In this document: piece after piece, positions 1 through 64,000 of the stretch
Layout: each line of letters begins with the position of its first letter
How positions within the stretch are numbered: position 1 is the first letter of the stretch
DNA from: Terriglobus sp. TAA 43
GTDB lineage: Bacteria; Acidobacteriota; Terriglobia; Terriglobales; Acidobacteriaceae
Reading direction: 5' to 3'
NCBI RefSeq assembly: GCF_000800015.1
Contig: NZ_JUGR01000001.1
Span: 744,001 to 808,000, forward strand
DNA length: 64,000 bases
Notes under the pieces: model-generated
The model's database searches: none
What the model was told of the DNA's origin: nothing
What the model saw: the letters and a program-made list of their open reading frames with translations, nothing else
Program-made: the position numbers and the translations under genes

Positions 1-1
1 T

Positions 2-478
2 CAAACCACCGTCAACGTATCCGACGGCCTGCTCTACACCTCCATCGCCACGCCTGTTGGCATGTACGCATGGGGCAAGATCAAAGGCGACGAGCGCTCC
101 CGTGAAACCGGCATCCTCGCCTCCCAGGCCTTGGCGGAAGCGTATGCCGTCGGCGAACTCGTGAAAGTCGTCACCTTCCGGGAACGTCCCAACATCGACA
201 ACGCAAGAGGCGATTTCTTCTCGGCCCCATCCAAACTGGATTCGTCCTTCATTTCGGGCCATAGCGTCATCGCGTGGTCATCCGCCGCAGTCATCGCAGG
301 CGAATACCACAATCCCTGGGCGCAGCTCGGCATCTACACAGCAGCAACCGGCGTGAGCCTCACCCGCGTCCTCGGTCAGCAACACTTCCCTTCCGACGTC
401 CTGATCGGCTCCAGCGTGGGCTGGCTGATCGGCCACTACGTCTATCGAGCCCACCACCATGTTCCCCGCAGGAAATAG
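2..478 (+). CDS. PAP2-family phosphatase (5' truncated by window edge)
   Basis: C-terminal part of a type 2 phosphatidic acid phosphatase (PAP2) superfamily protein; these hydrolyse lipid phosphates or pyrophosphates, usually at the membrane. The open frame runs in from the window start, so the true start is upstream; the first ATG inside the window (62) is not at a domain boundary. The three family motifs are visible in order: K-V-V-T-F-R-E-R-P (KxxxxxxRP), F-I-S-G-H-S (the SGH motif) and L-T-R-V-L-G-Q-Q-H-F-P-S-D (R-x5-H-x3-D). Hydrophobic stretches between and after the motifs fit membrane helices. The gene ends about 20 bp before a strong hairpin terminator and converges on atpE. Substrate cannot be deduced. 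Confidence 0.85.
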   Translation, partial: QTTVNVSDGLLYTSIATPVGMYAWGKIKGDERSRETGILASQALAEAYAVGELVKVVTFRERPNIDNARGDFFSAPSKLDSSFISGHSVIAWSSAAVIAGEYHNPWAQLGIYTAATGVSLTRVLGQQHFPSDVLIGSSVGWLIGHYVYRAHHHVPRRK

Positions 479-496
479 CGCGTCTTCGAAAACAGA

Positions 497-530
497 AAAG
501 CCCTCGCCGAAGCGAGGGCTTTCTAAACCG
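497..530. terminator. Bidirectional hairpin terminator between PAP2 gene and atpE
   Basis: An 11-bp perfect stem (AAAGCCCTCGC, loop CGAA, GCGAGGGCTTT) lies between two convergent genes. Short T tracts on both sides of the stem let it serve the PAP2 gene on the plus strand and the atp operon on the minus strand. Confidence 0.8.
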
Positions 531-547
531 CGATCGCGGCAGGCTGC

Positions 548-853
548 TTACGCAACCTTGAGGAAGATGATCACGAACGTGAACAGAGCCAGCGATTCGA
601 TGAAGGCCAGGCCGAGGATGAGGAACGTGAAGATCGCCGGACGTGCGCCGGGGTTGCGAGCAACAGCCTCAGCAGCCGAAGCGGTCGCCTTGCCCTGTGC
701 CAGGCCGCAAAGACCAGCAGCCAGAGCCATGCCGATACCGGCAGCGATGTAGAACAGTCCCTTAGCGGATGCATCAGCACCGGTCTGCGCGAACACCGGC
801 GATGCGATCAGCAACGTAGCCAGCGTCATAAATACATACTTCATAACCTTCAT
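548..853 (-). CDS. atpE: F-type ATP synthase subunit c
   Basis: Proteolipid c subunit of the Fo rotor ring. 101 residues: an N-terminal hydrophobic leader ending in P-V-F-A-Q (residues about 4-23) that looks like a signal peptide, then the usual two-helix hairpin. The polar loop is A-R-N-P (about residues 65-68) and the ion-binding carboxylate is Glu86 in F-I-E-S. Gln53 in helix 1 and Ser87 next to the glutamate are further polar residues near the expected ion site. A TTGGAG ribosome-binding site lies 7 nt before the chosen ATG. Last gene of the minus-strand atpZ-atpI-atpB-atpE operon, separated from atpB by about 190 bp containing two hairpins. Confidence 0.95.
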   Translation of the reverse strand: MKVMKYVFMTLATLLIASPVFAQTGADASAKGLFYIAAGIGMALAAGLCGLAQGKATASAAEAVARNPGARPAIFTFLILGLAFIESLALFTFVIIFLKVA

Positions 854-998
854 GGTCGTACTCCAATATCTCCAAAGTGCCGAATGAGTTGGTGGTTGAG
901 GTTCACCGTGCTGACCCCCTCACGCTTATTCGGATGAAACCCATCGATAGCGGAGACTGCTCCATCGACGTCAAACTTAGTCTTCTACCATTCGGTAG

Positions 999-1037
999 CT
1001 CAGGGCTTTAGCCCTGAGTGGTCCGCATGAGCGGACC
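999..1037 (-). repeat. Two adjacent hairpins in the atpB-atpE spacer
   Basis: Two perfect stem-loops sit side by side: CTCAGGGC-ttta-GCCCTGAG (999-1018) and GGTCCGC-atga-GCGGACC (1020-1037). They lie just downstream of the atpB stop and are not followed by a T run on the minus strand. I infer RNA processing or 3'-end protection rather than termination, which would help express atpE at higher level than atpB. Confidence 0.6.
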
Positions 1038-1046
1038 AGCTCAATC

Positions 1047-1778
1047 CTAGTGCTCGTGGCTGACAGCCAGGCTCAGATAAATCGTCGACAGCAGCATGAA
1101 CACATACGCCTGAATGATCGACACGCCAAGGTGAAGTCCCAGGAACACAAGCGGCACACCGATCGGCACCAGCGAGAAGAACGCCAGCGTCACCAGGTCA
1201 CCCGCAAACATGTTCGCGTAAAGACGAACCGTCAGCGACAGAACACGTGCGCAGTGCGAAACGATTTCGATGATGAACATCAGCGGAGCCAGCCACCACA
1301 CCGGTCCAAGGAACTGCTTGATGTAGCCAGCGCCGTTCGAGCGGATGCCATGGTAGTGGTAGTAGATGAACGTCACCAGCGCAATGCCAAGTGGCACCAC
1401 CGGGTTCGACGTCGGCGACATCAGCCCCGGAATCAGTCCCAGCAGGTTCATCACCAGGATGAACAGCAGCAGCACCGACAGGTAGCCCACAAACTTTTCG
1501 TAGCCGTGGCCCACAATGCTCTCAGCCTGTCCGGAGACAAACTCGTGCACCATCTCAGCCGAGTGAGCAATGCCATTCGGCTTGTCCACGCTCAGGCTGG
1601 CCCGCACCGCCACAAAGTATGCAATCAGCAGCAGTCCAACGATGATCTCCATCGCAACTGCGTTTGAAATCGGGGCCTCGGGGAAGACCACCTTCACGTG
1701 CAAAGCACGCAGCAGCGCATCCACCGGACCGGCGAAATGCGCATTCAAAAATCGAGTGAAAACGAGCTGTTCCGGCAT
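1047..1778 (-). CDS. atpB: F-type ATP synthase subunit a
   Basis: Stator subunit a of Fo, forming the proton half-channels against the c-ring. 243 residues with about five to six membrane helices. The essential arginine is Arg185 in L-T-V-R-L-Y-A-N-M-F-A-G-D, and the motif M-N-L-L-G-L-I-P-G is at about residues 110-118. The C-terminal half matches the family over its expected span. It follows the small membrane protein at 1826-2266 and precedes atpE on the same strand. Subunit b, delta and the F1 genes are not adjacent: the next gene beyond atpE is convergent. Confidence 0.95.
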   Translation of the reverse strand: MPEQLVFTRFLNAHFAGPVDALLRALHVKVVFPEAPISNAVAMEIIVGLLLIAYFVAVRASLSVDKPNGIAHSAEMVHEFVSGQAESIVGHGYEKFVGYLSVLLLFILVMNLLGLIPGLMSPTSNPVVPLGIALVTFIYYHYHGIRSNGAGYIKQFLGPVWWLAPLMFIIEIVSHCARVLSLTVRLYANMFAGDLVTLAFFSLVPIGVPLVFLGLHLGVSIIQAYVFMLLSTIYLSLAVSHEH

Positions 1779-1825
1779 GATTCTTTCTTGTCGGCCTGAG
1801 CCTTTGAAAACTTTGTCTGATGCTC

Positions 1826-2266
1826 CTAAATCGTGCCGCTACGCAACAGCCGCAAGCCTTCGATCGTCAGTGCAATTACACCCATCGCAAGACCCGCCGC
1901 AAGTGCCAGCGCGGAGCCATTCAGATACTTAAGGCTAACATACAGAACGCCCACGACGACGAATAAACGGAGAAAGAACCCCACCAGCGCGAACCCAATC
2001 GAAGGCCTCCGCGCACCCACAATATGCTCGCCCGGCAGCGGCTCCATCTTCGCCGTCAACGCGGCCATCAAACGCCGCCACTCCCACAATCCGCTACCCG
2101 CAATCGCCGCACCAATCAGCAGCAAAAGCGCCGACCGCCAGCCGCCCTTAACCCACGCTGGAATCACGCACACGGCCGCCATCACGGCCACAATCTTCAC
2201 TGCACGCGCAATCACTTCGCGCGCATCCGCGTCCGTAAAACCCGCGGGAATCTCTGTTGGTTCCAC
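1826..2266 (-). CDS. atpI: AtpI-like membrane protein of the ATP synthase operon
   Basis: 146-residue protein with four likely membrane helices (about residues 24-40, 46-62, 90-110 and 118-135), placed between atpZ and atpB, the usual position of atpI/uncI. AtpI proteins assist c-ring assembly or ion supply. The start is a GTG that immediately follows the TAA stop of atpZ (TAAGTG), indicating translational coupling. Sequence similarity to AtpI is weak by eye, so the call rests mainly on topology and position. Confidence 0.65.
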   Translation of the reverse strand: MEPTEIPAGFTDADAREVIARAVKIVAVMAAVCVIPAWVKGGWRSALLLLIGAAIAGSGLWEWRRLMAALTAKMEPLPGEHIVGARRPSIGFALVGFFLRLFVVVGVLYVSLKYLNGSALALAAGLAMGVIALTIEGLRLLRSGTI

Positions 2267-2515
2267 TTAATTGTTGTCCTTCATATACTTCTGCGCGGTC
2301 TGGAAGATCTTGATAAACCCGCCAACGGCGCCAATCACAATGCCGACAATGCCGCCGTAACGAGTGCCATAGTGATGGTCCACCAGCGACCCCAGCAGCC
2401 AACCCACCACGCACCCAATCGGCAGCGCCAGCGCCAGCTGAATCATCGTCTCGGCTTTCACCAGATCGCCCAGCGCGCCCTTCGGTTTACCCGGAATGTT
2501 GCCGTCTCCGCTCAT
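2267..2515 (-). CDS. atpZ: AtpZ-like small membrane protein
   Basis: 82-residue protein with two membrane helices and the AtpZ/AtpI-family pattern: a conserved stretch around G-C-V-V-G-W-L-L-G-S-L-V-D, then G-G-I-V-G-I-V-I-G-A-V-G-G-F and a charged tail ending K-Y-M-K-D-N-N. AtpZ pairs with AtpI in other bacteria and has been linked to Mg/Ca handling or ATP synthase assembly. The ORF is open further upstream, but the ATG at 2515 is preceded by GGAGG at 2521-2525 (5-nt spacing) and gives a normal-length protein, so I chose it. First gene of the atp operon. Confidence 0.75.
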   Translation of the reverse strand: MSGDGNIPGKPKGALGDLVKAETMIQLALALPIGCVVGWLLGSLVDHHYGTRYGGIVGIVIGAVGGFIKIFQTAQKYMKDNN

Positions 2516-2602
2516 CGCGACCTCCATTACATCACGCCGCCCCGCAACCCCGCATAGCGACACACGTTGCACCCAACCCCGTCCGCCGCTACGATGTTTC
2601 CC

Positions 2603-2806
2603 ATGAGTACTGACACACCAAAACCAACCGCACCCCGCGCCACCGGCCTCGGCCCCAAGGCGCAGAAGCTGCAGGCCCTCCGCGAAAAGCTGGAAGCCCA
2701 GAAGAACGGCGGCGGCAAGCAGAACTTCAGCCACGGCAACGCTGGCGGCGGCAAGTCCGCATCCGCTGGCTTCAAAAAGACCAGCTTCCAGCGCAAAGCC
2801 ACCTAG
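2603..2806 (+). CDS. Small basic hypothetical protein
   Basis: 67 residues from the ATG at 2603; ATGs at 2594 and 2567 are in frame and also possible. Composition is biased: an N-terminal Pro/Thr segment, a charged central helix (K-A-Q-K-L-Q-A-L-R-E-K-L-E-A-Q-K) and a Gly/Lys/Ser-rich tail ending F-K-K-T-S-F-Q-R-K-A-T. Such a basic, low-complexity tail could bind nucleic acid, but no family is recognised. It is divergent from atpZ and followed by a hairpin and T run at 2897-2935. Codon usage resembles the neighbours. It could be a real gene or a chance ORF. Confidence 0.5.
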   Translation: MSTDTPKPTAPRATGLGPKAQKLQALREKLEAQKNGGGKQNFSHGNAGGGKSASAGFKKTSFQRKAT

Positions 2807-2992
2807 TGCTTCGCACCGCTCTCGACACGCTTCGCGTGTGTCCTTGCGGAAAGAAGATGGTCACAGACTGGTCATTCTGAGCAACGCGAAGAATCCCGAC
2901 GCACTCGACATCCGCTCGAGTGCGTCGCGCTTTTTGAGCCACCGAGCCAACGAACTTCAAACGCGCAGCGTTTCAAGAACCGTACGAAGTAC
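2806..2992. repeat. Inverted-repeat intergenic element
   Basis: About 34-bp imperfect arms at 2806-2839 and 2959-2992 are inverted copies of each other (right-arm core GCAGCGTTTCAAGAACCGTA; the left arm read in reverse has GAAGCGTGTCGAGAGCGGTG). Between them lies a GTCATTCTGAGC-type repeat (2871-2897) and a 12-bp palindrome. It fills most of the gap between the small basic gene and lysS. No transposase. Confidence 0.55.
2897..2935 (+). terminator. Palindrome with T run, probable terminator
   Basis: A 12-bp perfect stem (CGACGCACTCGA, 7-nt loop, TCGAGTGCGTCG) is followed within 4 nt by TTTTT. It can end transcription of the small basic gene before lysS. It also forms the centre of the larger inverted-repeat element. 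Confidence 0.6.
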
Positions 2993-3034
2993 CAGCGAAT
3001 TTATACTGAGCCTCGTAGAGAAAGAGGCTCACCG

Positions 3035-4834
3035 TTGTTGTTCGCATCCGACTTTGAAGAGCGCCTGTTCAAAGAGCGCCAGGAAAAACTCGACAAGATC
3101 GCCGAATTAGGCGCACAAGCAGGCTTGTCGCGGCTCGAAGCCACTTACCCCAACAGCTTCGCCTTCACCCACACCGCGCCACAGATCATCGGCACCTTCG
3201 CCGACACCACCGGCGAACTCCTCGAAGCCGACAAGCCCCACGTCGCCATCGCAGGCCGAGTGATGGCCCATCGCCGCCAGGGCAAGGCAGGCTTCGCGGT
3301 TCTGCAGAACAACGGCGCACGCATCCAGATCTACGTCCGCAAAGACGACGTTGGCGAACCCGCATTCGAGCTCTACAAACTCCTCGACCTCGGCGACCAC
3401 ATCGGCGTCACCGGCTTCCTCTTCCGCACACGCACCGGCGAACTCACCGTCCACGTTGAATCGCTCACCTTCCTCTCGAAGGCAATGGTCGCGCTCCCCG
3501 ACAAGTTCCACGGCCTCACCGACATCGAACTGCGCTACCGCCAGCGCTACGTCGATCTCTTCATGGACACCGGCGAAGACGCCGCCGAACCGACCACCGA
3601 AGAATCCGTAACGGAGAACGAGAACCCCGAAGCAATCGCCGCAGCAACAGCACCGATGAAGCGCCTCCCCGCACGCGAAGTCTTCGTGAAGCGCGCACAG
3701 GTTCTCAAAGCACTGCGCAAGTTCTTCGACGACCGCGGCTACCTCGAAGTCGAAACGCCCATGATGCAGCCCGTCGCAGGCGGCGCAGCAGCACGCCCGT
3801 TCGTAACGCACCACAATACGCTCGACATGGAACTCTTCCTGCGCATCGCGCCGGAGCTGTACCTGAAGCGCCTGGTCGTCGGTGGCATGGATCGCGTCTA
3901 CGAGATCAATCGCAACTTCCGCAACGAAGGCATCAGCACCCAGCACAACCCCGAATTCACCATGCTGGAGTTCTACCAGGCCTACGCCAACTACCACGAC
4001 CTGATGAACCTCACGGAAGAGATCGTCACCTTCGTAGCCAACGAAGTGAACGGCACCACCGTAGTCGACTTCCCACTGCCAAAGGGCCCGCGCGCAGGCG
4101 AGATGGTCGAGATCGACTTGGGCAAGTGGACCCGCCTTTCCATGAAGGAAGCCATCATCAAGTTCTGGCCGGAATGGCTCACTCCAATCGAACTGTCCGA
4201 TCTTGAGAGCAAAGAAGCGCTCACTCTGAAGCTGAAGAATGCACTCGCTGCAGGCTTCAACGTCGCTACGGAAAATTCATTCGACGACGGCCCCGGAGCA
4301 GAGATTTCGGCAGAGCAAATCGTCGTTGCTAAGGCTCTCAACGCCGTATTTCACGGCCTCAGCAATGCGCCTTTAGGCAAAGCAATCTCCGATGTCTTTG
4401 AGTCTGTCGCCGAACATCACCTCATCCAGCCAACGATCATCTACGACTTCCCACTAGCCGTCTCACCGCTAAGCAAGGTGAAACCAAACGAGCCAGACTG
4501 GACCGAGCGTTTCGAGTTCTACATCGGCGGCTTTGAAATCGGTAACGCCTTCTCCGAGTTGAACGACTCGGAAGACCAGCTACGCCGCTTCGAAGATCAG
4601 ATGACCCAGAAGAACGCGGGCGACGAAGAAGCCAACGACATGGACGAGGACTACGTAAAAGCCCTCCGCTACGGCCTGCCTCCCACCGGCGGCGAAGGCA
4701 TCGGCATCGACCGCCTCACCATGCTCCTAACCGGCTCGCGCTCCATCCGCGACGTCATCCTCTTCCCCCTCCTACGCCCCTCAAAGAAAGCGCAGGACAA
4801 GGAAGACACCAAACAAGCAGAAGAAACAAAGTAA
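3035..4834 (+). CDS. lysS: Lysyl-tRNA synthetase, class II, with two inserts
   Basis: Charges tRNA-Lys with lysine. 599 residues against roughly 500 for typical bacterial LysS. OB-fold anticodon-binding domain at about residues 65-150, then the class II core: motif 1 around 230-260 (E-V-E-T-P-M-M-Q), motif 2 F-R-N-E-G-I-S...H-N-P-E-F-T, and motif 3 G-G-E-G-I-G-I-D-R-L-T. An acidic low-complexity insert occupies about residues 179-213, between R-Y-V-D-L-F-M-D and the A-R-E-V-F-V-K-R helix. A second insert follows W-P-E-W-L-T-P after motif 2. The start is a TTG with an AGAGAAAGAGG purine stretch upstream; no ATG is positioned to replace it. A terminator follows at 4858-4883. Confidence 0.95.
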   Translation: MLFASDFEERLFKERQEKLDKIAELGAQAGLSRLEATYPNSFAFTHTAPQIIGTFADTTGELLEADKPHVAIAGRVMAHRRQGKAGFAVLQNNGARIQIYVRKDDVGEPAFELYKLLDLGDHIGVTGFLFRTRTGELTVHVESLTFLSKAMVALPDKFHGLTDIELRYRQRYVDLFMDTGEDAAEPTTEESVTENENPEAIAAATAPMKRLPAREVFVKRAQVLKALRKFFDDRGYLEVETPMMQPVAGGAAARPFVTHHNTLDMELFLRIAPELYLKRLVVGGMDRVYEINRNFRNEGISTQHNPEFTMLEFYQAYANYHDLMNLTEEIVTFVANEVNGTTVVDFPLPKGPRAGEMVEIDLGKWTRLSMKEAIIKFWPEWLTPIELSDLESKEALTLKLKNALAAGFNVATENSFDDGPGAEISAEQIVVAKALNAVFHGLSNAPLGKAISDVFESVAEHHLIQPTIIYDFPLAVSPLSKVKPNEPDWTERFEFYIGGFEIGNAFSELNDSEDQLRRFEDQMTQKNAGDEEANDMDEDYVKALRYGLPPTGGEGIGIDRLTMLLTGSRSIRDVILFPLLRPSKKAQDKEDTKQAEETK

Positions 4835-4857
4835 CGACAACCAAAAGCAAACGATAA

Positions 4858-4883
4858 GAAACGGCCTCGCAAGAGGCCGTTTC
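4858..4883 (+). terminator. lysS terminator
   Basis: Perfect 11-bp stem GAAACGGCCTC, loop GCAA, GAGGCCGTTTC, 24 bp after the lysS stop. It also lies downstream of the convergent Rieske gene and may act in both directions. Confidence 0.75.
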
Positions 4884-4923
4884 CTATTCCCACCAAATCA
4901 CAGAGAATACAAACCCCATCAGT

Positions 4924-4991
4924 GAAGCTCGTACGCCCATCAGGTCGTCATCCTGAGCGAAACGAAGTGAAGCCGAAGGACCTGCATTCCT
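4924..4991. repeat. 68-bp direct repeat, copy A
   Basis: Copy A of a direct repeat with core CGTCATCCTGAGCGAAACGA, beginning GAAGCTCGTACGCCC and ending CTGCATTCCT. Copy B lies at 5366-5434 on the other side of the Rieske gene. The core matches a dispersed intergenic repeat type known from acidobacterial genomes. Confidence 0.75.
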
Positions 4992-5031
4992 ATCCCTCAC
5001 TACGATGCCACTGGAAAGCAAGAAAGCGCCC

Positions 5032-5340
5032 TCAGGCCAAATCCACCAAAACATCTTCCCCGTCCACGCGAACAGGAAACACATCCACATGCCCCTTCTC
5101 TTCAGGGCAATTCCCCGTACTCACCTCAAAACCCCACGCATGCCAGGGACAAACCACGCGATCCCCTTCCACCCAGCCTTCTCCAAGAGGTCCGCGCCGA
5201 TGCGGGCACCAGTTATCCATGGCATGCAGTTCCCCGCCGATATTCGCAAGACAAACATCCACACCCTGCGCCTCAAACTGCCCCACCGTACCCGGCTGCG
5301 GCACATCCCCCGCCGCACACAAACGAACCCACTGCGCCAT
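5032..5340 (-). CDS. Rieske [2Fe-2S] ferredoxin-like protein
   Basis: 102-residue single-domain Rieske protein. The cluster ligands are C-P-H (about residues 45-47) and C-P-W-H (about 64-67), 16 residues apart, which is the ferredoxin-type spacing of ring-hydroxylating dioxygenase ferredoxins and the NirD small subunit. There is no signal peptide or membrane anchor, so it is a cytoplasmic electron carrier. A GAGGAG site lies about 7 nt before the ATG. It stands alone: no oxygenase, nitrite reductase or ferredoxin reductase gene is next to it, so the partner is unknown. It is flanked on both sides by copies of a 68-bp direct repeat. Confidence 0.9.
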   Translation of the reverse strand: MAQWVRLCAAGDVPQPGTVGQFEAQGVDVCLANIGGELHAMDNWCPHRRGPLGEGWVEGDRVVCPWHAWGFEVSTGNCPEEKGHVDVFPVRVDGEDVLVDLA

Positions 5341-5365
5341 CCAAAACTCCTCATTCCATCCTAGC

Positions 5366-5434
5366 GAAGCTCATACGCCCGTAAGGGCCGTCATCCTGAA
5401 CGAAGCGAAGCGGAGCTGAAGGATCTGCTTTCCT
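5366..5434. repeat. 68-bp direct repeat, copy B
   Basis: Second copy of the repeat at 4924-4991, same orientation, differing at scattered positions with one extra base near the middle. It begins GAAGCTCATACGCCC, contains CGTCATCCTGAACGAAGCGA and ends CTGCTTTCCT. Confidence 0.75.
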
Positions 5435-5580
5435 CCGCACCCTCTACAACGCTTCAGGAAACCGCAACGGATCTGCAGCCACAACCTGTCAAGCCCTAAA
5501 CCATCCAACTCCAACAAATCAAAAGAAATACACTTGGCATGGTATTTCCGTTGAACAACTAAAATAGAAACAGAGAGAAA

Positions 5581-5604
5581 AGGGCCGCGCTTTCGCGCGG
5601 CCCT
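5581..5604 (-). terminator. GC-rich hairpin with T run on the minus strand
   Basis: Perfect 10-bp stem AGGGCCGCGC, loop TTTC, GCGCGGCCCT. Read on the minus strand it is followed by TTTTCTCTC, a terminator-like tail. No minus-strand gene ends here, so it may terminate antisense transcription or belong to an unrecognised small RNA. Confidence 0.45.
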
Positions 5605-5617
5605 AACTCCTTTAGAA

Positions 5618-5696
5618 AGACGATTTTGCCCCTAACCCCAATGGGCAGACGATTTTACAGCCACTGAAAACGTAAACCCAATAGAAAGACGATTTT
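5618..5696. repeat. Three copies of AGACGATTTT
   Basis: Copies at 5618-5627, 5647-5656 and 5687-5696. The last two sit in a longer similar context (TAACCCCAATGGGC / TAAACCCAATAGAA before, AC after). Spacing is 29 and 40 bp, that is about three and four helical turns. Could be binding sites upstream of the gene at 5744. Confidence 0.5.
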
Positions 5697-5743
5697 ACGA
5701 AAACAGGGGGGAGGGGGGTACCCACGCGATACCATGGGAAACG

Positions 5744-6658
5744 ATGGCGAAGTCGAAGAAAAAGCAGCAGAACCCACCCAAAACCGTTCAGGTTATCGAT
5801 CCGCGTTGGCTCCTCAAGATGCTCGGCCTCACCATTGGCGCGGCCTTCGTCTGCGCCTATCTGGCAATGGGAGCAATGATCTACATGGGTGCGTGGCAGC
5901 TTGTCCTTCATCCCACGCGCAAGCCGAATGTAGGCACAGGTTTGGCCTCCGAGAAGCTCCGCTTCGGCCCCGATACCAGCGGCCAGCCGCAGCTCTCCGG
6001 CGAATGGATCGCCGCTAACGACCAATCGCCACGCTCCTCCTACGCTGTCCTCTACCTCCGCGGAGCCGACGGCCAACTCGATGCCGGTGACGGCACGCAG
6101 ATCGCCGCCCTACACGACGAGGGACTGAATGTCCTCGCCTTCGACTACCGCGGCTACGGCGAAAGCGCCCAGCGTCCGCATCCCAGCCAGGACCGCATGC
6201 TGGCCGACGCCGTCTCCGCCTGGGAATACCTCACCGGAACACGCCACATCCAACCAGACCACGTGCTGGTCTTCGGTAGCGGCATCGGCGTCTCCATCGG
6301 TACACAACTGCTCCAGAACTACGGTCCCGGCGCAGGCCTGATCGCCTACAACGCCGACCCATCCGTAGAGGCCCGCGTCCGCGCGGATGCCCGCGTACTG
6401 CTCTACCCGATGAGCGTGGTCTTCCACGACGGCTTCCCGCTCGACGGCCTGAAGCACCTCGCAGCCCCCAAGCTGCTGTACACCGTCGGTCCGCTGGACA
6501 AGGCTCGCACTGCCGTCTACCAGAGTGCCGCCGACCCCAAGCTGACCGTCGAGGTCCCCACTCACGACGCCGCCGTGGAGAAGGCCTCACTCGCCCGCTT
6601 CCTGGACAGCACCCTACCCGGTGGCCCCGTGCCGGTGTTGGCACCCACAACGAAATAG
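5744..6658 (+). CDS. Membrane-anchored alpha/beta-hydrolase-like protein lacking the nucleophile serine
   Basis: 304 residues. A basic N-terminus (K-S-K-K-K) and one membrane helix (about residues 23-47) anchor an alpha/beta-hydrolase fold of the ABHD17/Bem46 kind, shown by F-D-Y-R-G-Y-G-E-S (residues 133-141) and the strand-turn-helix L-V-F-G-S-G-I-G-V at 175-183. In active relatives that turn reads G-x-S-x-G; here it is G178-S179-G180-I181-G182, so glycine occupies the nucleophile position. A later G-P-L-D and P-T-H-D are at plausible acid and histidine sites. The protein may be non-catalytic or use the shifted serine. No strong ribosome-binding site is seen; an alternative ATG at 5734 is out of frame. 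DoxX follows 53 bp downstream. Confidence 0.75.
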   Translation: MAKSKKKQQNPPKTVQVIDPRWLLKMLGLTIGAAFVCAYLAMGAMIYMGAWQLVLHPTRKPNVGTGLASEKLRFGPDTSGQPQLSGEWIAANDQSPRSSYAVLYLRGADGQLDAGDGTQIAALHDEGLNVLAFDYRGYGESAQRPHPSQDRMLADAVSAWEYLTGTRHIQPDHVLVFGSGIGVSIGTQLLQNYGPGAGLIAYNADPSVEARVRADARVLLYPMSVVFHDGFPLDGLKHLAAPKLLYTVGPLDKARTAVYQSAADPKLTVEVPTHDAAVEKASLARFLDSTLPGGPVPVLAPTTK

Positions 6659-6711
6659 CTGCAAGAAACACAGCGAAAACACCTTAGCCTGATTTTGAGA
6701 GGTGTGTTTTC

Positions 6712-7134
6712 ATGGGCCGATTCTTCGACCGTCTGCAACCCTTTGCCCTGCTCGTCCTGCGTCTAGTCCTTGGCGCGGCGCTCATCTCTGCAAGCTGGCA
6801 TAAGGTCATTCCGCACGGCGGTCTGCACGGCAACAACCTCTTCTCCGCCATCGAGAAGTGGAACCACTACGTGATGACGCTGGGCATGCCCGCATGGCTC
6901 GGCACGGTCTCCGCATTGTCGGAGTTCCTGGGTGGCTTCTGCATCCTGTTGGGCCTGCTGACCCGCCTCTTCGGCGCGCTGACCACCATCACCCTTATCG
7001 TCGGCATCGCCAAGGTCACATACCCGGCATACGATGCCTCCAAGTACCCGCTCGCCGTCGGCGTCCTGGCACTCATCGCCACCGCCTTCGGTGCCGGCAT
7101 GCTCTCCCTCGACCGCCGTCTAGGCCTCGAGTAG
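6712..7134 (+). CDS. DoxX family membrane protein
   Basis: 140 residues with four membrane helices. The DoxX pattern is visible: L-V-L-R-L-V-L-G-A-A-L-I-S-A-S-W-H-K in helix 1, and E-F-L-G-G-F-C-I-L-L-G-L-L-T-R near the middle. DoxX proteins are small inner-membrane proteins, often linked to thiol or redox stress, but the exact role of this one is not known. It is downstream of the alpha/beta-hydrolase-like gene on the same strand and may be co-transcribed. Confidence 0.85.
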   Translation: MGRFFDRLQPFALLVLRLVLGAALISASWHKVIPHGGLHGNNLFSAIEKWNHYVMTLGMPAWLGTVSALSEFLGGFCILLGLLTRLFGALTTITLIVGIAKVTYPAYDASKYPLAVGVLALIATAFGAGMLSLDRRLGLE

Positions 7135-7440
7135 CACCCACTTGACAGCCTGGGCACGCTGACAACACCCACATCACGCACAACCCCATACCCCACATAG
7201 AAGTGAAGGCTCCCGATACTCTGGGAGCCTTACATAAAGGGTGGGAAGATTTGTTGCGGATAGGTGAAACCGGTGTCGTAGAGGGTGACCCCGGCTAACT
7301 ACTGACTACATTCAATAAGACGCAGTTTTCGACTAAAGGTTGCGCGGTTGATATGAGGCTTTTACGGGAATCTAAGTGAATACATCGTGACATATCAGAA
7401 CACGACATTTCCACGCACAAACGACCTCCGAAATCATCCC
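7135..7440. other. 306-bp gene-free region
   Basis: Convergent spacer between doxX and the DUF1501 gene. An 8-9 bp stem (AGGCTCCC, 8-nt loop, GGGAGCCT, 7207-7230) with only a weak T tract may terminate doxX. Nothing else was recognised in the rest; AT content is higher around 7310-7420. Confidence 0.5.
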
Positions 7441-8688
7441 TCAAACGAACTGTAGATACCGATCTTCTCCCAGCTTGGCTCCCGGAAACACCTGTGAAAG
7501 ATCACGCGTTCCCAGCGCGTGTTGCGTCGCTTCGGCCAATACCTGCCGGAAGTCCGTGGTGATCGCTAGATCACGCCCCTCGTTCAGCTGATGATCGTCC
7601 AGTCCCGGCCATTCGCCATAGACCTTGCCACCGCGAATCGTCCCACCAAGTACGAACATCACGTTGCCGTGTCCATGATCTGTTCCGCCGGTGCCGTTCT
7701 GGCGCGCGGTACGACCAAACTCACTCATCGTCACGAGCGTGATGTGTTCGGCATCCTGCCCCATGTCATTCCAGAAGCACGCAATCGCCTCACTGAACTC
7801 CCTTAGCCGATTAGCAAGCCTTCCCTGCACCGCACCCTGAGCCTGATGCGTGTCCCAGTCATTGATGTCCGCAAACGCAGCTTCCACTCCCAGGTTGGCC
7901 TTCATCAACTGCGCCACCTGCTTCAGGCTGTTGGCAAAGGCAGTGTTCGGATACACAACGCCATTCGCAGGCTGATAGTGCGCTGGATCAGTTCCCTTCA
8001 GCATCCGCACCGCCTCAAACGTCTCTTGCCCCTCACCACTCAGGATGCGGTCATGCGTTCCGGCATACATCTCCTGGAAGGCATTGGACACAGCAGCAGC
8101 CTGTGCTCCCTGACTGTTCCCCACCGAGAAGTTAGCCACGTTGGATACCGCCACCGCAGGTAGACGCCCCTGCAACGTACGAGGTACCTGCGACCCCAAC
8201 GCCACGGCACGAAATGCTGTCGCCACCTTAGGGTCAATACGCTCCGCCTGCAACGCGCGATTCAACCATCCATCCTGCGTGCTCTTGATGCCCGGTGTGC
8301 CACTCTCCATGTAGTCCTGGGCATCGAAGTGTGACCGCGTTGTGTCGGGCGACCCGACGGCATGCACCACCGCCAGATGTCCCTTCTGATACAGCGGCAA
8401 CAGTGGGGCCATGGCGGGGTGCAATCCAAACTGACCATCCAGATCCAGCACTTCATTGGCTTGAATCGCAATGTTCGGGCGCATGGCGTAGTAGTTCTTC
8501 TCGCGATACGGCACCACGATGTTGAGACCATCTGCAGCACCTCGCTGGAACAACACGACCAGTTTCTTGCCGCTGGCCTGTGCCGACGCTTGTTCCGCCA
8601 TCACGGAACGCACAAGAAACTGAGATACTGTTGCAGTACCCACCAGTGCAATAGCGCCGTTTTTTACAAATGCTCTCCGTGAAAACAT
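7441..8688 (-). CDS. DUF1501 exported protein (Tat substrate)
   Basis: 415 residues. The N-terminus M-F-S-R-R-A-F-V-K is a twin-arginine signal, followed by a hydrophobic stretch and a probable cleavage after V-M-A. The mature part has the DUF1501 pattern: L-F-Q-R-G-A-A-D-G-L-N near the start, H-P-A-M-A-P-L, and late motifs T-M-S-E-F-G-R-T and G-G-T-D-H-G-H-G-N. DUF1501 proteins resemble the alkaline phosphatase/sulfatase fold, but their substrate is unknown. It lies 26 bp downstream of the DUF1800 gene, the usual partner, so the two are probably co-transcribed and work together outside the cytoplasm. Confidence 0.9.
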   Translation of the reverse strand: MFSRRAFVKNGAIALVGTATVSQFLVRSVMAEQASAQASGKKLVVLFQRGAADGLNIVVPYREKNYYAMRPNIAIQANEVLDLDGQFGLHPAMAPLLPLYQKGHLAVVHAVGSPDTTRSHFDAQDYMESGTPGIKSTQDGWLNRALQAERIDPKVATAFRAVALGSQVPRTLQGRLPAVAVSNVANFSVGNSQGAQAAAVSNAFQEMYAGTHDRILSGEGQETFEAVRMLKGTDPAHYQPANGVVYPNTAFANSLKQVAQLMKANLGVEAAFADINDWDTHQAQGAVQGRLANRLREFSEAIACFWNDMGQDAEHITLVTMSEFGRTARQNGTGGTDHGHGNVMFVLGGTIRGGKVYGEWPGLDDHQLNEGRDLAITTDFRQVLAEATQHALGTRDLSQVFPGAKLGEDRYLQFV

Positions 8689-8714
8689 TGCGTTACCTCG
8701 CCTTCACATCCCTC

Positions 8715-10922
8715 TTACCGTCGCTGAAACTCCGGTGAACCTAGCAGCAGTCCTGCCATTGCCGCAGCCTGCTTATCTGCAGGTGGCGCTCCCATCTTCG
8801 CCGGTGTCGCACCAAGACCACGCTGCACAACTGCTTGTCCCTTTACTCCGCCTGCAGCCTTTGCGGGCTGCATACCATTGCGGCGAGCCATCATCATTTC
8901 GTCTAACTTATCCTGCTGCTGCGCGTCCTTCTCTGCCTGCGTTAACACCCGACCGTTGTTCGTTTGAGAGAACTGCTGCGAAGCCTGCGCCGCTACGTTG
9001 TCGTTCCCCTGAAAGATAACGGCAGAACGTGTTTGCGCACTCACCGGAACTTCAAACAACTTCGCTTCCAGCAACGATTCCTTACGCATTGTTTCCGGAT
9101 CAGCTGGTGCAGAAGTCATCGCAACAGAGCGCATCGCCGTTGAATTTGAATCTGTGATCACTGGCATCCAATCGACACTCACGCCGCCAATGCGGTTCGT
9201 CGCCAGCGTGAGTGAGAAGTTCATGCGATTGATCAATGCCGAGGAACTCAACCACGTTTCTTCATCCCACTTGTAACCGGTGGGCGGCATGCAACCATAC
9301 AAAGGCATCCCAAGCTGCTGTAGCGATTGAACCAACGGCAAGGGATTCGTCACCTCCGCACCGCTTGCGCGCAGAGCGCTAGTGACATACTCCAGCGGTG
9401 TCTTCAACTTTGCATTCACAGTGGCCGTGGTGAAGAACTCTGGTGAATGCATCATGGTTAACAACACTGCTTTGATATCGCCATTCGACTTCAGGAATGT
9501 CTGCGCCATGCGATCCACCATTGCTTTTGGTGGAGCATCACTCACAAACCGCTGAGCGATTTCTGTGCTGATAAAGTTCGCTGTCGCAGGGTTCGTGGCG
9601 AGCATGTGCAGCACTTCACGACCTTCATCTTCGCCGCCAAACTTGATCGTTTTGCCTAACACTGTTTTGTTGCCGGGCTCATGACGATTTGGATTGAAGG
9701 AATAATCGCCACCATCGTAAGGACGTTCCAGCGTCCAGCCGGTAAATACCTTTGCTACTTCCGTAACGTCCTTCTGCGTGTAACCGCCATTCACACCGAG
9801 TGTGTGCAGCTCCATGAGTTCACGCGCATAATTCTCGTTCAACCCGGAGTTCGCTTTGTTCTTAGGATTGCGACGTTCCCGCTGTGCCGCCAGTGAATTT
9901 GGACCAGTGCTGGTGGCGTTATCCAGATAGCGCAGCATGGCGGGGCTTTGAGCCGTTGCTACCAGAAGGTCCTCAAAACGACCCAACGCATGATCGCGAA
10001 CAGTCTGTTCATACAGCGGGATAAGCGAAGGCTCCTGCCCATCCTTGCCACTAAAGATGTTGAAGTGATTCAGCCAGAAGTCAGTCATCACGGCTTCCAC
10101 TTGGCGCTGCGAATAGATGTCGCGTAGAAGCCGCGCGCCCTGTGTTTCAGCATTGATCATGCGATTCGTGCCCGAGAGAGCCAGCAGTGTTTCCTTTTGC
10201 AGGGATGACATGCCATCGACCAGCTTCGCCTCTAGCGGACCGCGCGCTCCCTTGCGCAACGCAATCAGTTCCGCAGGTGGCATGTGCAGCAGCTGTGCGT
10301 ATCGATCATTCGGGGGGAGGGTAAGAATCGCATCCATCTCCGGCTTTTCCATCGCCGGCGTCGTCTGCTCCAGATTGGCAACGGCCGCTTGAGCCTGCAC
10401 TTGCGCTGCAGTTTGCGTCGTGGGCTTGTCTGTTGCACCGTTCATCATAGGAGCGGCCATGTTGTTCGTGGCAGCCTGCCCTTTGGCAGCTTTGTTGTCC
10501 TGCGCCATCTGGTAGAACTCCACCTGGTCGCTGACAATGGCGCGCAACTCTGGATCGGCAGGCAATCTTCCGCTGCGTGCCAATACTCGGATCGTCGCGG
10601 GCTCAGGATAGCGTTGCAGTCTTTCAGCCTGTGTCATGCGCAGCGCCGGATAGACATCCATGCGTGCTTCAAAGCTTGTGTCAGGAATGCTCTGTGGACT
10701 CAACTGCTGCTGAAACCATGTCTCAACGCCTACGCTGCGAATGGTCTGCAGATCGGATGCTGTGGGGCCAAAGGTGAAGCGCTGCAGCATCAACTCCGCA
10801 CGTGCATTTCGATCCAACGGTCGCACCGGATCGACTCGCGGCGCCGCAGGCAAAGCCGGCGCCGCGAGGGTGATACAGAGAACCGCAGAAAGAGGAGCAC
10901 GAAAAGCATTCGAGGCACGCAT
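8715..10922 (-). CDS. DUF1800 exported protein
   Basis: 735 residues from the ATG at 10922, which has GGAGG at 10933-10937; the frame is open 17 codons further. N-terminal signal peptide (about residues 1-27, ending A-L-P-A-A). The DUF1800 domain begins at R-F-T-F-G-P-T-A and includes N-E-N-Y-A-R-E-L-M-E-L-H-T-L-G-V-N-G-G-Y-T and the C-terminal L-L-L-G-S-P-E-F-Q-R-R. A Gln/Ala-rich stretch (about 150-205) and another near the C-terminus look disordered. Function is unknown; it is nearly always found with a DUF1501 gene, as here. Confidence 0.9.
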   Translation of the reverse strand: MRASNAFRAPLSAVLCITLAAPALPAAPRVDPVRPLDRNARAELMLQRFTFGPTASDLQTIRSVGVETWFQQQLSPQSIPDTSFEARMDVYPALRMTQAERLQRYPEPATIRVLARSGRLPADPELRAIVSDQVEFYQMAQDNKAAKGQAATNNMAAPMMNGATDKPTTQTAAQVQAQAAVANLEQTTPAMEKPEMDAILTLPPNDRYAQLLHMPPAELIALRKGARGPLEAKLVDGMSSLQKETLLALSGTNRMINAETQGARLLRDIYSQRQVEAVMTDFWLNHFNIFSGKDGQEPSLIPLYEQTVRDHALGRFEDLLVATAQSPAMLRYLDNATSTGPNSLAAQRERRNPKNKANSGLNENYARELMELHTLGVNGGYTQKDVTEVAKVFTGWTLERPYDGGDYSFNPNRHEPGNKTVLGKTIKFGGEDEGREVLHMLATNPATANFISTEIAQRFVSDAPPKAMVDRMAQTFLKSNGDIKAVLLTMMHSPEFFTTATVNAKLKTPLEYVTSALRASGAEVTNPLPLVQSLQQLGMPLYGCMPPTGYKWDEETWLSSSALINRMNFSLTLATNRIGGVSVDWMPVITDSNSTAMRSVAMTSAPADPETMRKESLLEAKLFEVPVSAQTRSAVIFQGNDNVAAQASQQFSQTNNGRVLTQAEKDAQQQDKLDEMMMARRNGMQPAKAAGGVKGQAVVQRGLGATPAKMGAPPADKQAAAMAGLLLGSPEFQRR

Positions 10923-11070
10923 TGGGCAACAACCTCCGCACGCACGTGGGCTCGCGTACACCCCTACTGACACGCGTTTTCTTGAGATTGTTGCGCGGAA
11001 AGATGAAACTTTGTAAGGCGACCGCGCATCATTCGCTGGCAGCGTCGCTAAGACGCCCGGAACGTATGAC

Positions 11071-12450
11071 TTAACGGCGAGCCGCGATCCACTGCATCAG
11101 ACCGGATGCCGACGGCTCGTGGGTAAGGAAGCGCGCATTCTGACCGGCGGAAATGCTCAGCGCCTCTGCCGCCAGACGCCCGCTGCGTACCGCGCCTTCC
11201 ATGGTGGAGGGCCACTCCGTAGCGGTCCAGTCGCCCGCAACGAACAGCCCTGGGAGCCCGGTCGCCTGCTTGGGACGATACGCATCAAGTCCTGGCGTGA
11301 CGGAGAAAGTGGCTCGCGCTTCCTTCAGGATGCCGCTCTTCACCAACTTCGTTTCTTTCACTGCAGGAAAGAACATGGCAAGTTCGCGCAACGCGTTGGA
11401 GAAGATTGCCTCGCGTGTCTGATGAAGTTGCGCAAAGGATGCCGAGATCACCAGTTCACAATAGCTTCCGCGTGCCTCAGCCCAACTACGGATGCGCGAC
11501 TTGTGAAACAGCCACTGGATGCCGGTATCCAATAACACGGCATGATCCAACTCCGTAATCTGACGATCGAACCAGAGATGAACCGTTGTTATCGGCGCGT
11601 TCTTGAAGTTCTGAAATGCGTAATTCGATTGCGGCAGTAGGCTTGCCGTCTGATGAAAGTTGGTTGCCAGAATCACGTCATGTGCAGCAAAGCCACCTTC
11701 GGAGGTGCTCACGTGCCACGCATCACCGTCACGTTGCAGCGCGGTCACTGATTGCGACAGCCGAAGCTCGGCACCCTGCCGCACACACTGCTCCGCCACG
11801 TAACCGTAGAACTGCGACAGGGGCAAAGTTGGGATTCCAAGACGTCCACCTTCTGCTGATTTCAAGAACGATTCGTGAAAGACCTGTCCGGCGTACTTCG
11901 TTGAACAGTTTTCAAAACTATCGTTCAATGCACCTACGATGACGGGTTCCCAAAGATGCTTAATCGCGCCCTCTGTTTGTCCGGTGCGCTTCAACCATGT
12001 AGCAAAGCTCTCATTATCGTTCTGTGGATAGCCACGCAGAAACTCCATCAATCCGCGCGCGACTGCAACCTTGTCCTTCATAGACAACATGGGCGCGCGA
12101 AGGAAATCAAACGAAGTATGAAATGGCGCAGGCATGCCGCCCGGCTTCAAACGTGTGCGCGGCGCATTCCCCGGCTGCAGGAAAGTAAGTTCGTCATACC
12201 AGCGGATGCGATCTGCAACACCTGATTTCGCGCACAGGTCGATCAGATTGGTACAGCATCCCAGCAGCACATGCTGGCAATCGATCTCTTCATGCAGAGC
12301 CGGATGCTCATAGGAATATGCACGGCCGCCGACAAAGGGCTTTCGCTCCAGGATGAGCACTGAAGCCCCTGCCGCAGACAATGAAGATGCTGCGGCAAGA
12401 CCAGCTAATCCTGCACCAACAACCACAACATCAAACGACGGCACACTCAC
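11071..12450 (-). CDS. hpnE: Hydroxysqualene dehydroxylase (squalene-associated FAD-dependent desaturase)
   Basis: 459-residue amine-oxidase-fold flavoprotein that reduces hydroxysqualene to squalene, the last step of the HpnCDE route. The dinucleotide-binding motif is V-G-A-G-L-A-G-L-A-A-A at residues 11-21, followed by L-E-R-K and G-G-R-A-Y-S. The C-terminal FAD motif is G-L-F-V-A-G-D-W-T-A-T-E-W-P-S-T-M-E-G-A. The start overlaps the hpnD stop by 4 bp (ATGA). Last gene of the minus-strand adh-hpnC-hpnD-hpnE operon. Carotene-desaturase-like relatives are the alternative, but the neighbours make HpnE the best call. Confidence 0.92.
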   Translation of the reverse strand: MSVPSFDVVVVGAGLAGLAAASSLSAAGASVLILERKPFVGGRAYSYEHPALHEEIDCQHVLLGCCTNLIDLCAKSGVADRIRWYDELTFLQPGNAPRTRLKPGGMPAPFHTSFDFLRAPMLSMKDKVAVARGLMEFLRGYPQNDNESFATWLKRTGQTEGAIKHLWEPVIVGALNDSFENCSTKYAGQVFHESFLKSAEGGRLGIPTLPLSQFYGYVAEQCVRQGAELRLSQSVTALQRDGDAWHVSTSEGGFAAHDVILATNFHQTASLLPQSNYAFQNFKNAPITTVHLWFDRQITELDHAVLLDTGIQWLFHKSRIRSWAEARGSYCELVISASFAQLHQTREAIFSNALRELAMFFPAVKETKLVKSGILKEARATFSVTPGLDAYRPKQATGLPGLFVAGDWTATEWPSTMEGAVRSGRLAAEALSISAGQNARFLTHEPSASGLMQWIAARR

Positions 12451-13424
12451 GCCGCTCCTCCACGAGCCAGCAGAGCGCGCACCATTCCGCCAGCCAACAC
12501 ACGCATCTTGCGTCCGCTGGAAACACTCACCCGTTGCCGCAATACGTCATAGTTGTGCGCGACGATTTCTTTCAACAGCAAGTGATAGATCGAGGTAAGA
12601 ACTCGCATGGCAGGCCGGCTATCGCGATCAAGCAGCGGAATCAGGTTCTCTGTCGCTGCATAGTACTGCTCCGCACGCGTGCCCACTTCCGCGAGCAATG
12701 CACGCAACGCGGGACCCATCTCACCACTTGCAGATGCTGTCAGCACATCCTGCGGCGTCAATTTATGCTTTGCCAGCAAGTCTTCTGGAAGATACACGCG
12801 GCCACGTTCTGCATCCTCCTTCACGTCACGCAGGATATTCGTCAACTGAAACGCAAGGCCGATCTTTTCTGCATGATCCTCTGCGACATGATCGCGATAA
12901 CCAAAGATGCGGATCGTCGTGAGCCCAACCACCGACGCGACCAGATAGCAGTAGCCTTCCAATGCCTGCATCGTCTCGTAAACGTCTACTGTGCGCCCAT
13001 CCAATTGCAGACGAACAACACCTTCCGGTGCCTCTGCTTTTAAGTCCATCGTTGTGCCTGCGATCAACTGTTCCAACAGTCGGTCAGACACACCAAACCT
13101 CTGCTGCACATCCGCTACCGCAAGGAAGACGGCATGATCGCGCTTATCTTCGGGGAGGACCGGTGCTTCATCGTGAAACGACGCACTCCGAAATCCATTC
13201 CATGACGCAAGCCATGCGGCCATTTGGATGCGACGTGTTTCGAGCGAAAAACTTTCATCGTCGCTGATGTCATCGGCGCGGCGCATAAAGGCATAAACCG
13301 CACACATAGCCTCGCGTTTATGCTTTGGCAACGCAAGAAAGCCATAGTAGAAGTTCTTCGCTTCCCGCTTGGCTATTGCGCAGCACTCTGCGTACGCGGC
13401 TTCAAGTTGTACCGTGCGCTGCAT
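12447..13424 (-). CDS. hpnD: Presqualene diphosphate synthase
   Basis: 325-residue trans-isoprenyl diphosphate synthase of the squalene/phytoene synthase family, joining two farnesyl diphosphates to presqualene diphosphate. Both aspartate-rich motifs are present: R-R-A-D-D-I-S-D-D-E near residues 47-56, and N-I-L-R-D-V-K-E-D-A-E-R-G-R-V-Y-L-P near the middle. It starts 2 bp after the hpnC stop and overlaps hpnE by 4 bp. The second family member directly upstream (hpnC) separates this pair from a single phytoene synthase. Confidence 0.92.
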   Translation of the reverse strand: MQRTVQLEAAYAECCAIAKREAKNFYYGFLALPKHKREAMCAVYAFMRRADDISDDESFSLETRRIQMAAWLASWNGFRSASFHDEAPVLPEDKRDHAVFLAVADVQQRFGVSDRLLEQLIAGTTMDLKAEAPEGVVRLQLDGRTVDVYETMQALEGYCYLVASVVGLTTIRIFGYRDHVAEDHAEKIGLAFQLTNILRDVKEDAERGRVYLPEDLLAKHKLTPQDVLTASASGEMGPALRALLAEVGTRAEQYYAATENLIPLLDRDSRPAMRVLTSIYHLLLKEIVAHNYDVLRQRVSVSSGRKMRVLAGGMVRALLARGGAA

Positions 13425-13426
13425 TC

Positions 13427-14377
13427 TCAGCGAAGCCCCCGCGATCCCCGATGCACACCTAGCTTGCTCAGTCCGGCTCCAAGCAACAGTTTCAACTTTG
13501 CAGCCTTGCTGACTTCCGGTCGCTGACTGAGCGTGTTGTATCCAATAGCCGCAATCGCATCTAGGATGGCAAGTCCACCCTGCGTAAATAGTCGCAGCGT
13601 CGCAGCAAGTTCGCGGTCAACACGATCAATCAACGGCGCGCCTTCGAGTAACATCGCGCGTGTGTCCATGCAGAGCTCCTGCAACATCGCACGATATCGG
13701 TCTGTCTCGCGTCCACTTCGAAGATCCGCTTCGGTCACGCCAAACTTCTCCATGCGATCCAGCGGCAGATAGATGCGGTCGCGCTGACGAAGGTCTTCGC
13801 CTACGTCCTGCCAGAAATTCGCAAGCTGCAACGCGGTGCACGTCTTGTCGCTCAATGCATGCAACGCAGGCTCGCGATAGCCACACAGATACAGCACCAG
13901 CGAACCCACCGGATTCGCGGAATACACGGAGTACTCTTCGTCTTCGGCCAGCGTGGCAAAGCGCGTCTTCACCTGATCCTGCTCAAAAGCAGCGATGAGA
14001 TCGGCAAACGGTTTCTTCGGCAGATCACACGCCACAATCGTAGGCCGCAGGGCAACAAAAACAGGATGCCGCGACAACTCCGGCGTGTCGTAGCACTCGT
14101 CCAACATCTCGCGCCACGTGTGCAGAAGACGCGTGGCTGTTGCCGTATCGGCGACTTCATCACCCAAGTCGTCGGACACACGACAGAAGGCATATACCGC
14201 ATGAAAATGCGGACGCAGCGGCTTCGGCAGAAACGCCGTCGCTACATGAAAGTTCTCGTAGTGCGACTCGGCCAGCGCCTTGCACCAAGCCTGCGCCTCC
14301 TCCAGAGAAGGGTGCGTGGTTGGCTCCAACAGTTCCGCTGGAGCGCCTTCCAGACGCTGTTCTGCTACGGAAGTCAT
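13427..14377 (-). CDS. hpnC: Hydroxysqualene synthase
   Basis: 316-residue squalene/phytoene synthase family protein that converts presqualene diphosphate to hydroxysqualene. Motifs: Y-A-F-C-R-V-S-D-D-L-G-D-E (residues about 62-74) and N-F-W-Q-D-V-G-E-D-L-R-Q-R-D-R-I-Y-L-P. The N-terminus E-S-H-Y-E-N-F-H-V-A-T is typical of HpnC. Its start overlaps the stop of the upstream alcohol dehydrogenase by 4 bp (ATGA), so translation is coupled. Together with hpnD and hpnE it supplies squalene; a squalene-hopene cyclase gene is not in the window. Confidence 0.92.
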   Translation of the reverse strand: MTSVAEQRLEGAPAELLEPTTHPSLEEAQAWCKALAESHYENFHVATAFLPKPLRPHFHAVYAFCRVSDDLGDEVADTATATRLLHTWREMLDECYDTPELSRHPVFVALRPTIVACDLPKKPFADLIAAFEQDQVKTRFATLAEDEEYSVYSANPVGSLVLYLCGYREPALHALSDKTCTALQLANFWQDVGEDLRQRDRIYLPLDRMEKFGVTEADLRSGRETDRYRAMLQELCMDTRAMLLEGAPLIDRVDRELAATLRLFTQGGLAILDAIAAIGYNTLSQRPEVSKAAKLKLLLGAGLSKLGVHRGSRGLR

Positions 14378-15441
14378 GCCGCACTCCCAGGCAGGATGGC
14401 CGTCTTGATGTCGAGCATGCGGTTGTCGCTCCGCACCAGCATCTTCGCGAAAACATTAGGCACATCACTCAACGGTGCGGTCGCAGTAATGAAATCTTCC
14501 GCATGCATGCGTCCGCTGGTGATCAACTCAAAGGCGCGACGGTTGGTTGCAGGCGTGTGATGGAACGTGGCCTTCAGAGTAATGTCGCCATAATGTAGGC
14601 GGTTGGTATCCAACGCCACAACCGTGCCGCTGGGCGGGCCACCGAAGAAGTTCACAGTGCCCCCCTTGCGCACCATCTCCACGGACTGCTCCCAAGTGGC
14701 AGGTGTGGCGACGCACTCCACCACAATGTCTGCGCCTTCGTTTTCAGGTGTCAGCGCACGCACAACCGCAACGGTATCGACGCCTTCTGTGATTTGGACA
14801 ACTTCGTCTGCGCCGAACCGCTTCGCGCTGGCAATCTGGTCATCGCGCTTCACCACGGCAATTACGCGACATCCGCTGATGTGCGCGGTACGGATGAACA
14901 TGAGTCCGATCGGCCCCGCTCCGATGACCACCAGCGTGTCGCCGGGCTTGGGAAAACACTGCTCCAAGCCCAGGACAACACACGCCAGCGGTTCCATCAG
15001 GGCAGCGTGTTCGAACGGGACGCCATCCGGGATATGCAGGGTGTTCTTCTGAACAATGCGTTCTGGAATACGGATGTACTCGGCATAAGCGCCGTTACTG
15101 AACAGCAGATCGCTGCACAGGTTTGGCTGATCGCGTCGACAGAACAGGCATGATCCGCAAGGTGCCGAGTTCGACGCCACGACGCGGTCACCCGGCTGAA
15201 AACCGGCGACTCCCTCACCCATGGCTACGATCGTTCCGGCGATCTCATGGCCAAAAAGCGTGGGCGGGACCAGCATTTTGGCGTGGTACCCGCGACGGAA
15301 GACCTTCAGGTCCGTCCCACAGGTCAAAGCTGCGCCAACACGCACCAGGAGCTCTCCGGGACCAATTTCCGGAACAGAAACGGTCTCCAGCCGCAGGTCT
15401 TCCCTGCCATGGAGAACTACGGCTTGCATCGTCTTTGCCAT
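14374..15441 (-). CDS. Zinc-dependent medium-chain alcohol dehydrogenase
   Basis: 355-residue MDR-family dehydrogenase. Catalytic zinc ligands are in L-T-C-G-T-D (Cys) and F-G-H-E-I-A-G (His, Glu). The structural zinc loop is A-P-C-G-S-C-L-F-C-R-R-D-Q-P-N-L-C with all four cysteines. The Rossmann motif is V-I-G-A-G-P-I-G-L-M. Closest in pattern to sorbitol/threonine dehydrogenases. First gene of the operon with hpnC, hpnD and hpnE, coupled to hpnC by a 4-bp overlap. The substrate is not known; the position suggests a polyprenyl or hopanoid-side-chain alcohol, but that is inference. Confidence 0.85.
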   Translation of the reverse strand: MAKTMQAVVLHGREDLRLETVSVPEIGPGELLVRVGAALTCGTDLKVFRRGYHAKMLVPPTLFGHEIAGTIVAMGEGVAGFQPGDRVVASNSAPCGSCLFCRRDQPNLCSDLLFSNGAYAEYIRIPERIVQKNTLHIPDGVPFEHAALMEPLACVVLGLEQCFPKPGDTLVVIGAGPIGLMFIRTAHISGCRVIAVVKRDDQIASAKRFGADEVVQITEGVDTVAVVRALTPENEGADIVVECVATPATWEQSVEMVRKGGTVNFFGGPPSGTVVALDTNRLHYGDITLKATFHHTPATNRRAFELITSGRMHAEDFITATAPLSDVPNVFAKMLVRSDNRMLDIKTAILPGSAA

Positions 15442-15564
15442 TCGTTACTATTTTCTCACTTGTTGCATGGTTGAGCAGCGGTTGCGAAACGGATCATCGT
15501 TTCTTCGCATCTGATACCTTGACCGGGACTTCCAAACTTTTAAGGGCAGGCCAACGACACACGG

Positions 15565-16344
15565 ATGAAGTTTGTTTCGCCAACTGAATTTGCAAAAGAC
15601 AAGCTGTGGTCCGTGCAGGAGTATTCCCTGCTCTGCGGTCGCTCCATTGGCTCTCTTTTTTCGCGCCCCATCTATTTTTCGGACATATTCACGCAGATGG
15701 ATTCCATCGGCATCGGATCACTTCCCATCGTGATCCTGTCGGGCTTTTTCACCGGTTGCGTTCTGGCGCTGCAATCTGTTTCATCGCTCAAAGAGTTTGG
15801 CGCCGTCTCGATGACTGGCACGCTTGTTTCGCTCTCCATGGTGAAGGAGCTTGGCCCAGTGCTGACGGGCCTGATGGTCTCCGGCCGTAATGCCTCAGGC
15901 ATGGCCAGCGAACTAGGCTCCATGAAGGTGACGGAACAACTGGACGCCATGCGCGCCCTCGGCGTCGATCCCGTCCGCAAATTGGTTGCGCCACGCGTTT
16001 CCGCGACGGTGTTCATGCTCTTCTGGCTTACGGTCATTTCCGACGCAGTAGGCATGCTCGGCGGTGGACTCGTCGGCGTGTTCATGCTGGGCCTGAACGC
16101 ACACTCTTACTGGCGCAACAGCTATCGTGCCCTGAACTACGGCGACGTGGTCCAGGGTATGACCAAGCCTGTCTTCTTTGGGTTCATTATCGCCACGGTG
16201 GGCTGCTATTTTGGCGTCAGCACCAAGGGTGGAACCCAGGGCGTGGGTAAAGCCACCACTCAGGCCGTCGTGGTGTCCTCTGTGATGATCATCGTGATGG
16301 ACTTCCTTATTAGCCGCCTCACCATCGGCATCTTTGGGCGGTGA
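15565..16344 (+). CDS. mlaE: MlaE-family ABC transporter permease
   Basis: 259-residue permease of the MlaE/YrbE family, which moves phospholipids between the membranes of diderm bacteria. Signature features: L-S-G-F-F-T-G-C-V-L-A-L-Q, the conserved E-L-G-P-V-L-T-G-L-M-V-S-G-R-N-A-S-G-M-A-S-E-L-G-S-M-K-V-T-E-Q-L-D-A segment split here across about residues 92-132, and L-V-A-P-R-V. About five membrane helices. Divergent from the adh-hpn operon and overlapping the downstream ATPase gene. No mlaD substrate-binding gene follows. Confidence 0.92.
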   Translation: MKFVSPTEFAKDKLWSVQEYSLLCGRSIGSLFSRPIYFSDIFTQMDSIGIGSLPIVILSGFFTGCVLALQSVSSLKEFGAVSMTGTLVSLSMVKELGPVLTGLMVSGRNASGMASELGSMKVTEQLDAMRALGVDPVRKLVAPRVSATVFMLFWLTVISDAVGMLGGGLVGVFMLGLNAHSYWRNSYRALNYGDVVQGMTKPVFFGFIIATVGCYFGVSTKGGTQGVGKATTQAVVVSSVMIIVMDFLISRLTIGIFGR

Positions 16345-17156
16345 CCACAATGCCTGAAGGAAAACCTAAAGAACCAGTGCTCGAGGTTCAAAACGTCAGC
16401 ATTGCCTTCGATAGCAATCGTGTTCTCAATGACGTCAGCTTCACGCTCTACAACGGCGAAACCTGCGTCCTGCTTGGGCCCGCAGGCGGCGGCAAGAGCG
16501 TTCTGCTGAAGATCATCAATGGATTGATCCCACCGGACAGCGGTAGCATCCGCATCTTCGGTCAGGAGATCACCACCATGAAGCAGCAGGAACTCTTCCA
16601 GATGCGGCGCCGCGTGGGCATGGTCTTTCAGGAGTCTGCTCTGTTTGACTCGATGAATGTGGAAGACAACGTCGCCTACCGTCTGAACGAAGAAGGTGTC
16701 GATCCAACCGAAGCGCACAAACGAGTCGAAGAGTCATTGGAGTTCGTGGAACTGAGCCAGGCGATCAACAAATTTCCGTCAGAACTCTCGGGCGGCATGC
16801 GGCGTCGCGTTTCCATCGCACGCGCGTTGATCACCAAACCAGACTTGATCCTCTACGATTCGCCCACCGGCGGCCTGGACCCCATCACATCCACAACGAT
16901 TGTAGAGCTCATCCTGAAGCAGCGTGACGAATCGCACACTGCCTCCGTGATGATCACACATCGTCTGCAGGACGCGTTCTTCCTGGCCACGCATCATTGG
17001 GATAGTGCCACAAAATCGGCACAACTCATCCCGGATGGCGGCGTGGATAACAGCACGAAATTTCTGGTGCTGAACGAAGGACGAGTCGTTTTCGACGGGT
17101 CCACGTTGGAGCTGACTCACACCGAAGACCCGTGGTTGCAGAACTTCCTCTCGTAA
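16341..17156 (+). CDS. mlaF: MlaF-family ABC transporter ATPase
   Basis: 271-residue nucleotide-binding subunit partnering the MlaE permease. Walker A is G-P-A-G-G-G-K-S (residues 46-53), Q-loop V-F-Q-E-S, signature L-S-G-G-M (149-153), and Walker B L-I-L-Y-D-S-P-T-G-G-L-D. The residue after the Walker B aspartate is Ser174, where ABC ATPases normally have the catalytic glutamate. The GTG start at 16341 overlaps the mlaE stop (GTGA); an ATG at 16350 is an alternative. The C-terminal tail after the switch histidine (T-H-R-L-Q) is longer than in the shortest relatives. Confidence 0.9.
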   Translation: MTTMPEGKPKEPVLEVQNVSIAFDSNRVLNDVSFTLYNGETCVLLGPAGGGKSVLLKIINGLIPPDSGSIRIFGQEITTMKQQELFQMRRRVGMVFQESALFDSMNVEDNVAYRLNEEGVDPTEAHKRVEESLEFVELSQAINKFPSELSGGMRRRVSIARALITKPDLILYDSPTGGLDPITSTTIVELILKQRDESHTASVMITHRLQDAFFLATHHWDSATKSAQLIPDGGVDNSTKFLVLNEGRVVFDGSTLELTHTEDPWLQNFLS

Positions 17157-17158
17157 CC

Positions 17159-17911
17159 CTATCGGTCGCCCTGGCCCAATCGACGCGCAAAAAGATCCAG
17201 CGTCTCTCGGTAAAGATGCATGGCCAGTTCAGGATCGTACCGTGCACCTTCATCGCGCATAAACGCATGTGCTCCGTTCACCTCGTGCCATGCAAAGCGC
17301 AGGTTCAACTCGTCCAAACGAGCAAGGATCGTGCGGCGTCCTTCCAGCGGAATGTGCGGATCCTGCCGTCCCCAGATCATCAGCAACTCGCCCTTGATCT
17401 CCGCCGCACGCGCTAACGAATCGTCGTTCTGTCCCTTGCCCAGCGATCCCTTGTGAATGTCTGTGCCATAGAAGCACACCGTGGCCCGCACATCTGGCTC
17501 AAAGGCAGCACGGAACGACAGGTGCCCACCAAGGCAGATGCCAATGGCACCAAGCTCGCCAGTGCAATCCTCACGTGATTTCAGATGATCCAGCACAGCT
17601 CGTGTATCCGCGTCATAGCTGGCCAGTTCCTTCTCATACTTGTACTTGTTGCCCACATCGCTGCCAGCCTGGTCATAGGCCAGCACTTCTCCCGCCGGCA
17701 GAAACTCGTGGTAAACCTCGGGCATGGCGACCACATAGCCGTGCCCGGCAAGAAACGCAGCGGTACGACGGATAGGTTCTGTGATCTGGAAGATCTCCGA
17801 ATAAAACACCAGCCCCGGATATTTTCCCGGAGCAGCCGGACGCACAATGTGCGTGCGCATGGGGCCATAGGGGGTATCGAGGGTTACATACTCATGCGGC
17901 GCAACGATCAC
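17159..17911 (-). CDS. Dienelactone hydrolase family protein
   Basis: 250-residue cytoplasmic hydrolase of the DLH family. The catalytic triad is readable: nucleophile Cys126 in G-I-C-L-G-G-H, Asp184 in G-R-Q-D-P-H, and His215 in N-G-A-H-A-F. Glu39 in F-Y-S-E-I-F matches the regulatory glutamate of the family. A short insert around residues 85-97 (Y-K-Y-E-K-E) is present. It converges on mlaF with a 2-bp gap. No aromatic degradation genes are nearby, so the physiological ester or lactone is unknown. Confidence 0.9.
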   Translation of the reverse strand: MIVAPHEYVTLDTPYGPMRTHIVRPAAPGKYPGLVFYSEIFQITEPIRRTAAFLAGHGYVVAMPEVYHEFLPAGEVLAYDQAGSDVGNKYKYEKELASYDADTRAVLDHLKSREDCTGELGAIGICLGGHLSFRAAFEPDVRATVCFYGTDIHKGSLGKGQNDDSLARAAEIKGELLMIWGRQDPHIPLEGRRTILARLDELNLRFAWHEVNGAHAFMRDEGARYDPELAMHLYRETLDLFARRLGQGDR

Positions 17912-17931
17912 AGTTCATCTCCATTCTTGTC

Positions 17932-18342
17932 TTAGCGAAAACTCACAGCAAGATGCCAACGCACACCGCGATCCGCAACCTTGCGAAGAACAGTTTCATA
18001 CTCTTCAAGCTCTTCGCGAATAAACTCACCTTCGCTGCCGATCAGTGCGGGGTCCTCTTCCAATGCGCGCAGCATGGGTGAGACCGTAGCCAAACCTTCA
18101 TGCCCGCTGAACCACTGCGGCGGAAGCAATCTTCCCTGCAGCTCGGGATCGCCCGCGCCCTCGTCGAGTAAGAGAGCCATGGCGTTGTCATCCGCGGAAA
18201 AGAAGTCAATGAGCGGACGCACACCCAGATGAATCGCCAAGCGCTCCAACGAGTCTTCATTACGAGCCAGCGCACGACCGTTCACGAACGTATCGAAGCC
18301 TGGGTCGTCTCCTTCAACGACGATGTACATCGAAGCAGCCAT
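17932..18342 (-). CDS. Hypothetical protein, acidic
   Basis: 136 residues from the ATG at 18342; the next in-frame ATG (18330) is also possible, and a frame upstream to 18414 would overlap the GT2 gene. No recognised family. It reads as a compact soluble acidic protein: an N-terminal strand (M-Y-I-V-V-E-G), L-G-V-R-P-L-I-D-F-F-S, the stretch L-P-P-Q-W-F-S-G-H-E-G-L-A-T-V, an acidic helix (E-F-I-R-E-E-L-E-E-Y-E) and an ending G-V-R-W-H-L-A-V-S-F-R. The last part looks like a conserved C-terminal strand of a family of uncharacterised proteins. It sits between a GT2 gene and a hydrolase gene on the same strand. Confidence 0.65.
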   Translation of the reverse strand: MAASMYIVVEGDDPGFDTFVNGRALARNEDSLERLAIHLGVRPLIDFFSADDNAMALLLDEGAGDPELQGRLLPPQWFSGHEGLATVSPMLRALEEDPALIGSEGEFIREELEEYETVLRKVADRGVRWHLAVSFR

Positions 18343-18394
18343 CTGCGGCCTAGTGTAAACAAAACAGGCTTGTGCAAAGGCCTGCGTTCGCCGT

Positions 18395-19582
18395 TTACCG
18401 GCGACGCAGACCAAGAAGGCTAAGGAAGAAGCTGCCGAAGCAGACCTGCGTTCCCAACATCAGGCACAACATCGCAGGGAGCGTGCGACGCATCATCTCC
18501 ACTGGAGGAAGATGACCGTAGCCCGTGTGCGCCCAACCGACAACCGAAGAGACCGCAATTCCAATACCGACCAGCAGTAGCAATACGCCTGCAATCAGGC
18601 CGGTTTCCAGAGTGATGTACTGAAACCACCGATTAAAGCTTTCGTCCTCTGGAAGAAGACCTTCGGTAATGGCAAATACCTTCGCCGCAACACCGAAGAA
18701 CACAAGTTGGAACCCTAGCAGCACAGCCGCGGCGGCATAAGCCAGCGTATCCACGCCCAGGTTCACATGGCCTAGAGGGCGCTCGGCAGGCATCAACCAA
18801 GCCATCAATCCAAAGCCGCCAAGCATCAGCGTAAGACCAGGAAACAGGAACAGCCAACGCGGCGAATACAACAGCAGAAAGCGGAAGTGACGCCATCCAT
18901 CGCGCCACGTCTTCAGGTGCGGAGGACGGCTGCGTCCGTCTTTCTGAAGCGTCGTCGGCACTTCAACAATGTTCTGCTTCTGCAGCGACGCCTTCACCAC
19001 CATCTCACTGGCAAACTCCATGCCCGTGGTGCGCAGTGCAAGAGATTCGTAGGCGCTCTTGCTGAAGGCCCGAATACCGCAATGGAAGTCGCCAACCGGC
19101 GTATGAAACAGCGTGCGTCCCATCCAGCTCAGAACGGGATTGCCAAGGTACTTATGCAACGGTGGCATCGCACCCGGCCCAATTCCGCCAGCGAAGCGAT
19201 TGCCCATGACAAGATCTGCACCGTTGCGAAGCTTTTCCAAAAAGCGCGGAATGTGCGCAAAGTTATAGCTATCGTCCGCGTCCGCCATCAACACATACTT
19301 GCCTTCCGCAGCAAGAATGCCCGCATTCAGCGCGGCTCCATAACCACGGATAGGTACATTAACTACTCGTGCACCATGGTCTGTTGCGATCTGCTGCGAA
19401 CCGTCGGTCGAACCATTGTCCGCGACAACAACTTCGCCTGCGATGTTGTTTTCTCGCAGTGCCGCCATTGCTTTGTCGACGCAAACGGCGAGTGTCTCTG
19501 CCTCGTTCAAACAAGGCATGACAACTGTGAGTTCCAACGAACCTGTGTGTGCGGCTTCTTGTGAGCTCATTGCATTCATCAT
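18395..19582 (-). CDS. Family 2 glycosyltransferase with C-terminal membrane domain
   Basis: 395 residues. N-terminal GT-A domain of the dolichol-phosphate-mannose-synthase type: V-V-M-P-C-L-N-E-A-E-T at about 20-30, V-V-A-D-N-G-S-T-D-G-S, the metal motif M-A-D-A-D-D-S-Y, and D-F-H-C-G-I-R-A-F. The C-terminal third has about four membrane helices. Such enzymes transfer a sugar from a nucleotide donor to a polyprenyl phosphate or another lipid. The start overlaps the stop of the upstream GT-C-like gene by 4 bp (ATGA), so the two act as a unit: this enzyme could charge the lipid carrier used by the neighbour. Confidence 0.88.
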   Translation of the reverse strand: MMNAMSSQEAAHTGSLELTVVMPCLNEAETLAVCVDKAMAALRENNIAGEVVVADNGSTDGSQQIATDHGARVVNVPIRGYGAALNAGILAAEGKYVLMADADDSYNFAHIPRFLEKLRNGADLVMGNRFAGGIGPGAMPPLHKYLGNPVLSWMGRTLFHTPVGDFHCGIRAFSKSAYESLALRTTGMEFASEMVVKASLQKQNIVEVPTTLQKDGRSRPPHLKTWRDGWRHFRFLLLYSPRWLFLFPGLTLMLGGFGLMAWLMPAERPLGHVNLGVDTLAYAAAAVLLGFQLVFFGVAAKVFAITEGLLPEDESFNRWFQYITLETGLIAGVLLLLVGIGIAVSSVVGWAHTGYGHLPPVEMMRRTLPAMLCLMLGTQVCFGSFFLSLLGLRRR

Positions 19583-21342
19583 GGCATGACTTGAGATTTC
19601 GGGCTTAAACGGAGAGCGTAATACCTGGTCTCACCAAGCCGTTGCCACCCTTCTGTGGCGGGGTGTGCGTTGTTCATCTCTCCTGGGTCAAACGCCCCCA
19701 CAATCACCTTCGCGCCCTGGCTGCGAAGCGCATCGTATGCCAGTTGCCGGTTTGCCATGGTATCCAGTTGCATGGCGAGATGTTTTGACTCAGGCGCATA
19801 AATCTCGTCGACGATACGAACGCCTGCCACACGCGCCCAGTAAAAATCATTAACGCAGGCAATCGTTCCGATACAGGCAATGCTGTCGCCGGGCTGCAGG
19901 CCCATAGTCCGCAACCCTTCTGCTGCACCGAAGATCTGCGCATCTCGCCATGCTGGCACCTGCCCCACGATGGAAAGCTGACGTCGATTCTCAGCGGCCT
20001 GTCGCGTCATTGCCCCCAAAGGAAGCAGCGCAAACAAAAGCATGATGGCAGAAGGAACAAGCTTGAGCGTGCCGTCGTGGGGCCTTTGTTTCTCAACTGC
20101 GGCGAAGAGTGCAATCAGAATCAGGAGATACGCTGCTGTAACGTATCTTTCTTCGACATTCACTAACGAGTAGATACCCCATATCAAAATGCCCAGTCCC
20201 GATGCTGGCCATGCATACCGTCCAAGCCAATGAATCCTGCCGCATGTGAGCAACAGAACAAGCAGAAGAAGGAGTGGCTCCGGATGATTCAAGAGATATC
20301 GGAAGATCAGCACCACATTTCGCTCGTCGCGCGCGATAAGTCGCGACAGCGAAAACTTCGCAGTGATGTGATCGTTCCAGTAGGTTGGATCAAACCACGG
20401 TGGATATGTCCCGTGCTGCATCTGCGTATAGCTGTAGACGCCCGGCGTTCGCATCAGTTCCTGCTCGGGATGTTTCAACTCGACAGTAGCGGAGCCAAAC
20501 GAGCCCGTCATCCGCTGCTGCAAATGCATCTTCTCTGTGCCGGAGACGTACCAGATGTAGTTCAAACTGCCAGAGTCACCGAAATCGAAACGTTGATGCT
20601 GACGTGAGAGCGCTGCAATGTACGGTCCAGCGACGACACCAAATGCAACCAACGCGACAATGCTCTGCGCAAGCGCCGTGGGAATACGCCGTTTACATAC
20701 GAGCACTGAAAACGATACGAGCGCAGCGGCACACAGAAGCGCTAGCAGAAACGCGAACGACTTCGTCAGATACGCAAAGCCCAGCGTGAGCCCCATCAAT
20801 CCCGCATACACAAACGCCGCGCTACCCTCCACGGCCAGCGCTTCCAGCAACAGCCCCACACCGGAAAGTATCAACGCCTGCAATAGGCTATCCGTGCGCA
20901 CTTTACCCAACGAAAGCTCGCGTGTAGTGGCAATCACCAGCAGAGACAGGCTGAAGAGAGCAAGCAAATCGCCTGAGAACAGACTCTCCATAGCAGGATC
21001 CAGCCGTCTCCGCAGCCGCACCAATCCATGCACCAGAAGCAGGATGCTGCCTACTTCCAGAAAGAAGATGGCGACGTTGAGTACGTAATACGCACCCAAT
21101 TCATTCCACCGGTTTGTCTGAAATACCGTCTGTGCCGCCGCCAGAAGCGCCGGATACAGTGGATGCCAATAGCCGTTCACGGCCGCGTGCAGGTTGTGGC
21201 CGCGGATCAGGTCGGCCAGATCCATGTAGGCTACTGCGTCACCGTCGATGGCATACGCGTCGTATCGCGCAGAAAACAATGCCAACGGTACCAACAGCAG
21301 CAGGTATATCCAAAGTACTTTTCGTATAGCTGAAGCGTTCAC
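19579..21342 (-). CDS. Polytopic membrane protein, GT-C glycosyltransferase-like
   Basis: 587 residues with about ten hydrophobic helices. The first loop carries A-I-D-G-D-A-V-A-Y-M-D (acidic residues in the position of the catalytic D/E loop of GT-C enzymes), followed by N-G-Y-W-H-P-L-Y-P-A-L, a pattern of the PMT/ArnT-like (family 39) and related integral membrane glycosyltransferases. A soluble C-terminal domain (about 470-587) follows the last helix. It is coupled to a polyprenyl-sugar-type GT2 gene downstream. Substrate unknown. Confidence 0.75.
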   Translation of the reverse strand: MNASAIRKVLWIYLLLLVPLALFSARYDAYAIDGDAVAYMDLADLIRGHNLHAAVNGYWHPLYPALLAAAQTVFQTNRWNELGAYYVLNVAIFFLEVGSILLLVHGLVRLRRRLDPAMESLFSGDLLALFSLSLLVIATTRELSLGKVRTDSLLQALILSGVGLLLEALAVEGSAAFVYAGLMGLTLGFAYLTKSFAFLLALLCAAALVSFSVLVCKRRIPTALAQSIVALVAFGVVAGPYIAALSRQHQRFDFGDSGSLNYIWYVSGTEKMHLQQRMTGSFGSATVELKHPEQELMRTPGVYSYTQMQHGTYPPWFDPTYWNDHITAKFSLSRLIARDERNVVLIFRYLLNHPEPLLLLLVLLLTCGRIHWLGRYAWPASGLGILIWGIYSLVNVEERYVTAAYLLILIALFAAVEKQRPHDGTLKLVPSAIMLLFALLPLGAMTRQAAENRRQLSIVGQVPAWRDAQIFGAAEGLRTMGLQPGDSIACIGTIACVNDFYWARVAGVRIVDEIYAPESKHLAMQLDTMANRQLAYDALRSQGAKVIVGAFDPGEMNNAHPATEGWQRLGETRYYALRLSPKSQVMP

Positions 21343-21434
21343 GCGCCTTCCAGGGGAAGAAAGATGGGGAGCACAGTGGAAGCACCTTCAGGATAGCGTA
21401 TGCGCAGGCGCGGGCTGTTGCGGCAAGGTCAAAA

Positions 21435-21470
21435 GAAGAAGACCGCGGCACTTTAGCCGCGGTCTTCTTC
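21435..21470 (-). terminator. pnp terminator
   Basis: Perfect 15-bp stem GAAGAAGACCGCGGC, 6-nt loop, GCCGCGGTCTTCTTC, just after the pnp stop. On the minus strand it is followed by TTTT. Strong intrinsic terminator. Confidence 0.85.
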
Positions 21471-21486
21471 TCATTCCATACAAGTA

Positions 21487-23877
21487 TTACGCGCGAGGCG
21501 CACCGCTGTTGCCACCGGGCGCACGACGTCCACCGCGACGACGGCGACGCTTACGCTGTGCCTGTGCACCACCGTTTTCGCCGTTCTGAGCAGAAGCATC
21601 CGAACCTTCGGTCTCGGACTCACCACCCTCGTCATCGCCCTCGTCGTCCAGGTCATCATCCTCATCGAAGTCATCGCCGCCTTCCAGCGTGATGGTCTCC
21701 GTCGGAGCAGGTGCTGCCGGGCGAGGCGGACGCGGTCCGCGATCGCTGCTTGCCTGTTCCGTTTCCGGCTCAGGCAGGCCAAGCTTCGCGCGCTGCTCCT
21801 TCAGAACAGCCTTGCGGCTCAGCTTGATGCGGTTGCCTTCAATTGCCAGCACCTTCACCAGAACCTGATCGCCTTCGCGCAGTTCGTCCTTCACGTCCTT
21901 TACGCGATGCTCTGCGATTTCAGAAACGTGCAGCAGGCCGTCCGTACCCGGGAAGATTTCGACAAATGCGCCGAACTCCGCCAGACGAACCACCTTGCCC
22001 AGATAGGTCTTACCAGGCTCAGGAACTGCCGTCAGGTCGCTGATCATCTGGATCGCGCGTGCCAGGCCGTCCGGATCGCTGGACGAGACATCGACCTTGC
22101 CGCTGTCGTCCACATCGATCTTCACCTGCGTGGCTTCGATAATGCCGCGGATCACCTTGCCGCCAGGTCCGATCAGGTCACGAATCTTGTCCGTCGGAAT
22201 CTGCAGCGTCTTGATCTGCGGAGCGTAGCGCGACTTCTCTTCCGAAGCCGACGCAATCACTGCATCCATCTTGTCCAGCAAGAAGATGCGAGCAGCCTTG
22301 GCCTGCGCCAGAGCCTCACGCATGATCTGCGGGGTGATGCCCATGATCTTGATGTCCATCTGCAGCGCGGTAATGCCTTCGCGCGTTCCGGCCACCTTGA
22401 AGTCCATGTCGCCATAGTGATCTTCCGCACCGGCAATATCGGTCAGAACGGCGTAGTCATCGCCTTCCTTGACTAGGCCCATCGCGATACCGGCCACAGC
22501 AGCCTTCAGCGGAATACCCGCCTGCATCAGCGACAGCGAAGCGCCGCAGACCGAAGCCATCGACGAAGAACCATTCGACTCGGTGATATCCGACACCACA
22601 CGCAGCGTGTACGGCGAGGACTTCTCATCCGGCAGAACTGCCTCAATCGCACGCGATGCCAGAGCACCGTGGCCGATTTCGCGGCGACCGGTACCGGTCA
22701 TACGTCCAACCTCACCAACGGAATACGGCGGGAAGTTGTAGTGAAGCATGAAGCGCTTCTTCACTTCGCCTTCGTAGGTTTCCAGGCGCTGCGCGTCGTC
22801 AGCGGTGCCGAGCGTTGCAGTGACAAGTGCCTGCGTCTCACCACGGGTGAACAATGCCGATCCGTGCGTACGAGGCAGAACGCCAACCTCGATGTCGATT
22901 GCACGAACCTGATCAAACGAGCGGCGATCCGGGCGGATGCGATCCTTCAGAACCTGGTCACGGAAGATGTTTTCGCGCAGCAGTTCATAGACCTTGCCCA
23001 AACGCTTGGCAGCGGCAGCATCGCCTTCCGGAAGAGCCTTCTTCAGACGTGACTTAATCTCGGCAATCTTCGCATAGCTGTCAGTCTTGGAGTACTTCTG
23101 CGTGTTCAGGACGTCGGCGAGTTCTTCGCCAATCTGGCCCTTCAACTCGTTGTAGTAACCCGAGAGGTCCTCGGCTTCCGCCACGGCGCGCTTCTTCTTG
23201 CCGGCCTTCTCTGCCAGTTCGGTGATCTTTGCGCAGATGAGCTTGATCTGTGCGTGCGCAAACTCGATCGCTTCGACAGCCTTGTCTTCCGACACTTCCT
23301 TCGCGCCCGACTCCACCATCGTGATGCCGTCTTTCGTACCGGCAACCATGATGTTCAGCAGGCTCTTCTCGCGCTCCGCGTAGGTCGGGTTCACGATGAA
23401 CTCGCCGTCTACGATACCGACGCGAACCGCGCCGATAGGACCGAGGAATGGAATATCCGACAGTGCCAACGCGCACGATGCGGCATTGATCGCAATCGCA
23501 TCGGGATCATTCTGCTTATCTGCGGAGTAAACGAACGCGACCACTTGGGTCTCGTTGCGGTAGGTCTCGGCGAACAGCGGACGGATGGGACGATCAATCT
23601 GGCGCGAGGTCAGGATTTCCTTCTCAGAAGGACGTCCTTCGCGCTTGATGAAGCCACCGGGGATGCGGCCACCACCATAAGCTGTTTCGCGATACTCAAC
23701 GGTCAGCGGAAAGAAGTCGATACCTTCCTTCGGCTCCGGAGCGCCAACGGCGGTTGCCAGAATGACGGTGTCGCCGCTGCTTACGAAAGCTGCGCCAGAC
23801 GCCTGCTTGGCAATACGGCCCGTTTCAAATGTGATGCTCTTGCCACCGGCAAGTTCAACGGTAATCTCCTGCTTCAT
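21487..23877 (-). CDS. pnp: Polynucleotide phosphorylase with a long acidic/basic C-terminal tail
   Basis: 3'-5' exoribonuclease/polymerase of the RNA degradosome. 796 residues against about 700 for the usual enzyme. Two RNase PH-like domains (residues about 1-140 and 300-540), KH domain with I-G-P-G-G-K-V-I (about 555-620), and S1 domain G-A-F-V-E-I-F-P-G-T-D-G-L-L-H-V-S (about 625-697). The last about 98 residues are extra: a Pro-rich linker, a run of Asp/Glu (G-D-D-F-D-E-D-D-D-L-D-D-E-G-D-D) and a basic tip Q-R-K-R-R-R-R-R-G-G-R-R. It is downstream of rpsO as in most bacteria, with a hairpin in the spacer. Confidence 0.97.
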   Translation of the reverse strand: MKQEITVELAGGKSITFETGRIAKQASGAAFVSSGDTVILATAVGAPEPKEGIDFFPLTVEYRETAYGGGRIPGGFIKREGRPSEKEILTSRQIDRPIRPLFAETYRNETQVVAFVYSADKQNDPDAIAINAASCALALSDIPFLGPIGAVRVGIVDGEFIVNPTYAEREKSLLNIMVAGTKDGITMVESGAKEVSEDKAVEAIEFAHAQIKLICAKITELAEKAGKKKRAVAEAEDLSGYYNELKGQIGEELADVLNTQKYSKTDSYAKIAEIKSRLKKALPEGDAAAAKRLGKVYELLRENIFRDQVLKDRIRPDRRSFDQVRAIDIEVGVLPRTHGSALFTRGETQALVTATLGTADDAQRLETYEGEVKKRFMLHYNFPPYSVGEVGRMTGTGRREIGHGALASRAIEAVLPDEKSSPYTLRVVSDITESNGSSSMASVCGASLSLMQAGIPLKAAVAGIAMGLVKEGDDYAVLTDIAGAEDHYGDMDFKVAGTREGITALQMDIKIMGITPQIMREALAQAKAARIFLLDKMDAVIASASEEKSRYAPQIKTLQIPTDKIRDLIGPGGKVIRGIIEATQVKIDVDDSGKVDVSSSDPDGLARAIQMISDLTAVPEPGKTYLGKVVRLAEFGAFVEIFPGTDGLLHVSEIAEHRVKDVKDELREGDQVLVKVLAIEGNRIKLSRKAVLKEQRAKLGLPEPETEQASSDRGPRPPRPAAPAPTETITLEGGDDFDEDDDLDDEGDDEGGESETEGSDASAQNGENGGAQAQRKRRRRRGGRRAPGGNSGAPRA

Positions 23878-24076
23878 AGCGGGTGTTCTCTCTTTTTGGT
23901 ATATGGAAACTTATTTGCGCAGACGCGCGAATGCGCACGCACGGCACAGTGGCCTGCATGGCGCGAAAAACCTTGAAAATTGCGATGCGGGGTGGTTCCA
24001 GACGATATCCGGAATGAAACGCTGCATGTGCCGAAGGGCAGGTTCAACCGATCACTCTCCTTAGGAAGAGCGTGTG

Positions 24077-24098
24077 GCCGGGACGATAACGTCCCGGC
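24077..24098 (-). other. Hairpin in the rpsO-pnp spacer
   Basis: Stem GCCGGGAC, loop GATAAC, GTCCCGGC with no T run on the minus strand. In many bacteria the rpsO-pnp spacer carries an RNase III or terminator stem that controls pnp; this is the candidate here. Confidence 0.5.
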
Positions 24099-24167
24099 AC
24101 AGCAGATACGGTGCTCCCGATAAATGAATGCACGAGAAGCGGCCCTCGGAATAACTTGAAGGAAGAT

Positions 24168-24434
24168 TTACTTACGGATGCCGAGCTTCGCGATCACTTC
24201 GCGGTAGCGGTCGGAGTCGTTCTTCTTCAGGTAATCCAGCAGGCTGCGGCGCTTGGATACCAGCATCAGCAGGCCGCGGCGCGAACCATGATCCTTCTTG
24301 TGCGTTTTAAAATGCTCGGTCAACTGGCCGATGCGCTCGCTCAGAATAGCGATCTGCACTTCGGGGCTGCCGGTATCGGTATCGTGCACACGATACTTGC
24401 TGATGATCTCGTTCTTTTTCACTGTTGCCAACAC
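24168..24434 (-). CDS. rpsO: 30S ribosomal protein S15
   Basis: 88 residues from the GTG at 24434, matching the normal S15 length; the open frame continues 20 codons upstream but that part has no S15 character. The core [19 protein letters not shown] and [19 protein letters not shown] is unmistakable. AGGAG lies about 12 nt upstream of the GTG, longer than ideal. First gene of the rpsO-pnp pair; S15 binds 16S rRNA helices 20-22 early in 30S assembly. Confidence 0.95.
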
Positions 24435-24520
24435 TGTCTTGTAGTGCTCCTGAATTTCAATAAAGCCGAATTGGTCTACGCAACAGGATACCACCGGGAC
24501 GGCGATTGAACAAAGGCAAC

Positions 24521-25729
24521 CTACAGTTTCGGCAGTGGTTTCTGCGGTGTCGGGGTACTTCGCAAGGCACCCGCCTGCCGTCGTGCATCAAACGTCTCCC
24601 GCACCGCCACAAATGCCGGTTTGGCACGCAGATGATCGTCAAATAGCAGAGGTCGCTGGGGTAAGCCGTCTTCCCTCGCCCGATCCTTACCGTTATTCAA
24701 CCAAGTTCCCGCATCTGAAACGCCCCATGTCAGCACGGCCGTCACATTTCTTTCAGGCAGCAGAAGATCCAGGTAGCTGCGATAGAGCCTGGCAACGGTG
24801 ATATCCCGAGTCGCAATATCCGATGGCAGCGTTCGGTCATTCACGTCCATTTCCGTGAGAAAGACCTCCAGACCGATCTCACGGCAATCACGAACAAACC
24901 GCTGTAAACCAGTTCCGTACGCGGACTGCGCCTGCAAATGAGACTGAATGCCAACGGCGTCCAATGGCACATTCCGCTGCTTCAACCGACGCAACATCAG
25001 CAGAACCGCCGCACGCTTCATGGCAGCGTCCTGGGTCTCCTGCTCAATGCCGTATTCGTTGTATGTCAGCAGGGCCGACGGATCGGCATCGCGCGCCACA
25101 CGAAACGCCATCTCGATGTAATCCGTGCCAATCAGTTGCAGCCAGGGTGTGTTGCGAAGGCCATCTGGACGACCATCCTTCACATCGATCGCCTCATTCA
25201 CCACATCCCAGGAATGCATCCGCCCGGCATAGCGACCAGCAACAGTGCGAATATGATCCCGCAGTAACTGACGTGCGTTCACCGCCGTTACCTGTTTCGC
25301 AAACCACTCCGGCAACGCCTCGTGCCAGCAAAGGTTATGGCCTCGCAAACGGATATGACGGCTAGCGGCAAATTCCACCAATGCATCCGCATCTGCGAAG
25401 GAGAACTGATCGATGGCCGGACGCAGTGCCTGCCACTTCATCGCATTTTCGGCCACGATAATGCTGCACTGTTGCTCCACAAGAGCGCGATAGGCTGCAT
25501 CGTCGCGTAACTTCTGCGTGTTCACCGCGAAGCCAAACAGCATCCGCGCATCCATCGCATGTGCCTTCAACGAGTGTGATCCGCTCACATCCACGCCCGG
25601 CAATCCGTGCCCAGAACTCGACGACCGCTTGGGTCCACATCCTGTCAACGCAGTCATCGCGGTAGTGGCCGCCAACATTGACGCCCCCTGCAACAACTCT
25701 CTGCGGCTAAAAGAATGCGTCTCAGACAT
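24521..25729 (-). CDS. Endo-1,4-beta-xylanase, glycoside hydrolase family 10, exported
   Basis: 402 residues from the ATG at 25729; the frame is open far upstream but this start gives a proper export signal: S-R-R-E-L-L-Q with a hydrophobic stretch and lipobox L-T-G-C (Cys31), suggesting a Tat-exported lipoprotein. GH10 barrel with acid/base Glu179 in W-D-V-V-N-E-A and nucleophile Glu293 in V-F-L-T-E-M-D-V. Substrate-site motifs A-E-N-A-M-K-W, G-H-N-L-C-W-H and L-T-W-G-V-S-D are present. No carbohydrate-binding module. It would cleave xylan backbones outside the cell. It lies downstream of the flagellar cluster on the same strand without apparent relation. Confidence 0.93.
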
Positions 25730-25984
25730 GTGGAGTCTTGCTCTCTTTGCGGATCTCATCGGTCCAACGAAGAAAATGCAGAAACTGCCGCTTCTCAGCC
25801 CAAAGGAAACCAAATACTTCATTTGCGCCGATATCCTCGGCGTGCATTCCCGAGTATGTCTCCAGACGCCAACGAAGATAAGCACTCCGCCAGGGGCGCA
25901 AGCGAGAACCGCGCGTGCTGTTCCAAAGAAAACTAACTGCACCAATCACATGCCGAGTGTACCGGATATGAGAGTTGCGCTGTC

Positions 25985-26866
25985 TTAGAGATAGTCGAAG
26001 AGGCTTCCCTTTTGCATCGCGGCGATCGTGCTCAGCAAGGCAGAACGTTGCGTAGTCACAGCCGAAAGCTCCGTTGCAAGCGTCGGTGTATCCGCAGACA
26101 GCAGTGTGGATTGTTGTGCCAGAACATTGGTCTTCTGTGCCGTGATGTAATCGCTCTCCCCCGAAAGGCGACTCTGCGCAGAATTCAAAACGGAACGTTG
26201 CGAAATGACACCATTCAGTGCGTCCCGTAAGCCGCTTACTAACGATGTAGCATTTGTCGTCGTCCCGCTCTGTAGTGCGGTAATGATGTTATTTAAGGCA
26301 TCAAATACAGACGTTCCGGAAGCAGTGAAAACGCTGCTCCCTGGAAGAGAGGTATTTACAGACCCGCCAGATGTCAGCGCAACACTTGTGATGTCTTGAT
26401 TACCGGTATAGGTCACATTTCCAGACGCATCTTCAGAGAAAGGGACTGCGGCGGAAGATCCGGAAAACAGATATGCGCCACCATAACTACTGTTCGCAAG
26501 CGAGAGGATCGAGTCACGAATAGCAGCCAGTGACTGCGCACTAATGTTACGAGTCGTTGCGTTCCCCGTATCGTTCAGCGCCCCCGTTGCAGTGCTGATA
26601 GCCGAGGTCAGCTGCGACACAACAGAGCCCAACGCAGTATCAGCAGCTTGCATGCGATTCGTCGCATTGCTGGCTGTGGACAGAAACGCCCCATCCTGTC
26701 GCAAGGTATCGGCCATGATAACCGCCTGGCCCGACGCCACGGGATCATCACCCAGCGAAGTAATGCGGAGACCGGATGACATTTCCTGCGAGATGCGTGT
26801 CTGCTGATCGCTCAGATTGGAGAGCGACGAAAGCATCTGTTGCAGCGAGGTCGTGCTATTCAACAT
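25985..26866 (-). CDS. flgL: Flagellar hook-filament junction protein FlgL
   Basis: 293 residues, flagellin-like fold. N-terminal coiled coil with N-S-T-T-S-L-Q-Q-M-L and Q-T-R-I-S-Q-E-M-S-S-G-L-R-I, and C-terminal helix with Q-R-S-A-L-L-S-T-I-A-A-M-Q-K. FlgL is the distal junction protein (HAP3) on which the cap and filament assemble. Preceded by AGGGGAGAT about 5 nt before the ATG, 18 bp after flgK. Last gene of the cluster. It could be mistaken for flagellin, but the context after flgK and the N-terminal pattern fit FlgL. Confidence 0.93.
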   Translation of the reverse strand: MLNSTTSLQQMLSSLSNLSDQQTRISQEMSSGLRITSLGDDPVASGQAVIMADTLRQDGAFLSTASNATNRMQAADTALGSVVSQLTSAISTATGALNDTGNATTRNISAQSLAAIRDSILSLANSSYGGAYLFSGSSAAVPFSEDASGNVTYTGNQDITSVALTSGGSVNTSLPGSSVFTASGTSVFDALNNIITALQSGTTTNATSLVSGLRDALNGVISQRSVLNSAQSRLSGESDYITAQKTNVLAQQSTLLSADTPTLATELSAVTTQRSALLSTIAAMQKGSLFDYL

Positions 26867-26884
26867 GAATCATCTCCCCTTGCG

Positions 26885-28240
26885 CTACGAGGCGGTGGTC
26901 TGCTGACCAAGGTTGATCGCCTGCGCCATTAACTCGTTCACAATAGAAAGCACCTTCGCCGCCGCCTCGTACGAACGCTGATACTGCGTCAGGTTTGCGG
27001 CTTCCGTATCCAACGAAACGCCTGACACATTCGCTACCTGCGTCGACGTTTGCGTCAGGACGGCATCGTTGGCGGACTTGGTTACGCTGGCACCCGATAC
27101 TGTTTGTCCCAACGATGTGATCATCGCTGAGAATGCTCCGGCCCCCGTTAGTGAACCCACGATTGCCTGTGATGCTACTGCCCCCATGGCGGCAGCATTG
27201 CTTCCATCTGAAGATGCCGCAATGCCAGCGCCGCTGCTGATGGCTAGCTGTAACGTCGCTGCCGTGCTGCCAGAGAAGACATTGCCTCCGGCATTCCCAC
27301 TGGCATCGGTTCCAGCAGCGTTCTGAGCATTCACTGCAGACGCAATCGCAGCGGCGACCGCATCCAACTGTTGCTGTACGGCGGGAATATCCTGGTCCCG
27401 AACCTGCAACAGGCCGCCTATGCTACCCGAGAGAATGGATCCTGTGACGTCATTTCCATTCGAAAGAATGTGAACATTGCCATTCACTGTAGCTGTGCCC
27501 ATATTGATCGCCTGCGTGCCACTCAATAAAGGTGTTCCATCAGACAGTGAGAGATTCACCGTTCCATCTGGTGCACTAACCGTATTTACATCGACCAATT
27601 TTGAAAGTGAAAGAACTGCCTGGTCGCGCTGATCCTGCAAGCCATCCGTGTCCTGTCCCCCAGATTGCTGAATCTGTTTGTTCAGCGATGCAATGTTCAT
27701 GAGGAGACTGTTGACCTGATCCACAGAGATACTAATTTGTTGATTCAGCGATGCCGTTTGCGAGGATACTTGCGAAGCCGTCCGATTCATCGTCGTAACC
27801 AGCGCCTGCGCAGCGGTGTAGACGGTCTGCCGCGCGTTGGTATCCGACGGCGACGATGCAAGCGAGGTCATACTGTTAAAGAAGTTGCTGATGGCAGCAC
27901 CAATCCCCGACGCATCATCACCAGAGCTATCGATCGTGAATAACGACTGCAGATTATCCAGCGCAGTCGTCCGGGCGGTGCTGGCGCTTGACGCCTCCGT
28001 AGCTTGTTGCAAGGATCGCTGCAAAACACGGTCCCGTTGTGCCGTAATGGTCGCCGTAACCCCAGAACTGGTCGACACACCGTTTACATTCACCGTGTCT
28101 GTATCGGAAAAACTGGCAACACGGCGCGTGTAGCCATCGGTATTTTGATTGCTGATGTTCGAAGCGGTCGCAGAAAGCGCGGCCTGGTCCGCTGCGAGGG
28201 CGCTTGAGCTGAGATGAAGCAGACCGATTAAAGAGCCCAT
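26885..28240 (-). CDS. flgK: Flagellar hook-associated protein FlgK
   Basis: 451 residues. N-terminal FlgBC-like rod motif A-L-S-A-T-A-S-N-I-S-N-Q-N-T-D-G-Y-T-R-R (about 22-41) and C-terminal helix S-G-V-S-L-D-T-E-A-A-N-L-T-Q-Y-Q-R-S-Y-E-A-A-A-K-V-L, both typical of HAP1. The middle is Ser/Ala/Gly-rich. It joins hook and filament. It overlaps the short upstream flgN-like gene by 13 bp, which suggests translational coupling. Confidence 0.95.
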   Translation of the reverse strand: MGSLIGLLHLSSSALAADQAALSATASNISNQNTDGYTRRVASFSDTDTVNVNGVSTSSGVTATITAQRDRVLQRSLQQATEASSASTARTTALDNLQSLFTIDSSGDDASGIGAAISNFFNSMTSLASSPSDTNARQTVYTAAQALVTTMNRTASQVSSQTASLNQQISISVDQVNSLLMNIASLNKQIQQSGGQDTDGLQDQRDQAVLSLSKLVDVNTVSAPDGTVNLSLSDGTPLLSGTQAINMGTATVNGNVHILSNGNDVTGSILSGSIGGLLQVRDQDIPAVQQQLDAVAAAIASAVNAQNAAGTDASGNAGGNVFSGSTAATLQLAISSGAGIAASSDGSNAAAMGAVASQAIVGSLTGAGAFSAMITSLGQTVSGASVTKSANDAVLTQTSTQVANVSGVSLDTEAANLTQYQRSYEAAAKVLSIVNELMAQAINLGQQTTAS

Positions 28241-28461
28241 GGGTTGTGCTCTTTCTGCGCGGTCACTTGCGATGAAATTCCCAAATGCACTTCCGCCATC
28301 CGCACCTGCCGCGAGAGGACACGGGCTGCATCAGATAACTCACGCAGGTTCAAACTCTGCGAATCGGCTCTTTGTGCCAACGCTGTCTCAACCAGGCGTT
28401 CCAACTCATCCGCATCCTGTCGAGCGAGCGCGCGCGACGCAGCCTGAACCAGTGTGTGCAT
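28228..28461 (-). CDS. Short FlgN-like protein between flgM and flgK
   Basis: 77 residues, almost entirely helical and charged (A-R-Q-D-A-D-E-L-E-R-L-V-E-T-A-L-A-Q-R). It occupies the usual place of flgN, the FlgK/FlgL export chaperone, starts 2 bp after flgM and overlaps flgK by 13 bp. FlgN is usually about 140 residues, so this is either a minimal version or an unrelated small protein. No motif proves the identity; the call rests on position and helical character. Confidence 0.55.
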   Translation of the reverse strand: MHTLVQAASRALARQDADELERLVETALAQRADSQSLNLRELSDAARVLSRQVRMAEVHLGISSQVTAQKEHNPWAL

Positions 28462-28463
28462 AC

Positions 28464-28766
28464 CTATTCCAGCATCGAAGTCAAAAGTTTGTCCGCCACT
28501 GCACCCGCGGAGACGTGATAGTTTCCGGAGTCAACCGCGGCCTTCAAAGAGGCCACGCGATCCGCGCGTACATCATCGGCATTAGCAGACGCCACTGCAA
28601 GAACACTGCCCGCGCCGCTAAAGTTGGCAACATCCTGCGAAGCCTGTGCTTTAGAAACGTCTGCAGCACTCGTTTTAGACTGCTTGTCCGCCTGTGACGC
28701 GCGCTCCGCCCGATCGACCAATCCGTTCGTCAGTGCGCTACTTCCGATCCCATTCGTCTGCGTCAT
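28464..28766 (-). CDS. flgM: Anti-sigma28 factor FlgM
   Basis: 100 residues. The conserved C-terminal half is clear: V-R-A-D-R-V-A-S-L-K-A-A-V-D-S-G-N-Y-H-V, then V-A-D-K-L-L-T-S-M-L-E. The N-terminal half is Ala/Ser/Gln-rich and probably disordered, as in other FlgM proteins. It holds FliA inactive until it is exported through the finished hook-basal body. Start overlaps the flgJ stop by 4 bp. FliA is encoded in the same cluster. Confidence 0.92.
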   Translation of the reverse strand: MTQTNGIGSSALTNGLVDRAERASQADKQSKTSAADVSKAQASQDVANFSGAGSVLAVASANADDVRADRVASLKAAVDSGNYHVSAGAVADKLLTSMLE

Positions 28767-29119
28767 CGAGAGTCCCCTTTCTCCGGCATATCGGCACCTT
28801 GGGAAATAACTTTAGGCGTTTGATCAATATTTTTTTGTTCGTGCGATTCCACGGCTTTCACCATCTTGTTGGCAAAGCCCAAAGCTCCTGAACGCGCTAG
28901 GGCACCCGCCATCGCCTCTACGCCATAGCTCTGCATGGGATTGGACGAACTTTCATCCGCGTCCTCTCCAATGGCCGAACCGTTTCCCAAGGGTTTCATC
29001 AACTCGCCCATCATCACCGCTTCAAACTGTTGCGCGGCCTGCACCAATTTTGTGTGCCGCAGTGCATTCGAAGAGTTCTCCGTTTGCGTGTCGACGATCG
29101 ATCCCAGAGAAACCATCAC
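28763..29119 (-). CDS. flgJ: FlgJ-type rod-binding protein without muramidase domain
   Basis: 118 residues comprising only the FlgJ N-terminal rod-binding domain: L-V-Q-A-A-Q-Q-F-E-A-V-M-M-G-E-L-M-K-P-L and G-V-E-A-M-A-G-A-L-A-R-S-G-A-L-G-F-A. Beta- and gamma-proteobacterial FlgJ carries a C-terminal peptidoglycan hydrolase that is absent here, as in many other phyla. Role: rod cap or scaffold in the periplasm. Overlaps flgI and flgM by 4 bp on either side. Confidence 0.9.
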   Translation of the reverse strand: MMVSLGSIVDTQTENSSNALRHTKLVQAAQQFEAVMMGELMKPLGNGSAIGEDADESSSNPMQSYGVEAMAGALARSGALGFANKMVKAVESHEQKNIDQTPKVISQGADMPEKGDSR

Positions 29120-30246
29120 AGCACCTCAATCTCTGCTTCCATGGCCCCGGCAGACTTCATCGCCTGGAGAATGGAGATCACATCACGCGCCGATGCCCCA
29201 ATCATCTGCAGGCTCCGTACAAGGTCCTCCACCGTCGAACCACCTTTCAGATCGATGCGATTCACGGGCTTGTCCTTCACGTCCACCTGCGTCTGCTGCA
29301 CTACCTTCGTCTGCCCCTGCGAAAACGAATTGGGCTGCGACACCTCAAACTCACTCACGATGTTCACTGCAAGACCACCGTGCAGAATAGATGCCGGCTG
29401 CAACACCACATTTCCGCCGATAACCACCGTCCCGGTTCGTTCATTCACCACAACCTTCGCTTTGGGGTACAGTGCAACCTCAATTGCTTCCACGCGGGAC
29501 AGCAGTTCCGGCACATCTTCGCCAGTCTTCACCTGCAATTCCACGCTGCGGCTGTTAATGGCATGTGCGGCAGGACGTGCCAACTCCTTGTTGATCGCAG
29601 ACGCAACCGACTCCGCACTATGAAAATCTGCGTCCTGCAGCAGGAACATAAAGCTCGTCTTGCCCGCAATCTCCAGAGCAACACCGCGTTCCACGGAACC
29701 TCCCTGGGGAACCCGCGCTGTCGTTGGGTGGTTCATCGACTTACTGTTTCCATTGGTGGAAACTGAATATCCACCAAGTACAAGCGGCCCTTGCGCTTCC
29801 GCATAAATCTTGCCATCAGCACCATAGAGCGGCGTCATCAAAAGAAGGCCACCCTCCAGACTGCGAGCATCACCGGCAGAAGAAACGGTCAGGTCAATCC
29901 GTGTTCCCGATCGTGCAAACGGTGGCAGCGATGCCGAAATAAACACAGCCGCCATATTCTGCACGCGGATGGAAGTGGCTGGAATGCTAACCCCCATGCG
30001 CAGTAGAGTCGCCGCCAGCGTCTGTGCAGGAAATGCCGTCTGCTGACTGTCCCCTGTTCCATTCAGACCTACGACAATTCCATAACCAACAAGTTGGTTT
30101 TCGCGAATGCCTTCAATGGATGCGATGTCCTTAATGCGCGCTTGCCGCTGCACAGCGGTAGGAACAGGGTCAGCAAGAAGTCGACGCTGGGCCAGCAATA
30201 GTAATGCGGCCATTGCAACAACACGGAATGTACGCGAACAAGTCAT
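29116..30246 (-). CDS. flgI: Flagellar P-ring protein FlgI
   Basis: 376 residues from the ATG at 30246; an in-frame ATG at 30267 would overlap flgH and is an alternative. Signal peptide M-T-C-S-R-T-F-R with a hydrophobic core, then the FlgI start R-I-K-D-I-A-S-I-E-G-I-R-E-N-Q-L-V-G-Y-G-I-V-V-G-L-N-G-T-G-D. The C-terminus is M-K-S-A-G-A-M-E-A-E-I-E-V-L. FlgI forms the periplasmic ring in peptidoglycan, which supports a diderm cell. Overlaps flgJ by 4 bp. Confidence 0.95.
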   Translation of the reverse strand: MTCSRTFRVVAMAALLLLAQRRLLADPVPTAVQRQARIKDIASIEGIRENQLVGYGIVVGLNGTGDSQQTAFPAQTLAATLLRMGVSIPATSIRVQNMAAVFISASLPPFARSGTRIDLTVSSAGDARSLEGGLLLMTPLYGADGKIYAEAQGPLVLGGYSVSTNGNSKSMNHPTTARVPQGGSVERGVALEIAGKTSFMFLLQDADFHSAESVASAINKELARPAAHAINSRSVELQVKTGEDVPELLSRVEAIEVALYPKAKVVVNERTGTVVIGGNVVLQPASILHGGLAVNIVSEFEVSQPNSFSQGQTKVVQQTQVDVKDKPVNRIDLKGGSTVEDLVRSLQMIGASARDVISILQAMKSAGAMEAEIEVL

Positions 30247-30250
30247 AAGC

Positions 30251-31012
30251 TCAAAAGATGAGTGCATGTTGCAGTAGTCGCACCAGCACGTTGGGCCGAT
30301 GCGTGTAATCCGTAACGATGCCATGGCCGCGCACCTGCAACGTTAAATCGCTGATGGAAGTGGAAAGAACACGATTCGCCTGCGAGATATCCTCTGGTCG
30401 CACCAGCCCACGCAAGACAACCGTCTGAGTCTGCTGGCTAAACTCCACCTGGCGCGCTGCCTCGATTAACAACATCCCATTCGGCAGCACTTCTATCACC
30501 TCGCCGCCGAGCACCGTGCTTAATGAGGAGTTGTTCTCGCTTTGCCCTTGGGCATTCAACGCGGACTGCGCGTTCATGTTGATGAGATTCTGCGCTGCCG
30601 AAGCAGCAGAGAGTTTTTGAAAGAGAGCCGACACCGCTGAACTTGCCGAGGAAGAACGGCTTCCTTTCACAGTCCCGTCGGTTGACGATTGCAAGCCTTC
30701 CGAAACCACTACCTGCACCAGATCGTGCGGCTGAAGCGCGCGCACATCGGCGGAAAGCCTCGAGAATCGGCTGCCATCTGTCCAGATCGCTCCAGCTGCA
30801 GGTTGGTTCGCCATCGATTCCGCGTGCACCCTTCGCAGGTACTCGTCGAGTGATCCCGCAGCAGGATCTTTCGCGGAACGCGTCGCACTCGACGCAGTGA
30901 CCACCTTGGCCTGCCCATGCATCACAACAATTCCCAACAGCAGAAGCGCGCCGGCGCTAGTCGCAATAAAGCGATACTGCAGCCTGTGCAGCGATACATT
31001 CGTGCGGTTCAC
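30251..31012 (-). CDS. flgH: Flagellar L-ring protein FlgH (no lipobox cysteine)
   Basis: 253 residues. FlgH features: S-L-D-E-Y-L-R-R, W-T-D-G-S-R-F-S-R-L-S-A-D-V-R-A, H-D-L-V-Q-V-V-V-S-E, and the C-terminal I-S-Q-A-N-R-V-L-S-T-S-I-S-D-L-T-L-Q-V-R-G-H-G. It forms the outer-membrane bushing. The hydrophobic N-terminus (about 17-31) lacks a lipobox, and no cysteine occurs anywhere in the protein, unlike the classical lipoprotein form. Overlaps the flgA stop by 4 bp. Confidence 0.93.
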   Translation of the reverse strand: MNRTNVSLHRLQYRFIATSAGALLLLGIVVMHGQAKVVTASSATRSAKDPAAGSLDEYLRRVHAESMANQPAAGAIWTDGSRFSRLSADVRALQPHDLVQVVVSEGLQSSTDGTVKGSRSSSASSAVSALFQKLSAASAAQNLINMNAQSALNAQGQSENNSSLSTVLGGEVIEVLPNGMLLIEAARQVEFSQQTQTVVLRGLVRPEDISQANRVLSTSISDLTLQVRGHGIVTDYTHRPNVLVRLLQHALIF

Positions 31013-31554
31013 GGCGTTACCTCTACCGAACCATCTGCACGCACCGTGCCACGAATTCTGTGTTCGGGTTCATCTGCGGACGTACCCGGATTTCGCTTCA
31101 ACACAAGCGAAATCGTTTTCCCGGCACTTCCGGCTTCCATCGCCCGCGCTTCCACTTCCATATGCATCACTGACGAAATGAAAACTGCATGCACCGACTG
31201 CCCTGGTTGAATCAGGATCAGGTGCGGAGCCTCAACGATGCGACGGTCAGTCACAACGTTTTTAGCTTCCGAATTGCTGGCAACTGAGTTGGCCATTCGA
31301 ACAGGCACAGAGATCGGCACAAGCACCGCAGGCGCATTTGGCATATCGCAACGGCGAACGCGAACCCAGGCACGGCGCAGTACCAAATCCACTTCCACAT
31401 CCTCCAGGCGATAGCCTGCGTTCCCCACGCTACTGTTTGTGTTTTCTCCAAGAGCAGCCCGCGCCGCCATCTCCGGCGTAGGAGCACATTCCGCCACGAG
31501 CGATGCAGGCAACAGACAAATACTAACCAGTAAGACAAGACGCCAGGATCGCAT
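31009..31554 (-). CDS. flgA: P-ring assembly chaperone FlgA
   Basis: 181 residues, N-terminal signal peptide (about 1-21) and a C-terminal SAF-like domain with V-V-T-D-R-R-I-V-E-A-P-H-L-I-L-I-Q-P-G-Q-S-V-H-A and G-K-T-I-S-L-V-L-K. FlgA guides FlgI assembly in the periplasm. It lies between flgG and flgH and overlaps both (1 bp and 4 bp). Sequence conservation is low, as usual for FlgA, so position adds to the call. Confidence 0.88.
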   Translation of the reverse strand: MRSWRLVLLVSICLLPASLVAECAPTPEMAARAALGENTNSSVGNAGYRLEDVEVDLVLRRAWVRVRRCDMPNAPAVLVPISVPVRMANSVASNSEAKNVVTDRRIVEAPHLILIQPGQSVHAVFISSVMHMEVEARAMEAGSAGKTISLVLKRNPGTSADEPEHRIRGTVRADGSVEVTP

Positions 31555-32342
31555 CAGCGCACCATGTTATTGACCTGCGAGTACATATCGTCCGCGGTCT
31601 TAATCACCTTCGAATTGCTCTCGTAGGCGCGCTGTGCCAGCACCATCTGCACGAACTCTTCCACAACATCGACGTTGCTCGCTTCCAGATAACCCTGCTG
31701 CAGCGTACCCAATCCTGTACTACCTCCAGGGTTGTCAACAATGGGAGTTCCCGAAGCACTTGTCGCAAGAAGCAAATTGCCACCAACGGAACTCAGCCCC
31801 CCTGGATTCGCGAATGTCGCCAACTGAATCTGTCCAAGTGTCGCCGCAGTTGTCTGTCCCGGAATCGTTGCCGTTACCACTCCGTATTGCGAGATGCTGA
31901 CATTGGTTGCATTCGTCGGAATCGTGATGGACGGCAACAGAAGCTCACCATTCGCATCCGTCATTTGCCCCGATGAATTCAGATGGAAGCTTCCATCGCG
32001 CGTATATGCCGTGGTGCCATCCGGCCGCGTCACCTGGAAGAACCCGGCTCCGCTGATCGCAAGGTCGAGCTGGTTCCCCGTCTGGTTAAAGTCTCCTTGC
32101 GTGTTTACGACTTCCGTTGACACCGCATGGGTCCCAAGCCCAATCTGCAATCCCGCCTGCGTTGTGCTTGTCGTCTGCGCTGCTCCAGGCGTTACAAGAT
32201 TCTGGTACATCATGTCTTCGAACTGAAGATTCCGACGACGAAAGCCCGTCGTCGATGAGTTCGCCAGATTGTTAGCAACCGTATCCAGGTTTGCCTGCTG
32301 TGCGCTCATTCCACTGGCGGCTGTGTACAGTGCACGAATCAT
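31554..32342 (-). CDS. flgG: Flagellar distal rod protein FlgG
   Basis: 262 residues, the standard length. N-terminal M-I-R-A-L-Y-T-A-A-S-G-M and V-A-N-N-L-A-N-S-S-T-T-G-F-R-R; central I-S-G-A-G-F-F-Q-V-T; C-terminal Q-G-Y-L-E-A-S-N-V-D-V-V-E-E-F-V-Q-M-V and Q-R-A-Y-E-S-N-S-K. Distal rod of the flagellar axle. Follows flgF by 23 bp. Confidence 0.97.
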   Translation of the reverse strand: MIRALYTAASGMSAQQANLDTVANNLANSSTTGFRRRNLQFEDMMYQNLVTPGAAQTTSTTQAGLQIGLGTHAVSTEVVNTQGDFNQTGNQLDLAISGAGFFQVTRPDGTTAYTRDGSFHLNSSGQMTDANGELLLPSITIPTNATNVSISQYGVVTATIPGQTTAATLGQIQLATFANPGGLSSVGGNLLLATSASGTPIVDNPGGSTGLGTLQQGYLEASNVDVVEEFVQMVLAQRAYESNSKVIKTADDMYSQVNNMVR

Positions 32343-32365
32343 CGCCTCACCTCTTTGTTCTTGCG

Positions 32366-33139
32366 CTAGACCCGGCCCAGCTCTTCCGCTGCGGTCTTGT
32401 CAAACTCGTTGTGAAAGACATTCAATGCCTTCTGCATCATTTCCGCCTGACGCTGGATCAGCATCAGCTGCATCGTTCCTTGCACGGCATCTTCGTTCCC
32501 GCCTTCCAATGCACCCTCACGCACCTCTGCATCGGCGGCCGTTGCCTTTGCGCCATCCCGGCTCACAAAGCGATTCGAGCCCGTAGCCGCCAGATCGGCT
32601 GCGTCGTAGTTCACAATGCCTAACTTCCCGACAATGGCACTGCCACCATCCGCTGCACTTACAGAAATGTCCCCGTTGCTGCCAACATGGACGTCACCAG
32701 TCGGTAAAACAATCGGTGCACCGGAAGCATTCAGGACAGGCTCGCCCTGTTGCGTTGTCAGCGTTCCTTCGGCTGCGCAGAGAAAGGAACCATCCCTTGT
32801 CAGTTGCGTGCCGTACGCGGTCTTGATCTGAAAAAAACCGCTTCCGTTCAACGCGATATCCAAAGGATTACCCGTCGTCGTAAGTTGCCCCTGCGCCAGA
32901 TTCAGCCGGGTTCCCCCGAGCATCGAGTACTGATTCACAGCGCTGCTCAACCCGTCACTTTTAGCCTCAGGGCTATAAGCCGCGAAAACACCACGAAAGT
33001 AGTTCTGCTGCGCGCGAAAACCATTGGTATTGGTATTCGCAAGATTATTGGCGGCAGTTTCCAGGGCCTGTGTGCGAGCCAGCAATCCGGTGTATGCCGC
33101 ATAAAGTCCACTGTCCATGCCTATGGACGATGCAATCAT
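32366..33139 (-). CDS. flgF: Flagellar proximal rod protein FlgF
   Basis: 257 residues (250 if it starts at the ATG at 33118, M-D-S-G-L-Y, which is the commoner FlgF start). Rod motif A-A-N-N-L-A-N-T-N-T-N-G-F-R; central L-N-G-S-G-F-F-Q-I; C-terminal G-A-L-E-G-G-N-E-D-A-V-Q-G-T-M-Q-L-M. Proximal rod component. First of the flgF-flgG-flgA-flgH-flgI block, downstream of the MshEN-domain gene. Confidence 0.93.
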   Translation of the reverse strand: MIASSIGMDSGLYAAYTGLLARTQALETAANNLANTNTNGFRAQQNYFRGVFAAYSPEAKSDGLSSAVNQYSMLGGTRLNLAQGQLTTTGNPLDIALNGSGFFQIKTAYGTQLTRDGSFLCAAEGTLTTQQGEPVLNASGAPIVLPTGDVHVGSNGDISVSAADGGSAIVGKLGIVNYDAADLAATGSNRFVSRDGAKATAADAEVREGALEGGNEDAVQGTMQLMLIQRQAEMMQKALNVFHNEFDKTAAEELGRV

Positions 33140-33173
33140 TCATCCACAACAATGCTTGTGGAGTTAGGACGAT

Positions 33174-34112
33174 TTAACGTTTCGCGGCATTCATGCTCCC
33201 GCCAGAAAGATGGAAGATGAAATCCATCACATCTTCTGTCTGGTGCAAGCCTCCAGCCAGCGCCGAAGGTTCCAACCACATTCGAACCCAGATCATGTTG
33301 CGCACGCGCGCCCACCGACTCTCCACCGGCGACTGGCGCTGAACCGTCCTGGTGAGCATCTGCACCAGGTCCACCTCATCTTCGCAATAGAACTCCTCCG
33401 CCGGAACGGAGGCCTGCTTCCTGATACTCTCCACCGCGGCAACAAAGTCGCTAACCGCAGCAATGCCAGCATCCACAGGACGATCGTGGATCCTGCGTAT
33501 GGCGAACACAGCCTGCGCGTCAGGTGCGTCTGCAAATGCAACGCTGATCGTGCCATCCGACTGCTGACGCAGAGGCAACATCTCCACCCCACGAAGCACA
33601 GCATACGGAGCAACGCACGCCATGCCATCGGGAATGCTTCCCTTAACATCCCACGCAGTGCACCCCCACTGCGCTGCAAGCCCCTGGACCAGGCGTTGTT
33701 CTGAGAGGCCGCAATGCTGCACGAGAACTGTACCGATACGTTCGCCGGTGTATTCTGCACGGTCGCGTGCAAACCGCAGCTGTTCTTGGGTAATAGCACT
33801 CTGCGATAACAACAACAGCCCCAAAGGAACGCGATGATTATGTTCAAGCCGCAAAGAATGGTTCGGCAAACCACGACGCACAAAGGATGCCACGCGCGCT
33901 TTCAGGCACTGCTCGCTGCAGCACCAACGCCCTTCCACGACCGGTCGAGTACGGCTTCTGAGTCCGAAACGAACCGGCAACGGAAGGCGCGAACCACAGA
34001 GACATGAACCCGCAGTCAAGTCACGGACTGCAAGTTCGGAGTCCCGCCTCTCTTCAGACGGCCTGTAGACAGAAGAAACGGTCGTTCCCAAGCGATGCAT
34101 TAGTGTAGACAT
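33174..34112 (-). CDS. MshEN-domain protein with N-terminal cysteine cluster, in flagellar cluster
   Basis: 312 residues, not a standard flagellar protein. A cysteine cluster at residues 37, 39, 64, 65 and 69 (C-L-C-G ... W-C-C-S-E-Q-C) resembles a zinc ribbon. Residues about 94-148 carry two tandem MshEN-type 24-residue motifs: P-L-G-L-L-L-L...A-I-T-x3-L, then R125-I-G-T-V-L-V...G-L-S-x3-L-x3-L-A-x-Q148, with the expected 29-residue period. MshEN domains (N-terminal part of T2SS/T4P ATPases) bind c-di-GMP. The following segment (about 160-208) continues the GspE N-domain pattern, but there is no ATPase. A GGAGAG site precedes the ATG; the start overlaps fliN by 13 bp. Likely a flagellar regulator sensing c-di-GMP; this is inference. 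Confidence 0.7.
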   Translation of the reverse strand: MSTLMHRLGTTVSSVYRPSEERRDSELAVRDLTAGSCLCGSRLPLPVRFGLRSRTRPVVEGRWCCSEQCLKARVASFVRRGLPNHSLRLEHNHRVPLGLLLLSQSAITQEQLRFARDRAEYTGERIGTVLVQHCGLSEQRLVQGLAAQWGCTAWDVKGSIPDGMACVAPYAVLRGVEMLPLRQQSDGTISVAFADAPDAQAVFAIRRIHDRPVDAGIAAVSDFVAAVESIRKQASVPAEEFYCEDEVDLVQMLTRTVQRQSPVESRWARVRNMIWVRMWLEPSALAGGLHQTEDVMDFIFHLSGGSMNAAKR

Positions 34113-34444
34113 CTAACACTCTCCAATCGCAGGCGAGGCACCGCTACTTCTGTCACTTGCAAGGCAAAATTGCCGCCCACTACCACAACTTCGCCACGTG
34201 CAACGATTCTGTCGCCGACCAGAAGATCAACCGGATCAGACACCAGCCGATCCAGCTCCAGCACGTCGCCGGCGTTCAATTCCAGAACTTCGGAAAGCAA
34301 CATCTCGCGACTACCGAACTGAATACGTGCCTCCATCTCAATGTCCAGAAAGGCATCGCCATCGCTTGTCAACAGCGATTCCACGGTAGGTTCTTTAAGC
34401 TCTCGCTCCGTTGCGGCATTGCTACCGCCATACATGTCGGTCAT
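34100..34444 (-). CDS. fliN: Flagellar motor switch protein FliN
   Basis: 114 residues: a short acidic linker and one SpoA domain with I-Q-F-G-S-R-E-M-L-L-S-E-V-L-E-L-N-A-G-D-V-L-E-L-D-R, P-V-D-L-L-V-G-D-R-I-V-A-R-G-E-V-V-V-V-G-G-N-F-A. C-ring base subunit that binds FliM and FliH. Coupled to fliM by a 4-bp overlap. A second short SpoA protein is encoded at 41770-42072. Confidence 0.95.
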   Translation of the reverse strand: MTDMYGGSNAATERELKEPTVESLLTSDGDAFLDIEMEARIQFGSREMLLSEVLELNAGDVLELDRLVSDPVDLLVGDRIVARGEVVVVGGNFALQVTEVAVPRLRLESVRCLH

Positions 34445-35355
34445 TCCCTTCCTCCCTCCGCGCTGTGTGTTTCCACCAGGTGCAGCAACTGGGCGCCGCG
34501 ATGTTCGCCATACCGCACAGGACGACCACGAAAGATAGTTGCGTTACCTACCCGTAATTCCGCTGCCATTCCATTCTGCAAAGGCAGTGGCAGCGTGATT
34601 CCTGGCCTTAGCGCCCGAAGATCCTGGGCGTAAAGCCGCATCGGAGGCAGATGCAATGCCATCCGCAGCTTCGCATTGCCAAGACGCTGCTCCATGTTGG
34701 CTCGCTCTTCCGGGGTCCGCAGGCGCTGTCGATCCTGCCGATGGGACATAGCTTTCATCGTGGAAGTGACTGCAGCCGAAGGAAGACAAAACAACAGATC
34801 GCCCGTAACTTCTGCAAGCGTGATGCTGAATCGCACAAACAGTACTTTTTCCTGCAATAGCATCAACCGCTGTCCGCGGCTCTCGCGTTCGCGTGGTTCT
34901 GCAAGAAACTCCACACCCATCGCTCCCCATGCGCCAGTCCATTCCCGCAACACAATATCCAGAACCGAACCAAGCACCGCTTCTTCGATCTCAGTAAGGT
35001 CGCGGTCAATGCGAACCGTCTTACCACTGCCTCCCAAAAGAAGATCGATGATGGCAGGCGCAAGTTGAATATCCAGCGAGAGCGCTGCACGCACACGCAG
35101 AGGCTCCATGTGAAGTGGAAGAACAAAACATCCAGTCGACGTCTGCTCCATGAACTGACTAAAGATCATTTGCGACGCTGGCTGAGGCGTGATGCTAATG
35201 TTCGTTCGTAGCCATGCTCCGAGCGTATGTGTCAGGTTACGAGCAAACTGTTCGTCCAACGTGCGCAGTGTGCGCAGTTGATCATTGGCGACTAACCCGG
35301 CACGACTGAAATTGAACGCTGTAGCGTCGGCCGCCGATACAGACTCAGCGCCCAT
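34441..35355 (-). CDS. fliM: Flagellar motor switch protein FliM without CheY-binding motif
   Basis: 304 residues from the ATG at 35355, which has GGGGACAGG upstream; an in-frame start at 35403 lies deeper inside fliA. Middle domain with the FliG-binding loop L-L-L-G-G-S-G-K (GGSG at about 108-111) and R-I-D-R-D-L-T-E-I-E; C-terminal SpoA domain with L-R-V-G-N-A-T-I-F-R-G-R-P. The usual N-terminal L-S-Q-x-E-I-D-A-L-L segment that binds CheY-P is missing from either possible start. C-ring component. Overlaps fliA by 11 bp and fliN by 4 bp. Confidence 0.93.
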   Translation of the reverse strand: MGAESVSAADATAFNFSRAGLVANDQLRTLRTLDEQFARNLTHTLGAWLRTNISITPQPASQMIFSQFMEQTSTGCFVLPLHMEPLRVRAALSLDIQLAPAIIDLLLGGSGKTVRIDRDLTEIEEAVLGSVLDIVLREWTGAWGAMGVEFLAEPRERESRGQRLMLLQEKVLFVRFSITLAEVTGDLLFCLPSAAVTSTMKAMSHRQDRQRLRTPEERANMEQRLGNAKLRMALHLPPMRLYAQDLRALRPGITLPLPLQNGMAAELRVGNATIFRGRPVRYGEHRGAQLLHLVETHSAEGGRE

Positions 35356-36229
35356 CCTGTCCCCGCTTTCCACGATTGCGCGAGGCTGCCTTCTCTGCAC
35401 CAAGATCTGTCAGGGCTGCACGCAATTTCACCACGGCTGAGGTGTGGATCTGCGAAACACGTGATTCCACTACTCCCAGCACCACACCAATCTCTTTCAT
35501 CGTGAGTTCTTCGTGATAGTAGAGAGACACCACCATGCGCTCCTTCTCCGGAAGCTCCTCAACAGCGTCCATCAGTCGCTGACGCAACTCGCCTTTCAGG
35601 CATCGAAAGAGCGGTTCGTCACCTTCGGAGCCCGGCAGATACGACAATTCGTCGTCTCCGCCCTCTTCATTACGCTCCAGGTTAAGGCTGCCGATCTCCA
35701 GCCCCTTCAGCTCACCCAGCAGGCGCTGATACTCCTGAAGCGACATCTCCATCTCGTCCGCAACTTCTGTCTCCACGGGAGTGCGCCGAAGGCGTTGCGT
35801 GAGCGCACGCACTGCATCTTCAACCGCGCGCCCCTTTCTGCGAAGTTCGCGCGGACTCCAATCCAGCGTGCGCAACGAATCCAGAATGGCGCCGCGTATG
35901 CGGAACTGAGCATAGCTCTTGAACTGCACCTGTTTGGAGTGATCGAACTTCGCAACTGCATCCATCAGACCCACAATGCCTGCAGAGATGAGATCGTCTA
36001 TCTCCACGTGCTGTGGCAAGCGCTCATGGACGCGTCGTGCAACAAACCGAACCGTGGCCAGGTGTTCCACCAGCAACTGATCCTGAGCGGCCTGGCTCAT
36101 CCGCGCGGGTGCGTTGCCTAACGTTCCATATGCATTGATCCCGGCGACCGGTCCGGAATTTCCTCCAAACAATACACTGGCCGGGACGTCAGCCTTGCCT
36201 CGTTCCTCTGAATGTCCGGTCTGCTCCAT
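35345..36229 (-). CDS. fliA: RNA polymerase sigma factor FliA (sigma28)
   Basis: 294 residues from the ATG at 36229 (AGGAG 8 nt upstream); an ATG two codons earlier is too close to that site. Region 2 includes D-D-L-I-S-A-G-I-V-G-L-M-D-A-V and F-K-S-Y-A-Q-F-R-I-R-G-A-I-L-D-S-L-R; region 3 R-R-T-P-V-E-T-E-V-A; region 4 L-P-E-K-E-R-M-V-V-S-L-Y-Y-H-E-E-L-T-M-K-E-I-G. It directs late flagellar gene transcription and is held by FlgM. Located between flhA and fliM, where flhF/flhG are often found; those genes are absent. Confidence 0.96.
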   Translation of the reverse strand: MEQTGHSEERGKADVPASVLFGGNSGPVAGINAYGTLGNAPARMSQAAQDQLLVEHLATVRFVARRVHERLPQHVEIDDLISAGIVGLMDAVAKFDHSKQVQFKSYAQFRIRGAILDSLRTLDWSPRELRRKGRAVEDAVRALTQRLRRTPVETEVADEMEMSLQEYQRLLGELKGLEIGSLNLERNEEGGDDELSYLPGSEGDEPLFRCLKGELRQRLMDAVEELPEKERMVVSLYYHEELTMKEIGVVLGVVESRVSQIHTSAVVKLRAALTDLGAEKAASRNRGKRGQDGR

Positions 36230-36264
36230 GTGCATTTCTCCTGTCTTACGAATGCGTGCGTTTT

Positions 36265-38385
36265 CTAGCCACCTGTCAACTGATGCCCCACCGTCCCCAG
36301 GCTGCGAACACGCACCTCTGGCGGAATCTCGCTCGGTGAAAGCACAGTCACTTTGGGCAGAAATGGTTCCAGCCAGCGGCGCAGATGATAGCGTGCCGGC
36401 GAAGGACAGAGAAGCACGGGGATTGCCATTGGCATGGCATCGCCTGTTAGGCGTTTCACAGAGTCAAGCAATGGACGAAGAAAGTTACTACTCAAAGGAG
36501 CACCGCGCCCATCGTTCCCCAGAAGCCGCGCAGCGCCCTCTGGATCGAAGGTCCGGATGATCTGCTCCTCTAGTCCACGCTCCAGCGTCAGTACACTTAG
36601 GCCGCCCTCGCCATCGAGCAGTGGACGCACAATATTCCGCGCCAGCGTCTGCCGAATCTGCTCCGTTAGGCAAACCAAATCTTTTGATTGCGGAGCGTAT
36701 TCCACGATCGTTTCCAGAATCGTTCCAAGGTTACGAATGCTGACCTGTTCGCGTAACAACTGTTGCAATACTTTTTGAATCTCGCCCAACGTCATCAGCT
36801 TCGGCATCAGCTCTTCCATCAACTTCGGGTAACTGTCATTGACCGAGTCCAGTAATCGCTTCGTCTCCGCTCGCCCCAGCAACTCATAGGCATTGCGTCG
36901 GATCAGTTCCGCCAGGTGCGTTCCTATCACCGCCGTCTGATCAACAACCGAATATCCTGCCGCCAGGGCCTGCTCTTCCAAACCTGGATCGATCCATCGA
37001 GCGGCTACTCCAAAGGCAGGCTCGCGTGTCTCCACTCCCGGTATCACGCGTGCTTTCGGATCGCTGTTGACCGCAAGCAGACAGTTGCCTTCCGTCTGCC
37101 ATCGACCTATCTCATTGCCGCGAAGCTGCACCACGTACTCTCGCGGACGAAGTCGAAGATTGTCCGTGATATGAACCGGGGGAACAATGAACCCAAGCTC
37201 AGCCGCAAGATGTCTACGCAGCGCTCGAACGCGATTAAGCATCTGTCCATTTTGTTTTTCGTCCACCATCGGGATCAGTTGGAACCCGATTTCGAGCGTT
37301 AATTCGTCCACCTTCAAAAGACTGGTAAGGTCTTCGGATGGCGGCGCGCCCGCGACGGCATTTCCCGCTAGCACTGCCGCTGCGTCTTCCTCTGCCTTCA
37401 GACCATTTGCTGGCAGCGTGCGACCAAACAGAAAGACACCCAAAGCCACCAGAAAAAATGGAATCTTTGGAATTCCTGGAATCAAGGCCATGGCCGTCAA
37501 CACACCGGCAGTAAGAAACAGAACATTTCTTTGAGAAAACAGCTGCGTGTTGATTTCTTTATCAAGCGTCCCAGAACTGGATGCGCGCGTCAGCACCAGA
37601 CCACCGGCCATCGACACCAACAAGCTTGGAATCATGGTCACAAGACCATCACCCACCGTCAGAATCGTGTAGGTTTTGACTGCAGTGAGAAGATCAACCC
37701 CCTGCTGCAACACTCCAATCAGTAGTCCGGCAATGATGTTGATCGCGGTAATCAGGATGGTCGCCATCGCATCGCGCTGATTGAACCGCGCAGCTCCATC
37801 CATGGCGCCGTAGAACTCCGCCTCGCGCGCAATGCTTTCGCGGCGTTTCCTGGCGGTCTGTTCATCGATGAGCCCCGCGTTCATATCAGCATCAATGGCC
37901 ATCTGTTTACCGGGAAGCGCGTCCAGCGTGAAGCGTGCGGTCACCTCTGCAGTACGCACCGCGCCATGTGACACCACCAGAAACTGAATCGCAATCAGCG
38001 CCAGGAACAGTACAAATCCCACAACATAGTTACCGCCCACAACGAACTGCCCAAACGCCTGGATCACATCGCCTGCAGCTGAAGTGCCTTCACTCCCATG
38101 CAGAAGAATGCGACGGCTCGATGCCAGATTCAGCGAGAGCCTGAACAGCGTCAGCAATAGCAGCAGCGTTGGAAAGACCGATAGATCGGTAGCTTTTCGC
38201 ACCTGCACCGCGGTCACAAACACCAATAACGACGCGGTAATCGATACAGCCAACAGCAGGTCCAGCAAGACCGCAGGCAATGGCACCAGCATCACAAAAA
38301 TGGCACTCATTGCGGCAGCTGGAAGAAGGAACGGCTTGGCATGAGCGAATATGCCAAGGCGTTTGGCTTGAACAGTCTCACTCAT
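36265..38385 (-). CDS. flhA: Flagellar export gate protein FlhA
   Basis: 706 residues. Eight membrane helices in the first about 330 residues, with the FHIPEP-type signature in F-P-T-L-L-L-L-L-T-L-F-R-L-S-L-N-L-A-S-S-R, followed by the cytoplasmic domain that docks chaperone-substrate complexes (G-F-I-V-P-P-V-H-I-T-D-N-L-R-L, and Y-S-V-V-D-Q-T-A-V-I-G-T-H-L). Proton-driven component of the flagellar type III export gate. The start overlaps flhB by 8 bp. Confidence 0.97.
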   Translation of the reverse strand: MSETVQAKRLGIFAHAKPFLLPAAAMSAIFVMLVPLPAVLLDLLLAVSITASLLVFVTAVQVRKATDLSVFPTLLLLLTLFRLSLNLASSRRILLHGSEGTSAAGDVIQAFGQFVVGGNYVVGFVLFLALIAIQFLVVSHGAVRTAEVTARFTLDALPGKQMAIDADMNAGLIDEQTARKRRESIAREAEFYGAMDGAARFNQRDAMATILITAINIIAGLLIGVLQQGVDLLTAVKTYTILTVGDGLVTMIPSLLVSMAGGLVLTRASSSGTLDKEINTQLFSQRNVLFLTAGVLTAMALIPGIPKIPFFLVALGVFLFGRTLPANGLKAEEDAAAVLAGNAVAGAPPSEDLTSLLKVDELTLEIGFQLIPMVDEKQNGQMLNRVRALRRHLAAELGFIVPPVHITDNLRLRPREYVVQLRGNEIGRWQTEGNCLLAVNSDPKARVIPGVETREPAFGVAARWIDPGLEEQALAAGYSVVDQTAVIGTHLAELIRRNAYELLGRAETKRLLDSVNDSYPKLMEELMPKLMTLGEIQKVLQQLLREQVSIRNLGTILETIVEYAPQSKDLVCLTEQIRQTLARNIVRPLLDGEGGLSVLTLERGLEEQIIRTFDPEGAARLLGNDGRGAPLSSNFLRPLLDSVKRLTGDAMPMAIPVLLCPSPARYHLRRWLEPFLPKVTVLSPSEIPPEVRVRSLGTVGHQLTGG

Positions 38386-39538
38386 GTGAAGGCTCTCCAG
38401 TTGCGCTCGACGGCGCAGAATAATCAGTCAAACCCAACATCATGCGAGCAGGTGCTGCATACCCATAACTGCGGTGTCTTGTTGCATGAGACGACGCGCG
38501 CTGACGACTCTCGCGGAACAGGTAAGCAAGGATCGCTGCCACCGCGGAATACAGTTCGAAAGGAATGTCTCTGCCTTCGTCCACACCGCGGTAGAGCGCC
38601 CTCGCCAGCGGCGGATTTTCAACAATGGGAACACCTGCCCATCGCGCCTCTTCACGAATCTCCAGCGCATGCAGATCGCGCCCCTTCGCCAGTACTTTGG
38701 GCGCAGCCATCGTGGCAAAGTCAAACTGAAGAGCAACCGCGTAATGCGTAGGATTGGTGATCACTACGGCAGCCTTGGATATATCCGCCTTCACGCGACG
38801 TCTCCGCATCGCACGTTGAATCTGGCGAATTCTGCCCTTCGTATGCGGGTTGCCGTTTGATTCCTTCATCTCCTGTTTGACCTCTTCTTTGGTCATCTTT
38901 AGCGAGGTATTCCAGGAACGCCATTCGTTGATGTAGTCAATTGCCGCCCACCCAAGTGAGATCCACGCGGCCTGCACCGCAAGCCCATAAGCCGCCGTCA
39001 AGGTCGTGGGAAGTCGTGCCTCACTCATCACCGGCATCGGCAAAACAGACCGGCGAAGCGCCATCGAGGCGAGCGCTGTCACTGCGGCCGCGGGAATCAG
39101 CGACTTTGCACAACGCAGGAGAGAACGCGCCGAAAACAAATTCTTGATATTGGTCGCTGGGTTAAGGCGACCAGGCTTCCACGCAAGTGCCGCACCATAA
39201 ATCTGCACTCCGCCTGTCTGCATCGCCCCAATCGCAATCGCAGAAAACAGCGCACCCGCGAGTACCACTCCTACAGGGACCACCCCTGGAAGAAGCAATT
39301 GAGGAAGAGCTCGGCTCATGCCATCCGGTGTGTCATAAGGGCGCATGCCAAGATGCACCGCCGCCGTATACGTCTTACTCCATTGCATCGCAAACTGTCC
39401 GGCAGCGCCACGCAACAGTAGCAGTCCACCCACCATTGCAGCAGCATTAGTTAGCTCTCGGCTGCGAACACCTTCACCCTTCTCCCGCGACCTCCGCTTT
39501 CGTTGTTCTGACGCTTTTTCTGTGCGCTCGCCACTCAT
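38378..39538 (-). CDS. flhB: Flagellar export switch protein FlhB
   Basis: 386 residues. N-terminal E-R-T-E-K-A-S-E-Q-R-K, four membrane helices, then the cytoplasmic autocleavage domain with the motif N-P-T-H at residues 262-265 (V-V-I-T-N-P-T-H-Y-A-V-A-L). Autocleavage changes export specificity from hook to filament substrates together with FliK. A C-terminal tail of about 35 residues is Arg/Ser-rich. Overlaps fliR by 4 bp and flhA by 8 bp. Confidence 0.97.
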   Translation of the reverse strand: MSGERTEKASEQRKRRSREKGEGVRSRELTNAAAMVGGLLLLRGAAGQFAMQWSKTYTAAVHLGMRPYDTPDGMSRALPQLLLPGVVPVGVVLAGALFSAIAIGAMQTGGVQIYGAALAWKPGRLNPATNIKNLFSARSLLRCAKSLIPAAAVTALASMALRRSVLPMPVMSEARLPTTLTAAYGLAVQAAWISLGWAAIDYINEWRSWNTSLKMTKEEVKQEMKESNGNPHTKGRIRQIQRAMRRRRVKADISKAAVVITNPTHYAVALQFDFATMAAPKVLAKGRDLHALEIREEARWAGVPIVENPPLARALYRGVDEGRDIPFELYSAVAAILAYLFRESRQRASSHATRHRSYGYAAPARMMLGLTDYSAPSSATGEPSHE

Positions 39539-40305
39539 AGCCGGATGTTCCTTTGTGCTACGTCTAAAAGCGCAGCGAAATGGCGCTCAATCCACAAAGG
39601 CCACAAGGACAAGCCACCGATGAGCACGATGTAGGACACGATGGTCTTCACCGGAACTGAAGCGATCTGCGCGGGCATAGCAGGCGCTAGTCGACTTACC
39701 AGGCCAACCGCGACTTCGACAAGGATGGCAGCAGCAAGCACTGGTGCAGCAAGCTGCACTCCAGAGAGAAATATCCCGGAAGCCATCAAGACAAATGCCT
39801 GCGCCGATGCACCGCCCGCTGGTGCATGTCCCAGCGGCACAGCAGTCAAGGTGCGCAACAATGCCGCCAGCATCGTGCGATGCAGACCGGCGGCAAGGAT
39901 AACAAGCATCCCAAGCCAATTCAGAACCGTACCCAACACTTCTGTTTCAACCTGCGAATTTGGATCCACGAGATTCGCAAGAGAAAAGGAAAACGCAGAT
40001 CCCATCAGGGCAGCGCCAAACGTTAGGGACTCGGATAGAAGCATCAATGTCAAACCGAAGCACAATCCCACAACCACTTCACTCATAAGTGCCGGAGCCG
40101 AAAGTTTGAGATCTGCATTCGGCTGATACGCAGCCACAGGAGTAATGACAACGGTCAGCACGAGTATCAACATTGCCTTCACACGCGCTGGAATAGCGGC
40201 CGAACTAAATACCGGCAGCGTCACCACTGCACTTCCGAAACGCAGTAGAAGCAACACGCCCGCTGCAAGGAATGGCTTCAGAGCGTCTTGATCTGTCGAT
40301 TGCAT
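39535..40305 (-). CDS. fliR: Flagellar export gate protein FliR
   Basis: 256 residues from the ATG at 40305, immediately after the fliQ stop; an upstream in-frame start at 40338 would overlap fliQ by 31 bp. Six or so membrane helices and the FliR patterns R-F-G-S-A-V-V-T-L-P-V-F, A-L-M-G-S-A-F-S-F-S-L-A-N-L-V-D-P-N-S and P-Q/M-A-Q-I-A-S-V-P-V-K. Forms the export pore with FliP and FliQ. Confidence 0.94.
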   Translation of the reverse strand: MQSTDQDALKPFLAAGVLLLLRFGSAVVTLPVFSSAAIPARVKAMLILVLTVVITPVAAYQPNADLKLSAPALMSEVVVGLCFGLTLMLLSESLTFGAALMGSAFSFSLANLVDPNSQVETEVLGTVLNWLGMLVILAAGLHRTMLAALLRTLTAVPLGHAPAGGASAQAFVLMASGIFLSGVQLAAPVLAAAILVEVAVGLVSRLAPAMPAQIASVPVKTIVSYIVLIGGLSLWPLWIERHFAALLDVAQRNIRL

Positions 40306-40307
40306 GC

Positions 40308-40577
40308 TTATCCGAGATACCGATGAAAGTCCGACCAAAGACGTAGCGTGTAAGTCACAGCATGCCGCAGAAACCAGGGCAAACTAACCAGTCCAACCGA
40401 AAACACAACAAGCAATCGCGGTACCGCCGTGATGGTCTGTTCCTGAATGCCGGTTAATGTCTGCACCAGCGTGAGTAACACGCTCACCATGCATCCCACG
40501 ATCAACAGGGGCGCGCTCAACAAGAGCGCCTCCAGCAGAAGATGTCGCATTAGTTCCGTCACCATGTCCGGGCTCAT
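40308..40577 (-). CDS. fliQ: Flagellar export gate protein FliQ
   Basis: 89 residues, two membrane helices, with the conserved stretch L-L-S-A-P-L-L-I-V-G-C-M-V-S-V-L-L-T-L-V-Q split over about 18-38, and T-G-I-Q-E-Q-T-I-T-A-V-P-R-L-L. Normal length. Sits 13 bp after fliP. Confidence 0.95.
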   Translation of the reverse strand: MSPDMVTELMRHLLLEALLLSAPLLIVGCMVSVLLTLVQTLTGIQEQTITAVPRLLVVFSVGLVSLPWFLRHAVTYTLRLWSDFHRYLG

Positions 40578-40590
40578 TGCCTATCTCCTG

Positions 40591-41481
40591 TCAAAAGCTC
40601 TTCAAGAGTGAACTGGCCAACAGATGCCATCCATCCACCATCACAAACAGCAGGATTTTCACTGGCGTGGAAACTACCGTAGGTGGCATCTGCAACATAC
40701 CGATCGAAGTGGTCACACTGGCAACTACAAGGTCCACTAATAGAAATGGAAGAAAGAGGACCGCGCCAATCTGGAATCCACTCTTCAGTTCGCTCAACAT
40801 GTATGCCGGAACCACCACCTGCATCGGCGCATCCTCACGACGATGCAGGCGCGTAGGCTGCGATGCAGCCGCGAACAGTTCCAGATCTTTATCGCGTGCA
40901 TAGCGCAACATGAATGTCTTCACAGGAAGCGAGCCCTTATTGAGCGCGTCTTCCCCTGACATCACACCCGCACGATACGGTGCGACCGCCACATCATTTA
41001 CCTGCGTGATAACAGGCTGCATCAGGAACCATGTCATCATAAGTCCGAGCGCCATCAGCACCTGGTTTGATGGCGCGGTTTGCGTTCCAAGTGCTTGCCT
41101 CAAGAAATGAAACACAACCAAAAGTCGAATCAGTGGCGTCATCGCCAGAAGAATCGCAGGTGCGAGCGTCAACAGCGTAAGCCCGATAACAACAGCCCAT
41201 TGCGAGCTATGCCCTATCGCGAACTCCTCGGCGATGCTTCTGGTTTCAGAAGGATCAGCAACCTTCACGGTGGAATGAGGCTCGGTCGCAGGTTTTTCTT
41301 TATCGCTCTTTTTTACGACATAAGACTTGGCCGCACTTTGCGATGCGTGTAAGACATGCGGCGCGTCTGCTGCCCGTCGTGCCGCTGGAGGATGCACCCA
41401 GAAGGAATGCACGCTCTGGCCCTCCAATACTCCATGGAACATCAGAAGCAGCCACAGAGCCGTCAGGCGAACACTTCGCAC
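40591..41481 (-). CDS. fliP: Flagellar export gate protein FliP
   Basis: 296 residues: a cleavable signal peptide (about 1-22), an unusually long charged periplasmic segment (about 30-88), then the conserved FliP core with four helices: L-T-L-L-T-L-A-P-A-I-L-L-A-M-T, L-R-Q-A-L-G-T-Q-T-A-P-S-N-Q-V-L, and the C-terminal F-Q-I-G-A-V-L-F-L-P-F-L-L-V-D-L-V-V-A-S. Export pore protein. Begins 2 bp after fliO. Confidence 0.96.
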   Translation of the reverse strand: MRSVRLTALWLLLMFHGVLEGQSVHSFWVHPPAARRAADAPHVLHASQSAAKSYVVKKSDKEKPATEPHSTVKVADPSETRSIAEEFAIGHSSQWAVVIGLTLLTLAPAILLAMTPLIRLLVVFHFLRQALGTQTAPSNQVLMALGLMMTWFLMQPVITQVNDVAVAPYRAGVMSGEDALNKGSLPVKTFMLRYARDKDLELFAAASQPTRLHRREDAPMQVVVPAYMLSELKSGFQIGAVLFLPFLLVDLVVASVTTSIGMLQMPPTVVSTPVKILLFVMVDGWHLLASSLLKSF

Positions 41482-41483
41482 CG

Positions 41484-41759
41484 TTACCTCTCTTCCACCG
41501 CAAATCGCTGCGTTAGAGGAACGGGCGCACTTAATCCTTCCGCCACCAGGAATCGCTGTCCCTCACACTCCAACAAATAGATTTTCTGTTTGGCTCCAAG
41601 CGAGAGCGTCTCAATATGCCGAAGCGATTTCTGCGGTACTCGCATTGAAGTAAATGCGGTCAGGAACACGCGTAGCCTTTGCCTCCACGACGGCACTTCG
41701 ACCGCGTCTGGTTCAGCCAATGCTTCCACGCCGTTCTCGATTCGAAGAGGATGAGCCAT
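41484..41759 (-). CDS. fliO: FliO-like protein without membrane anchor
   Basis: 91 residues from the ATG at 41759, 10 nt after the stop of the upstream SpoA gene; longer in-frame starts exist but would overlap it. The FliO cytoplasmic pattern is present: L-R-H-I-E-T-L-S-L-G-A-K-Q-K-I-Y-L-L-E-C-E-G-Q-R-F-L-V-A, then a variable tail. FliO usually begins with a membrane helix, needed for placing FliP in the membrane; none is evident even if the upstream start is used. Position before fliP supports the identity. Confidence 0.75.
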   Translation of the reverse strand: MAHPLRIENGVEALAEPDAVEVPSWRQRLRVFLTAFTSMRVPQKSLRHIETLSLGAKQKIYLLECEGQRFLVAEGLSAPVPLTQRFAVEER

Positions 41760-41769
41760 GCTGCCCCAG

Positions 41770-42072
41770 TTAGTCCAAACGCGTAAGACGAATTGCCATC
41801 TGTCCATCAACGTTATCCAGTTCTGCATGCGCCAATAGAGCTTCACCTATCCTCACTGGGACATCCTCTGTTGCCGATACTGCCGTGACAATTAGCTGTC
41901 CTTGCTGCAGGTCACGCAGACGATGCAGCCGCCATCCGATGAGCGGAATCGTCACAGACAGCCGGAATGGCATATTCCGAACTCGTCCTTGAATCAAAGG
42001 ACTGGACGGGACGGAAAGCCCCACGGAGCGCTCGGGGGTTTCTGGCGCGGGAGAGTCGTTGAGGATATTCAT
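41770..42072 (-). CDS. Second FliN-like SpoA-domain protein
   Basis: 100 residues with a single SpoA (surface presentation of antigens) domain: the C-terminal pattern V-P-V-R-I-G-E-A-L-L-A-H-A-E-L-D-N-V-D-G-Q-M-A-I-R-L-T matches the strand arrangement of FliN. It is located between fliL and fliO, the canonical site of fliM-fliN in many bacteria, whereas the clear fliM-fliN pair is 7 kb downstream. It may be a C-ring variant or a remnant. ATGA overlap with fliL. Confidence 0.7.
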   Translation of the reverse strand: MNILNDSPAPETPERSVGLSVPSSPLIQGRVRNMPFRLSVTIPLIGWRLHRLRDLQQGQLIVTAVSATEDVPVRIGEALLAHAELDNVDGQMAIRLTRLD

Positions 42073-42635
42073 CCTCGCTGCACCAGGAAGTCCGTGAAGT
42101 ATATTTCAAACACTGGGATTTCGGTGTTTCGCACCTTGTATTCATGCTCCAGCGTCTGCTTAAGTGCTTCCCTGCCGTCCGGCAACAGCAGCCCGTCGGA
42201 TGTCTGGCGGCTGAGCACGGCCAGGGTTGTATCACGTAGCTCCGTAGCGACAGCATCTACCGCTTTGGGATCTTTCTTCTCTGGCAGCCTCTCAGTCTTC
42301 TCTTCATCCTTAATTCTCAAACTTACGGACGCCCGCAGATAGGCTCGACCATTTGCGTCGGAAAGATTAACGATCATCGGCTCCAACGCAAGAACATGCG
42401 ATGCGGGCGGCGCAACAACGATGATCGGCGCAACGGCCGGTTGGGCGGCGGTGTTCTGTACTCCCGTCCCAAGTTTCCCTGAACGGATGAGATAGAAGGC
42501 ACCTCCGCCTACAACTCCCAGCGTTAAAACCGTAGACAGGAGCACTGGAATCAGGATCACTCCCACCCCCACCTTCACTGGAGTCGGAGTGATGGATTCC
42601 GTCGTTGCTGTATCAACATTGGCCGCGGTGGACAT
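42069..42635 (-). CDS. fliL: Flagellar basal-body-associated protein FliL
   Basis: 188 residues from the ATG at 42635; the frame is open to 42680, but that start falls inside the terminator hairpin. One membrane helix (about 22-52), then the periplasmic stomatin-like domain with L-E-P-M-I-V-N-L-S-D-A-N-G-R-A-Y-L-R-A-S-V-S-L, L-R-D-T-T-L-A-V-L-S-R-Q-T, and the C-terminal V-F-E-I-Y-F-T-D-F-L-V-Q. FliL surrounds the stators and influences torque. First gene after the internal terminator. Confidence 0.9.
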   Translation of the reverse strand: MSTAANVDTATTESITPTPVKVGVGVILIPVLLSTVLTLGVVGGGAFYLIRSGKLGTGVQNTAAQPAVAPIIVVAPPASHVLALEPMIVNLSDANGRAYLRASVSLRIKDEEKTERLPEKKDPKAVDAVATELRDTTLAVLSRQTSDGLLLPDGREALKQTLEHEYKVRNTEIPVFEIYFTDFLVQRG

Positions 42636-42664
42636 GCCATGATGCGATGCACGAGCTGGGCCAC

Positions 42665-42700
42665 AAAAAAAAGACCGCATTAGTCGAAACTAAGGCGGCC
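42665..42700 (-). terminator. Intrinsic terminator between flgE and fliL
   Basis: On the minus strand, a stem GCCGCCTTAG / CTAATGCGGT with one mismatch and loop TTTCGA is followed directly by eight T residues (A run 42665-42672 on the plus strand). It lies 25 bp after the flgE stop and 30 bp before the fliL start, inside the cluster, so it can reduce or condition read-through. Confidence 0.8.
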
Positions 42701-42724
42701 CTATCTCACGTGGAGATTCCCTGG

Positions 42725-43951
42725 TTATCGAATCATGTTGATCGTGTCCTGTGTAATCGTGTCAAAGGCAGTGACAGTCTTCGAATTCGCTTCGAAGGAT
42801 CGCTGTGCCACGATCAGGTTCGCAAACTCCGTCGAGATATCAACGTTGGACTGCTCTAAGGTGCTGCCCGTGACGCTTCCACGGCTTCCTGCTCCGGCGA
42901 CACCGATATCCATCGCGCCCGATGCCTGATTTACCGAATACAGGTTGCTGCCCATACGACCTAACGACTCAGGACTGGCAACTGTCGCAATCGCGATCTG
43001 CCCAAGAACCTCCGTGCCACCGTTCGTGTAGGTCGCACGCATCACTCCCTGAGCATCCACGGAAAAGCTCTTATAAGTTCCCGACGGATAGCCATCCTGC
43101 AAGCTTGCATTTGTACTGGAAGTTCCGGCGCTCTGCGTGATCAGGCTGTTACCGCTCGCATCCCTGAGTGACCAATTCAATGTCATATCACTGGCGCCAT
43201 CCGAAAGGCCACTGAAGCTGATCGATGTCACATCGCCCGTGGGTAAAGCAAGTGTTCCATCCGGGTTGAACTCCAGTGTGCCGGTGTTATTGGATGTCGT
43301 GGTCGCATCGCCGCTTGGCATAGCAATGCTGTAATCCCATTGGTTGCCCCCCGTCTTCGTAAACGTGACGCTAACATTTTGGGCTGTTCCCTGCGAGTCA
43401 TACATTGGCATGGATGAGACATAACTCGTTCCCACGGCGGAGCTCGAATTAAGACTTGTAGTAAAAGAAAACCCCGTCGTCGCGTGCGCCAATTGAGTTT
43501 TTGCCGTCGGGACATTCATTGGCGTCAATGCCGCGTTTGTGTCGACAACCCCATTTACCGCCGGATATCCCATCACCGAATACCCCTCACTCGTCATGAG
43601 ATTTCCGGTCGGACTCAGTTGAAAGTTTCCTGTGCGGGTAAGCTCATTCGTGCCAGTCTGCTGAACAACAAAAAATCCGTTCCCGTTGATCGCCATATCT
43701 GTGGCGCTACCGGTCGAATTGAGGTTTCCTTGGGAAAAATCGCTACTTATCGATGAGACACGTGTTCCGATACCGACCTGTAATGGTGCATTCGAGCCGG
43801 AGGTTCCGACACTTTGATAGAACATGTCAGCGAAGTTTACGTTCTCTTTTTTAAATGCGGTGGTGTTCAGGTTTGCCAGGTTATTGCCGATTGCACTGAG
43901 AGCAATGGAGTCCGCCTGCAACCCGCTAAGCGCGATAGAAAATGAGGGCAT
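42725..43951 (-). CDS. flgE: Flagellar hook protein FlgE
   Basis: 408 residues. N-terminal S-I-A-L-S-G-L-Q-A-D, I-G-N-N-L-A-N-L-N-T-T-A-F-K-K; central I-N-G-N-G-F-F-V-V-Q; C-terminal S-T-L-E-Q-S-N-V-D-I-S-T-E-F-A-N-L-I-V-A-Q-R-S-F-E-A-N-S-K-T-V-T-A-F split over the last 40 residues. Structural hook subunit. A good AGGAAGA site precedes the ATG. Followed by a terminator. Confidence 0.97.
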   Translation of the reverse strand: MPSFSIALSGLQADSIALSAIGNNLANLNTTAFKKENVNFADMFYQSVGTSGSNAPLQVGIGTRVSSISSDFSQGNLNSTGSATDMAINGNGFFVVQQTGTNELTRTGNFQLSPTGNLMTSEGYSVMGYPAVNGVVDTNAALTPMNVPTAKTQLAHATTGFSFTTSLNSSSAVGTSYVSSMPMYDSQGTAQNVSVTFTKTGGNQWDYSIAMPSGDATTTSNNTGTLEFNPDGTLALPTGDVTSISFSGLSDGASDMTLNWSLRDASGNSLITQSAGTSSTNASLQDGYPSGTYKSFSVDAQGVMRATYTNGGTEVLGQIAIATVASPESLGRMGSNLYSVNQASGAMDIGVAGAGSRGSVTGSTLEQSNVDISTEFANLIVAQRSFEANSKTVTAFDTITQDTINMIR

Positions 43952-43986
43952 AACAATATCTTCCTTTTCAAGAACTGAATTATTTG

Positions 43987-44277
43987 TTACGAACCGCTCG
44001 AGGTCGCGGTCGAGCCACCAAGAGAAGTTAGCTGCTTATTTATGTCAATCAACTGTTCCAGGCTGTTCACTCCAACCAACTGTGAGACATATTGAGTCGG
44101 ATCAGTCGGCAGTGTTGGATCTTGGTTCTTTAACTGTGTCACCAGGAGTGTCAGGAAGTCAGTGGAAGTAATCGTCGCTCCATCGTCGGTCGAGGAAGAA
44201 GCGCTATTGCTATGTGCGACACCCTGCGTTGCAAATGCGGTCGCAACCGCATGGGCACTGTTCGAAATTGGATTCAT
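43987..44277 (-). CDS. flgD: Short hook-cap protein FlgD (N-terminal part only)
   Basis: 96 residues. The FlgD N-terminal signature is clear: S-T-D-F-L-T-L-L-V-T-Q-L-K-N-Q-D-P-T-L-P-T-D-P-T-Q-Y-V-S-Q-L, then V-N-S-L-E-Q-L-I-D-I-N-K. Typical FlgD has about 220 residues with Ig-like and Tudor-like domains after this segment; here only a Ser/Gly tail follows and the stop is clean. The gap to flgE is 35 bp, so no frame-shifted remainder fits. Scaffold for hook assembly. Confidence 0.88.
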   Translation of the reverse strand: MNPISNSAHAVATAFATQGVAHSNSASSSTDDGATITSTDFLTLLVTQLKNQDPTLPTDPTQYVSQLVGVNSLEQLIDINKQLTSLGGSTATSSGS

Positions 44278-44287
44278 CTCACTCCTC

Positions 44288-45730
44288 TTAAATATGAATA
44301 CTCAGACGACCATTGCTTGCCTGCCCCACGAACGAGATCGCGGCAGAAGAGATGGCCACTGGTATTTCCTGTACTTCTTTCCGAGATCTACCGGGCGTAG
44401 TTCTTTCTCGTGCACCAGAACCGGAATTGTCATCACGATGGGACAGTGAGGGGGCCTGCCCTCCATTCGCTACCGGGGCATCTACAGCAAGTCCATGTCG
44501 TTCAGAGACAAGCTTTGTTTCTGCAACACCATTCACCTGCAGAGAGTGCACAGCGATCCGGTTATCTTCCAGAAATTGATGCAAGTCGGTCACACTGACT
44601 GTGGAGCTAACATGGGAACCGTTCACGGTAGCGTGCAGCGAACCCTCCCGCATCTCCGCACGCACGGAGATACTTCCGAGCGCACCGTCTTTCCATTGCA
44701 AGTCCAGATGGTTTACTGGACTCCTGAGATCCGAGACGGCGGTCGTTTCGGAAGTCGGCAACATCGACTCGTCATCCGGAATTGCAAGCTGAACGTTCGA
44801 TCCTTCTTCGCGCAAGAGTGATAAGTGGAAAACGACGGACGTGGGCGGGACGGGTACCGCAAACGATGGTTCGGATACACCCGCGGCATGAGCAACCTTC
44901 TCGCCGGCTTCTACCTTGACTCCATCAGGAGAGGTCAATTGATCGTCCGCTGCTGGTGCAGAGCTGCCGACAACCCTGTTTGCCAGCTCGGTGAATTCGC
45001 TTTCCTGTGGTGCTGGCTGCTCAACAGATGTCGCCAGGTTCACATTGAGAGTTTTCACGGACGCGATTCCACTGTGCAACTTTGCCGAACCTGCTGCGTC
45101 TTCTGAAGTCTTTATCAACAGAGCAATTTTTCCATCAACCATTGGCTTACCCGGATCGACTGCGACAATATTCACGCTCGTCGGGACTAAATCCGCCTGC
45201 CCTGTCGCCAACGCTCCCGACGTCATACTCGGAATACCATTTCGCTTGGAGGACGTCTTGTCTTCCTTAGTAACGAAAGCCCGCGCTATGTGACCGGACT
45301 CGCCGCGCTCTGGCTCCTTCGCCGTTGGAGTTACAGCAGACTCTAATAATTCTTTTGTGAGGCCTTGCGGCTCGCCTTGAGGGTCTGCCTGCAACGTGTC
45401 TTCCGGCGACCTATCTTCCTTCGACGCGTCTTCCTGCGGTGCGATGACGCTCTTCGTGGAAGTCGCCCCATCTTCCGGCGCAGGTGAGGGCGCACAATCG
45501 CCATTCATAAACAAGGAAGAAAGTTCTGACGAAGAGTCCGCCACCTCTAATGCGCGAGTGGGAACCGCAACGCCGGAAGTTGTTTGATCCACTCCTGACA
45601 CCTCATGGAAATGCAGGTGATCTTTGAATGACACCGACACAGACGAATCGGCATTTTTCGATGGCACGTCGCCCGGCATACCTGACATTGGTTTCGGCGT
45701 ATCGGCGATAAGCATTGCAGTCGGCAACAT
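44288..45730 (-). CDS. fliK: Flagellar hook-length control protein FliK
   Basis: 480 residues. A long low-complexity, acidic, Ser/Thr/Pro-rich N-terminal region (about 1-330) and a compact C-terminal domain with L-D-L-Q-W-K-D-G-A-L-G-S-I-S-V-R-A-E-M-R-E-G-S-L-H-A-T-V-N-G and F-L-E-D-N-R-I-A-V-H-S-L-Q-V-N-G split over about 345-410, which is the Flg_hook domain. Measures hook length and triggers FlhB switching. Located between fliJ and flgD as usual. Confidence 0.85.
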   Translation of the reverse strand: MLPTAMLIADTPKPMSGMPGDVPSKNADSSVSVSFKDHLHFHEVSGVDQTTSGVAVPTRALEVADSSSELSSLFMNGDCAPSPAPEDGATSTKSVIAPQEDASKEDRSPEDTLQADPQGEPQGLTKELLESAVTPTAKEPERGESGHIARAFVTKEDKTSSKRNGIPSMTSGALATGQADLVPTSVNIVAVDPGKPMVDGKIALLIKTSEDAAGSAKLHSGIASVKTLNVNLATSVEQPAPQESEFTELANRVVGSSAPAADDQLTSPDGVKVEAGEKVAHAAGVSEPSFAVPVPPTSVVFHLSLLREEGSNVQLAIPDDESMLPTSETTAVSDLRSPVNHLDLQWKDGALGSISVRAEMREGSLHATVNGSHVSSTVSVTDLHQFLEDNRIAVHSLQVNGVAETKLVSERHGLAVDAPVANGGQAPSLSHRDDNSGSGARERTTPGRSRKEVQEIPVAISSAAISFVGQASNGRLSIHI

Positions 45731-45787
45731 GACACAAAAGGATCTGCATCTGGATTGCCTTTTTACGAATTCGTTTCTATGCAGGCT

Positions 45788-46243
45788 CTAAGAAGGGACG
45801 TATTTTGCTTTTGCGATTCCCATACGTTGCGCAACTTCTTCTAATTGCCGCTGTTCCTTGCGATGCGCGGACAGGCGGTCTTCGTCCACCGCACGTTCCA
45901 GAACCCGTTCCAGCTGCCGTAGTTCGCGACGTAACTGCGCTTCATCCTGTGCGACAACGACTACCAGTTGATCCCGTGTGCGTTGATAGTGCAGTGCGTG
46001 TGTGAAAGCCATAGACGACAAAGCTGAACTTGACCGGGCCATGAGCCACTGGTCGTGTTCTCCTTCGGAGATCGCCGTCACTTGAGCATCCCTACATGCG
46101 GATAGTTGCAATTGTCCGTTAGCAACCTCTTTGGCTGCCGTTACCATCTCTGCGTTCGCCAGCTTCAGAGCCAGAACGGATCGTTCGTGCAACTGTCCGC
46201 GAAGAGCAACGATCCTTTCCAGCTGCTTTCTTCCCCTGCTCAT
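45788..46243 (-). CDS. fliJ: Flagellar export chaperone-escort FliJ
   Basis: 151 residues, nearly all helical coiled coil: L-E-R-I-V-A-L-R, H-Y-Q-R-T-R-D-Q-L, L-R-R-E-L-R-Q-L-E-R-V-L-E-R and E-Q-R-Q-L-E-E-V-A-Q-R. Length and position after fliI fit FliJ, which links the FliI ATPase to FlhA. Start overlaps fliI by 4 bp. Confidence 0.85.
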   Translation of the reverse strand: MSRGRKQLERIVALRGQLHERSVLALKLANAEMVTAAKEVANGQLQLSACRDAQVTAISEGEHDQWLMARSSSALSSMAFTHALHYQRTRDQLVVVVAQDEAQLRRELRQLERVLERAVDEDRLSAHRKEQRQLEEVAQRMGIAKAKYVPS

Positions 46244-47547
46244 ACCATCTCCGGAAGCCCTGTCAACCGGGCGATTGCATCCTCGAACGAGGATGTTTCC
46301 AACGATGTTTGTTCTAACAAGGACCGGAAACGCGGACGCATTGCAATCGCGCGATCCAATTCAGGTTCGGCTCCTGGTTTGTAGGCGCCCACACGAATCA
46401 GATCTTCACCTTTCATATAAACGCTCATCAACCTCCGGACCTCGCGCGCGCGCTGTTGATGCGACGCAGACGCCACAGAAGGCATCAGTCTGCTGAGTGA
46501 CCGCAGTACATCAATGGGCGGGTACATCCCTTCGGATGCCATCTCGCGCGAAAGAACAACATGGCCATCAAGGATCGACCGCGCACTATCCACAACAGGA
46601 TCCTGCTCGTCATCTCCTTCCATCAGTACCGTGTAGAAACCGGTGATGCTTCCGTTGGCAAAGTTCCCGGCCCGCTCCAGGAGACGTGCCAATTTTGCAA
46701 ATGCCGATGGAGGATATCCCTTCGTAGACGGTGGCTCGCCCGCAGCAAGACCTATCTCTCGCGCAGCCATCGCAAACCGTGTTACCGAATCCAGAATTAA
46801 CAACACGTGTTTTCCCTGCGACGCAAAATACTCTGCTGTTGTCGTCGCTGCCCAGGCGCAACGCATTCGCATTAACGGCGATTCATCGGAGGTCGCGATA
46901 TGAACCACCGAGCGTTGTCGGCCTTCCTCTCCCAGGGAGTCCTCCAGAAACTCGATTAGCTCTCTGCCACGTTCCCCAACCAGCCCCACCACGGTTAGAT
47001 CCGCGGCAGTGTTCCGCGTCATCATTCCCAGCAGCGTGCTCTTCCCCACCCCTGAACCACCAAAGATGCCAATTCGTTGGCCCCGTGCAACAGTCAACAT
47101 GGTGTCGATCGCACGTACTCCCGTGCCAAGAGGCTCAACCATCCGCACACGTTCCAGCGGACCTGGAGCATCGCGATCCAACGGTAGATTCATCGTTCCA
47201 TTCACCGTTGGCAAACCGTCCGCTGGCAAACCGTTCGCATCCAGAACGCGGCCCAGCATATCTCCGCCAACACGCATTCCCGCGCGATGCCGACTCACCG
47301 ACACGCGATCACCATAACGAATGCCAGATACCGAAGTCAGAGGCATGGAGAGGACATGCTGGCCTCGGAACCCGATAACCTCTGCCAGGTGCCGTCGTCC
47401 ATCTGCAGCTTCAATCTCGCAACAGTCACCTACCGAACAAGGCGGCCCAAGAGACTGCACATAGTTCCCATTCGCCTCCACCACTTCGCCATGAAGACGG
47501 ACCGGAGCGGCATCCTGAAGCTGATGAAAAAACATCTCCAGTGCCAT
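46240..47547 (-). CDS. fliI: Flagellar export ATPase FliI
   Basis: 435 residues. Walker A G-G-S-G-V-G-K-S at 163-170, catalytic V-G-E-R-G-R-E-L-I-E-F, Walker B V-L-L-I-L-D-S-V-T-R-F-A-M-A, and D-G-H-V-V-L-S-R. Standard F1-beta-like export ATPase. Overlaps fliJ by 4 bp; 3 bp after fliH. Confidence 0.97.
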   Translation of the reverse strand: MALEMFFHQLQDAAPVRLHGEVVEANGNYVQSLGPPCSVGDCCEIEAADGRRHLAEVIGFRGQHVLSMPLTSVSGIRYGDRVSVSRHRAGMRVGGDMLGRVLDANGLPADGLPTVNGTMNLPLDRDAPGPLERVRMVEPLGTGVRAIDTMLTVARGQRIGIFGGSGVGKSTLLGMMTRNTAADLTVVGLVGERGRELIEFLEDSLGEEGRQRSVVHIATSDESPLMRMRCAWAATTTAEYFASQGKHVLLILDSVTRFAMAAREIGLAAGEPPSTKGYPPSAFAKLARLLERAGNFANGSITGFYTVLMEGDDEQDPVVDSARSILDGHVVLSREMASEGMYPPIDVLRSLSRLMPSVASASHQQRAREVRRLMSVYMKGEDLIRVGAYKPGAEPELDRAIAMRPRFRSLLEQTSLETSSFEDAIARLTGLPEMV

Positions 47548-47550
47548 CGC

Positions 47551-48195
47551 TTAGGCAACCATCACCGGTCGGTGGCGTAGCAACTCAAAGAAGCCTCTCT
47601 CAATCTCCGCAAGCTGTGCCTTCACCCCAAGCTGCACGCTTCCACTACGCGTTTTCAATACAGCCTCGCCGTTTGCCAGTTGGTCATCCGGCTCAATGTG
47701 CACCGCGGCCGCGGTCTTTTCCAGCATTTCGTTCCATCGCTGAGCTTCCTCTGCGGCTACTCGCAGTACCGCTTCGCTTCCATCGGCCACCTGCTCCAGC
47801 GCAACGCGCGCCGCTCCAGCCAGAAGTGTAGGGTCCATCGTGGCCTCACGGTGAAGAACCCGCTCTGCAATTGCAAGAGACAAACGCACAACCTCGCTCT
47901 CCACCTCTTTGAAATAGCGTTTCCGTTCCTCATCGAATTGCTGCACGATCCGCGACACTGCCTTACGCTCTTCCGCGATTTTGCGGTCCAGTTCGCCCTC
48001 TAAACTCTCCAGCGTTTCCCGACGGCCTCGCTCATGGGCCTCTTGAAGTCTCTCGTCCAGGTCAACAGGAGCACAGGCAGCGACCGCCGACTCCATTTCG
48101 GTCGCAACATTCATCGTTATTGCGGCCTCCTTTGCGTTACGAAACGCAAGTGGCTCTACTTTCGGGTCGCAGATAGCTTTATCGTCCCAAACCAT
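47551..48195 (-). CDS. fliH: Flagellar export ATPase regulator FliH
   Basis: 214 residues. Central charged coiled coil (about 45-100: E-A-H-E-R-G-R-R-E-T-L-E-S-L-E-G-E-L split) and C-terminal domain with A-I-A-E-R-V-L-H-R-E-A and V-K-A-Q-L-A-E-I-E-R-G-F-F-E-L-L. Negative regulator and stator of FliI, docking to FliN. GGAGG lies 7 nt before the ATG; overlaps fliG by 17 bp. Confidence 0.9.
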   Translation of the reverse strand: MVWDDKAICDPKVEPLAFRNAKEAAITMNVATEMESAVAACAPVDLDERLQEAHERGRRETLESLEGELDRKIAEERKAVSRIVQQFDEERKRYFKEVESEVVRLSLAIAERVLHREATMDPTLLAGAARVALEQVADGSEAVLRVAAEEAQRWNEMLEKTAAAVHIEPDDQLANGEAVLKTRSGSVQLGVKAQLAEIERGFFELLRHRPVMVA

Positions 48196-49252
48196 CGTCT
48201 GCCTCCACCTTCAAAATCATCTTGCCCTCTGCCTCCAGCTTTCTGGCCAGCGAAAGCAGTTCATGTTGAGCCTGAGCAACATCTCGTCCGCGAACCGGCC
48301 CAAGAGTTTCCATGTCCTCCTGCAACATCTCCACGGCGCGCGAACTCATCGCCGAGAACAAATGTGCCTTGAGATTCTCATCGGCCGATTTCAGTGCCAG
48401 CGCGAGCATTCTTTTATCGGCAGCACTTACCAATTCGCGGATGCTGCCCGGTGGCACCGTCAACAGGTCCTCAAACGTGAACATCAGATTTCGAATTCCG
48501 AGGGCCAGGGTGGGTTCCTGTTGCTCGATGCCGTCCAGGATGCTACGACTCGCATTCCCATCCATACGATTGAGCAAATCCGCTACTGCCTTGAATCCCG
48601 CATACGATTGCCGTCCAGTCGACCCAAGCGCATGAATCCTCTTGTAAAGAATCACGGCAACACGTTGCGCCATCTCGGGCGAGAACTGACGCATCTCGGC
48701 AAGTCGCCGCACCGCCTCCACGCGCAGGTCTTCCGGAAGCTGCATCAACACCGCGGAACCGCGTTTTGGATTCAGATGCGCCAGCACAAGCGCCACCGTC
48801 TGCGGATGCTCTCCCTCCAGGAACTTGCTCAACTGCGTGGGGTCCATTTTTTGCAGTGCAACAAGATCACTGGCCTTGCCATCCACATCGGCGCGGCTGA
48901 TGTCACGAATCAGCTCTTGCGCACGCTGTCTTCCAAATGTTTCCGTCAACAATCGCGTGGCATATTCCACGCCGCCTCGCAGCATGTATTGCTGCGTCTC
49001 CTGTAAGCCGTAGAACTCCAGCAATACCTGCGTCTGCTCATCAGGGCTGATGTCACCCACGCGAGAAAGCTCTTCCGTAAGGTGCTGAACCTCCTGTTCA
49101 CTCAACCCACGCAGAAGCGACTTTGAGGTCTCCTCCCCCAGCGTCACGATCAGGACTGCCGCCTTGCGCAACGGCGGTATATCCAGCTGCGGCATCTGCG
49201 GCAGAGCCAGACGTGCCGATGGAGAAGGTAAAGCCACGGGAGCCGATGACAT
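48179..49252 (-). CDS. fliG: Flagellar motor switch protein FliG
   Basis: 357 residues. N-terminal L-R-K-A-A-V-L-I-V-T-L-G-E-E, middle-domain motif F-L-E-G-E-H-P-Q-T-V-A-L-V-L-A-H-L, and C-terminal torque helix with M-F-T-F-E-D-L-L-T-V-P-P-G-S-I-R-E-L and L-A-L-A-L-K-S-A-D-E-N-L-K split. Rotor-stator interface of the C-ring. The start overlaps the fliF stop by one base (TAATG). Confidence 0.97.
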   Translation of the reverse strand: MSSAPVALPSPSARLALPQMPQLDIPPLRKAAVLIVTLGEETSKSLLRGLSEQEVQHLTEELSRVGDISPDEQTQVLLEFYGLQETQQYMLRGGVEYATRLLTETFGRQRAQELIRDISRADVDGKASDLVALQKMDPTQLSKFLEGEHPQTVALVLAHLNPKRGSAVLMQLPEDLRVEAVRRLAEMRQFSPEMAQRVAVILYKRIHALGSTGRQSYAGFKAVADLLNRMDGNASRSILDGIEQQEPTLALGIRNLMFTFEDLLTVPPGSIRELVSAADKRMLALALKSADENLKAHLFSAMSSRAVEMLQEDMETLGPVRGRDVAQAQHELLSLARKLEAEGKMILKVEADDGLGR

Positions 49253-50928
49253 TAATCCATCTCCTCGCTACCAGCGCGAATCCACGAACCAATCAGTCTG
49301 GTGTTGTTCTTTGGCTCAGCCTTAATCTGTTCCGTCACGCGATCAAAAATGTGCTGCGTGCTCACACCGGCGCTGGTCCTTATCGATGCTTCATTCGGAA
49401 TCTCTTGTTCCGCAGATTTTGCCGCTAACATCGGCCGCACCGACACAGGTGCCAGCAATATCTGCGTCTGTTTTGTTATGGGTCGAAGCACCATCATGCC
49501 CAGCAACACAATGCCTCCCAGCGTTGCCAGCGCTCGCGGCAGCATCGGTTGCGCTCGCAAAAGTTCGGTTGTCGACTCCATAACCCTGGACCACCCCGCA
49601 ATCGGAGCATCATCGTTGTTACCAGAAAAAGCCAGATTCTCAAGCACTACAGAGTCGCCCCGCTTCTCGTCATATCCCACGGCTGCTTGCGCCAATTGCT
49701 GCAACTGCTTCATTTCATCCGCGGTGCGATGCTGCCACGCGGTATGCAATGCCTTCGCATTCATCTGCCGAATCTCGCGATCATTCACCACAATCGCCGC
49801 AGTGATACGTCGTATACGCCCAGCCGACTCTGCCGTGTGCGTTACGTGCCGCGTCACAGCATACTGCGTACTCTCTTCACGCGAATTCTGAGTCTGCCCC
49901 GTGCTCGCAATCGTTGGGGATGGTCCGGCCGCAACAGCCGCGGGCGTGCCGTTTGGAGCCGCGTTCTGCGCCGTTGGTTGCGGTGCGGGCGCGTTGCTTC
50001 CTGTCCCGGCAACACCGCCAGGACGCGATGCCTGCGCAAGCTGCTCCGTCCGCTGCATACTTAACGGGGCCGATTGCTGCGGATCATAGACCTCGTCGGT
50101 GTGTTCTTCCGATCCCTGCACGTAGCTGATTGAAACCGTCGCATGAACGTTCCCCGCACCTGCCAAAGGCTCCAGCACCTGGGTCAACTTGTTCTGCAAT
50201 GCAATCTCTTCTTCGCGATCATTTGCAGATGCGGAGCTCGCAGTAAAATCCATGCGCCCATCGGCATCTACAAGCGTCACAGCTTCCGGCAGCAAACCTT
50301 CAATCGAACTTGCAATCAGATTGCGAATCGCATCGCTCTGTTCCCGCGGCAGATTTGAACGGCGCAGCTTCAGCACAGCCGAGGCCTTCGCCGGCTGGTC
50401 TTCCGATGCAAACGCACCCTGCTTTGCTAACACCACGTGCACACGTGCCGACCGCACCGATTGCAGCGTTCCAATCGTGTGCTCCAGCTCCCCTTCCAAA
50501 GCCCGCTGGTAGTTCACCTTCTCGTCGAACTCGCTACCCACCCAGTTCGGCTTGTCGAAAAGCTCAAACCCCATGCGCCCCGACTGCGGCAGTCCGCTAG
50601 TGGAAATTGCAACGCGCGCTTTGTCCAGTTGTTCAGCCGGAACCTGAAGCGCTGATCCGTCCGGCGTGGTCTGATAGCGGATGCCCGCGGAACTCAACTG
50701 CTGCTCCATCGTCGCGGCATCTCTGCCATCCATTCCGCTAAACAGTACGCGCCAATCCGTACGCGTACTCCACCAAACGGAAATACCAGACAGGACCAAC
50801 AACGCTGCAAGACTCCCCATCAGGAGATGCCTGCGAGCGGGCTCCATGGCACTCCATCGCTCACGAAAGGCCACCAGCATCGCGTTGCTGCGGCTGATCG
50901 CCGTTCCTGGTTCCATCGTTGCTGCCAT
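49252..50928 (-). CDS. fliF: Flagellar MS-ring protein FliF
   Basis: 558 residues: first helix at about 35-50, ring-building motifs with V-L-F-S-G-M-D-G-R-D-A and L-P-Q-S-G-R-M-G-F-E-L-F-D-K-P-N-W split, L-E-G-E-L-E-H-T-I-G-T-L, a Pro/Ala/Gln-rich periplasmic stretch (about 290-345), second helix at about 475-492, and the FliG-binding C-terminus. MS-ring platform of the basal body. 18 bp after fliE. Confidence 0.97.
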   Translation of the reverse strand: MAATMEPGTAISRSNAMLVAFRERWSAMEPARRHLLMGSLAALLVLSGISVWWSTRTDWRVLFSGMDGRDAATMEQQLSSAGIRYQTTPDGSALQVPAEQLDKARVAISTSGLPQSGRMGFELFDKPNWVGSEFDEKVNYQRALEGELEHTIGTLQSVRSARVHVVLAKQGAFASEDQPAKASAVLKLRRSNLPREQSDAIRNLIASSIEGLLPEAVTLVDADGRMDFTASSASANDREEEIALQNKLTQVLEPLAGAGNVHATVSISYVQGSEEHTDEVYDPQQSAPLSMQRTEQLAQASRPGGVAGTGSNAPAPQPTAQNAAPNGTPAAVAAGPSPTIASTGQTQNSREESTQYAVTRHVTHTAESAGRIRRITAAIVVNDREIRQMNAKALHTAWQHRTADEMKQLQQLAQAAVGYDEKRGDSVVLENLAFSGNNDDAPIAGWSRVMESTTELLRAQPMLPRALATLGGIVLLGMMVLRPITKQTQILLAPVSVRPMLAAKSAEQEIPNEASIRTSAGVSTQHIFDRVTEQIKAEPKNNTRLIGSWIRAGSEEMD

Positions 50929-50946
50929 CGTTCCCCGTCCGTTGCG

Positions 50947-51255
50947 TTAAAACTGCATCTGCATCATCTGCTGGTAGGCAGCTACAGCTTTGTTACGCAC
51001 CTGGAGTGCGAGTTCAAAGGTCAGATCCGCCTGCTGCGTCGCAATCATGGCCTCGTGCACATCCACACCCTGGCCACTCAATAAGCCCGTCACTGCCTGC
51101 TGCGCTTTTGTATCTGCGTTGCTAATCTGCTGCTGCGCGGCATGCATCATGTTTCCAAAAACATTCGAAGGCTGCGCACTCTCCGCAGCGGCCGCTGGCA
51201 TTCTGCTTTGCAGAAGAGCTTCACGAAGGGCCACGGGATTTTGGATCGGCAACAT
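50947..51255 (-). CDS. fliE: Flagellar hook-basal body protein FliE
   Basis: 102 residues. C-terminal half typical: G-Q-G-V-D-V-H-E-A-M-I-A-T-Q-Q-A-D-L-T-F-E-L-A-L-Q-V-R-N-K split, ending A-Y-Q-Q-M-M-Q-M-Q-F. Connects MS-ring and rod. Between flgC and fliF. Confidence 0.95.
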   Translation of the reverse strand: MLPIQNPVALREALLQSRMPAAAAESAQPSNVFGNMMHAAQQQISNADTKAQQAVTGLLSGQGVDVHEAMIATQQADLTFELALQVRNKAVAAYQQMMQMQF

Positions 51256-51271
51256 CTCTCTCTCCGTCCGT

Positions 51272-51718
51272 TTACTTCAACAGGTCTATGGAAGCGCTCA
51301 ACATGCCTTTTTCAGCCTGCAAAGCACTTGCGTTCAAACCATACGAGCGACTGGCGCCCATCAGATCCACCATCTCCGTCACCGGATTGATATCCGGAAA
51401 CGAAACATAACCATCCCCATCTGCATCCGGGTGCGAAGGATCATAGCGTCGCAATGGCGGCGCCTCGCTCTTGAGAATCTCAGCGACCTTCACGCCACCT
51501 TCCGGCGCACTCGCATTACTCAATCCAAAACTTTTCATCGCACCGGCAAACGTATTTTCACCAACGCTCTGCAACACGACGCTCTGTCGCTGATACGGCA
51601 CACCGTCTTCCGTCCGCGTGGTCTCTGCATTCGCCATATTTGCAGCCACCACATCGGCCCGCACACGCTGCGCCGTCAGTGCCGAACCTGTAACCTGCAT
51701 CATTCCAAATAGGTTCAT
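51272..51718 (-). CDS. flgC: Flagellar proximal rod protein FlgC
   Basis: 148 residues. N-terminal S-A-L-T-A-Q-R-V-R-A-D-V-V-A-A-N-M-A-N-A-E-T-T-R-T split; C-terminal Y-D-P-S-H-P-D-A-D-G-D-G-Y-V, N-P-V-T-E-M-V-D-L-M-G-A-S-R-S-Y. Proximal rod subunit. 8 bp after flgB. Confidence 0.96.
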   Translation of the reverse strand: MNLFGMMQVTGSALTAQRVRADVVAANMANAETTRTEDGVPYQRQSVVLQSVGENTFAGAMKSFGLSNASAPEGGVKVAEILKSEAPPLRRYDPSHPDADGDGYVSFPDINPVTEMVDLMGASRSYGLNASALQAEKGMLSASIDLLK

Positions 51719-51726
51719 TGGTTAAC

Positions 51727-52077
51727 TCACTTACCGTCCGACTTAATAGCGTCCATCATTTGCGAGTACTGATGCCTCAGCAGTTCCACACCTGTGCGAA
51801 ATTGCAACTGAGTCTGCGCCATCAGCATCGATTCGCGATCGAGAGAAACGTTGTTGCCATCCGGTCGCGATGTCAGCCCACCAACATCACTTATGGTCAG
51901 ATCGCCACTCATACCGTGCGCATCCAGCGCTTTCCCAAACTCACCCTCAAAGTCCAAACCCTGCGTGCGATATCCGGGAGTGTCTACATTGGCCATGTTT
52001 GCCGCGGTCAGCTTCATCTGCTGTGTGGTCAGTGTCAGATAACGTTCCAGCGCATCGGCCGTTGGCATCTCAAGCAT
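51727..52077 (-). CDS. flgB: Flagellar proximal rod protein FlgB
   Basis: 116 residues from the ATG at 52077, chosen because GGGAGG lies 4 nt upstream; an ATG five codons earlier would sit ahead of it. Rod motif K-L-T-A-A-N-M-A-N-V-D-T-P-G-Y-R-T-Q-G and L-D-F-E-G-E-F-G. First structural gene of the cluster, preceded by a candidate sigma54 promoter and two hairpins. Confidence 0.95.
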   Translation of the reverse strand: MLEMPTADALERYLTLTTQQMKLTAANMANVDTPGYRTQGLDFEGEFGKALDAHGMSGDLTISDVGGLTSRPDGNNVSLDRESMLMAQTQLQFRTGVELLRHQYSQMMDAIKSDGK

Positions 52078-52099
52078 GAAGCCTCCCTTCAATTAAAGG

Positions 52100-52131
52100 C
52101 AGAATGACTTACTGCCGATAAGTGCATTCTG
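52100..52131 (-). repeat. Inverted repeat in the flgB leader
   Basis: CAGAATGACTTA and TAAGTGCATTCTG form a 12-bp stem with one bulge and a 7-nt loop. It overlaps the -12 element and expected start of the candidate sigma54 promoter at 52123-52139, so it may be an operator or a 5' UTR hairpin. Confidence 0.5.
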
Positions 52132-52139
52132 AAGGCCAA
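52123..52139 (-). promoter_or_regulatory. Candidate sigma54 promoter for flgB operon
   Basis: On the minus strand TTGGCCTTCAGAATGCA matches the sigma54 consensus at the -24 core (TTGGC) and -12 core (TGCA), with the exact GG-to-GC spacing of 12 bases. It lies about 45-60 bp before the flgB ATG and directly after the sigma54-activator gene. Confidence 0.55.
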
Positions 52140-52140
52140 G

Positions 52141-52170
52141 AGTTAGGCCGCTCCTGAGAGCGGCCTAACT
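52141..52170 (-). other. Perfect 13-bp hairpin after the sigma54 activator gene
   Basis: AGTTAGGCCGCTC, loop CTGA, GAGCGGCCTAACT. No T run on either side. It lies 28 bp after the activator stop and immediately upstream of the candidate sigma54 -24 box; either an mRNA 3'-end structure or a protein-binding palindrome. Confidence 0.6.
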
Positions 52171-52197
52171 GCGAGCTATGCTTTGCTTGCGATTTTT

Positions 52198-53451
52198 CTA
52201 ATGTTGCATCACTGAAATCTGTCCCGGCAGCCGGATATGTTCTGGTCGGATACCCGATTCCTCACCGCACAAAATCACCGCGCGGTGGATCATATGGCCA
52301 AGTTCACGAACATTGCCTGACCAATCAAGGTCCATCAATAAAGCCAAGGCTTCTCTGCTGATAGATTTACGGGGCATGCTATCGCCCAGTTTGCGTAATG
52401 TATGTTCCACCAGCATGGGAATATCTTCACGCCTCTCCCGCAATGCCGGTATCTCCACTGGAAATACCGCAAGACGGTAATACAAATCCGGCCTGAATCG
52501 CCGATCACGCGCCAGTTCCTCTAACGGTTGGTGTGTGGCCGCGACAATGCGCACATCCACACGAATAGGGTCATTCTCACCCACCTTCTGAATCTCGCCA
52601 CTCTCCAGGAAACGAAGCATCTTCGCCTGTAGCGGCAGAGGCATCTCTCCAATTTCGTCCAGAAACAGCGTGCCGCCATGCGCTGCTTCAATGCGCCCCA
52701 TGCGCGAGGAAACCGCTCCTGTAAACGCGCCCCGCGTATGACCAAACAATTCCGCCTCCAGCAGATGTTCCGGAATGGCAGCACAGTTCAGCACAACAAA
52801 CGGCTTTCCTGCACGAGGACTCAACCGATGCACGGCCTTTGCCACCAGCTCTTTTCCCGTACCCGTTTCGCCCAACACCAGCACGTTCGCCGTATGAGCA
52901 GCCACCAGCCGGATCTGCAGTGCCAACTCCCGCATCTTCAAAGCATCGCCGACAAATTCAGGAAGATGCATCTTGATCTCTTCCGGGACGTCAGGCACCA
53001 TCGGCTTGGCCGCAAATACAGGCATCGAAACGGGCGCTGTAACAGGCGCATGAAGCCAGGATGCCCCGTCGAAACCTCCGGTTGAAGGCGAAGGTTCCAT
53101 GCGAATTTCCTGCGCCTCTCGCAACGCGTGCAGCAGCTCATTGCGTCGCGCACTACGCACCGTGGACCCGTTACAGCTGCCATCCATCTGCAACATATCC
53201 GTCGCAGGACAAACCGTCGCAGCGTACTCCGCGAACTCTGACGCATCCAGGTCCGGCAGCCAATGATCCACAATCATCGCCTCCGGTGCCATGCTTCCGA
53301 GATGCATCATTGCCTCCGCCCCTCCGGAAGCAGGAAACACCTGCCAACGCAGGCCAGCAAGCAAAGCAGAAAGCTTATGCCGCAACTCCGTATCAGGAGT
53401 TACTAACACCACAGAGCGTTGCTGAACAGACGCAGCCGCCATCGGATTCAT
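52198..53451 (-). CDS. Sigma54-dependent activator without DNA-binding domain (FlgR/FleQ-like)
   Basis: 417 residues. A degenerate receiver-like N-terminus (about 12-115) has Asp62 in I-V-D-H-W-L-P-D at the phosphoacceptor position but lacks clear T/S and K residues. A Pro/Ala linker follows, then a complete AAA+ domain (about 165-405): Walker A G-E-T-G-T-G-K (194-200), sigma54 loop G-A-F-T-G-A (241-246), Walker B T-L-F-L-D-E (261-266), arginine fingers in [10 protein letters not shown]. The protein ends at [10 protein letters not shown] plus 7 residues, with no Fis-type HTH. Directly upstream of the flgB promoter and coupled to the orphan HisKA-like gene by ATGA overlap, so probably the flagellar master activator. 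Confidence 0.88.
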
Positions 53452-53690
53452 CGCGTTCCTCCCGCGTGCAGACGCGCTACTGCCTCACGCACTCGATCCA
53501 TCTCCGCAACCGCTCGGCGGCACTCCGTACGCGCGGTCTTCAACGCGTCCTGGATCTGCTCCGGATCTGTTCGAAGAGCAGCCATCTCCACGGTAAACAA
53601 CAGCGCCGTCAATGGCTGCGCAAGCATGTGAATAGCATCATCCAACTCTTCCAATGCGGCATCGTTCACAGTCGACCTCATCTGGTTCAC
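53448..53690 (-). CDS. Stand-alone HisKA/DHp-like domain protein
   Basis: 80 residues, two predicted helices. The first has D-D-A-I-H21-M-L-A-Q-P-L-T-A-L-L, closely resembling the H-box helix of histidine kinases (H-E-L-x-Q-P-L-x-A); the second is D-A-L-K-T-A-R-T-E-C-R-R-A-V-A-E-M-D-R split. There is no ATP-binding domain, sensor or membrane segment. It overlaps the response regulator gene upstream and the sigma54 activator gene downstream by 4 bp each. Possibly a phosphotransfer or dimerisation adaptor between the two; whether His21 is phosphorylated is unknown. Confidence 0.65.
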   Translation of the reverse strand: MNQMRSTVNDAALEELDDAIHMLAQPLTALLFTVEMAALRTDPEQIQDALKTARTECRRAVAEMDRVREAVARLHAGGTR

Positions 53691-54430
53691 GCAACCTCCA
53701 GCGCTGCTCGATAACCCGTGGTGGCAGACATCGCACCAAATCGCGGCGTACCAATATTATGTTTCGCGGCAATGCCATATCCCTCGCCACGCATTGTCTG
53801 CACCAAGCCTGATGCTCCCACTGCGCCTAGCTTGCGACGGAGATAGTTCACATACACATCCACCACGTTGGTTCCTGCATCTGGCGACATCTGCCACACG
53901 TTCTCCAGCAATTCACGACGTGACACCGCCCGTCCCTTCTGCAGCAACAGGTACTCCAGCAACAGGAATTCCTTCGAGGTAAATTCCAAAACTTCGTCCT
54001 GATACGAAACAGTACGTTGAATGCGATCCATCCGCACCCCTGCACATTGCAGAATGCCCGCCGCAGATCCCATCCGCCGCCGACCAATTGCCTTGCAACG
54101 TGCAAGCAGTTCATGCATTGAGAACGGTTTCAACAGATAGTCGTCCGCTCCCAACTCCAAGCATTCAATCTTGTTAGATAACTGCGACCGGCCCGTCAGC
54201 ACCAGGATCGACATTGACGCAACCCGGTCTTGCAGTGCGCGCAGCACATCCATTCCATCCATCTGCGGAAGTCCCAGATCCAGTACCAGCAGATCGGGCA
54301 CGTCCTCCTGAATACCTTCCACCGTACTTGCGCCATCTGCAACGGCGCGAACGGTGTGTCCTTCCAGTTCGAGCGCCTTCTTCAAAAACAAAGAAAGTGC
54401 CGCATCATCTTCTGCCACCATCACTCTCAT
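53687..54430 (-). CDS. OmpR/PhoB-family response regulator
   Basis: 247 residues from the ATG at 54430, with AGGAGG about 7 nt upstream; the frame is open further up without domain content. Receiver domain with acidic pair D8-D9, phosphoacceptor Asp51 in L-V-L-D-L-G-L-P, Thr79 and Lys101 (L-L-K-P-F). Winged-helix DNA-binding domain at about 130-220 with F-T-S-K-E-F-L-L-L-E-Y-L and R-R-K-L. A 25-residue C-terminal tail is extra. No cognate sensor kinase is adjacent; the next gene is the lone HisKA-like protein. Likely top of the flagellar regulatory cassette. Confidence 0.9.
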   Translation of the reverse strand: MRVMVAEDDAALSLFLKKALELEGHTVRAVADGASTVEGIQEDVPDLLVLDLGLPQMDGMDVLRALQDRVASMSILVLTGRSQLSNKIECLELGADDYLLKPFSMHELLARCKAIGRRRMGSAAGILQCAGVRMDRIQRTVSYQDEVLEFTSKEFLLLEYLLLQKGRAVSRRELLENVWQMSPDAGTNVVDVYVNYLRRKLGAVGASGLVQTMRGEGYGIAAKHNIGTPRFGAMSATTGYRAALEVA

Positions 54431-54604
54431 CTCTGTTCCTCCTGCGTTCCGTTTGTCCATGTGCGGGCAGGTGCGCTTTCCGATCCGGCATCTGTCTCCA
54501 CTCCAAGATGACGCGAACATAAGAGCAAAACAATAATTCGCTTGGCACTGCGTCGGCGAGTCGTACCACATCGGGAACGACCGCGCTACCCCATTGGCTT
54601 TCTT

Positions 54605-54623
54605 GGTACAAAATATTTTTACC
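54605..54623. promoter_or_regulatory. Palindrome upstream of lexA, candidate operator
   Basis: GGTACAAAATATTTTTACC is an imperfect palindrome (arms GGTA-AAA / TTT-TACC) ending exactly where the -35 box begins. LexA usually represses its own gene, so this is the best candidate SOS operator in the region. Confidence 0.45.
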
Positions 54624-54651
54624 TTGCAGTTCGCCTTTTATTCGCTACAAT
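54624..54651 (+). promoter_or_regulatory. Predicted lexA promoter
   Basis: TTGCAG (54624-54629), 16-bp spacer, TACAAT (54646-54651). The expected start site falls at about 54658, next to the lexA ATG at 54659, and no Shine-Dalgarno sequence is present, so the transcript may be leaderless. Confidence 0.55.
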
Positions 54652-54658
54652 TTCAGCC

Positions 54659-55264
54659 ATGGCGATCACGCGGCGACAAAAAGAGGTTCTGGACTTCCTC
54701 TCAGGCTTTACCCAGCGCAAGGGATACTCCCCTTCCTACGAAGAAATTGCGGCTGGGCTCGGTCTGAATTCGCTCGCAACAGTGCATAAACACATCACAA
54801 ACCTGCACAATAAGGGCCTGTTGCAACGCGCCCATAACCGCAGCCGCTCCATCGACGTCCTTTCACCAAGGAATTCCCGTAAAGGGAATGAACGTCTGCC
54901 TCTCCTGGGCCGCATCGCTGCTGGCCGCCCCGTGGAAGCCATCGAAACAGCCGAATCTATCTCCCTCTCGGAGATCATCGGCAACCGCGAAGTCTTCGCC
55001 CTCGAAGTCCGCGGCGACAGCATGCGCGACGAACACATCGTCAACGGCGACTATGTATTGGTGGAACGCACCAGCACCGCCCGTGAAGGTGAAATCGTTG
55101 TGGCGCTGGTCGACGGTTCAGACGCAACGCTGAAGCGCTATTACAAGGAAGGCAACCTGATCCGCTTGCAGCCTTCCAACAATGAGATGGCCCCCATCTT
55201 CGCCCCAGCCGACCGCGTCGCAATTCAGGGCAAGGTCCTCGGCATGTTGCGCAAGTATGCCTGA
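54659..55264 (+). CDS. lexA: SOS repressor LexA
   Basis: 201 residues. N-terminal winged helix R-R-Q-K-E-V-L-D-F-L, Y-S-P-S-Y-E-E-I-A and L-N-S-L-A-T-V-H-K-H-I. Cleavage site Ala88-Gly89 (I-A-A-G-R-P), catalytic Ser121 in G-D-S-M and Lys159 in A-T-L-K-R. Represses DNA-damage genes until RecA filaments stimulate self-cleavage. The ORF is open upstream to 54542, but the family N-terminus begins at this ATG. Overlaps the HAD gene by 8 bp; uvrB, a common SOS target, is encoded 7 kb downstream. Confidence 0.97.
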   Translation: MAITRRQKEVLDFLSGFTQRKGYSPSYEEIAAGLGLNSLATVHKHITNLHNKGLLQRAHNRSRSIDVLSPRNSRKGNERLPLLGRIAAGRPVEAIETAESISLSEIIGNREVFALEVRGDSMRDEHIVNGDYVLVERTSTAREGEIVVALVDGSDATLKRYYKEGNLIRLQPSNNEMAPIFAPADRVAIQGKVLGMLRKYA

Positions 55265-55970
55265 GAACGCCAGCAGCGAATTACGCTGCGATCTTCTCGT
55301 CTTCGATCTGGACGGAACGCTGATCGATTCGGAACAAGACCTCGCTGCGTCGGTCAATGCAACACTCGCCTTTCTGGGCCGCGAGAAGCTCCCGCCCCAT
55401 CGCATTGCAGAGTTCATCGGTGATGGCGCTGCAATGCTCGTGCGCCGTGCTTTAGAAGCCACAGGCGGCATGGACGAAATAGCGTTCGCGCAAGCGATTC
55501 CCTTCTTCCTGGACTACTATCGCGCGCACGATCTCGACTTCACCTACGTCTATCCCGGCGTGATCAGTGAACTCCGCAAGATCCGCGCAACTGCACCATC
55601 CCTGCCGATGGCAATCCTCACCAACAAGCCATACCGCCCATCGCACGTCATCTGTTCTGGCCTTGGGCTGTCTGAGTTCTTCTTCGCCAACTATGGCGGC
55701 GACAGTTTCCCCACCAAGAAGCCCGATCCCGAAGGCATGCACTCATTGATGGAAGAAGCATCGCGCATGCTGGGCCGCCCGGTATCCTCGCAACGAACCG
55801 TCCTCGTAGGCGACTCCCACGTCGACGTCGCCACCGCACGCAACGCTGGCGCCTTCTGCCTGGGGTGCAGCTACGGATTAGCACCGGAAAAACTACGCGA
55901 AGCGGGCCCGGATGCGATGGTGGATAGCCCAACCAAATGGCTCAATGCTCTACAAACACTTCTGCGCTAA
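55257..55970 (+). CDS. gph: HAD-family phosphatase, phosphoglycolate-phosphatase-like
   Basis: 237 residues from the ATG at 55257. HAD motif I F-D-L-D-G-T-L-I-D (Asp17, Asp19), motif II I-L-T-N-K, motif III K-K-P-D-P, and motif IV V-G-D-S-H-V-D. The cap domain and length fit Gph/PGPase, which removes phosphate from 2-phosphoglycolate formed during DNA repair, and this makes the overlap with lexA plausible. Other small phosphate esters cannot be excluded. Converges on the MFS gene with a 4-bp overlap of the stops. Confidence 0.85.
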   Translation: MPENASSELRCDLLVFDLDGTLIDSEQDLAASVNATLAFLGREKLPPHRIAEFIGDGAAMLVRRALEATGGMDEIAFAQAIPFFLDYYRAHDLDFTYVYPGVISELRKIRATAPSLPMAILTNKPYRPSHVICSGLGLSEFFFANYGGDSFPTKKPDPEGMHSLMEEASRMLGRPVSSQRTVLVGDSHVDVATARNAGAFCLGCSYGLAPEKLREAGPDAMVDSPTKWLNALQTLLR

Positions 55971-57421
55971 CCCTCGGCAGGAGTAGCTTCTCGTTCCTGC
56001 CGGATCAGGTTTCCACTCACCGCCGCACCGGCAGCAGGATGCATCGTCCAATACGATGGCAAACTCAACGCAGCCAAGCCAGCCATCACGCAAAACGCAA
56101 CCCGAAAATCAAACGCACTTGCACCACCACGCACCAGTGCGCTGCCGTGCAAAGCCAGCGCAGAAACAGCCACACCAAGACTCGTCGTCATCTGGTTAAT
56201 CGTCGTAGCCAGCGTGGTGCCGCTGTTCTTCAACTTCTCCGGCAGGTCCGCGAATCCCATCGTCGTAAGCGCCGTCAGTTCCATCGATCGCCCAAGTCCA
56301 CCCGCAAACAGAACAAGCAGAGTGATCACCTTTGGCGTGGTTGCATGAAGCCATCCGCAAGCCACCAGCGCTAACGCGGTCAACGTCCCATTCCACAGCA
56401 GAACGGTGCGAAAGCCATAGCGACGAAGCAGCGGCCCCGTCAGCGGCTTCATCGCAAGATTCCCTGCAAACACCGCCATCGTCAGCGATCCCGATTCCAG
56501 GGGATTCAGCCCGAATGCCTCCTGAAACAACAACGGCAACAGGAACGGCACAGAAAATACTGCCATCCGGAACAACGAGCCAGCACCATTCGATACGCGG
56601 AATGTCTCAATACGAAACACCTCCAGCGAAAACAAAGGCTTTTCCGCTCGACGCAGCCACCACACCAATGCCACTGACAACGCGACAGTCAACACCAGCA
56701 ACACCGCAGCCTTCATCCCGGGAGCATGTTGCACTTCCAGCGATTCCAGCAGATACATCAGGCAGAACGAAGCCGATCCAGCAAGCAGAAATCCCGGAAG
56801 ATCGAAACTCTCACGAACCGTCTCACGATCCTTCGGGACCAGCTTCAACGCCAGCGCAAACAGCACCACGCCAATCGGCACGTTCAGCAGAAACATCCAC
56901 GGCCACGTCGTAAACGACAGAATCCACCCACCCAACGGTGGCCCAAGGATAGGCGCCACCAGCGCAGGCCAGATCGTGTAAGCAATCGCCTTCATCAACT
57001 GCGCTTTGGTGGAAGCGCGCAGCACCATCAACCGCCCAACCGGCACCATCATCGACCCGCCAATGCCCTGCAACACGCGCGAAGCCGTAAACAACGGCAA
57101 CGTATGGCTAAGCCCACACAAGGCAGAGGCGCAAGTGAAGATCAGAATGGCCGATGTGAAAACGCGTCGCTCGCCAAACCGCGTGGCCACCCATCCGCTC
57201 ACCGGAATGAAGATCGCCAGGGTTAGCAGATAGGCCGTAATGCCAACGTTCACGGCAATGGCAGACGTGCCGAAATCGCGCGCCATCGTCGGCAACCCGG
57301 TCGCGATAATCGTCGCATCCAGGTTCTCCATAAACAGCGCGCCCGCTGACAGCAGCGCAACAGCCAGCGCATGTCCGCGCAGCGTGGACGGGTCTTCGAC
57401 TTTCTTTGAAGTGTTCGCCAA
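55967..57421 (-). CDS. MFS transporter, EmrB/QacA (DHA2) type
   Basis: 484 residues, about 14 membrane helices. N-terminal N-L-D-A-T-I-I-A-T-G-L-P-T-M-A-R-D-F, motif A-like G-W-V-A-T-R-F-G-E-R-R, R-V-L-Q-G-I-G-G-S-M-M-V-P, and motif C-like P-I-L-G-P-P-L-G-G-W. This is the drug/metabolite:proton antiporter subfamily. No TetR/MarR regulator or EmrA-like adaptor is adjacent. Substrate unknown. The DUF418 gene lies 12 bp upstream on the same strand. Confidence 0.9.
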   Translation of the reverse strand: MANTSKKVEDPSTLRGHALAVALLSAGALFMENLDATIIATGLPTMARDFGTSAIAVNVGITAYLLTLAIFIPVSGWVATRFGERRVFTSAILIFTCASALCGLSHTLPLFTASRVLQGIGGSMMVPVGRLMVLRASTKAQLMKAIAYTIWPALVAPILGPPLGGWILSFTTWPWMFLLNVPIGVVLFALALKLVPKDRETVRESFDLPGFLLAGSASFCLMYLLESLEVQHAPGMKAAVLLVLTVALSVALVWWLRRAEKPLFSLEVFRIETFRVSNGAGSLFRMAVFSVPFLLPLLFQEAFGLNPLESGSLTMAVFAGNLAMKPLTGPLLRRYGFRTVLLWNGTLTALALVACGWLHATTPKVITLLVLFAGGLGRSMELTALTTMGFADLPEKLKNSGTTLATTINQMTTSLGVAVSALALHGSALVRGGASAFDFRVAFCVMAGLAALSLPSYWTMHPAAGAAVSGNLIRQEREATPAEG

Positions 57422-57433
57422 GCTCTTAGTTTA

Positions 57434-58846
57434 CTAAGCCGCGGCCGTCTCCGCAGACGACACACGTAGCTTCATCGACTGGCGATGCCAGTAAGTCAGC
57501 GAACGCCACGCCCACTCCACCGGCCCAAACTGGAAGTAGCGCAGCCAGATGGCACTGAAGATCAGGTTGAACGCCCACACTCCCGCCATCACGTAATAGA
57601 CCTTGTAGTATGTCATGTACCCGTACCAGTGCGTTGGTCCCCACACAAACAGGAAGCGGCAGATCACGCTCGTTGCCAGGTAGTTGGACAACGCCATCTG
57701 CCCCACGTTGGCCACAGCCTTCGCAGCCCAACGTAATGCACCAGCACGCACAATCAACAGGATCACCGCGGCATTCGCTAATGCGCCGCTCACGCGACAA
57801 ATATCGTAAGGCGCGAATAACCAGATCGTAGACTTCACAATCTCAAAGCCGCTCTTCCACGCGATGATCGCCCCAGCCGCACCCAGCGGCAACGAAATCG
57901 CATAGCCAATCACGGCGGTCCAAACGTACACCTTCGTCGATTGCTCACCGGTAAGAAATCCATTCTTGTATAGCGCCATGCCCAGCAGCATGAAGATCAG
58001 CACATCCGGAAACGCAAACTCGATCACCTGCTCTGACTTGATTGCATCCTTCGCGTCGGCGGCCAATGCCTTGCCATAGCCCTTGTGGTCAGCAATATCT
58101 TTTTCTGTGTCTACGCGCAGGCGGCTCCAGTCTTTGTCCTGCGACACCTTCTCAACAATGTTCTTGCGTTCCTTCTCTGTCAGCGTTTTACCCGCATGCA
58201 CCTTGGCAATGGCATCAACGCCACCCTTGTTCGTGTAATACACGCCTACACTGCGCCCAACACCCGCAGCCAGCACCCACACCAACAGCAACCATCCGGC
58301 AGTCCTTCGCAGCGTCTTCGACTTCAAGTGACGCATGGGATACAGGAAGATCAAGCCCGTGACGCCATACCAGAAAAGAATGTCGCCATTCCAGATCAGA
58401 AGCGCGTGCAGCATCCCAAACACGACCAGCCACATATTGCGGCGAAGATAGATATCCGCCACACGATCGCCACCGCCACGCCGCTCCGCACGCTCCGTCA
58501 GCAACACCGCGCCTGCGCCAAACAACATGCTGAACATGGCACGCATCTTGCCTTCCGCCAGCACCCAGCGCAACATCCACGCCAGCGTATTCGCCTTCGC
58601 ATGCGGCCCATTAAACACAGGCACAAGCATGCTCAACGGCACCGCGTAATTCGTATAGCCGTAGGCAAAATCCGTCACATTCATGATCAGGATGCCCATC
58701 AGCGAAAATCCGCGCAGCACATCCAGCGCACCAATGCGCTCTTGACGAGATACCGGGCCGAGCGACGGTTCAGGTGGCCCAGCCAGTTCTTCCGCAACGC
58801 CAGCAGGCAGTGCTGATTCATCAAATGCGAGGGACGAAGTTGCCAT
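57434..58846 (-). CDS. DUF418 family membrane protein
   Basis: 470 residues from the ATG at 58846 (TGGAG about 6 nt upstream). The start of the membrane region has E-R-I-G-A-L-D-V-L-R-G-F-S-L-M-G-I-L-I-M-N, typical of YeiB/DUF418 proteins, followed by about ten helices. A charged insert with K-T-L-T-E-K-E-R-K-N (about 210-270) lies in an extracytoplasmic loop. The C-terminal DUF418 domain ends with F-G-P-V-E-W-A-W-R-S-L-T-Y. Function is unknown; relation to acyltransferase-type membrane proteins has been suggested for the family. Confidence 0.88.
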   Translation of the reverse strand: MATSSLAFDESALPAGVAEELAGPPEPSLGPVSRQERIGALDVLRGFSLMGILIMNVTDFAYGYTNYAVPLSMLVPVFNGPHAKANTLAWMLRWVLAEGKMRAMFSMLFGAGAVLLTERAERRGGGDRVADIYLRRNMWLVVFGMLHALLIWNGDILFWYGVTGLIFLYPMRHLKSKTLRRTAGWLLLVWVLAAGVGRSVGVYYTNKGGVDAIAKVHAGKTLTEKERKNIVEKVSQDKDWSRLRVDTEKDIADHKGYGKALAADAKDAIKSEQVIEFAFPDVLIFMLLGMALYKNGFLTGEQSTKVYVWTAVIGYAISLPLGAAGAIIAWKSGFEIVKSTIWLFAPYDICRVSGALANAAVILLIVRAGALRWAAKAVANVGQMALSNYLATSVICRFLFVWGPTHWYGYMTYYKVYYVMAGVWAFNLIFSAIWLRYFQFGPVEWAWRSLTYWHRQSMKLRVSSAETAAA

Positions 58847-59027
58847 GCGGAACTCCAGTACAAACGGCAGAGGATAGTGCACGCAGACTACACCCGAATT
58901 TGCCCCGTAAAACACCAAAATTTTCCCCGAACTTTGGCAATCTCAACAGCGTATACAGCACACAGAAACGGCAGACAGGCGAAAATCTCCTTGCCAAATC
59001 AGCACCACAGTGTTCTATTGGATAACC

Positions 59028-59052
59028 ATAGGAACCCCTATGGGTTCCCTAT
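59028..59052 (+). promoter_or_regulatory. Palindrome overlapping the padR leader, candidate PadR operator
   Basis: ATAGGAACCC, 4-nt spacer CTAT, GGGTTCCCTAT: two near-perfect inverted halves, ending 1 nt before the AGGAG ribosome-binding site (59053-59057) of padR. PadR-type repressors bind palindromes at their own promoters. Confidence 0.55.
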
Positions 59053-59063
59053 AGGAGCTGTCG

Positions 59064-59405
59064 ATGAGCGAACGCGCGGATGTGTGGCAAGGAACCCTGA
59101 GCCTGATGGTGCTGAAAACCCTGCAAAGCATGGGCGCCCAGCATGGCTATGGCATCGCGCGCCGCATCGAGCAGACCAGCGGCGATCTCCTCGCGCTCAA
59201 CTACGGCACGCTCTATCCCGCGCTCGTGAAGCTTGAGCAGGAAGGCTACATCGCAGCGGAGTGGGGCAACTCGGATAACAATCGCCGCGCCAAGTTCTAT
59301 TCCCTCACCCGCGCCGGTCATCGCCGCCTCGCAACCGAAACAAAGAGCTGGCAGCAGACCAGCGAAATCATGGCCCGCTTCCTGGCGCTTGAGGCCGCAA
59401 AATGA
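59064..59405 (+). CDS. PadR-family transcriptional regulator
   Basis: 113 residues, single PadR winged helix: G-T-L-S-L-M-V-L-K-T-L, H-G-Y-G-I-A-R-R-I, Y-G-T-L-Y-P-A-L-V-K-L-E-Q-E-G-Y-I and the wing R-R-A-K-F-Y-S-L-T-R-A-G. Short C-terminal helix for dimerisation. AGGAG lies 6 nt before the ATG. Coupled by a 4-bp overlap to the large permease it probably controls. A near-perfect palindrome lies in its leader. Confidence 0.93.
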   Translation: MSERADVWQGTLSLMVLKTLQSMGAQHGYGIARRIEQTSGDLLALNYGTLYPALVKLEQEGYIAAEWGNSDNNRRAKFYSLTRAGHRRLATETKSWQQTSEIMARFLALEAAK

Positions 59406-62059
59406 TCGCCGCTCTGCGTGCTTTTTTCATCCGCGTGCGCGGCCTCTGGACAGCTCCGTCCAGCGAGCCCGGCATGCGTGAAGAACTTGCGCACGATCTC
59501 GCCCTGATGACAGAGGACGGCGAACTCCGCGGCCTTTCCCACGAAGAAGCCCGCCGTCAGGCGCTACTGCAATTAGGAGGACTGGAACAAACCATGCAAT
59601 CCGTTCGCGATCGTCGCACACTGCCCTCGGTTGAGGAGTTCCTTCAAGACCTCCGCTTTGCACTGCGCCAGCTTCATCGCAAACCCGGCTTCACTCTTAC
59701 GGCCATCTTCACACTTGCACTTGGCTTCGGCGCCAGCATCGCCATCTTCGCCTTCGTGGACGCGGCCATGATCAAGCCGCTGCCCTACCGCGAGCCGCAG
59801 CGCCTCGCATGGGTTACAGAGACCGTCGAAATCATGGGTCCTGCCAACCTCTCCTGGCAGGACTACCAGGACTGGAATCAGCAGAACAAAAGCTTTGAAT
59901 CACTTGCCGTATGGCGCTATGGCGGCTTCCAAATGCGCGTGGGCGAAGGCCTTGTCTTCACGCCCGCAATGCGCGTCAGTGCGAACTTTCTTGCGACACT
60001 CGGCGTTCATCCTGCCGCTGGCCGCGACTTCGCCGCGACAGACAATCTTGCCGGAGCCGCAAAGGTTGTCATGATCAGCTACGAGTTGTGGCGAGACAAC
60101 TTCCACAGTGACCCAAACATCGTGAATCACGTACTCGATTTCAGCGGCGATAAATACACCGTCATCGGCGTCCTCCCCGAAAAATTTCAGTTCGCACCGC
60201 GCGGCCGTCTCCAGGCAATTACTGCCATCACGCCGGATAAAGATTTATGCGAAGGACGTAGAAGTTGCCACTCTCTCAACGGAGTGGCACGTCTCAAGCC
60301 GGGCGTCACCTTCCAACAAGCTGACGCAGATGTGAAAGCAATCGCGCACAATCTGGAGTCACAATATCCCGACTCCAATCGCGGTGAGGGTGGCGTAGCG
60401 ATGCCGCTCACAGAACAGGTCGTTCGCAGAATCCGCCCCGTGCTTTACGTCCTGCTGACTGCGGCTCTGCTGCTGTGCTTCATTGCTTGCATCAATGTCG
60501 CCAGCCTCTTGCTGGCACGATCCGAAGGCCGACGTCGCGAATTCGCATTGCGTTCCGCCCTTGGTGCAACGCGCCGCAGAATGTTGCGGCAGTTCGCAAC
60601 CGAAAGCATCACGCTCGTACTCACCGGCACACTGAGCGGCATGGCACTCGCCCTGTTGAGCGTGCGCTTCATCATGCTTCTGGTGCCACAAAGCATGCGC
60701 GATCAGATGCCGTTCTTTGACTCCGTCTCCATCAACCGCGACACCTTACTCTTTGCGATCTCCATAGCACTTGGCGCCATCATCCTGTTCTCCATGATTC
60801 CAAGCCTTCGCATCTCATGGAACGCGTTGCAGCGCGCCATCGCTGAAGGCAACGCTAGTGCGGGTTCCGGCAGCCTCAGTTGGAATCGAGTGGGATCGCT
60901 ATTGGTCATTACAGAAGTGGCAGTTGCAGTCGTGTTGTTGGCAGGTGCCGGATTGCTCTCGCGCAGCCTGGCAAATCTCCTACGCACAGACCTCAACTTC
61001 AATTCCGATCACCTGGTCACAGTAATTGTTGTTGCGCCCGGCAAGAAGTTCCCCACCGACGACTCACAAGTAGCCATTCAGCGCAGGGTCATCGAACGCC
61101 TCGCAACACTCCCGGGTGTCACCGCCGCAGGATTCGGCGGCATAATGCCCGTCAGCTTTAACGGCAATACCGACTGGATCCGTTTCCCCGATCGCCCCTA
61201 CGACGGCAAGCACATTGAGATCAACGGCCGCAGCGCGTCATCCACATACCTGCAGACACTTGGCGTCCCACTGCTAAAGGGCCGCTTCATCTCCGAGCAG
61301 GACACCGTTGGCAAACCCTTGGTAGCCGTAGTCAATCGACGCTTCGCCGAAAACTATTTCCCCGGCCAGAACCCCATCGGCAAAACCTTCGGGAACACTT
61401 CACTCGAACCAAAATCCATGAAAACCATCGTCGGTGTCATCGACGACCTGCATGAAGGCGCCCTCGATGATCCCATCTGGCCAGCGGCATACTACTCCGC
61501 GTATCAATCGACGGATCAACAAGCCATCGCGCTGCGCGTCTCGTCCGGTGAAAGCTCCGTCATTGCATCACTTCCCGGAGTAATTCATTCCGTCGATCCC
61601 GACCTGGGGATGAGCGACGTCATGACCATGAACGACCGCATCAACAGTTCGCAAAGTGCCACACTTCATCGTGGCGCTGCATGGTTAGCGGGTGCGTTTG
61701 CGATAACCGCTCTGTTGCTCTGCGCTGTCGGACTCTATGGTGTCATCAGCTATTCCATCTCTCTCCGAACCCGCGAAATTGGCGTCCGCATGGCTCTCGG
61801 CGCGCGGCGCGAATCCATATACGGCATGGTGCTGCGCGAAGCTGCCCGCCTCAGCGTCACAGGCATCGTAAGCGGTTTGCTGCTTTCCGTGCTCGCCGCT
61901 TCGCTTCTCAAATCGGTCCTCTTCGGCGTCTCCGGATGGGATCCTCTGACACTCGGCATCTCCTGCCTTGTGCTTGGAGTTTCCTCATTCCTGGCCAGCG
62001 CCCTGCCTGCCCGTCGTGCGGCAACCGCCAACCCCATGGAAGCGCTCCGTACCGAATAA
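59402..62059 (+). CDS. MacB/FtsX-like permease, acidobacterial duplicated orphan permease type
   Basis: 885 residues. An N-terminal soluble helical region (about 1-80, with S-H-E-E-A-R-R-Q-A-L-L-Q-L-G-G) precedes two FtsX-like permease units: helix 1 at about 96-120, MacB-type periplasmic domain with L-P-Y-R-E-P-Q-R-L-A-W, then helices at about 347-470 with A-R-S-E-G-R-R-R-E-F-A-L-R-S-A-L-G-A-T-R split; the same order repeats to the end (R-T-R-E-I-G-V-R-M-A-L-G-A-R, ending P-M-E-A-L-R-T-E). No ATPase is encoded next to it, which is characteristic of these orphan permeases. Partnered with padR by ATGA overlap. Confidence 0.92.
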   Translation: MIAALRAFFIRVRGLWTAPSSEPGMREELAHDLALMTEDGELRGLSHEEARRQALLQLGGLEQTMQSVRDRRTLPSVEEFLQDLRFALRQLHRKPGFTLTAIFTLALGFGASIAIFAFVDAAMIKPLPYREPQRLAWVTETVEIMGPANLSWQDYQDWNQQNKSFESLAVWRYGGFQMRVGEGLVFTPAMRVSANFLATLGVHPAAGRDFAATDNLAGAAKVVMISYELWRDNFHSDPNIVNHVLDFSGDKYTVIGVLPEKFQFAPRGRLQAITAITPDKDLCEGRRSCHSLNGVARLKPGVTFQQADADVKAIAHNLESQYPDSNRGEGGVAMPLTEQVVRRIRPVLYVLLTAALLLCFIACINVASLLLARSEGRRREFALRSALGATRRRMLRQFATESITLVLTGTLSGMALALLSVRFIMLLVPQSMRDQMPFFDSVSINRDTLLFAISIALGAIILFSMIPSLRISWNALQRAIAEGNASAGSGSLSWNRVGSLLVITEVAVAVVLLAGAGLLSRSLANLLRTDLNFNSDHLVTVIVVAPGKKFPTDDSQVAIQRRVIERLATLPGVTAAGFGGIMPVSFNGNTDWIRFPDRPYDGKHIEINGRSASSTYLQTLGVPLLKGRFISEQDTVGKPLVAVVNRRFAENYFPGQNPIGKTFGNTSLEPKSMKTIVGVIDDLHEGALDDPIWPAAYYSAYQSTDQQAIALRVSSGESSVIASLPGVIHSVDPDLGMSDVMTMNDRINSSQSATLHRGAAWLAGAFAITALLLCAVGLYGVISYSISLRTREIGVRMALGARRESIYGMVLREAARLSVTGIVSGLLLSVLAASLLKSVLFGVSGWDPLTLGISCLVLGVSSFLASALPARRAATANPMEALRTE

Positions 62060-62142
62060 ACACCGCTCCCGTCGCAGAAAGTCCATCCGTCCGGCAAGCC
62101 GTCCTTCACCGCAAAAAGGCGAAGAAACGGTAAACTAAATGG

Positions 62143-64000
62143 ATGGACTTTCAGCTCGCGACGGACTACAAACCACAGGGTGATCAACCAACTGCGATCG
62201 CCGATCTGACGCAGGGATTGCGCGACGGCGAGCAGCATCAGGTTCTCCTCGGCGTCACAGGCAGCGGCAAAACCTTCACCATGGCCAAGGTCATTGAAGC
62301 CGTAAACCGTCCCGCGCTTGTCCTCGCACACAACAAGACGCTCGCCGCGCAGCTCTATCACGAGTTCAAACAGTTCTTCCCCAACAACGCCGTCGAATAC
62401 TTCGTCAGCTACTACGACTACTACCAGCCCGAAGCCTACATCCCCAGCGGCGATCTCTATATCGAGAAGGAAGCCACCATCAACGACGAGTTGGACAAGC
62501 TGCGCCTCAGCGCAACGCGTTCACTCTTCGAACGCCGCGACTGCATCATCGTCTCGTCCGTCTCCTGCATCTACGGTCTCGGTTCACCGGAGGCCTATTA
62601 CGGCATGTTGATGCTGCTGGAGAAGGGCCAGAAGATCCGCCGCGAAGACATCACCCGTCGTCTCGTTGAAATCCTCTATGAGCGCAACGAAGGCGACTTC
62701 CGCCGCGGCACCTTCCGCGTTCGTGGCGACATCATCGAGGTCTACCCAACCTACGACGAACTCGCCTATCGCATCGAACTCTTCGGCGACGAGATCGATT
62801 CCCTCTCGCAGATCGATCCGCTCTTCGGTACCGTCAAGCAGAAGTACTCGCGCCTTCCCATCTATCCCAAATCGCATTACGTCGTGCAGCCCGAACGCAA
62901 GTCCGCAGCCATCGACTCCATCGTGAGCGAACTTACAGACTGGGAAGCGCAACTCGAAAAAGAAGGCCGCATGGTGGAGGCGCAGCGCATCCATCAACGC
63001 ACCCGCTTCGACCTTGAGATGATCAAGTCCGTCGGCTACTGCCACGGCATTGAGAACTACTCGCGCCACTTCAGCGGACGCTTGCCAGGCGAACCTCCGC
63101 CAACACTCTTCGATTACTTCCCGCGCGACTTCATGATCTTCATCGACGAATCGCACGTCACCGTTCCGCAGCTTCATGGCATGTGGCATGGCGACCGCTC
63201 GCGCAAGGGCAACCTCGTTGATTACGGCTTCCGCCTCCCCTCTGCAATGGACAACCGCCCGCTCAAGTTCGATGAATTCGAAAATCGCGCCGGCCAGATC
63301 ATCTACGTCAGCGCTACGCCCGGCCCCTACGAACTCACCAAAGCCGCAGGCGTCATCACCGAGCAAATCATTCGTCCCACCGGCCTCGTCGATCCGCCAG
63401 TAGAAATCCGTCCCATCAAGGGCCAGATTGACGATCTGCTCGCAGAGATCCGCGACCGCGTATCGAAGAACGAACGTGTTTTGGTAACAACACTAACCAA
63501 ACGCATGGCCGAAGATCTCAGCGGCTATTACACCGAAGTCGGTGTGAAGTGCCGTTACATGCACTCGGAAATCGAAACACTGGAACGCGTGAAACTCCTG
63601 CGGGATTTGCGCAAAGGCGAATACGACGTTCTCATCGGCATCAACCTTCTCCGCGAAGGCCTCGATCTGCCGGAAGTCTCGCTCGTCGCCATCCTTGATG
63701 CGGACAAGGAAGGCTTCCTCCGCTCGCAGGGATCACTCATCCAGACCATCGGCCGAGCCGCGCGACACCTCAACGGCCGCGCCATCCTCTACGCCGACAA
63801 CATGACCGACAGCATGCAACGCGCGCTCGACGAAACCAGCCGCCGCCGCGAAAAGCAGCTTGCCTACAACGAAGAGCACGGCATCACTCCGCAATCCGTC
63901 GTTCGTCCCATCGGTGAAGCTCTCGTCGGCATCGCCGAAGCCGATTACGTCGACGTCACCACCGACGCATCCGTACAGGACTTCGCGTCGCAGCAGGAAC
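62143..64000 (+). CDS. uvrB: Excinuclease ABC subunit B (3' truncated by window edge)
   Basis: First 619 codons; the stop lies beyond the window. Starts [16 protein letters not shown]. Walker A G-V-T-G-S-G-K-T (37-44), damage-binding beta-hairpin [14 protein letters not shown]-like I-D-E-S-H, Y-V-S-A-T-P, and helicase motif [10 protein letters not shown]. UvrB verifies lesions in nucleotide excision repair and recruits UvrC. An ATG at 62139 is out of frame. 83 bp after the permease gene; no SOS box was recognised in that spacer. Confidence 0.97.

Follow-up and report, generated by a model that had tools for sequence, protein, structure and literature searches.

Between fliN and flgF in the flagellar cluster of Terriglobus sp. 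TAA 43 lies a gene, here called X, that is under selection and encodes a protein with the fold of the MshEN c-di-GMP-binding module; the binding motif of that module is conserved throughout the X family. On balance, though only by a narrow judgement, we favour the reading that X is a flagellar accessory protein, a c-di-GMP-responsive regulator at the switch complex, and that the copy in the window (the whole 64,000-nucleotide stretch analysed here) has a rebuilt first half-site. The genes concerned are the following.

33174..34112, minus strand: X, the flagellar MshEN protein gene, 312 aa (open reading frame, NCBIfam NF053729, AF2 fold match, synteny)
34100..34444, minus strand: fliN, upstream of X and overlapping it (Pfam PF01052 FliMN_C, 81.7 bits)
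34441..35355, minus strand: fliM (Pfam PF02154 FliM, 100.5 bits), without an N-terminal EIDALF-type CheY-binding segment
32366..33139, minus strand: flgF, downstream of X (best NCBIfam family FlgF, below the equivalog cut-off)

The first-pass annotation of this DNA had described a cysteine-cluster plus MshEN protein inside a flagellar cluster, coupled to fliN and followed by flgF, and the open reading frame, the profile, the fold and the profile-checked neighbours all agree with it. X is read on the minus strand from an ATG at 34112 to a stop codon at 33174-33176 (open reading frame listing), overlaps the 3' end of fliN by 13 bases and is separated from flgF by a gap of 34 bases. Profile matches place fliM, a FliA-type sigma factor gene, flhA and flhB upstream. 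The downstream neighbour has FlgF as its best NCBIfam match (164 bits against an equivalog cut-off of 178.5), and FlgG, the FliA-type sigma factor and FlhA are best NCBIfam matches that all lie above their cut-offs. A scan for promoters and terminators found 0 and 3, respectively, against 1.6 and 3.4 in shuffled sequences. The window FliN is short compared with that of four relatives (L040:5057-5851, L071:4856-5767, L086:5171-5905 and L098:5036-5860), whose longer FliN carries an extra N-terminal stretch of about 150-190 residues; the two of these that were scanned gave no Pfam match for it.

From its N-terminus to its C-terminus, X is made up of the following parts.

33906..34004, minus strand: N-terminal Cys cluster, C37-x-C39 ... 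C65-x3-C69, a possible zinc finger (conserved Cys columns)
33756..33827, minus strand: MshEN half-motif 1, residues 96-119, altered at positions 1 (P), 10 (S), 21 (R) and 24 (A)
33669..33740, minus strand: MshEN half-motif 2, residues 125-148, with R125, G127, L145 and Q148 kept
33411..33665, minus strand: MshEN_C subdomain, residues 150-234 (PF05157 match over residues 169-232; VIA Z 12-13 over residues 92-234)
33201..33410, minus strand: C-terminal alpha/beta domain, residues 235-304 (confident AF2 models), possibly a PilB/GspE N2 remnant

Tandem MshEN motifs with a 29-residue period had been proposed earlier, together with a profile search against the MshEN family as a way to refute them. 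NCBIfam NF053729 (c-di-GMP_motif) matches residues 96-148 of X over profile positions 1-53 of 53, with 39.2 bits against a cut-off of 38 (E 4.5e-10), and the two half-motifs, residues 96-119 and then 125-148, do follow one another with that period. The same profile matches all 27 members of the first X alignment, the window copy included, with a best E of 8.3e-15. PF05157 scores 21.3 bits against residues 169-232 in hmmscan (cut-off 23.1) and 23.4 bits in the genome search, and matches 17 of the 27 alignment members at E <= 1. A profile built from the 27 X sequences retrieves the solved N-domains of PilF, PilB and MshE (E 1.2e-31 to 2e-11).

The AF2 model of X, made with 81 sequences, has a mean pLDDT of 84.8 and a pTM of 0.79, most blocks of the MshEN part standing at 93-98. 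By AF2, Foldseek and VIA, X has the four-helix MshEN_N plus alpha/beta MshEN_C fold. Foldseek aligns the model with MshE bound to c-di-GMP (5htl) at E 8.5e-9 and probability 1.0, and VIA-align gives Z 12.3 for X against MshE (rmsd 2.7 over 135 residues) and Z 13.1 against the Q218E mutant of PilF-GSPIIB (rmsd 2.7, 135 residues). The match of the predicted X fold to MshE and PilF-GSPIIB is well beyond chance. The further claim that this is an MshEN protein without an ATPase domain also holds: no ATPase-domain profile of Pfam is present in the 312 residues, and the NCBIfam PilB match is restricted to profile positions 3-152 of 564. Pfam likewise gives no PilZ match in X at E <= 10.

In front of the module, the cysteine pattern first given as CxC...CC..C was right about the cluster (C37-x-C39 ... 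C64-C65-x3-C69), but the spacing of its 'CC..C' part was off by one residue. Columns 39, 65 and 69 are Cys in all 81 sequences of the family alignment, and the first Cys (column 34) is present in 79 of them, the window copy lacking it and having C37 instead. Pairs of the CxxxxC...CSxxC type are also present in distant X copies. Going by the Cys spacing, the Cys4 cluster may be a small finger, probably for zinc.

The half-motif of MshE is RLGxx..G..L...L..Q, in which, according to the passages of PMC5013675 that treat the binding site, the hydrophobic residues, the Gly backbone and the terminal Gln touch the ligand, and single changes of Arg9, Asp12 or Gln32 shift affinity by about fivefold at most. 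For PilF of Thermus, the sections of PMC11731258 on ligand binding give GSPII-B an affinity of 6 nM for c-di-GMP with Lys and Leu at position 1, and widen the start of the consensus to (R/K/L)LG. They describe GSPII-C as having three motifs, with P335 at position 1 of the second motif as the sole departure from the consensus, and a KD of 324-460 nM. In the same sections, the L166G change of GSPII-B, which breaks the first turn of helix 1, improved binding to 3 nM, Q190E (the motif 1 Gln) brought the affinity down to the MshE level of about 500 nM, and Q190E combined with Q218E abolished binding (PMC11731258).

In the family alignment of 81 sequences, window copy included, position 1 of motif 1 is Pro throughout, a residue for which P335 of GSPII-C provides a binding precedent. 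Positions 2 (Leu), 3 (Gly) and 17 (Leu) never vary either. Two further positions have a single exception each among the 81 sequences, position 21 being L/I/M/V and position 24 Gln in the other 80. Motif 2 has R/K at position 1, Gly at position 3 and Gln at position 24 in all 81. Outside the family the c-di-GMP residues come close to the canonical set: Gln stands at position 24 of both motifs in 16 of 16 distant X copies, and of the 15 copies in which motif 1 position 1 is readable, 14 have R/K/L there and L160 has Thr. Because these positions are conserved in both motifs, within the family and in the distant copies, the c-di-GMP site residues are, as far as sequence can tell, a held feature of the X family. 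The Pro at position 1 of motif 1 may pre-break helix 1 at the point where the ligand needs it unwound.

Residues held as a ligand site would hold them, namely the position 24 Gln (80/81) and the Leu and Gly positions of the rest of the family, and the (R/K/L)LG...Q motifs of the distant copies (14/15 and 16/16), weigh against a different reading, in which the MshEN fold is a protein-protein adaptor that tunes or stabilises the switch without ligand, ancestral c-di-GMP binding being irrelevant at least in the window lineage. We consider this adaptor role possible but unlikely, and what speaks for it comes largely from the window copy. At the key positions 1, 2, 3, 10, 17, 21 and 24 of its motif 1 the residues are P, L, G, S, L, R and A, only positions 2, 3 and 17 being kept; the changed residues are P96, S105 (Gly10), R116 (Leu21) and A119 (Gln24). 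The observation that motif 1 lacks its leading Arg was therefore correct (P96), but that Arg is not all that is missing, since S105, R116 and A119 are changed as well. The key positions of motif 2 are R125, I126, G127, C134, L141, L145 and Q148, with the Gly at position 11 (G135) and not at position 10.

No other sequence of the 81 has the Arg (position 21) or the Ala (position 24) that motif 1 of the window copy carries. S105, R116 and A119 are shared by its sister L004, whose X is 82% identical to it. Seven other genus members (L005, L008, L010, L012, L016, L200 and L201) keep the motif 1 Gln, and L202, a more distant X copy of a genus member, has lost it too. Between the window and L004, dN/dS (Nei-Gojobori) is 0.094 for X, 0.069 for fliN and 0.075 for fliM. 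Within residues 93-150 just 1 of 58 residues differs, although dS for X is about 1.2, segment values by this method being rough, and the MshEN bundle is the most constrained part of the window X in this comparison. In the MshEN tree, the terminal branch of the window copy measures 1.75, against a median of 0.17. Because this long branch goes together with the single difference in 58 and a low dN/dS, half-site 1 of the window lineage reads as a pocket that was changed and then fixed, not one in decay. X as a decayed PilB fragment was also considered and is rejected, the gene being intact, under purifying selection and syntenic.

For the adaptor, then, there are the residues P, S, R and A at positions 1, 10, 21 and 24, and a long branch that nevertheless ends in a bundle nearly frozen relative to L004. 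There is also the related N-domain of Xanthomonas citri PilB, which, going by the entry titles of 7lkm-7lko, has been solved in complex with a PilZ protein. Binding of c-di-GMP by the window X is doubtful, since XpsE and PilF GSPII-A, which have several key positions changed, do not bind. PMC5013675 names eight changes for the non-binding XpsE, and L29R, which puts Arg in place of Leu at position 21, is one of them. In GSPII-A, also non-binding, the motif 1 Gln is replaced and motif 2 is degenerate, and restoring the motif alone did not regain binding, as stated in the portion of PMC12002112 that concerns this domain. The changed residues should nonetheless be judged with caution and are not decisive against binding, given how little the single changes of Arg9 or Gln32 cost MshE (about fivefold at most). 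On the reading that we favour, that of a c-di-GMP-responsive regulator, half-site 1 of the window lineage would have been rebuilt (S105, R116 and A119 atop the family P96) and then held fixed. The window copy would probably bind c-di-GMP weakly or not at all, or read something else, and would still act at the switch.

The place of X was followed through the Acidobacteriaceae. fliN lies directly upstream of X in all 29 of the best other loci (L004-L032) and in 79 of 80 named loci of the family, the contig of the other, L089, starting too close to tell. The 80 are the best 80 of 115 from the alignment query, and the 29-locus and 80-locus sets overlap in genomes. A single-sequence scan of genome contigs with X found no relatives, and another search finds them in 188 of 250 genomes of the family, a number that includes the MshEN domains of full ATPases. 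Export genes (flhA/flhB/fliR) are in the same cluster as X in the 80-locus survey. Over the 250 genomes, 108 of 118 FlhA hits have an X match within 8 kb on the same contig among the matches listed, a count from which ATPase-length frames (570 or more residues) and weak short-frame rows of G113 and G218 were left out. Among the matches listed, 22 of 130 kept X rows have no FlhA within 8 kb. Ten of those 22 were examined (11 stretches): several have fliN, fliM or sigma genes next to them or belong to disrupted clusters, and L194, L195 and L199 have no flagellar neighbour of X within the stretch examined. At L189 (G072) the cluster looks broken, with an flhA fragment, a split flhB match and no fliM hit, and X is open and accompanied by cheY and cheX.

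Downstream order, taken by best match per locus, is more varied. X-cheY-cheX-flgF is found in 40 of the 80 loci, in 39 of them with fliN in view and in one cut at the fliN side, where the contig starts just before X. Nine loci have fliN-X-flgF without che genes, as in the window, 25 have neither che genes nor flgF in the X flank, and the remaining 6 are cut by contig ends or have another order. Counting one locus with a contig end after cheX, cheY and then cheX follow X in 41 of the 80, and cheY without cheX follows it in 3 more; in two loci that were checked, Pfam identifies these genes as Response_reg and CheX. Such neighbours would suit an X that belongs to the chemotaxis arm, modulating CheY-P or CheX and not the rotor itself. 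We hold this to be quite improbable, as the nine loci without che genes have X between fliN and flgF all the same, and members of the window's genus keep X although their FliM has no CheY-binding EIDALF segment. Elsewhere in the window, a CheY-like receiver match lies at 54095-54433 on the minus strand, sharing 25% identity with the CheY encoded in the L040 operon.

FliN docks FliH-FliI. X could on that account be placed in flagellar export or assembly, as a cut-down secretion-ATPase N-terminus beside FliN that gates cargo delivery on c-di-GMP. Its MshEN part has relatives in ATPases of the PilB/GspE type, as its C-terminal domain possibly does too, it lies between switch and rod genes, and the export genes named above share its cluster. 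We nevertheless judge an export role improbable: cheY and cheX following X in 41 of 80 loci point to switching, in a neighbour survey that left out export chaperone and ATPase genes. With fliN as its constant neighbour and cheY and cheX as frequent ones, docking of X at the switch is the most likely reading. Operon neighbourhood is no proof of contact between X and FliN, as export and assembly genes share the cluster.

Beyond the family, a phylum-wide search covered 396 genomes, and 20 regions were taken around hits that were nearly all about 300 residues long. Eighteen of these regions are flagellar. In 15 the order fliN-X-flgF is kept, in some of them with other genes interspersed; L150 and L164 are cut upstream and L160 has fliN-X and then che genes. 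The other two, L157 and L163, lie in non-flagellar surroundings, and the motif counts exclude them. X follows fliN in eight families besides Acidobacteriaceae, the later finds L216 and L221 included. At L147, L151 and L152 two genes lie between fliN and X, which we take to encode an HDOD-like protein and a small membrane protein. In L095, L052, L053 (Terriglobus albidus type) and L038, fliM has gone from the operon and the sigma gene runs straight into fliN. G148, G128 and G242 have a divergent fliM at a different place in the genome, or on a different contig, and keep X next to fliN.

Three flagellated genomes of an estimated 98-99% completeness (G180, G064 and G231) have fliN and then flgF with no X between. 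Twenty further flagellated regions were chosen for having no listed flagellar X: in six, no X could be recognised in the gap of 448-839 bases that separates fliN from flgF, though the widest gap could hide a strongly diverged gene, two have X, and 12 are cut or missing a marker. Conservation of the gene beside fliN across Acidobacteriota, which had been suggested as a check, is thus found in 29/29 and 79/80 loci (one untestable) and in eight further families, with some flagellated genomes doing without it. Since fliN-flgF occurs without X in some flagellated genomes, X fits an accessory regulator, not a structural part.

The FliM of the window bears on what such a regulator might contribute. 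The EIDALF-type N-terminal segment of FliM is its CheY-binding motif, and FliM lacks it in all eight genus members read (G000, G031, G166, G240, G180, G148, G128 and G616); the NCBIfam FliM profile matches the window FliM only from position 31. Some form of EIDALF is kept in 3 of 3 members of genera g34/g9 that have an operon fliM, and in G242. G064, from another genus, has FliM without it, and many relatives in other genera keep some form. A strict EIDALF pattern matched 47 of 72 loci and missed several visible forms, and FliM was read directly. Because the FliM of the window's genus has no CheY-binding segment, there is a hint that a CheY-independent input to the switch would weigh more in that genus.

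Known control of the flagellar motor by c-di-GMP relies for the most part on PilZ proteins, YcgR among them. The genome from which the window comes has 16 GGDEF domains, so c-di-GMP signalling is present, and two PilZ hits, in frames of 1521 and 123 residues, both outside the window; PilZNR, an N-terminal domain that belongs to one type of YcgR/MotI brake, has no hit in it. In the flagellar cluster of the window, no c-di-GMP-related module besides X turned up in a search that did not extend to EAL and HD-GYP domains. Of 44 flagellated genomes examined, 4 have PilZNR, and each of these has X as well; none of the 14 flagellated genomes without a found X has it, absence of X being established for nine of the 14 and not for G458, G416, G274, G338 and G418; the proteobacterial YcgR N-domain, PF07317, lay outside this search. 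The idea of X as a simple replacement for a YcgR-type brake is not borne out by this distribution. A further-reaching proposal, which we think unlikely, is that a PilB/GspE-related MshEN sensor on the C-ring is a motor input of the Acidobacteriota's own and a main control input in the window's genus, whose FliM is devoid of the CheY-binding segment in the eight members read, the rebuilt and fixed pocket of the window copy being constitutive or serving another ligand.

In the MshEN tree, one branch with support of 100/99 has 19 ATPases of the PilB/GspE type on one side and 33 X sequences on the other, 18 of them distant and 15 drawn from the 81 of the family. A single origin of X appears likely rather than shown, because long branches meet on the X side. 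The C-termini of the distant copies align with PilB N2 in the expected register (hhalign, E 4.5e-5, probability 69%), against E 0.17-0.61 for nine controls. Those of the Acidobacteriaceae give no hhalign signal against PilB N2, and the predicted structure of the window C-terminus has no clear match (Foldseek best E 0.09, VIA best Z 5.1). We offer it as a suggestion that X is a secretion-ATPase N-terminus stripped of its ATPase domain, with a remnant of PilB/GspE N2 as its C-terminal domain.

Taken as a regulator at the switch, X would work through an architecture in which a Cys4 finger is followed by the MshEN module and a small alpha/beta domain, with no ATPase domain. It would be made together with FliN and dock on the switch complex (C-ring). 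Uptake of c-di-GMP by the MshEN bundle would then reorient the two MshEN subdomains and alter motor switching or speed, X thereby doing the job of YcgR with an unrelated domain. Since a c-di-GMP-sensing fold sits between fliN and flgF, X is probably the route by which the 'settle down' signal acts on the motor.

In the literature on MshEN/c-di-GMP/flagella and on Acidobacteria flagella, judged by title and abstract opening, no paper was found that describes X. MshEN has been associated with CheX, CheA and other domains, and Acidobacteria are absent from the main text of that account (PMC5013675). X is new in architecture and place, the MshEN fold itself being known. A phylum of soil bacteria appears to use, inside its switch operon, a non-PilZ c-di-GMP fold common to the pilus and secretion world, and X becomes a direct candidate for how Acidobacteriota stop swimming. 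X is also probably an instance in which a regulatory module of secretion ATPases was taken over by a different machine, and the window lineage, with half of the binding site altered, amounts to a natural experiment.

Among known systems, NfrB and other non-ATPase MshEN proteins share with X the occurrence of MshEN outside an ATPase, and the NfrB profile matches all 27 X members, far below its whole-protein cut-off; unlike X, they have a glycosyltransferase partner and are not flagellar. YcgR, MotI and FlgZ resemble X by proposed role only, as c-di-GMP inputs to the flagellar motor, and differ from it in having the PilZ fold, to which X shows no sequence match. XpsE and PilF GSPII-A are like the window X in that several key positions are changed, a position 24 Gln among them. 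They differ from it as secretion and pilus ATPases, and motif 2 is the more altered in GSPII-A whereas motif 1 is in the window copy. The N-terminal domain of MshE (Vibrio cholerae, PDB 5HTL) has, like X, a two-subdomain fold with tandem 24-residue half-motifs at a 29-residue period, and X resembles it in a largely intact motif 2. Unlike MshE, X has no ATPase domain, a Cys4 finger in front and an extra C-terminal domain, it belongs to a flagellar and not a pilus operon, and it has Pro at position 1 of motif 1 throughout its family, with three further changes in the window copy. PilF GSPII-B of Thermus thermophilus is the best structural match to X (Z 13.1, Q218E mutant). GSPII-B and GSPII-C belong to a T4P ATPase, unlike X, and GSPII-C has three motifs; in the binding data of PMC11731258 the two indicate that the leading Arg is dispensable and that Pro at position 1 of one motif is compatible with binding.
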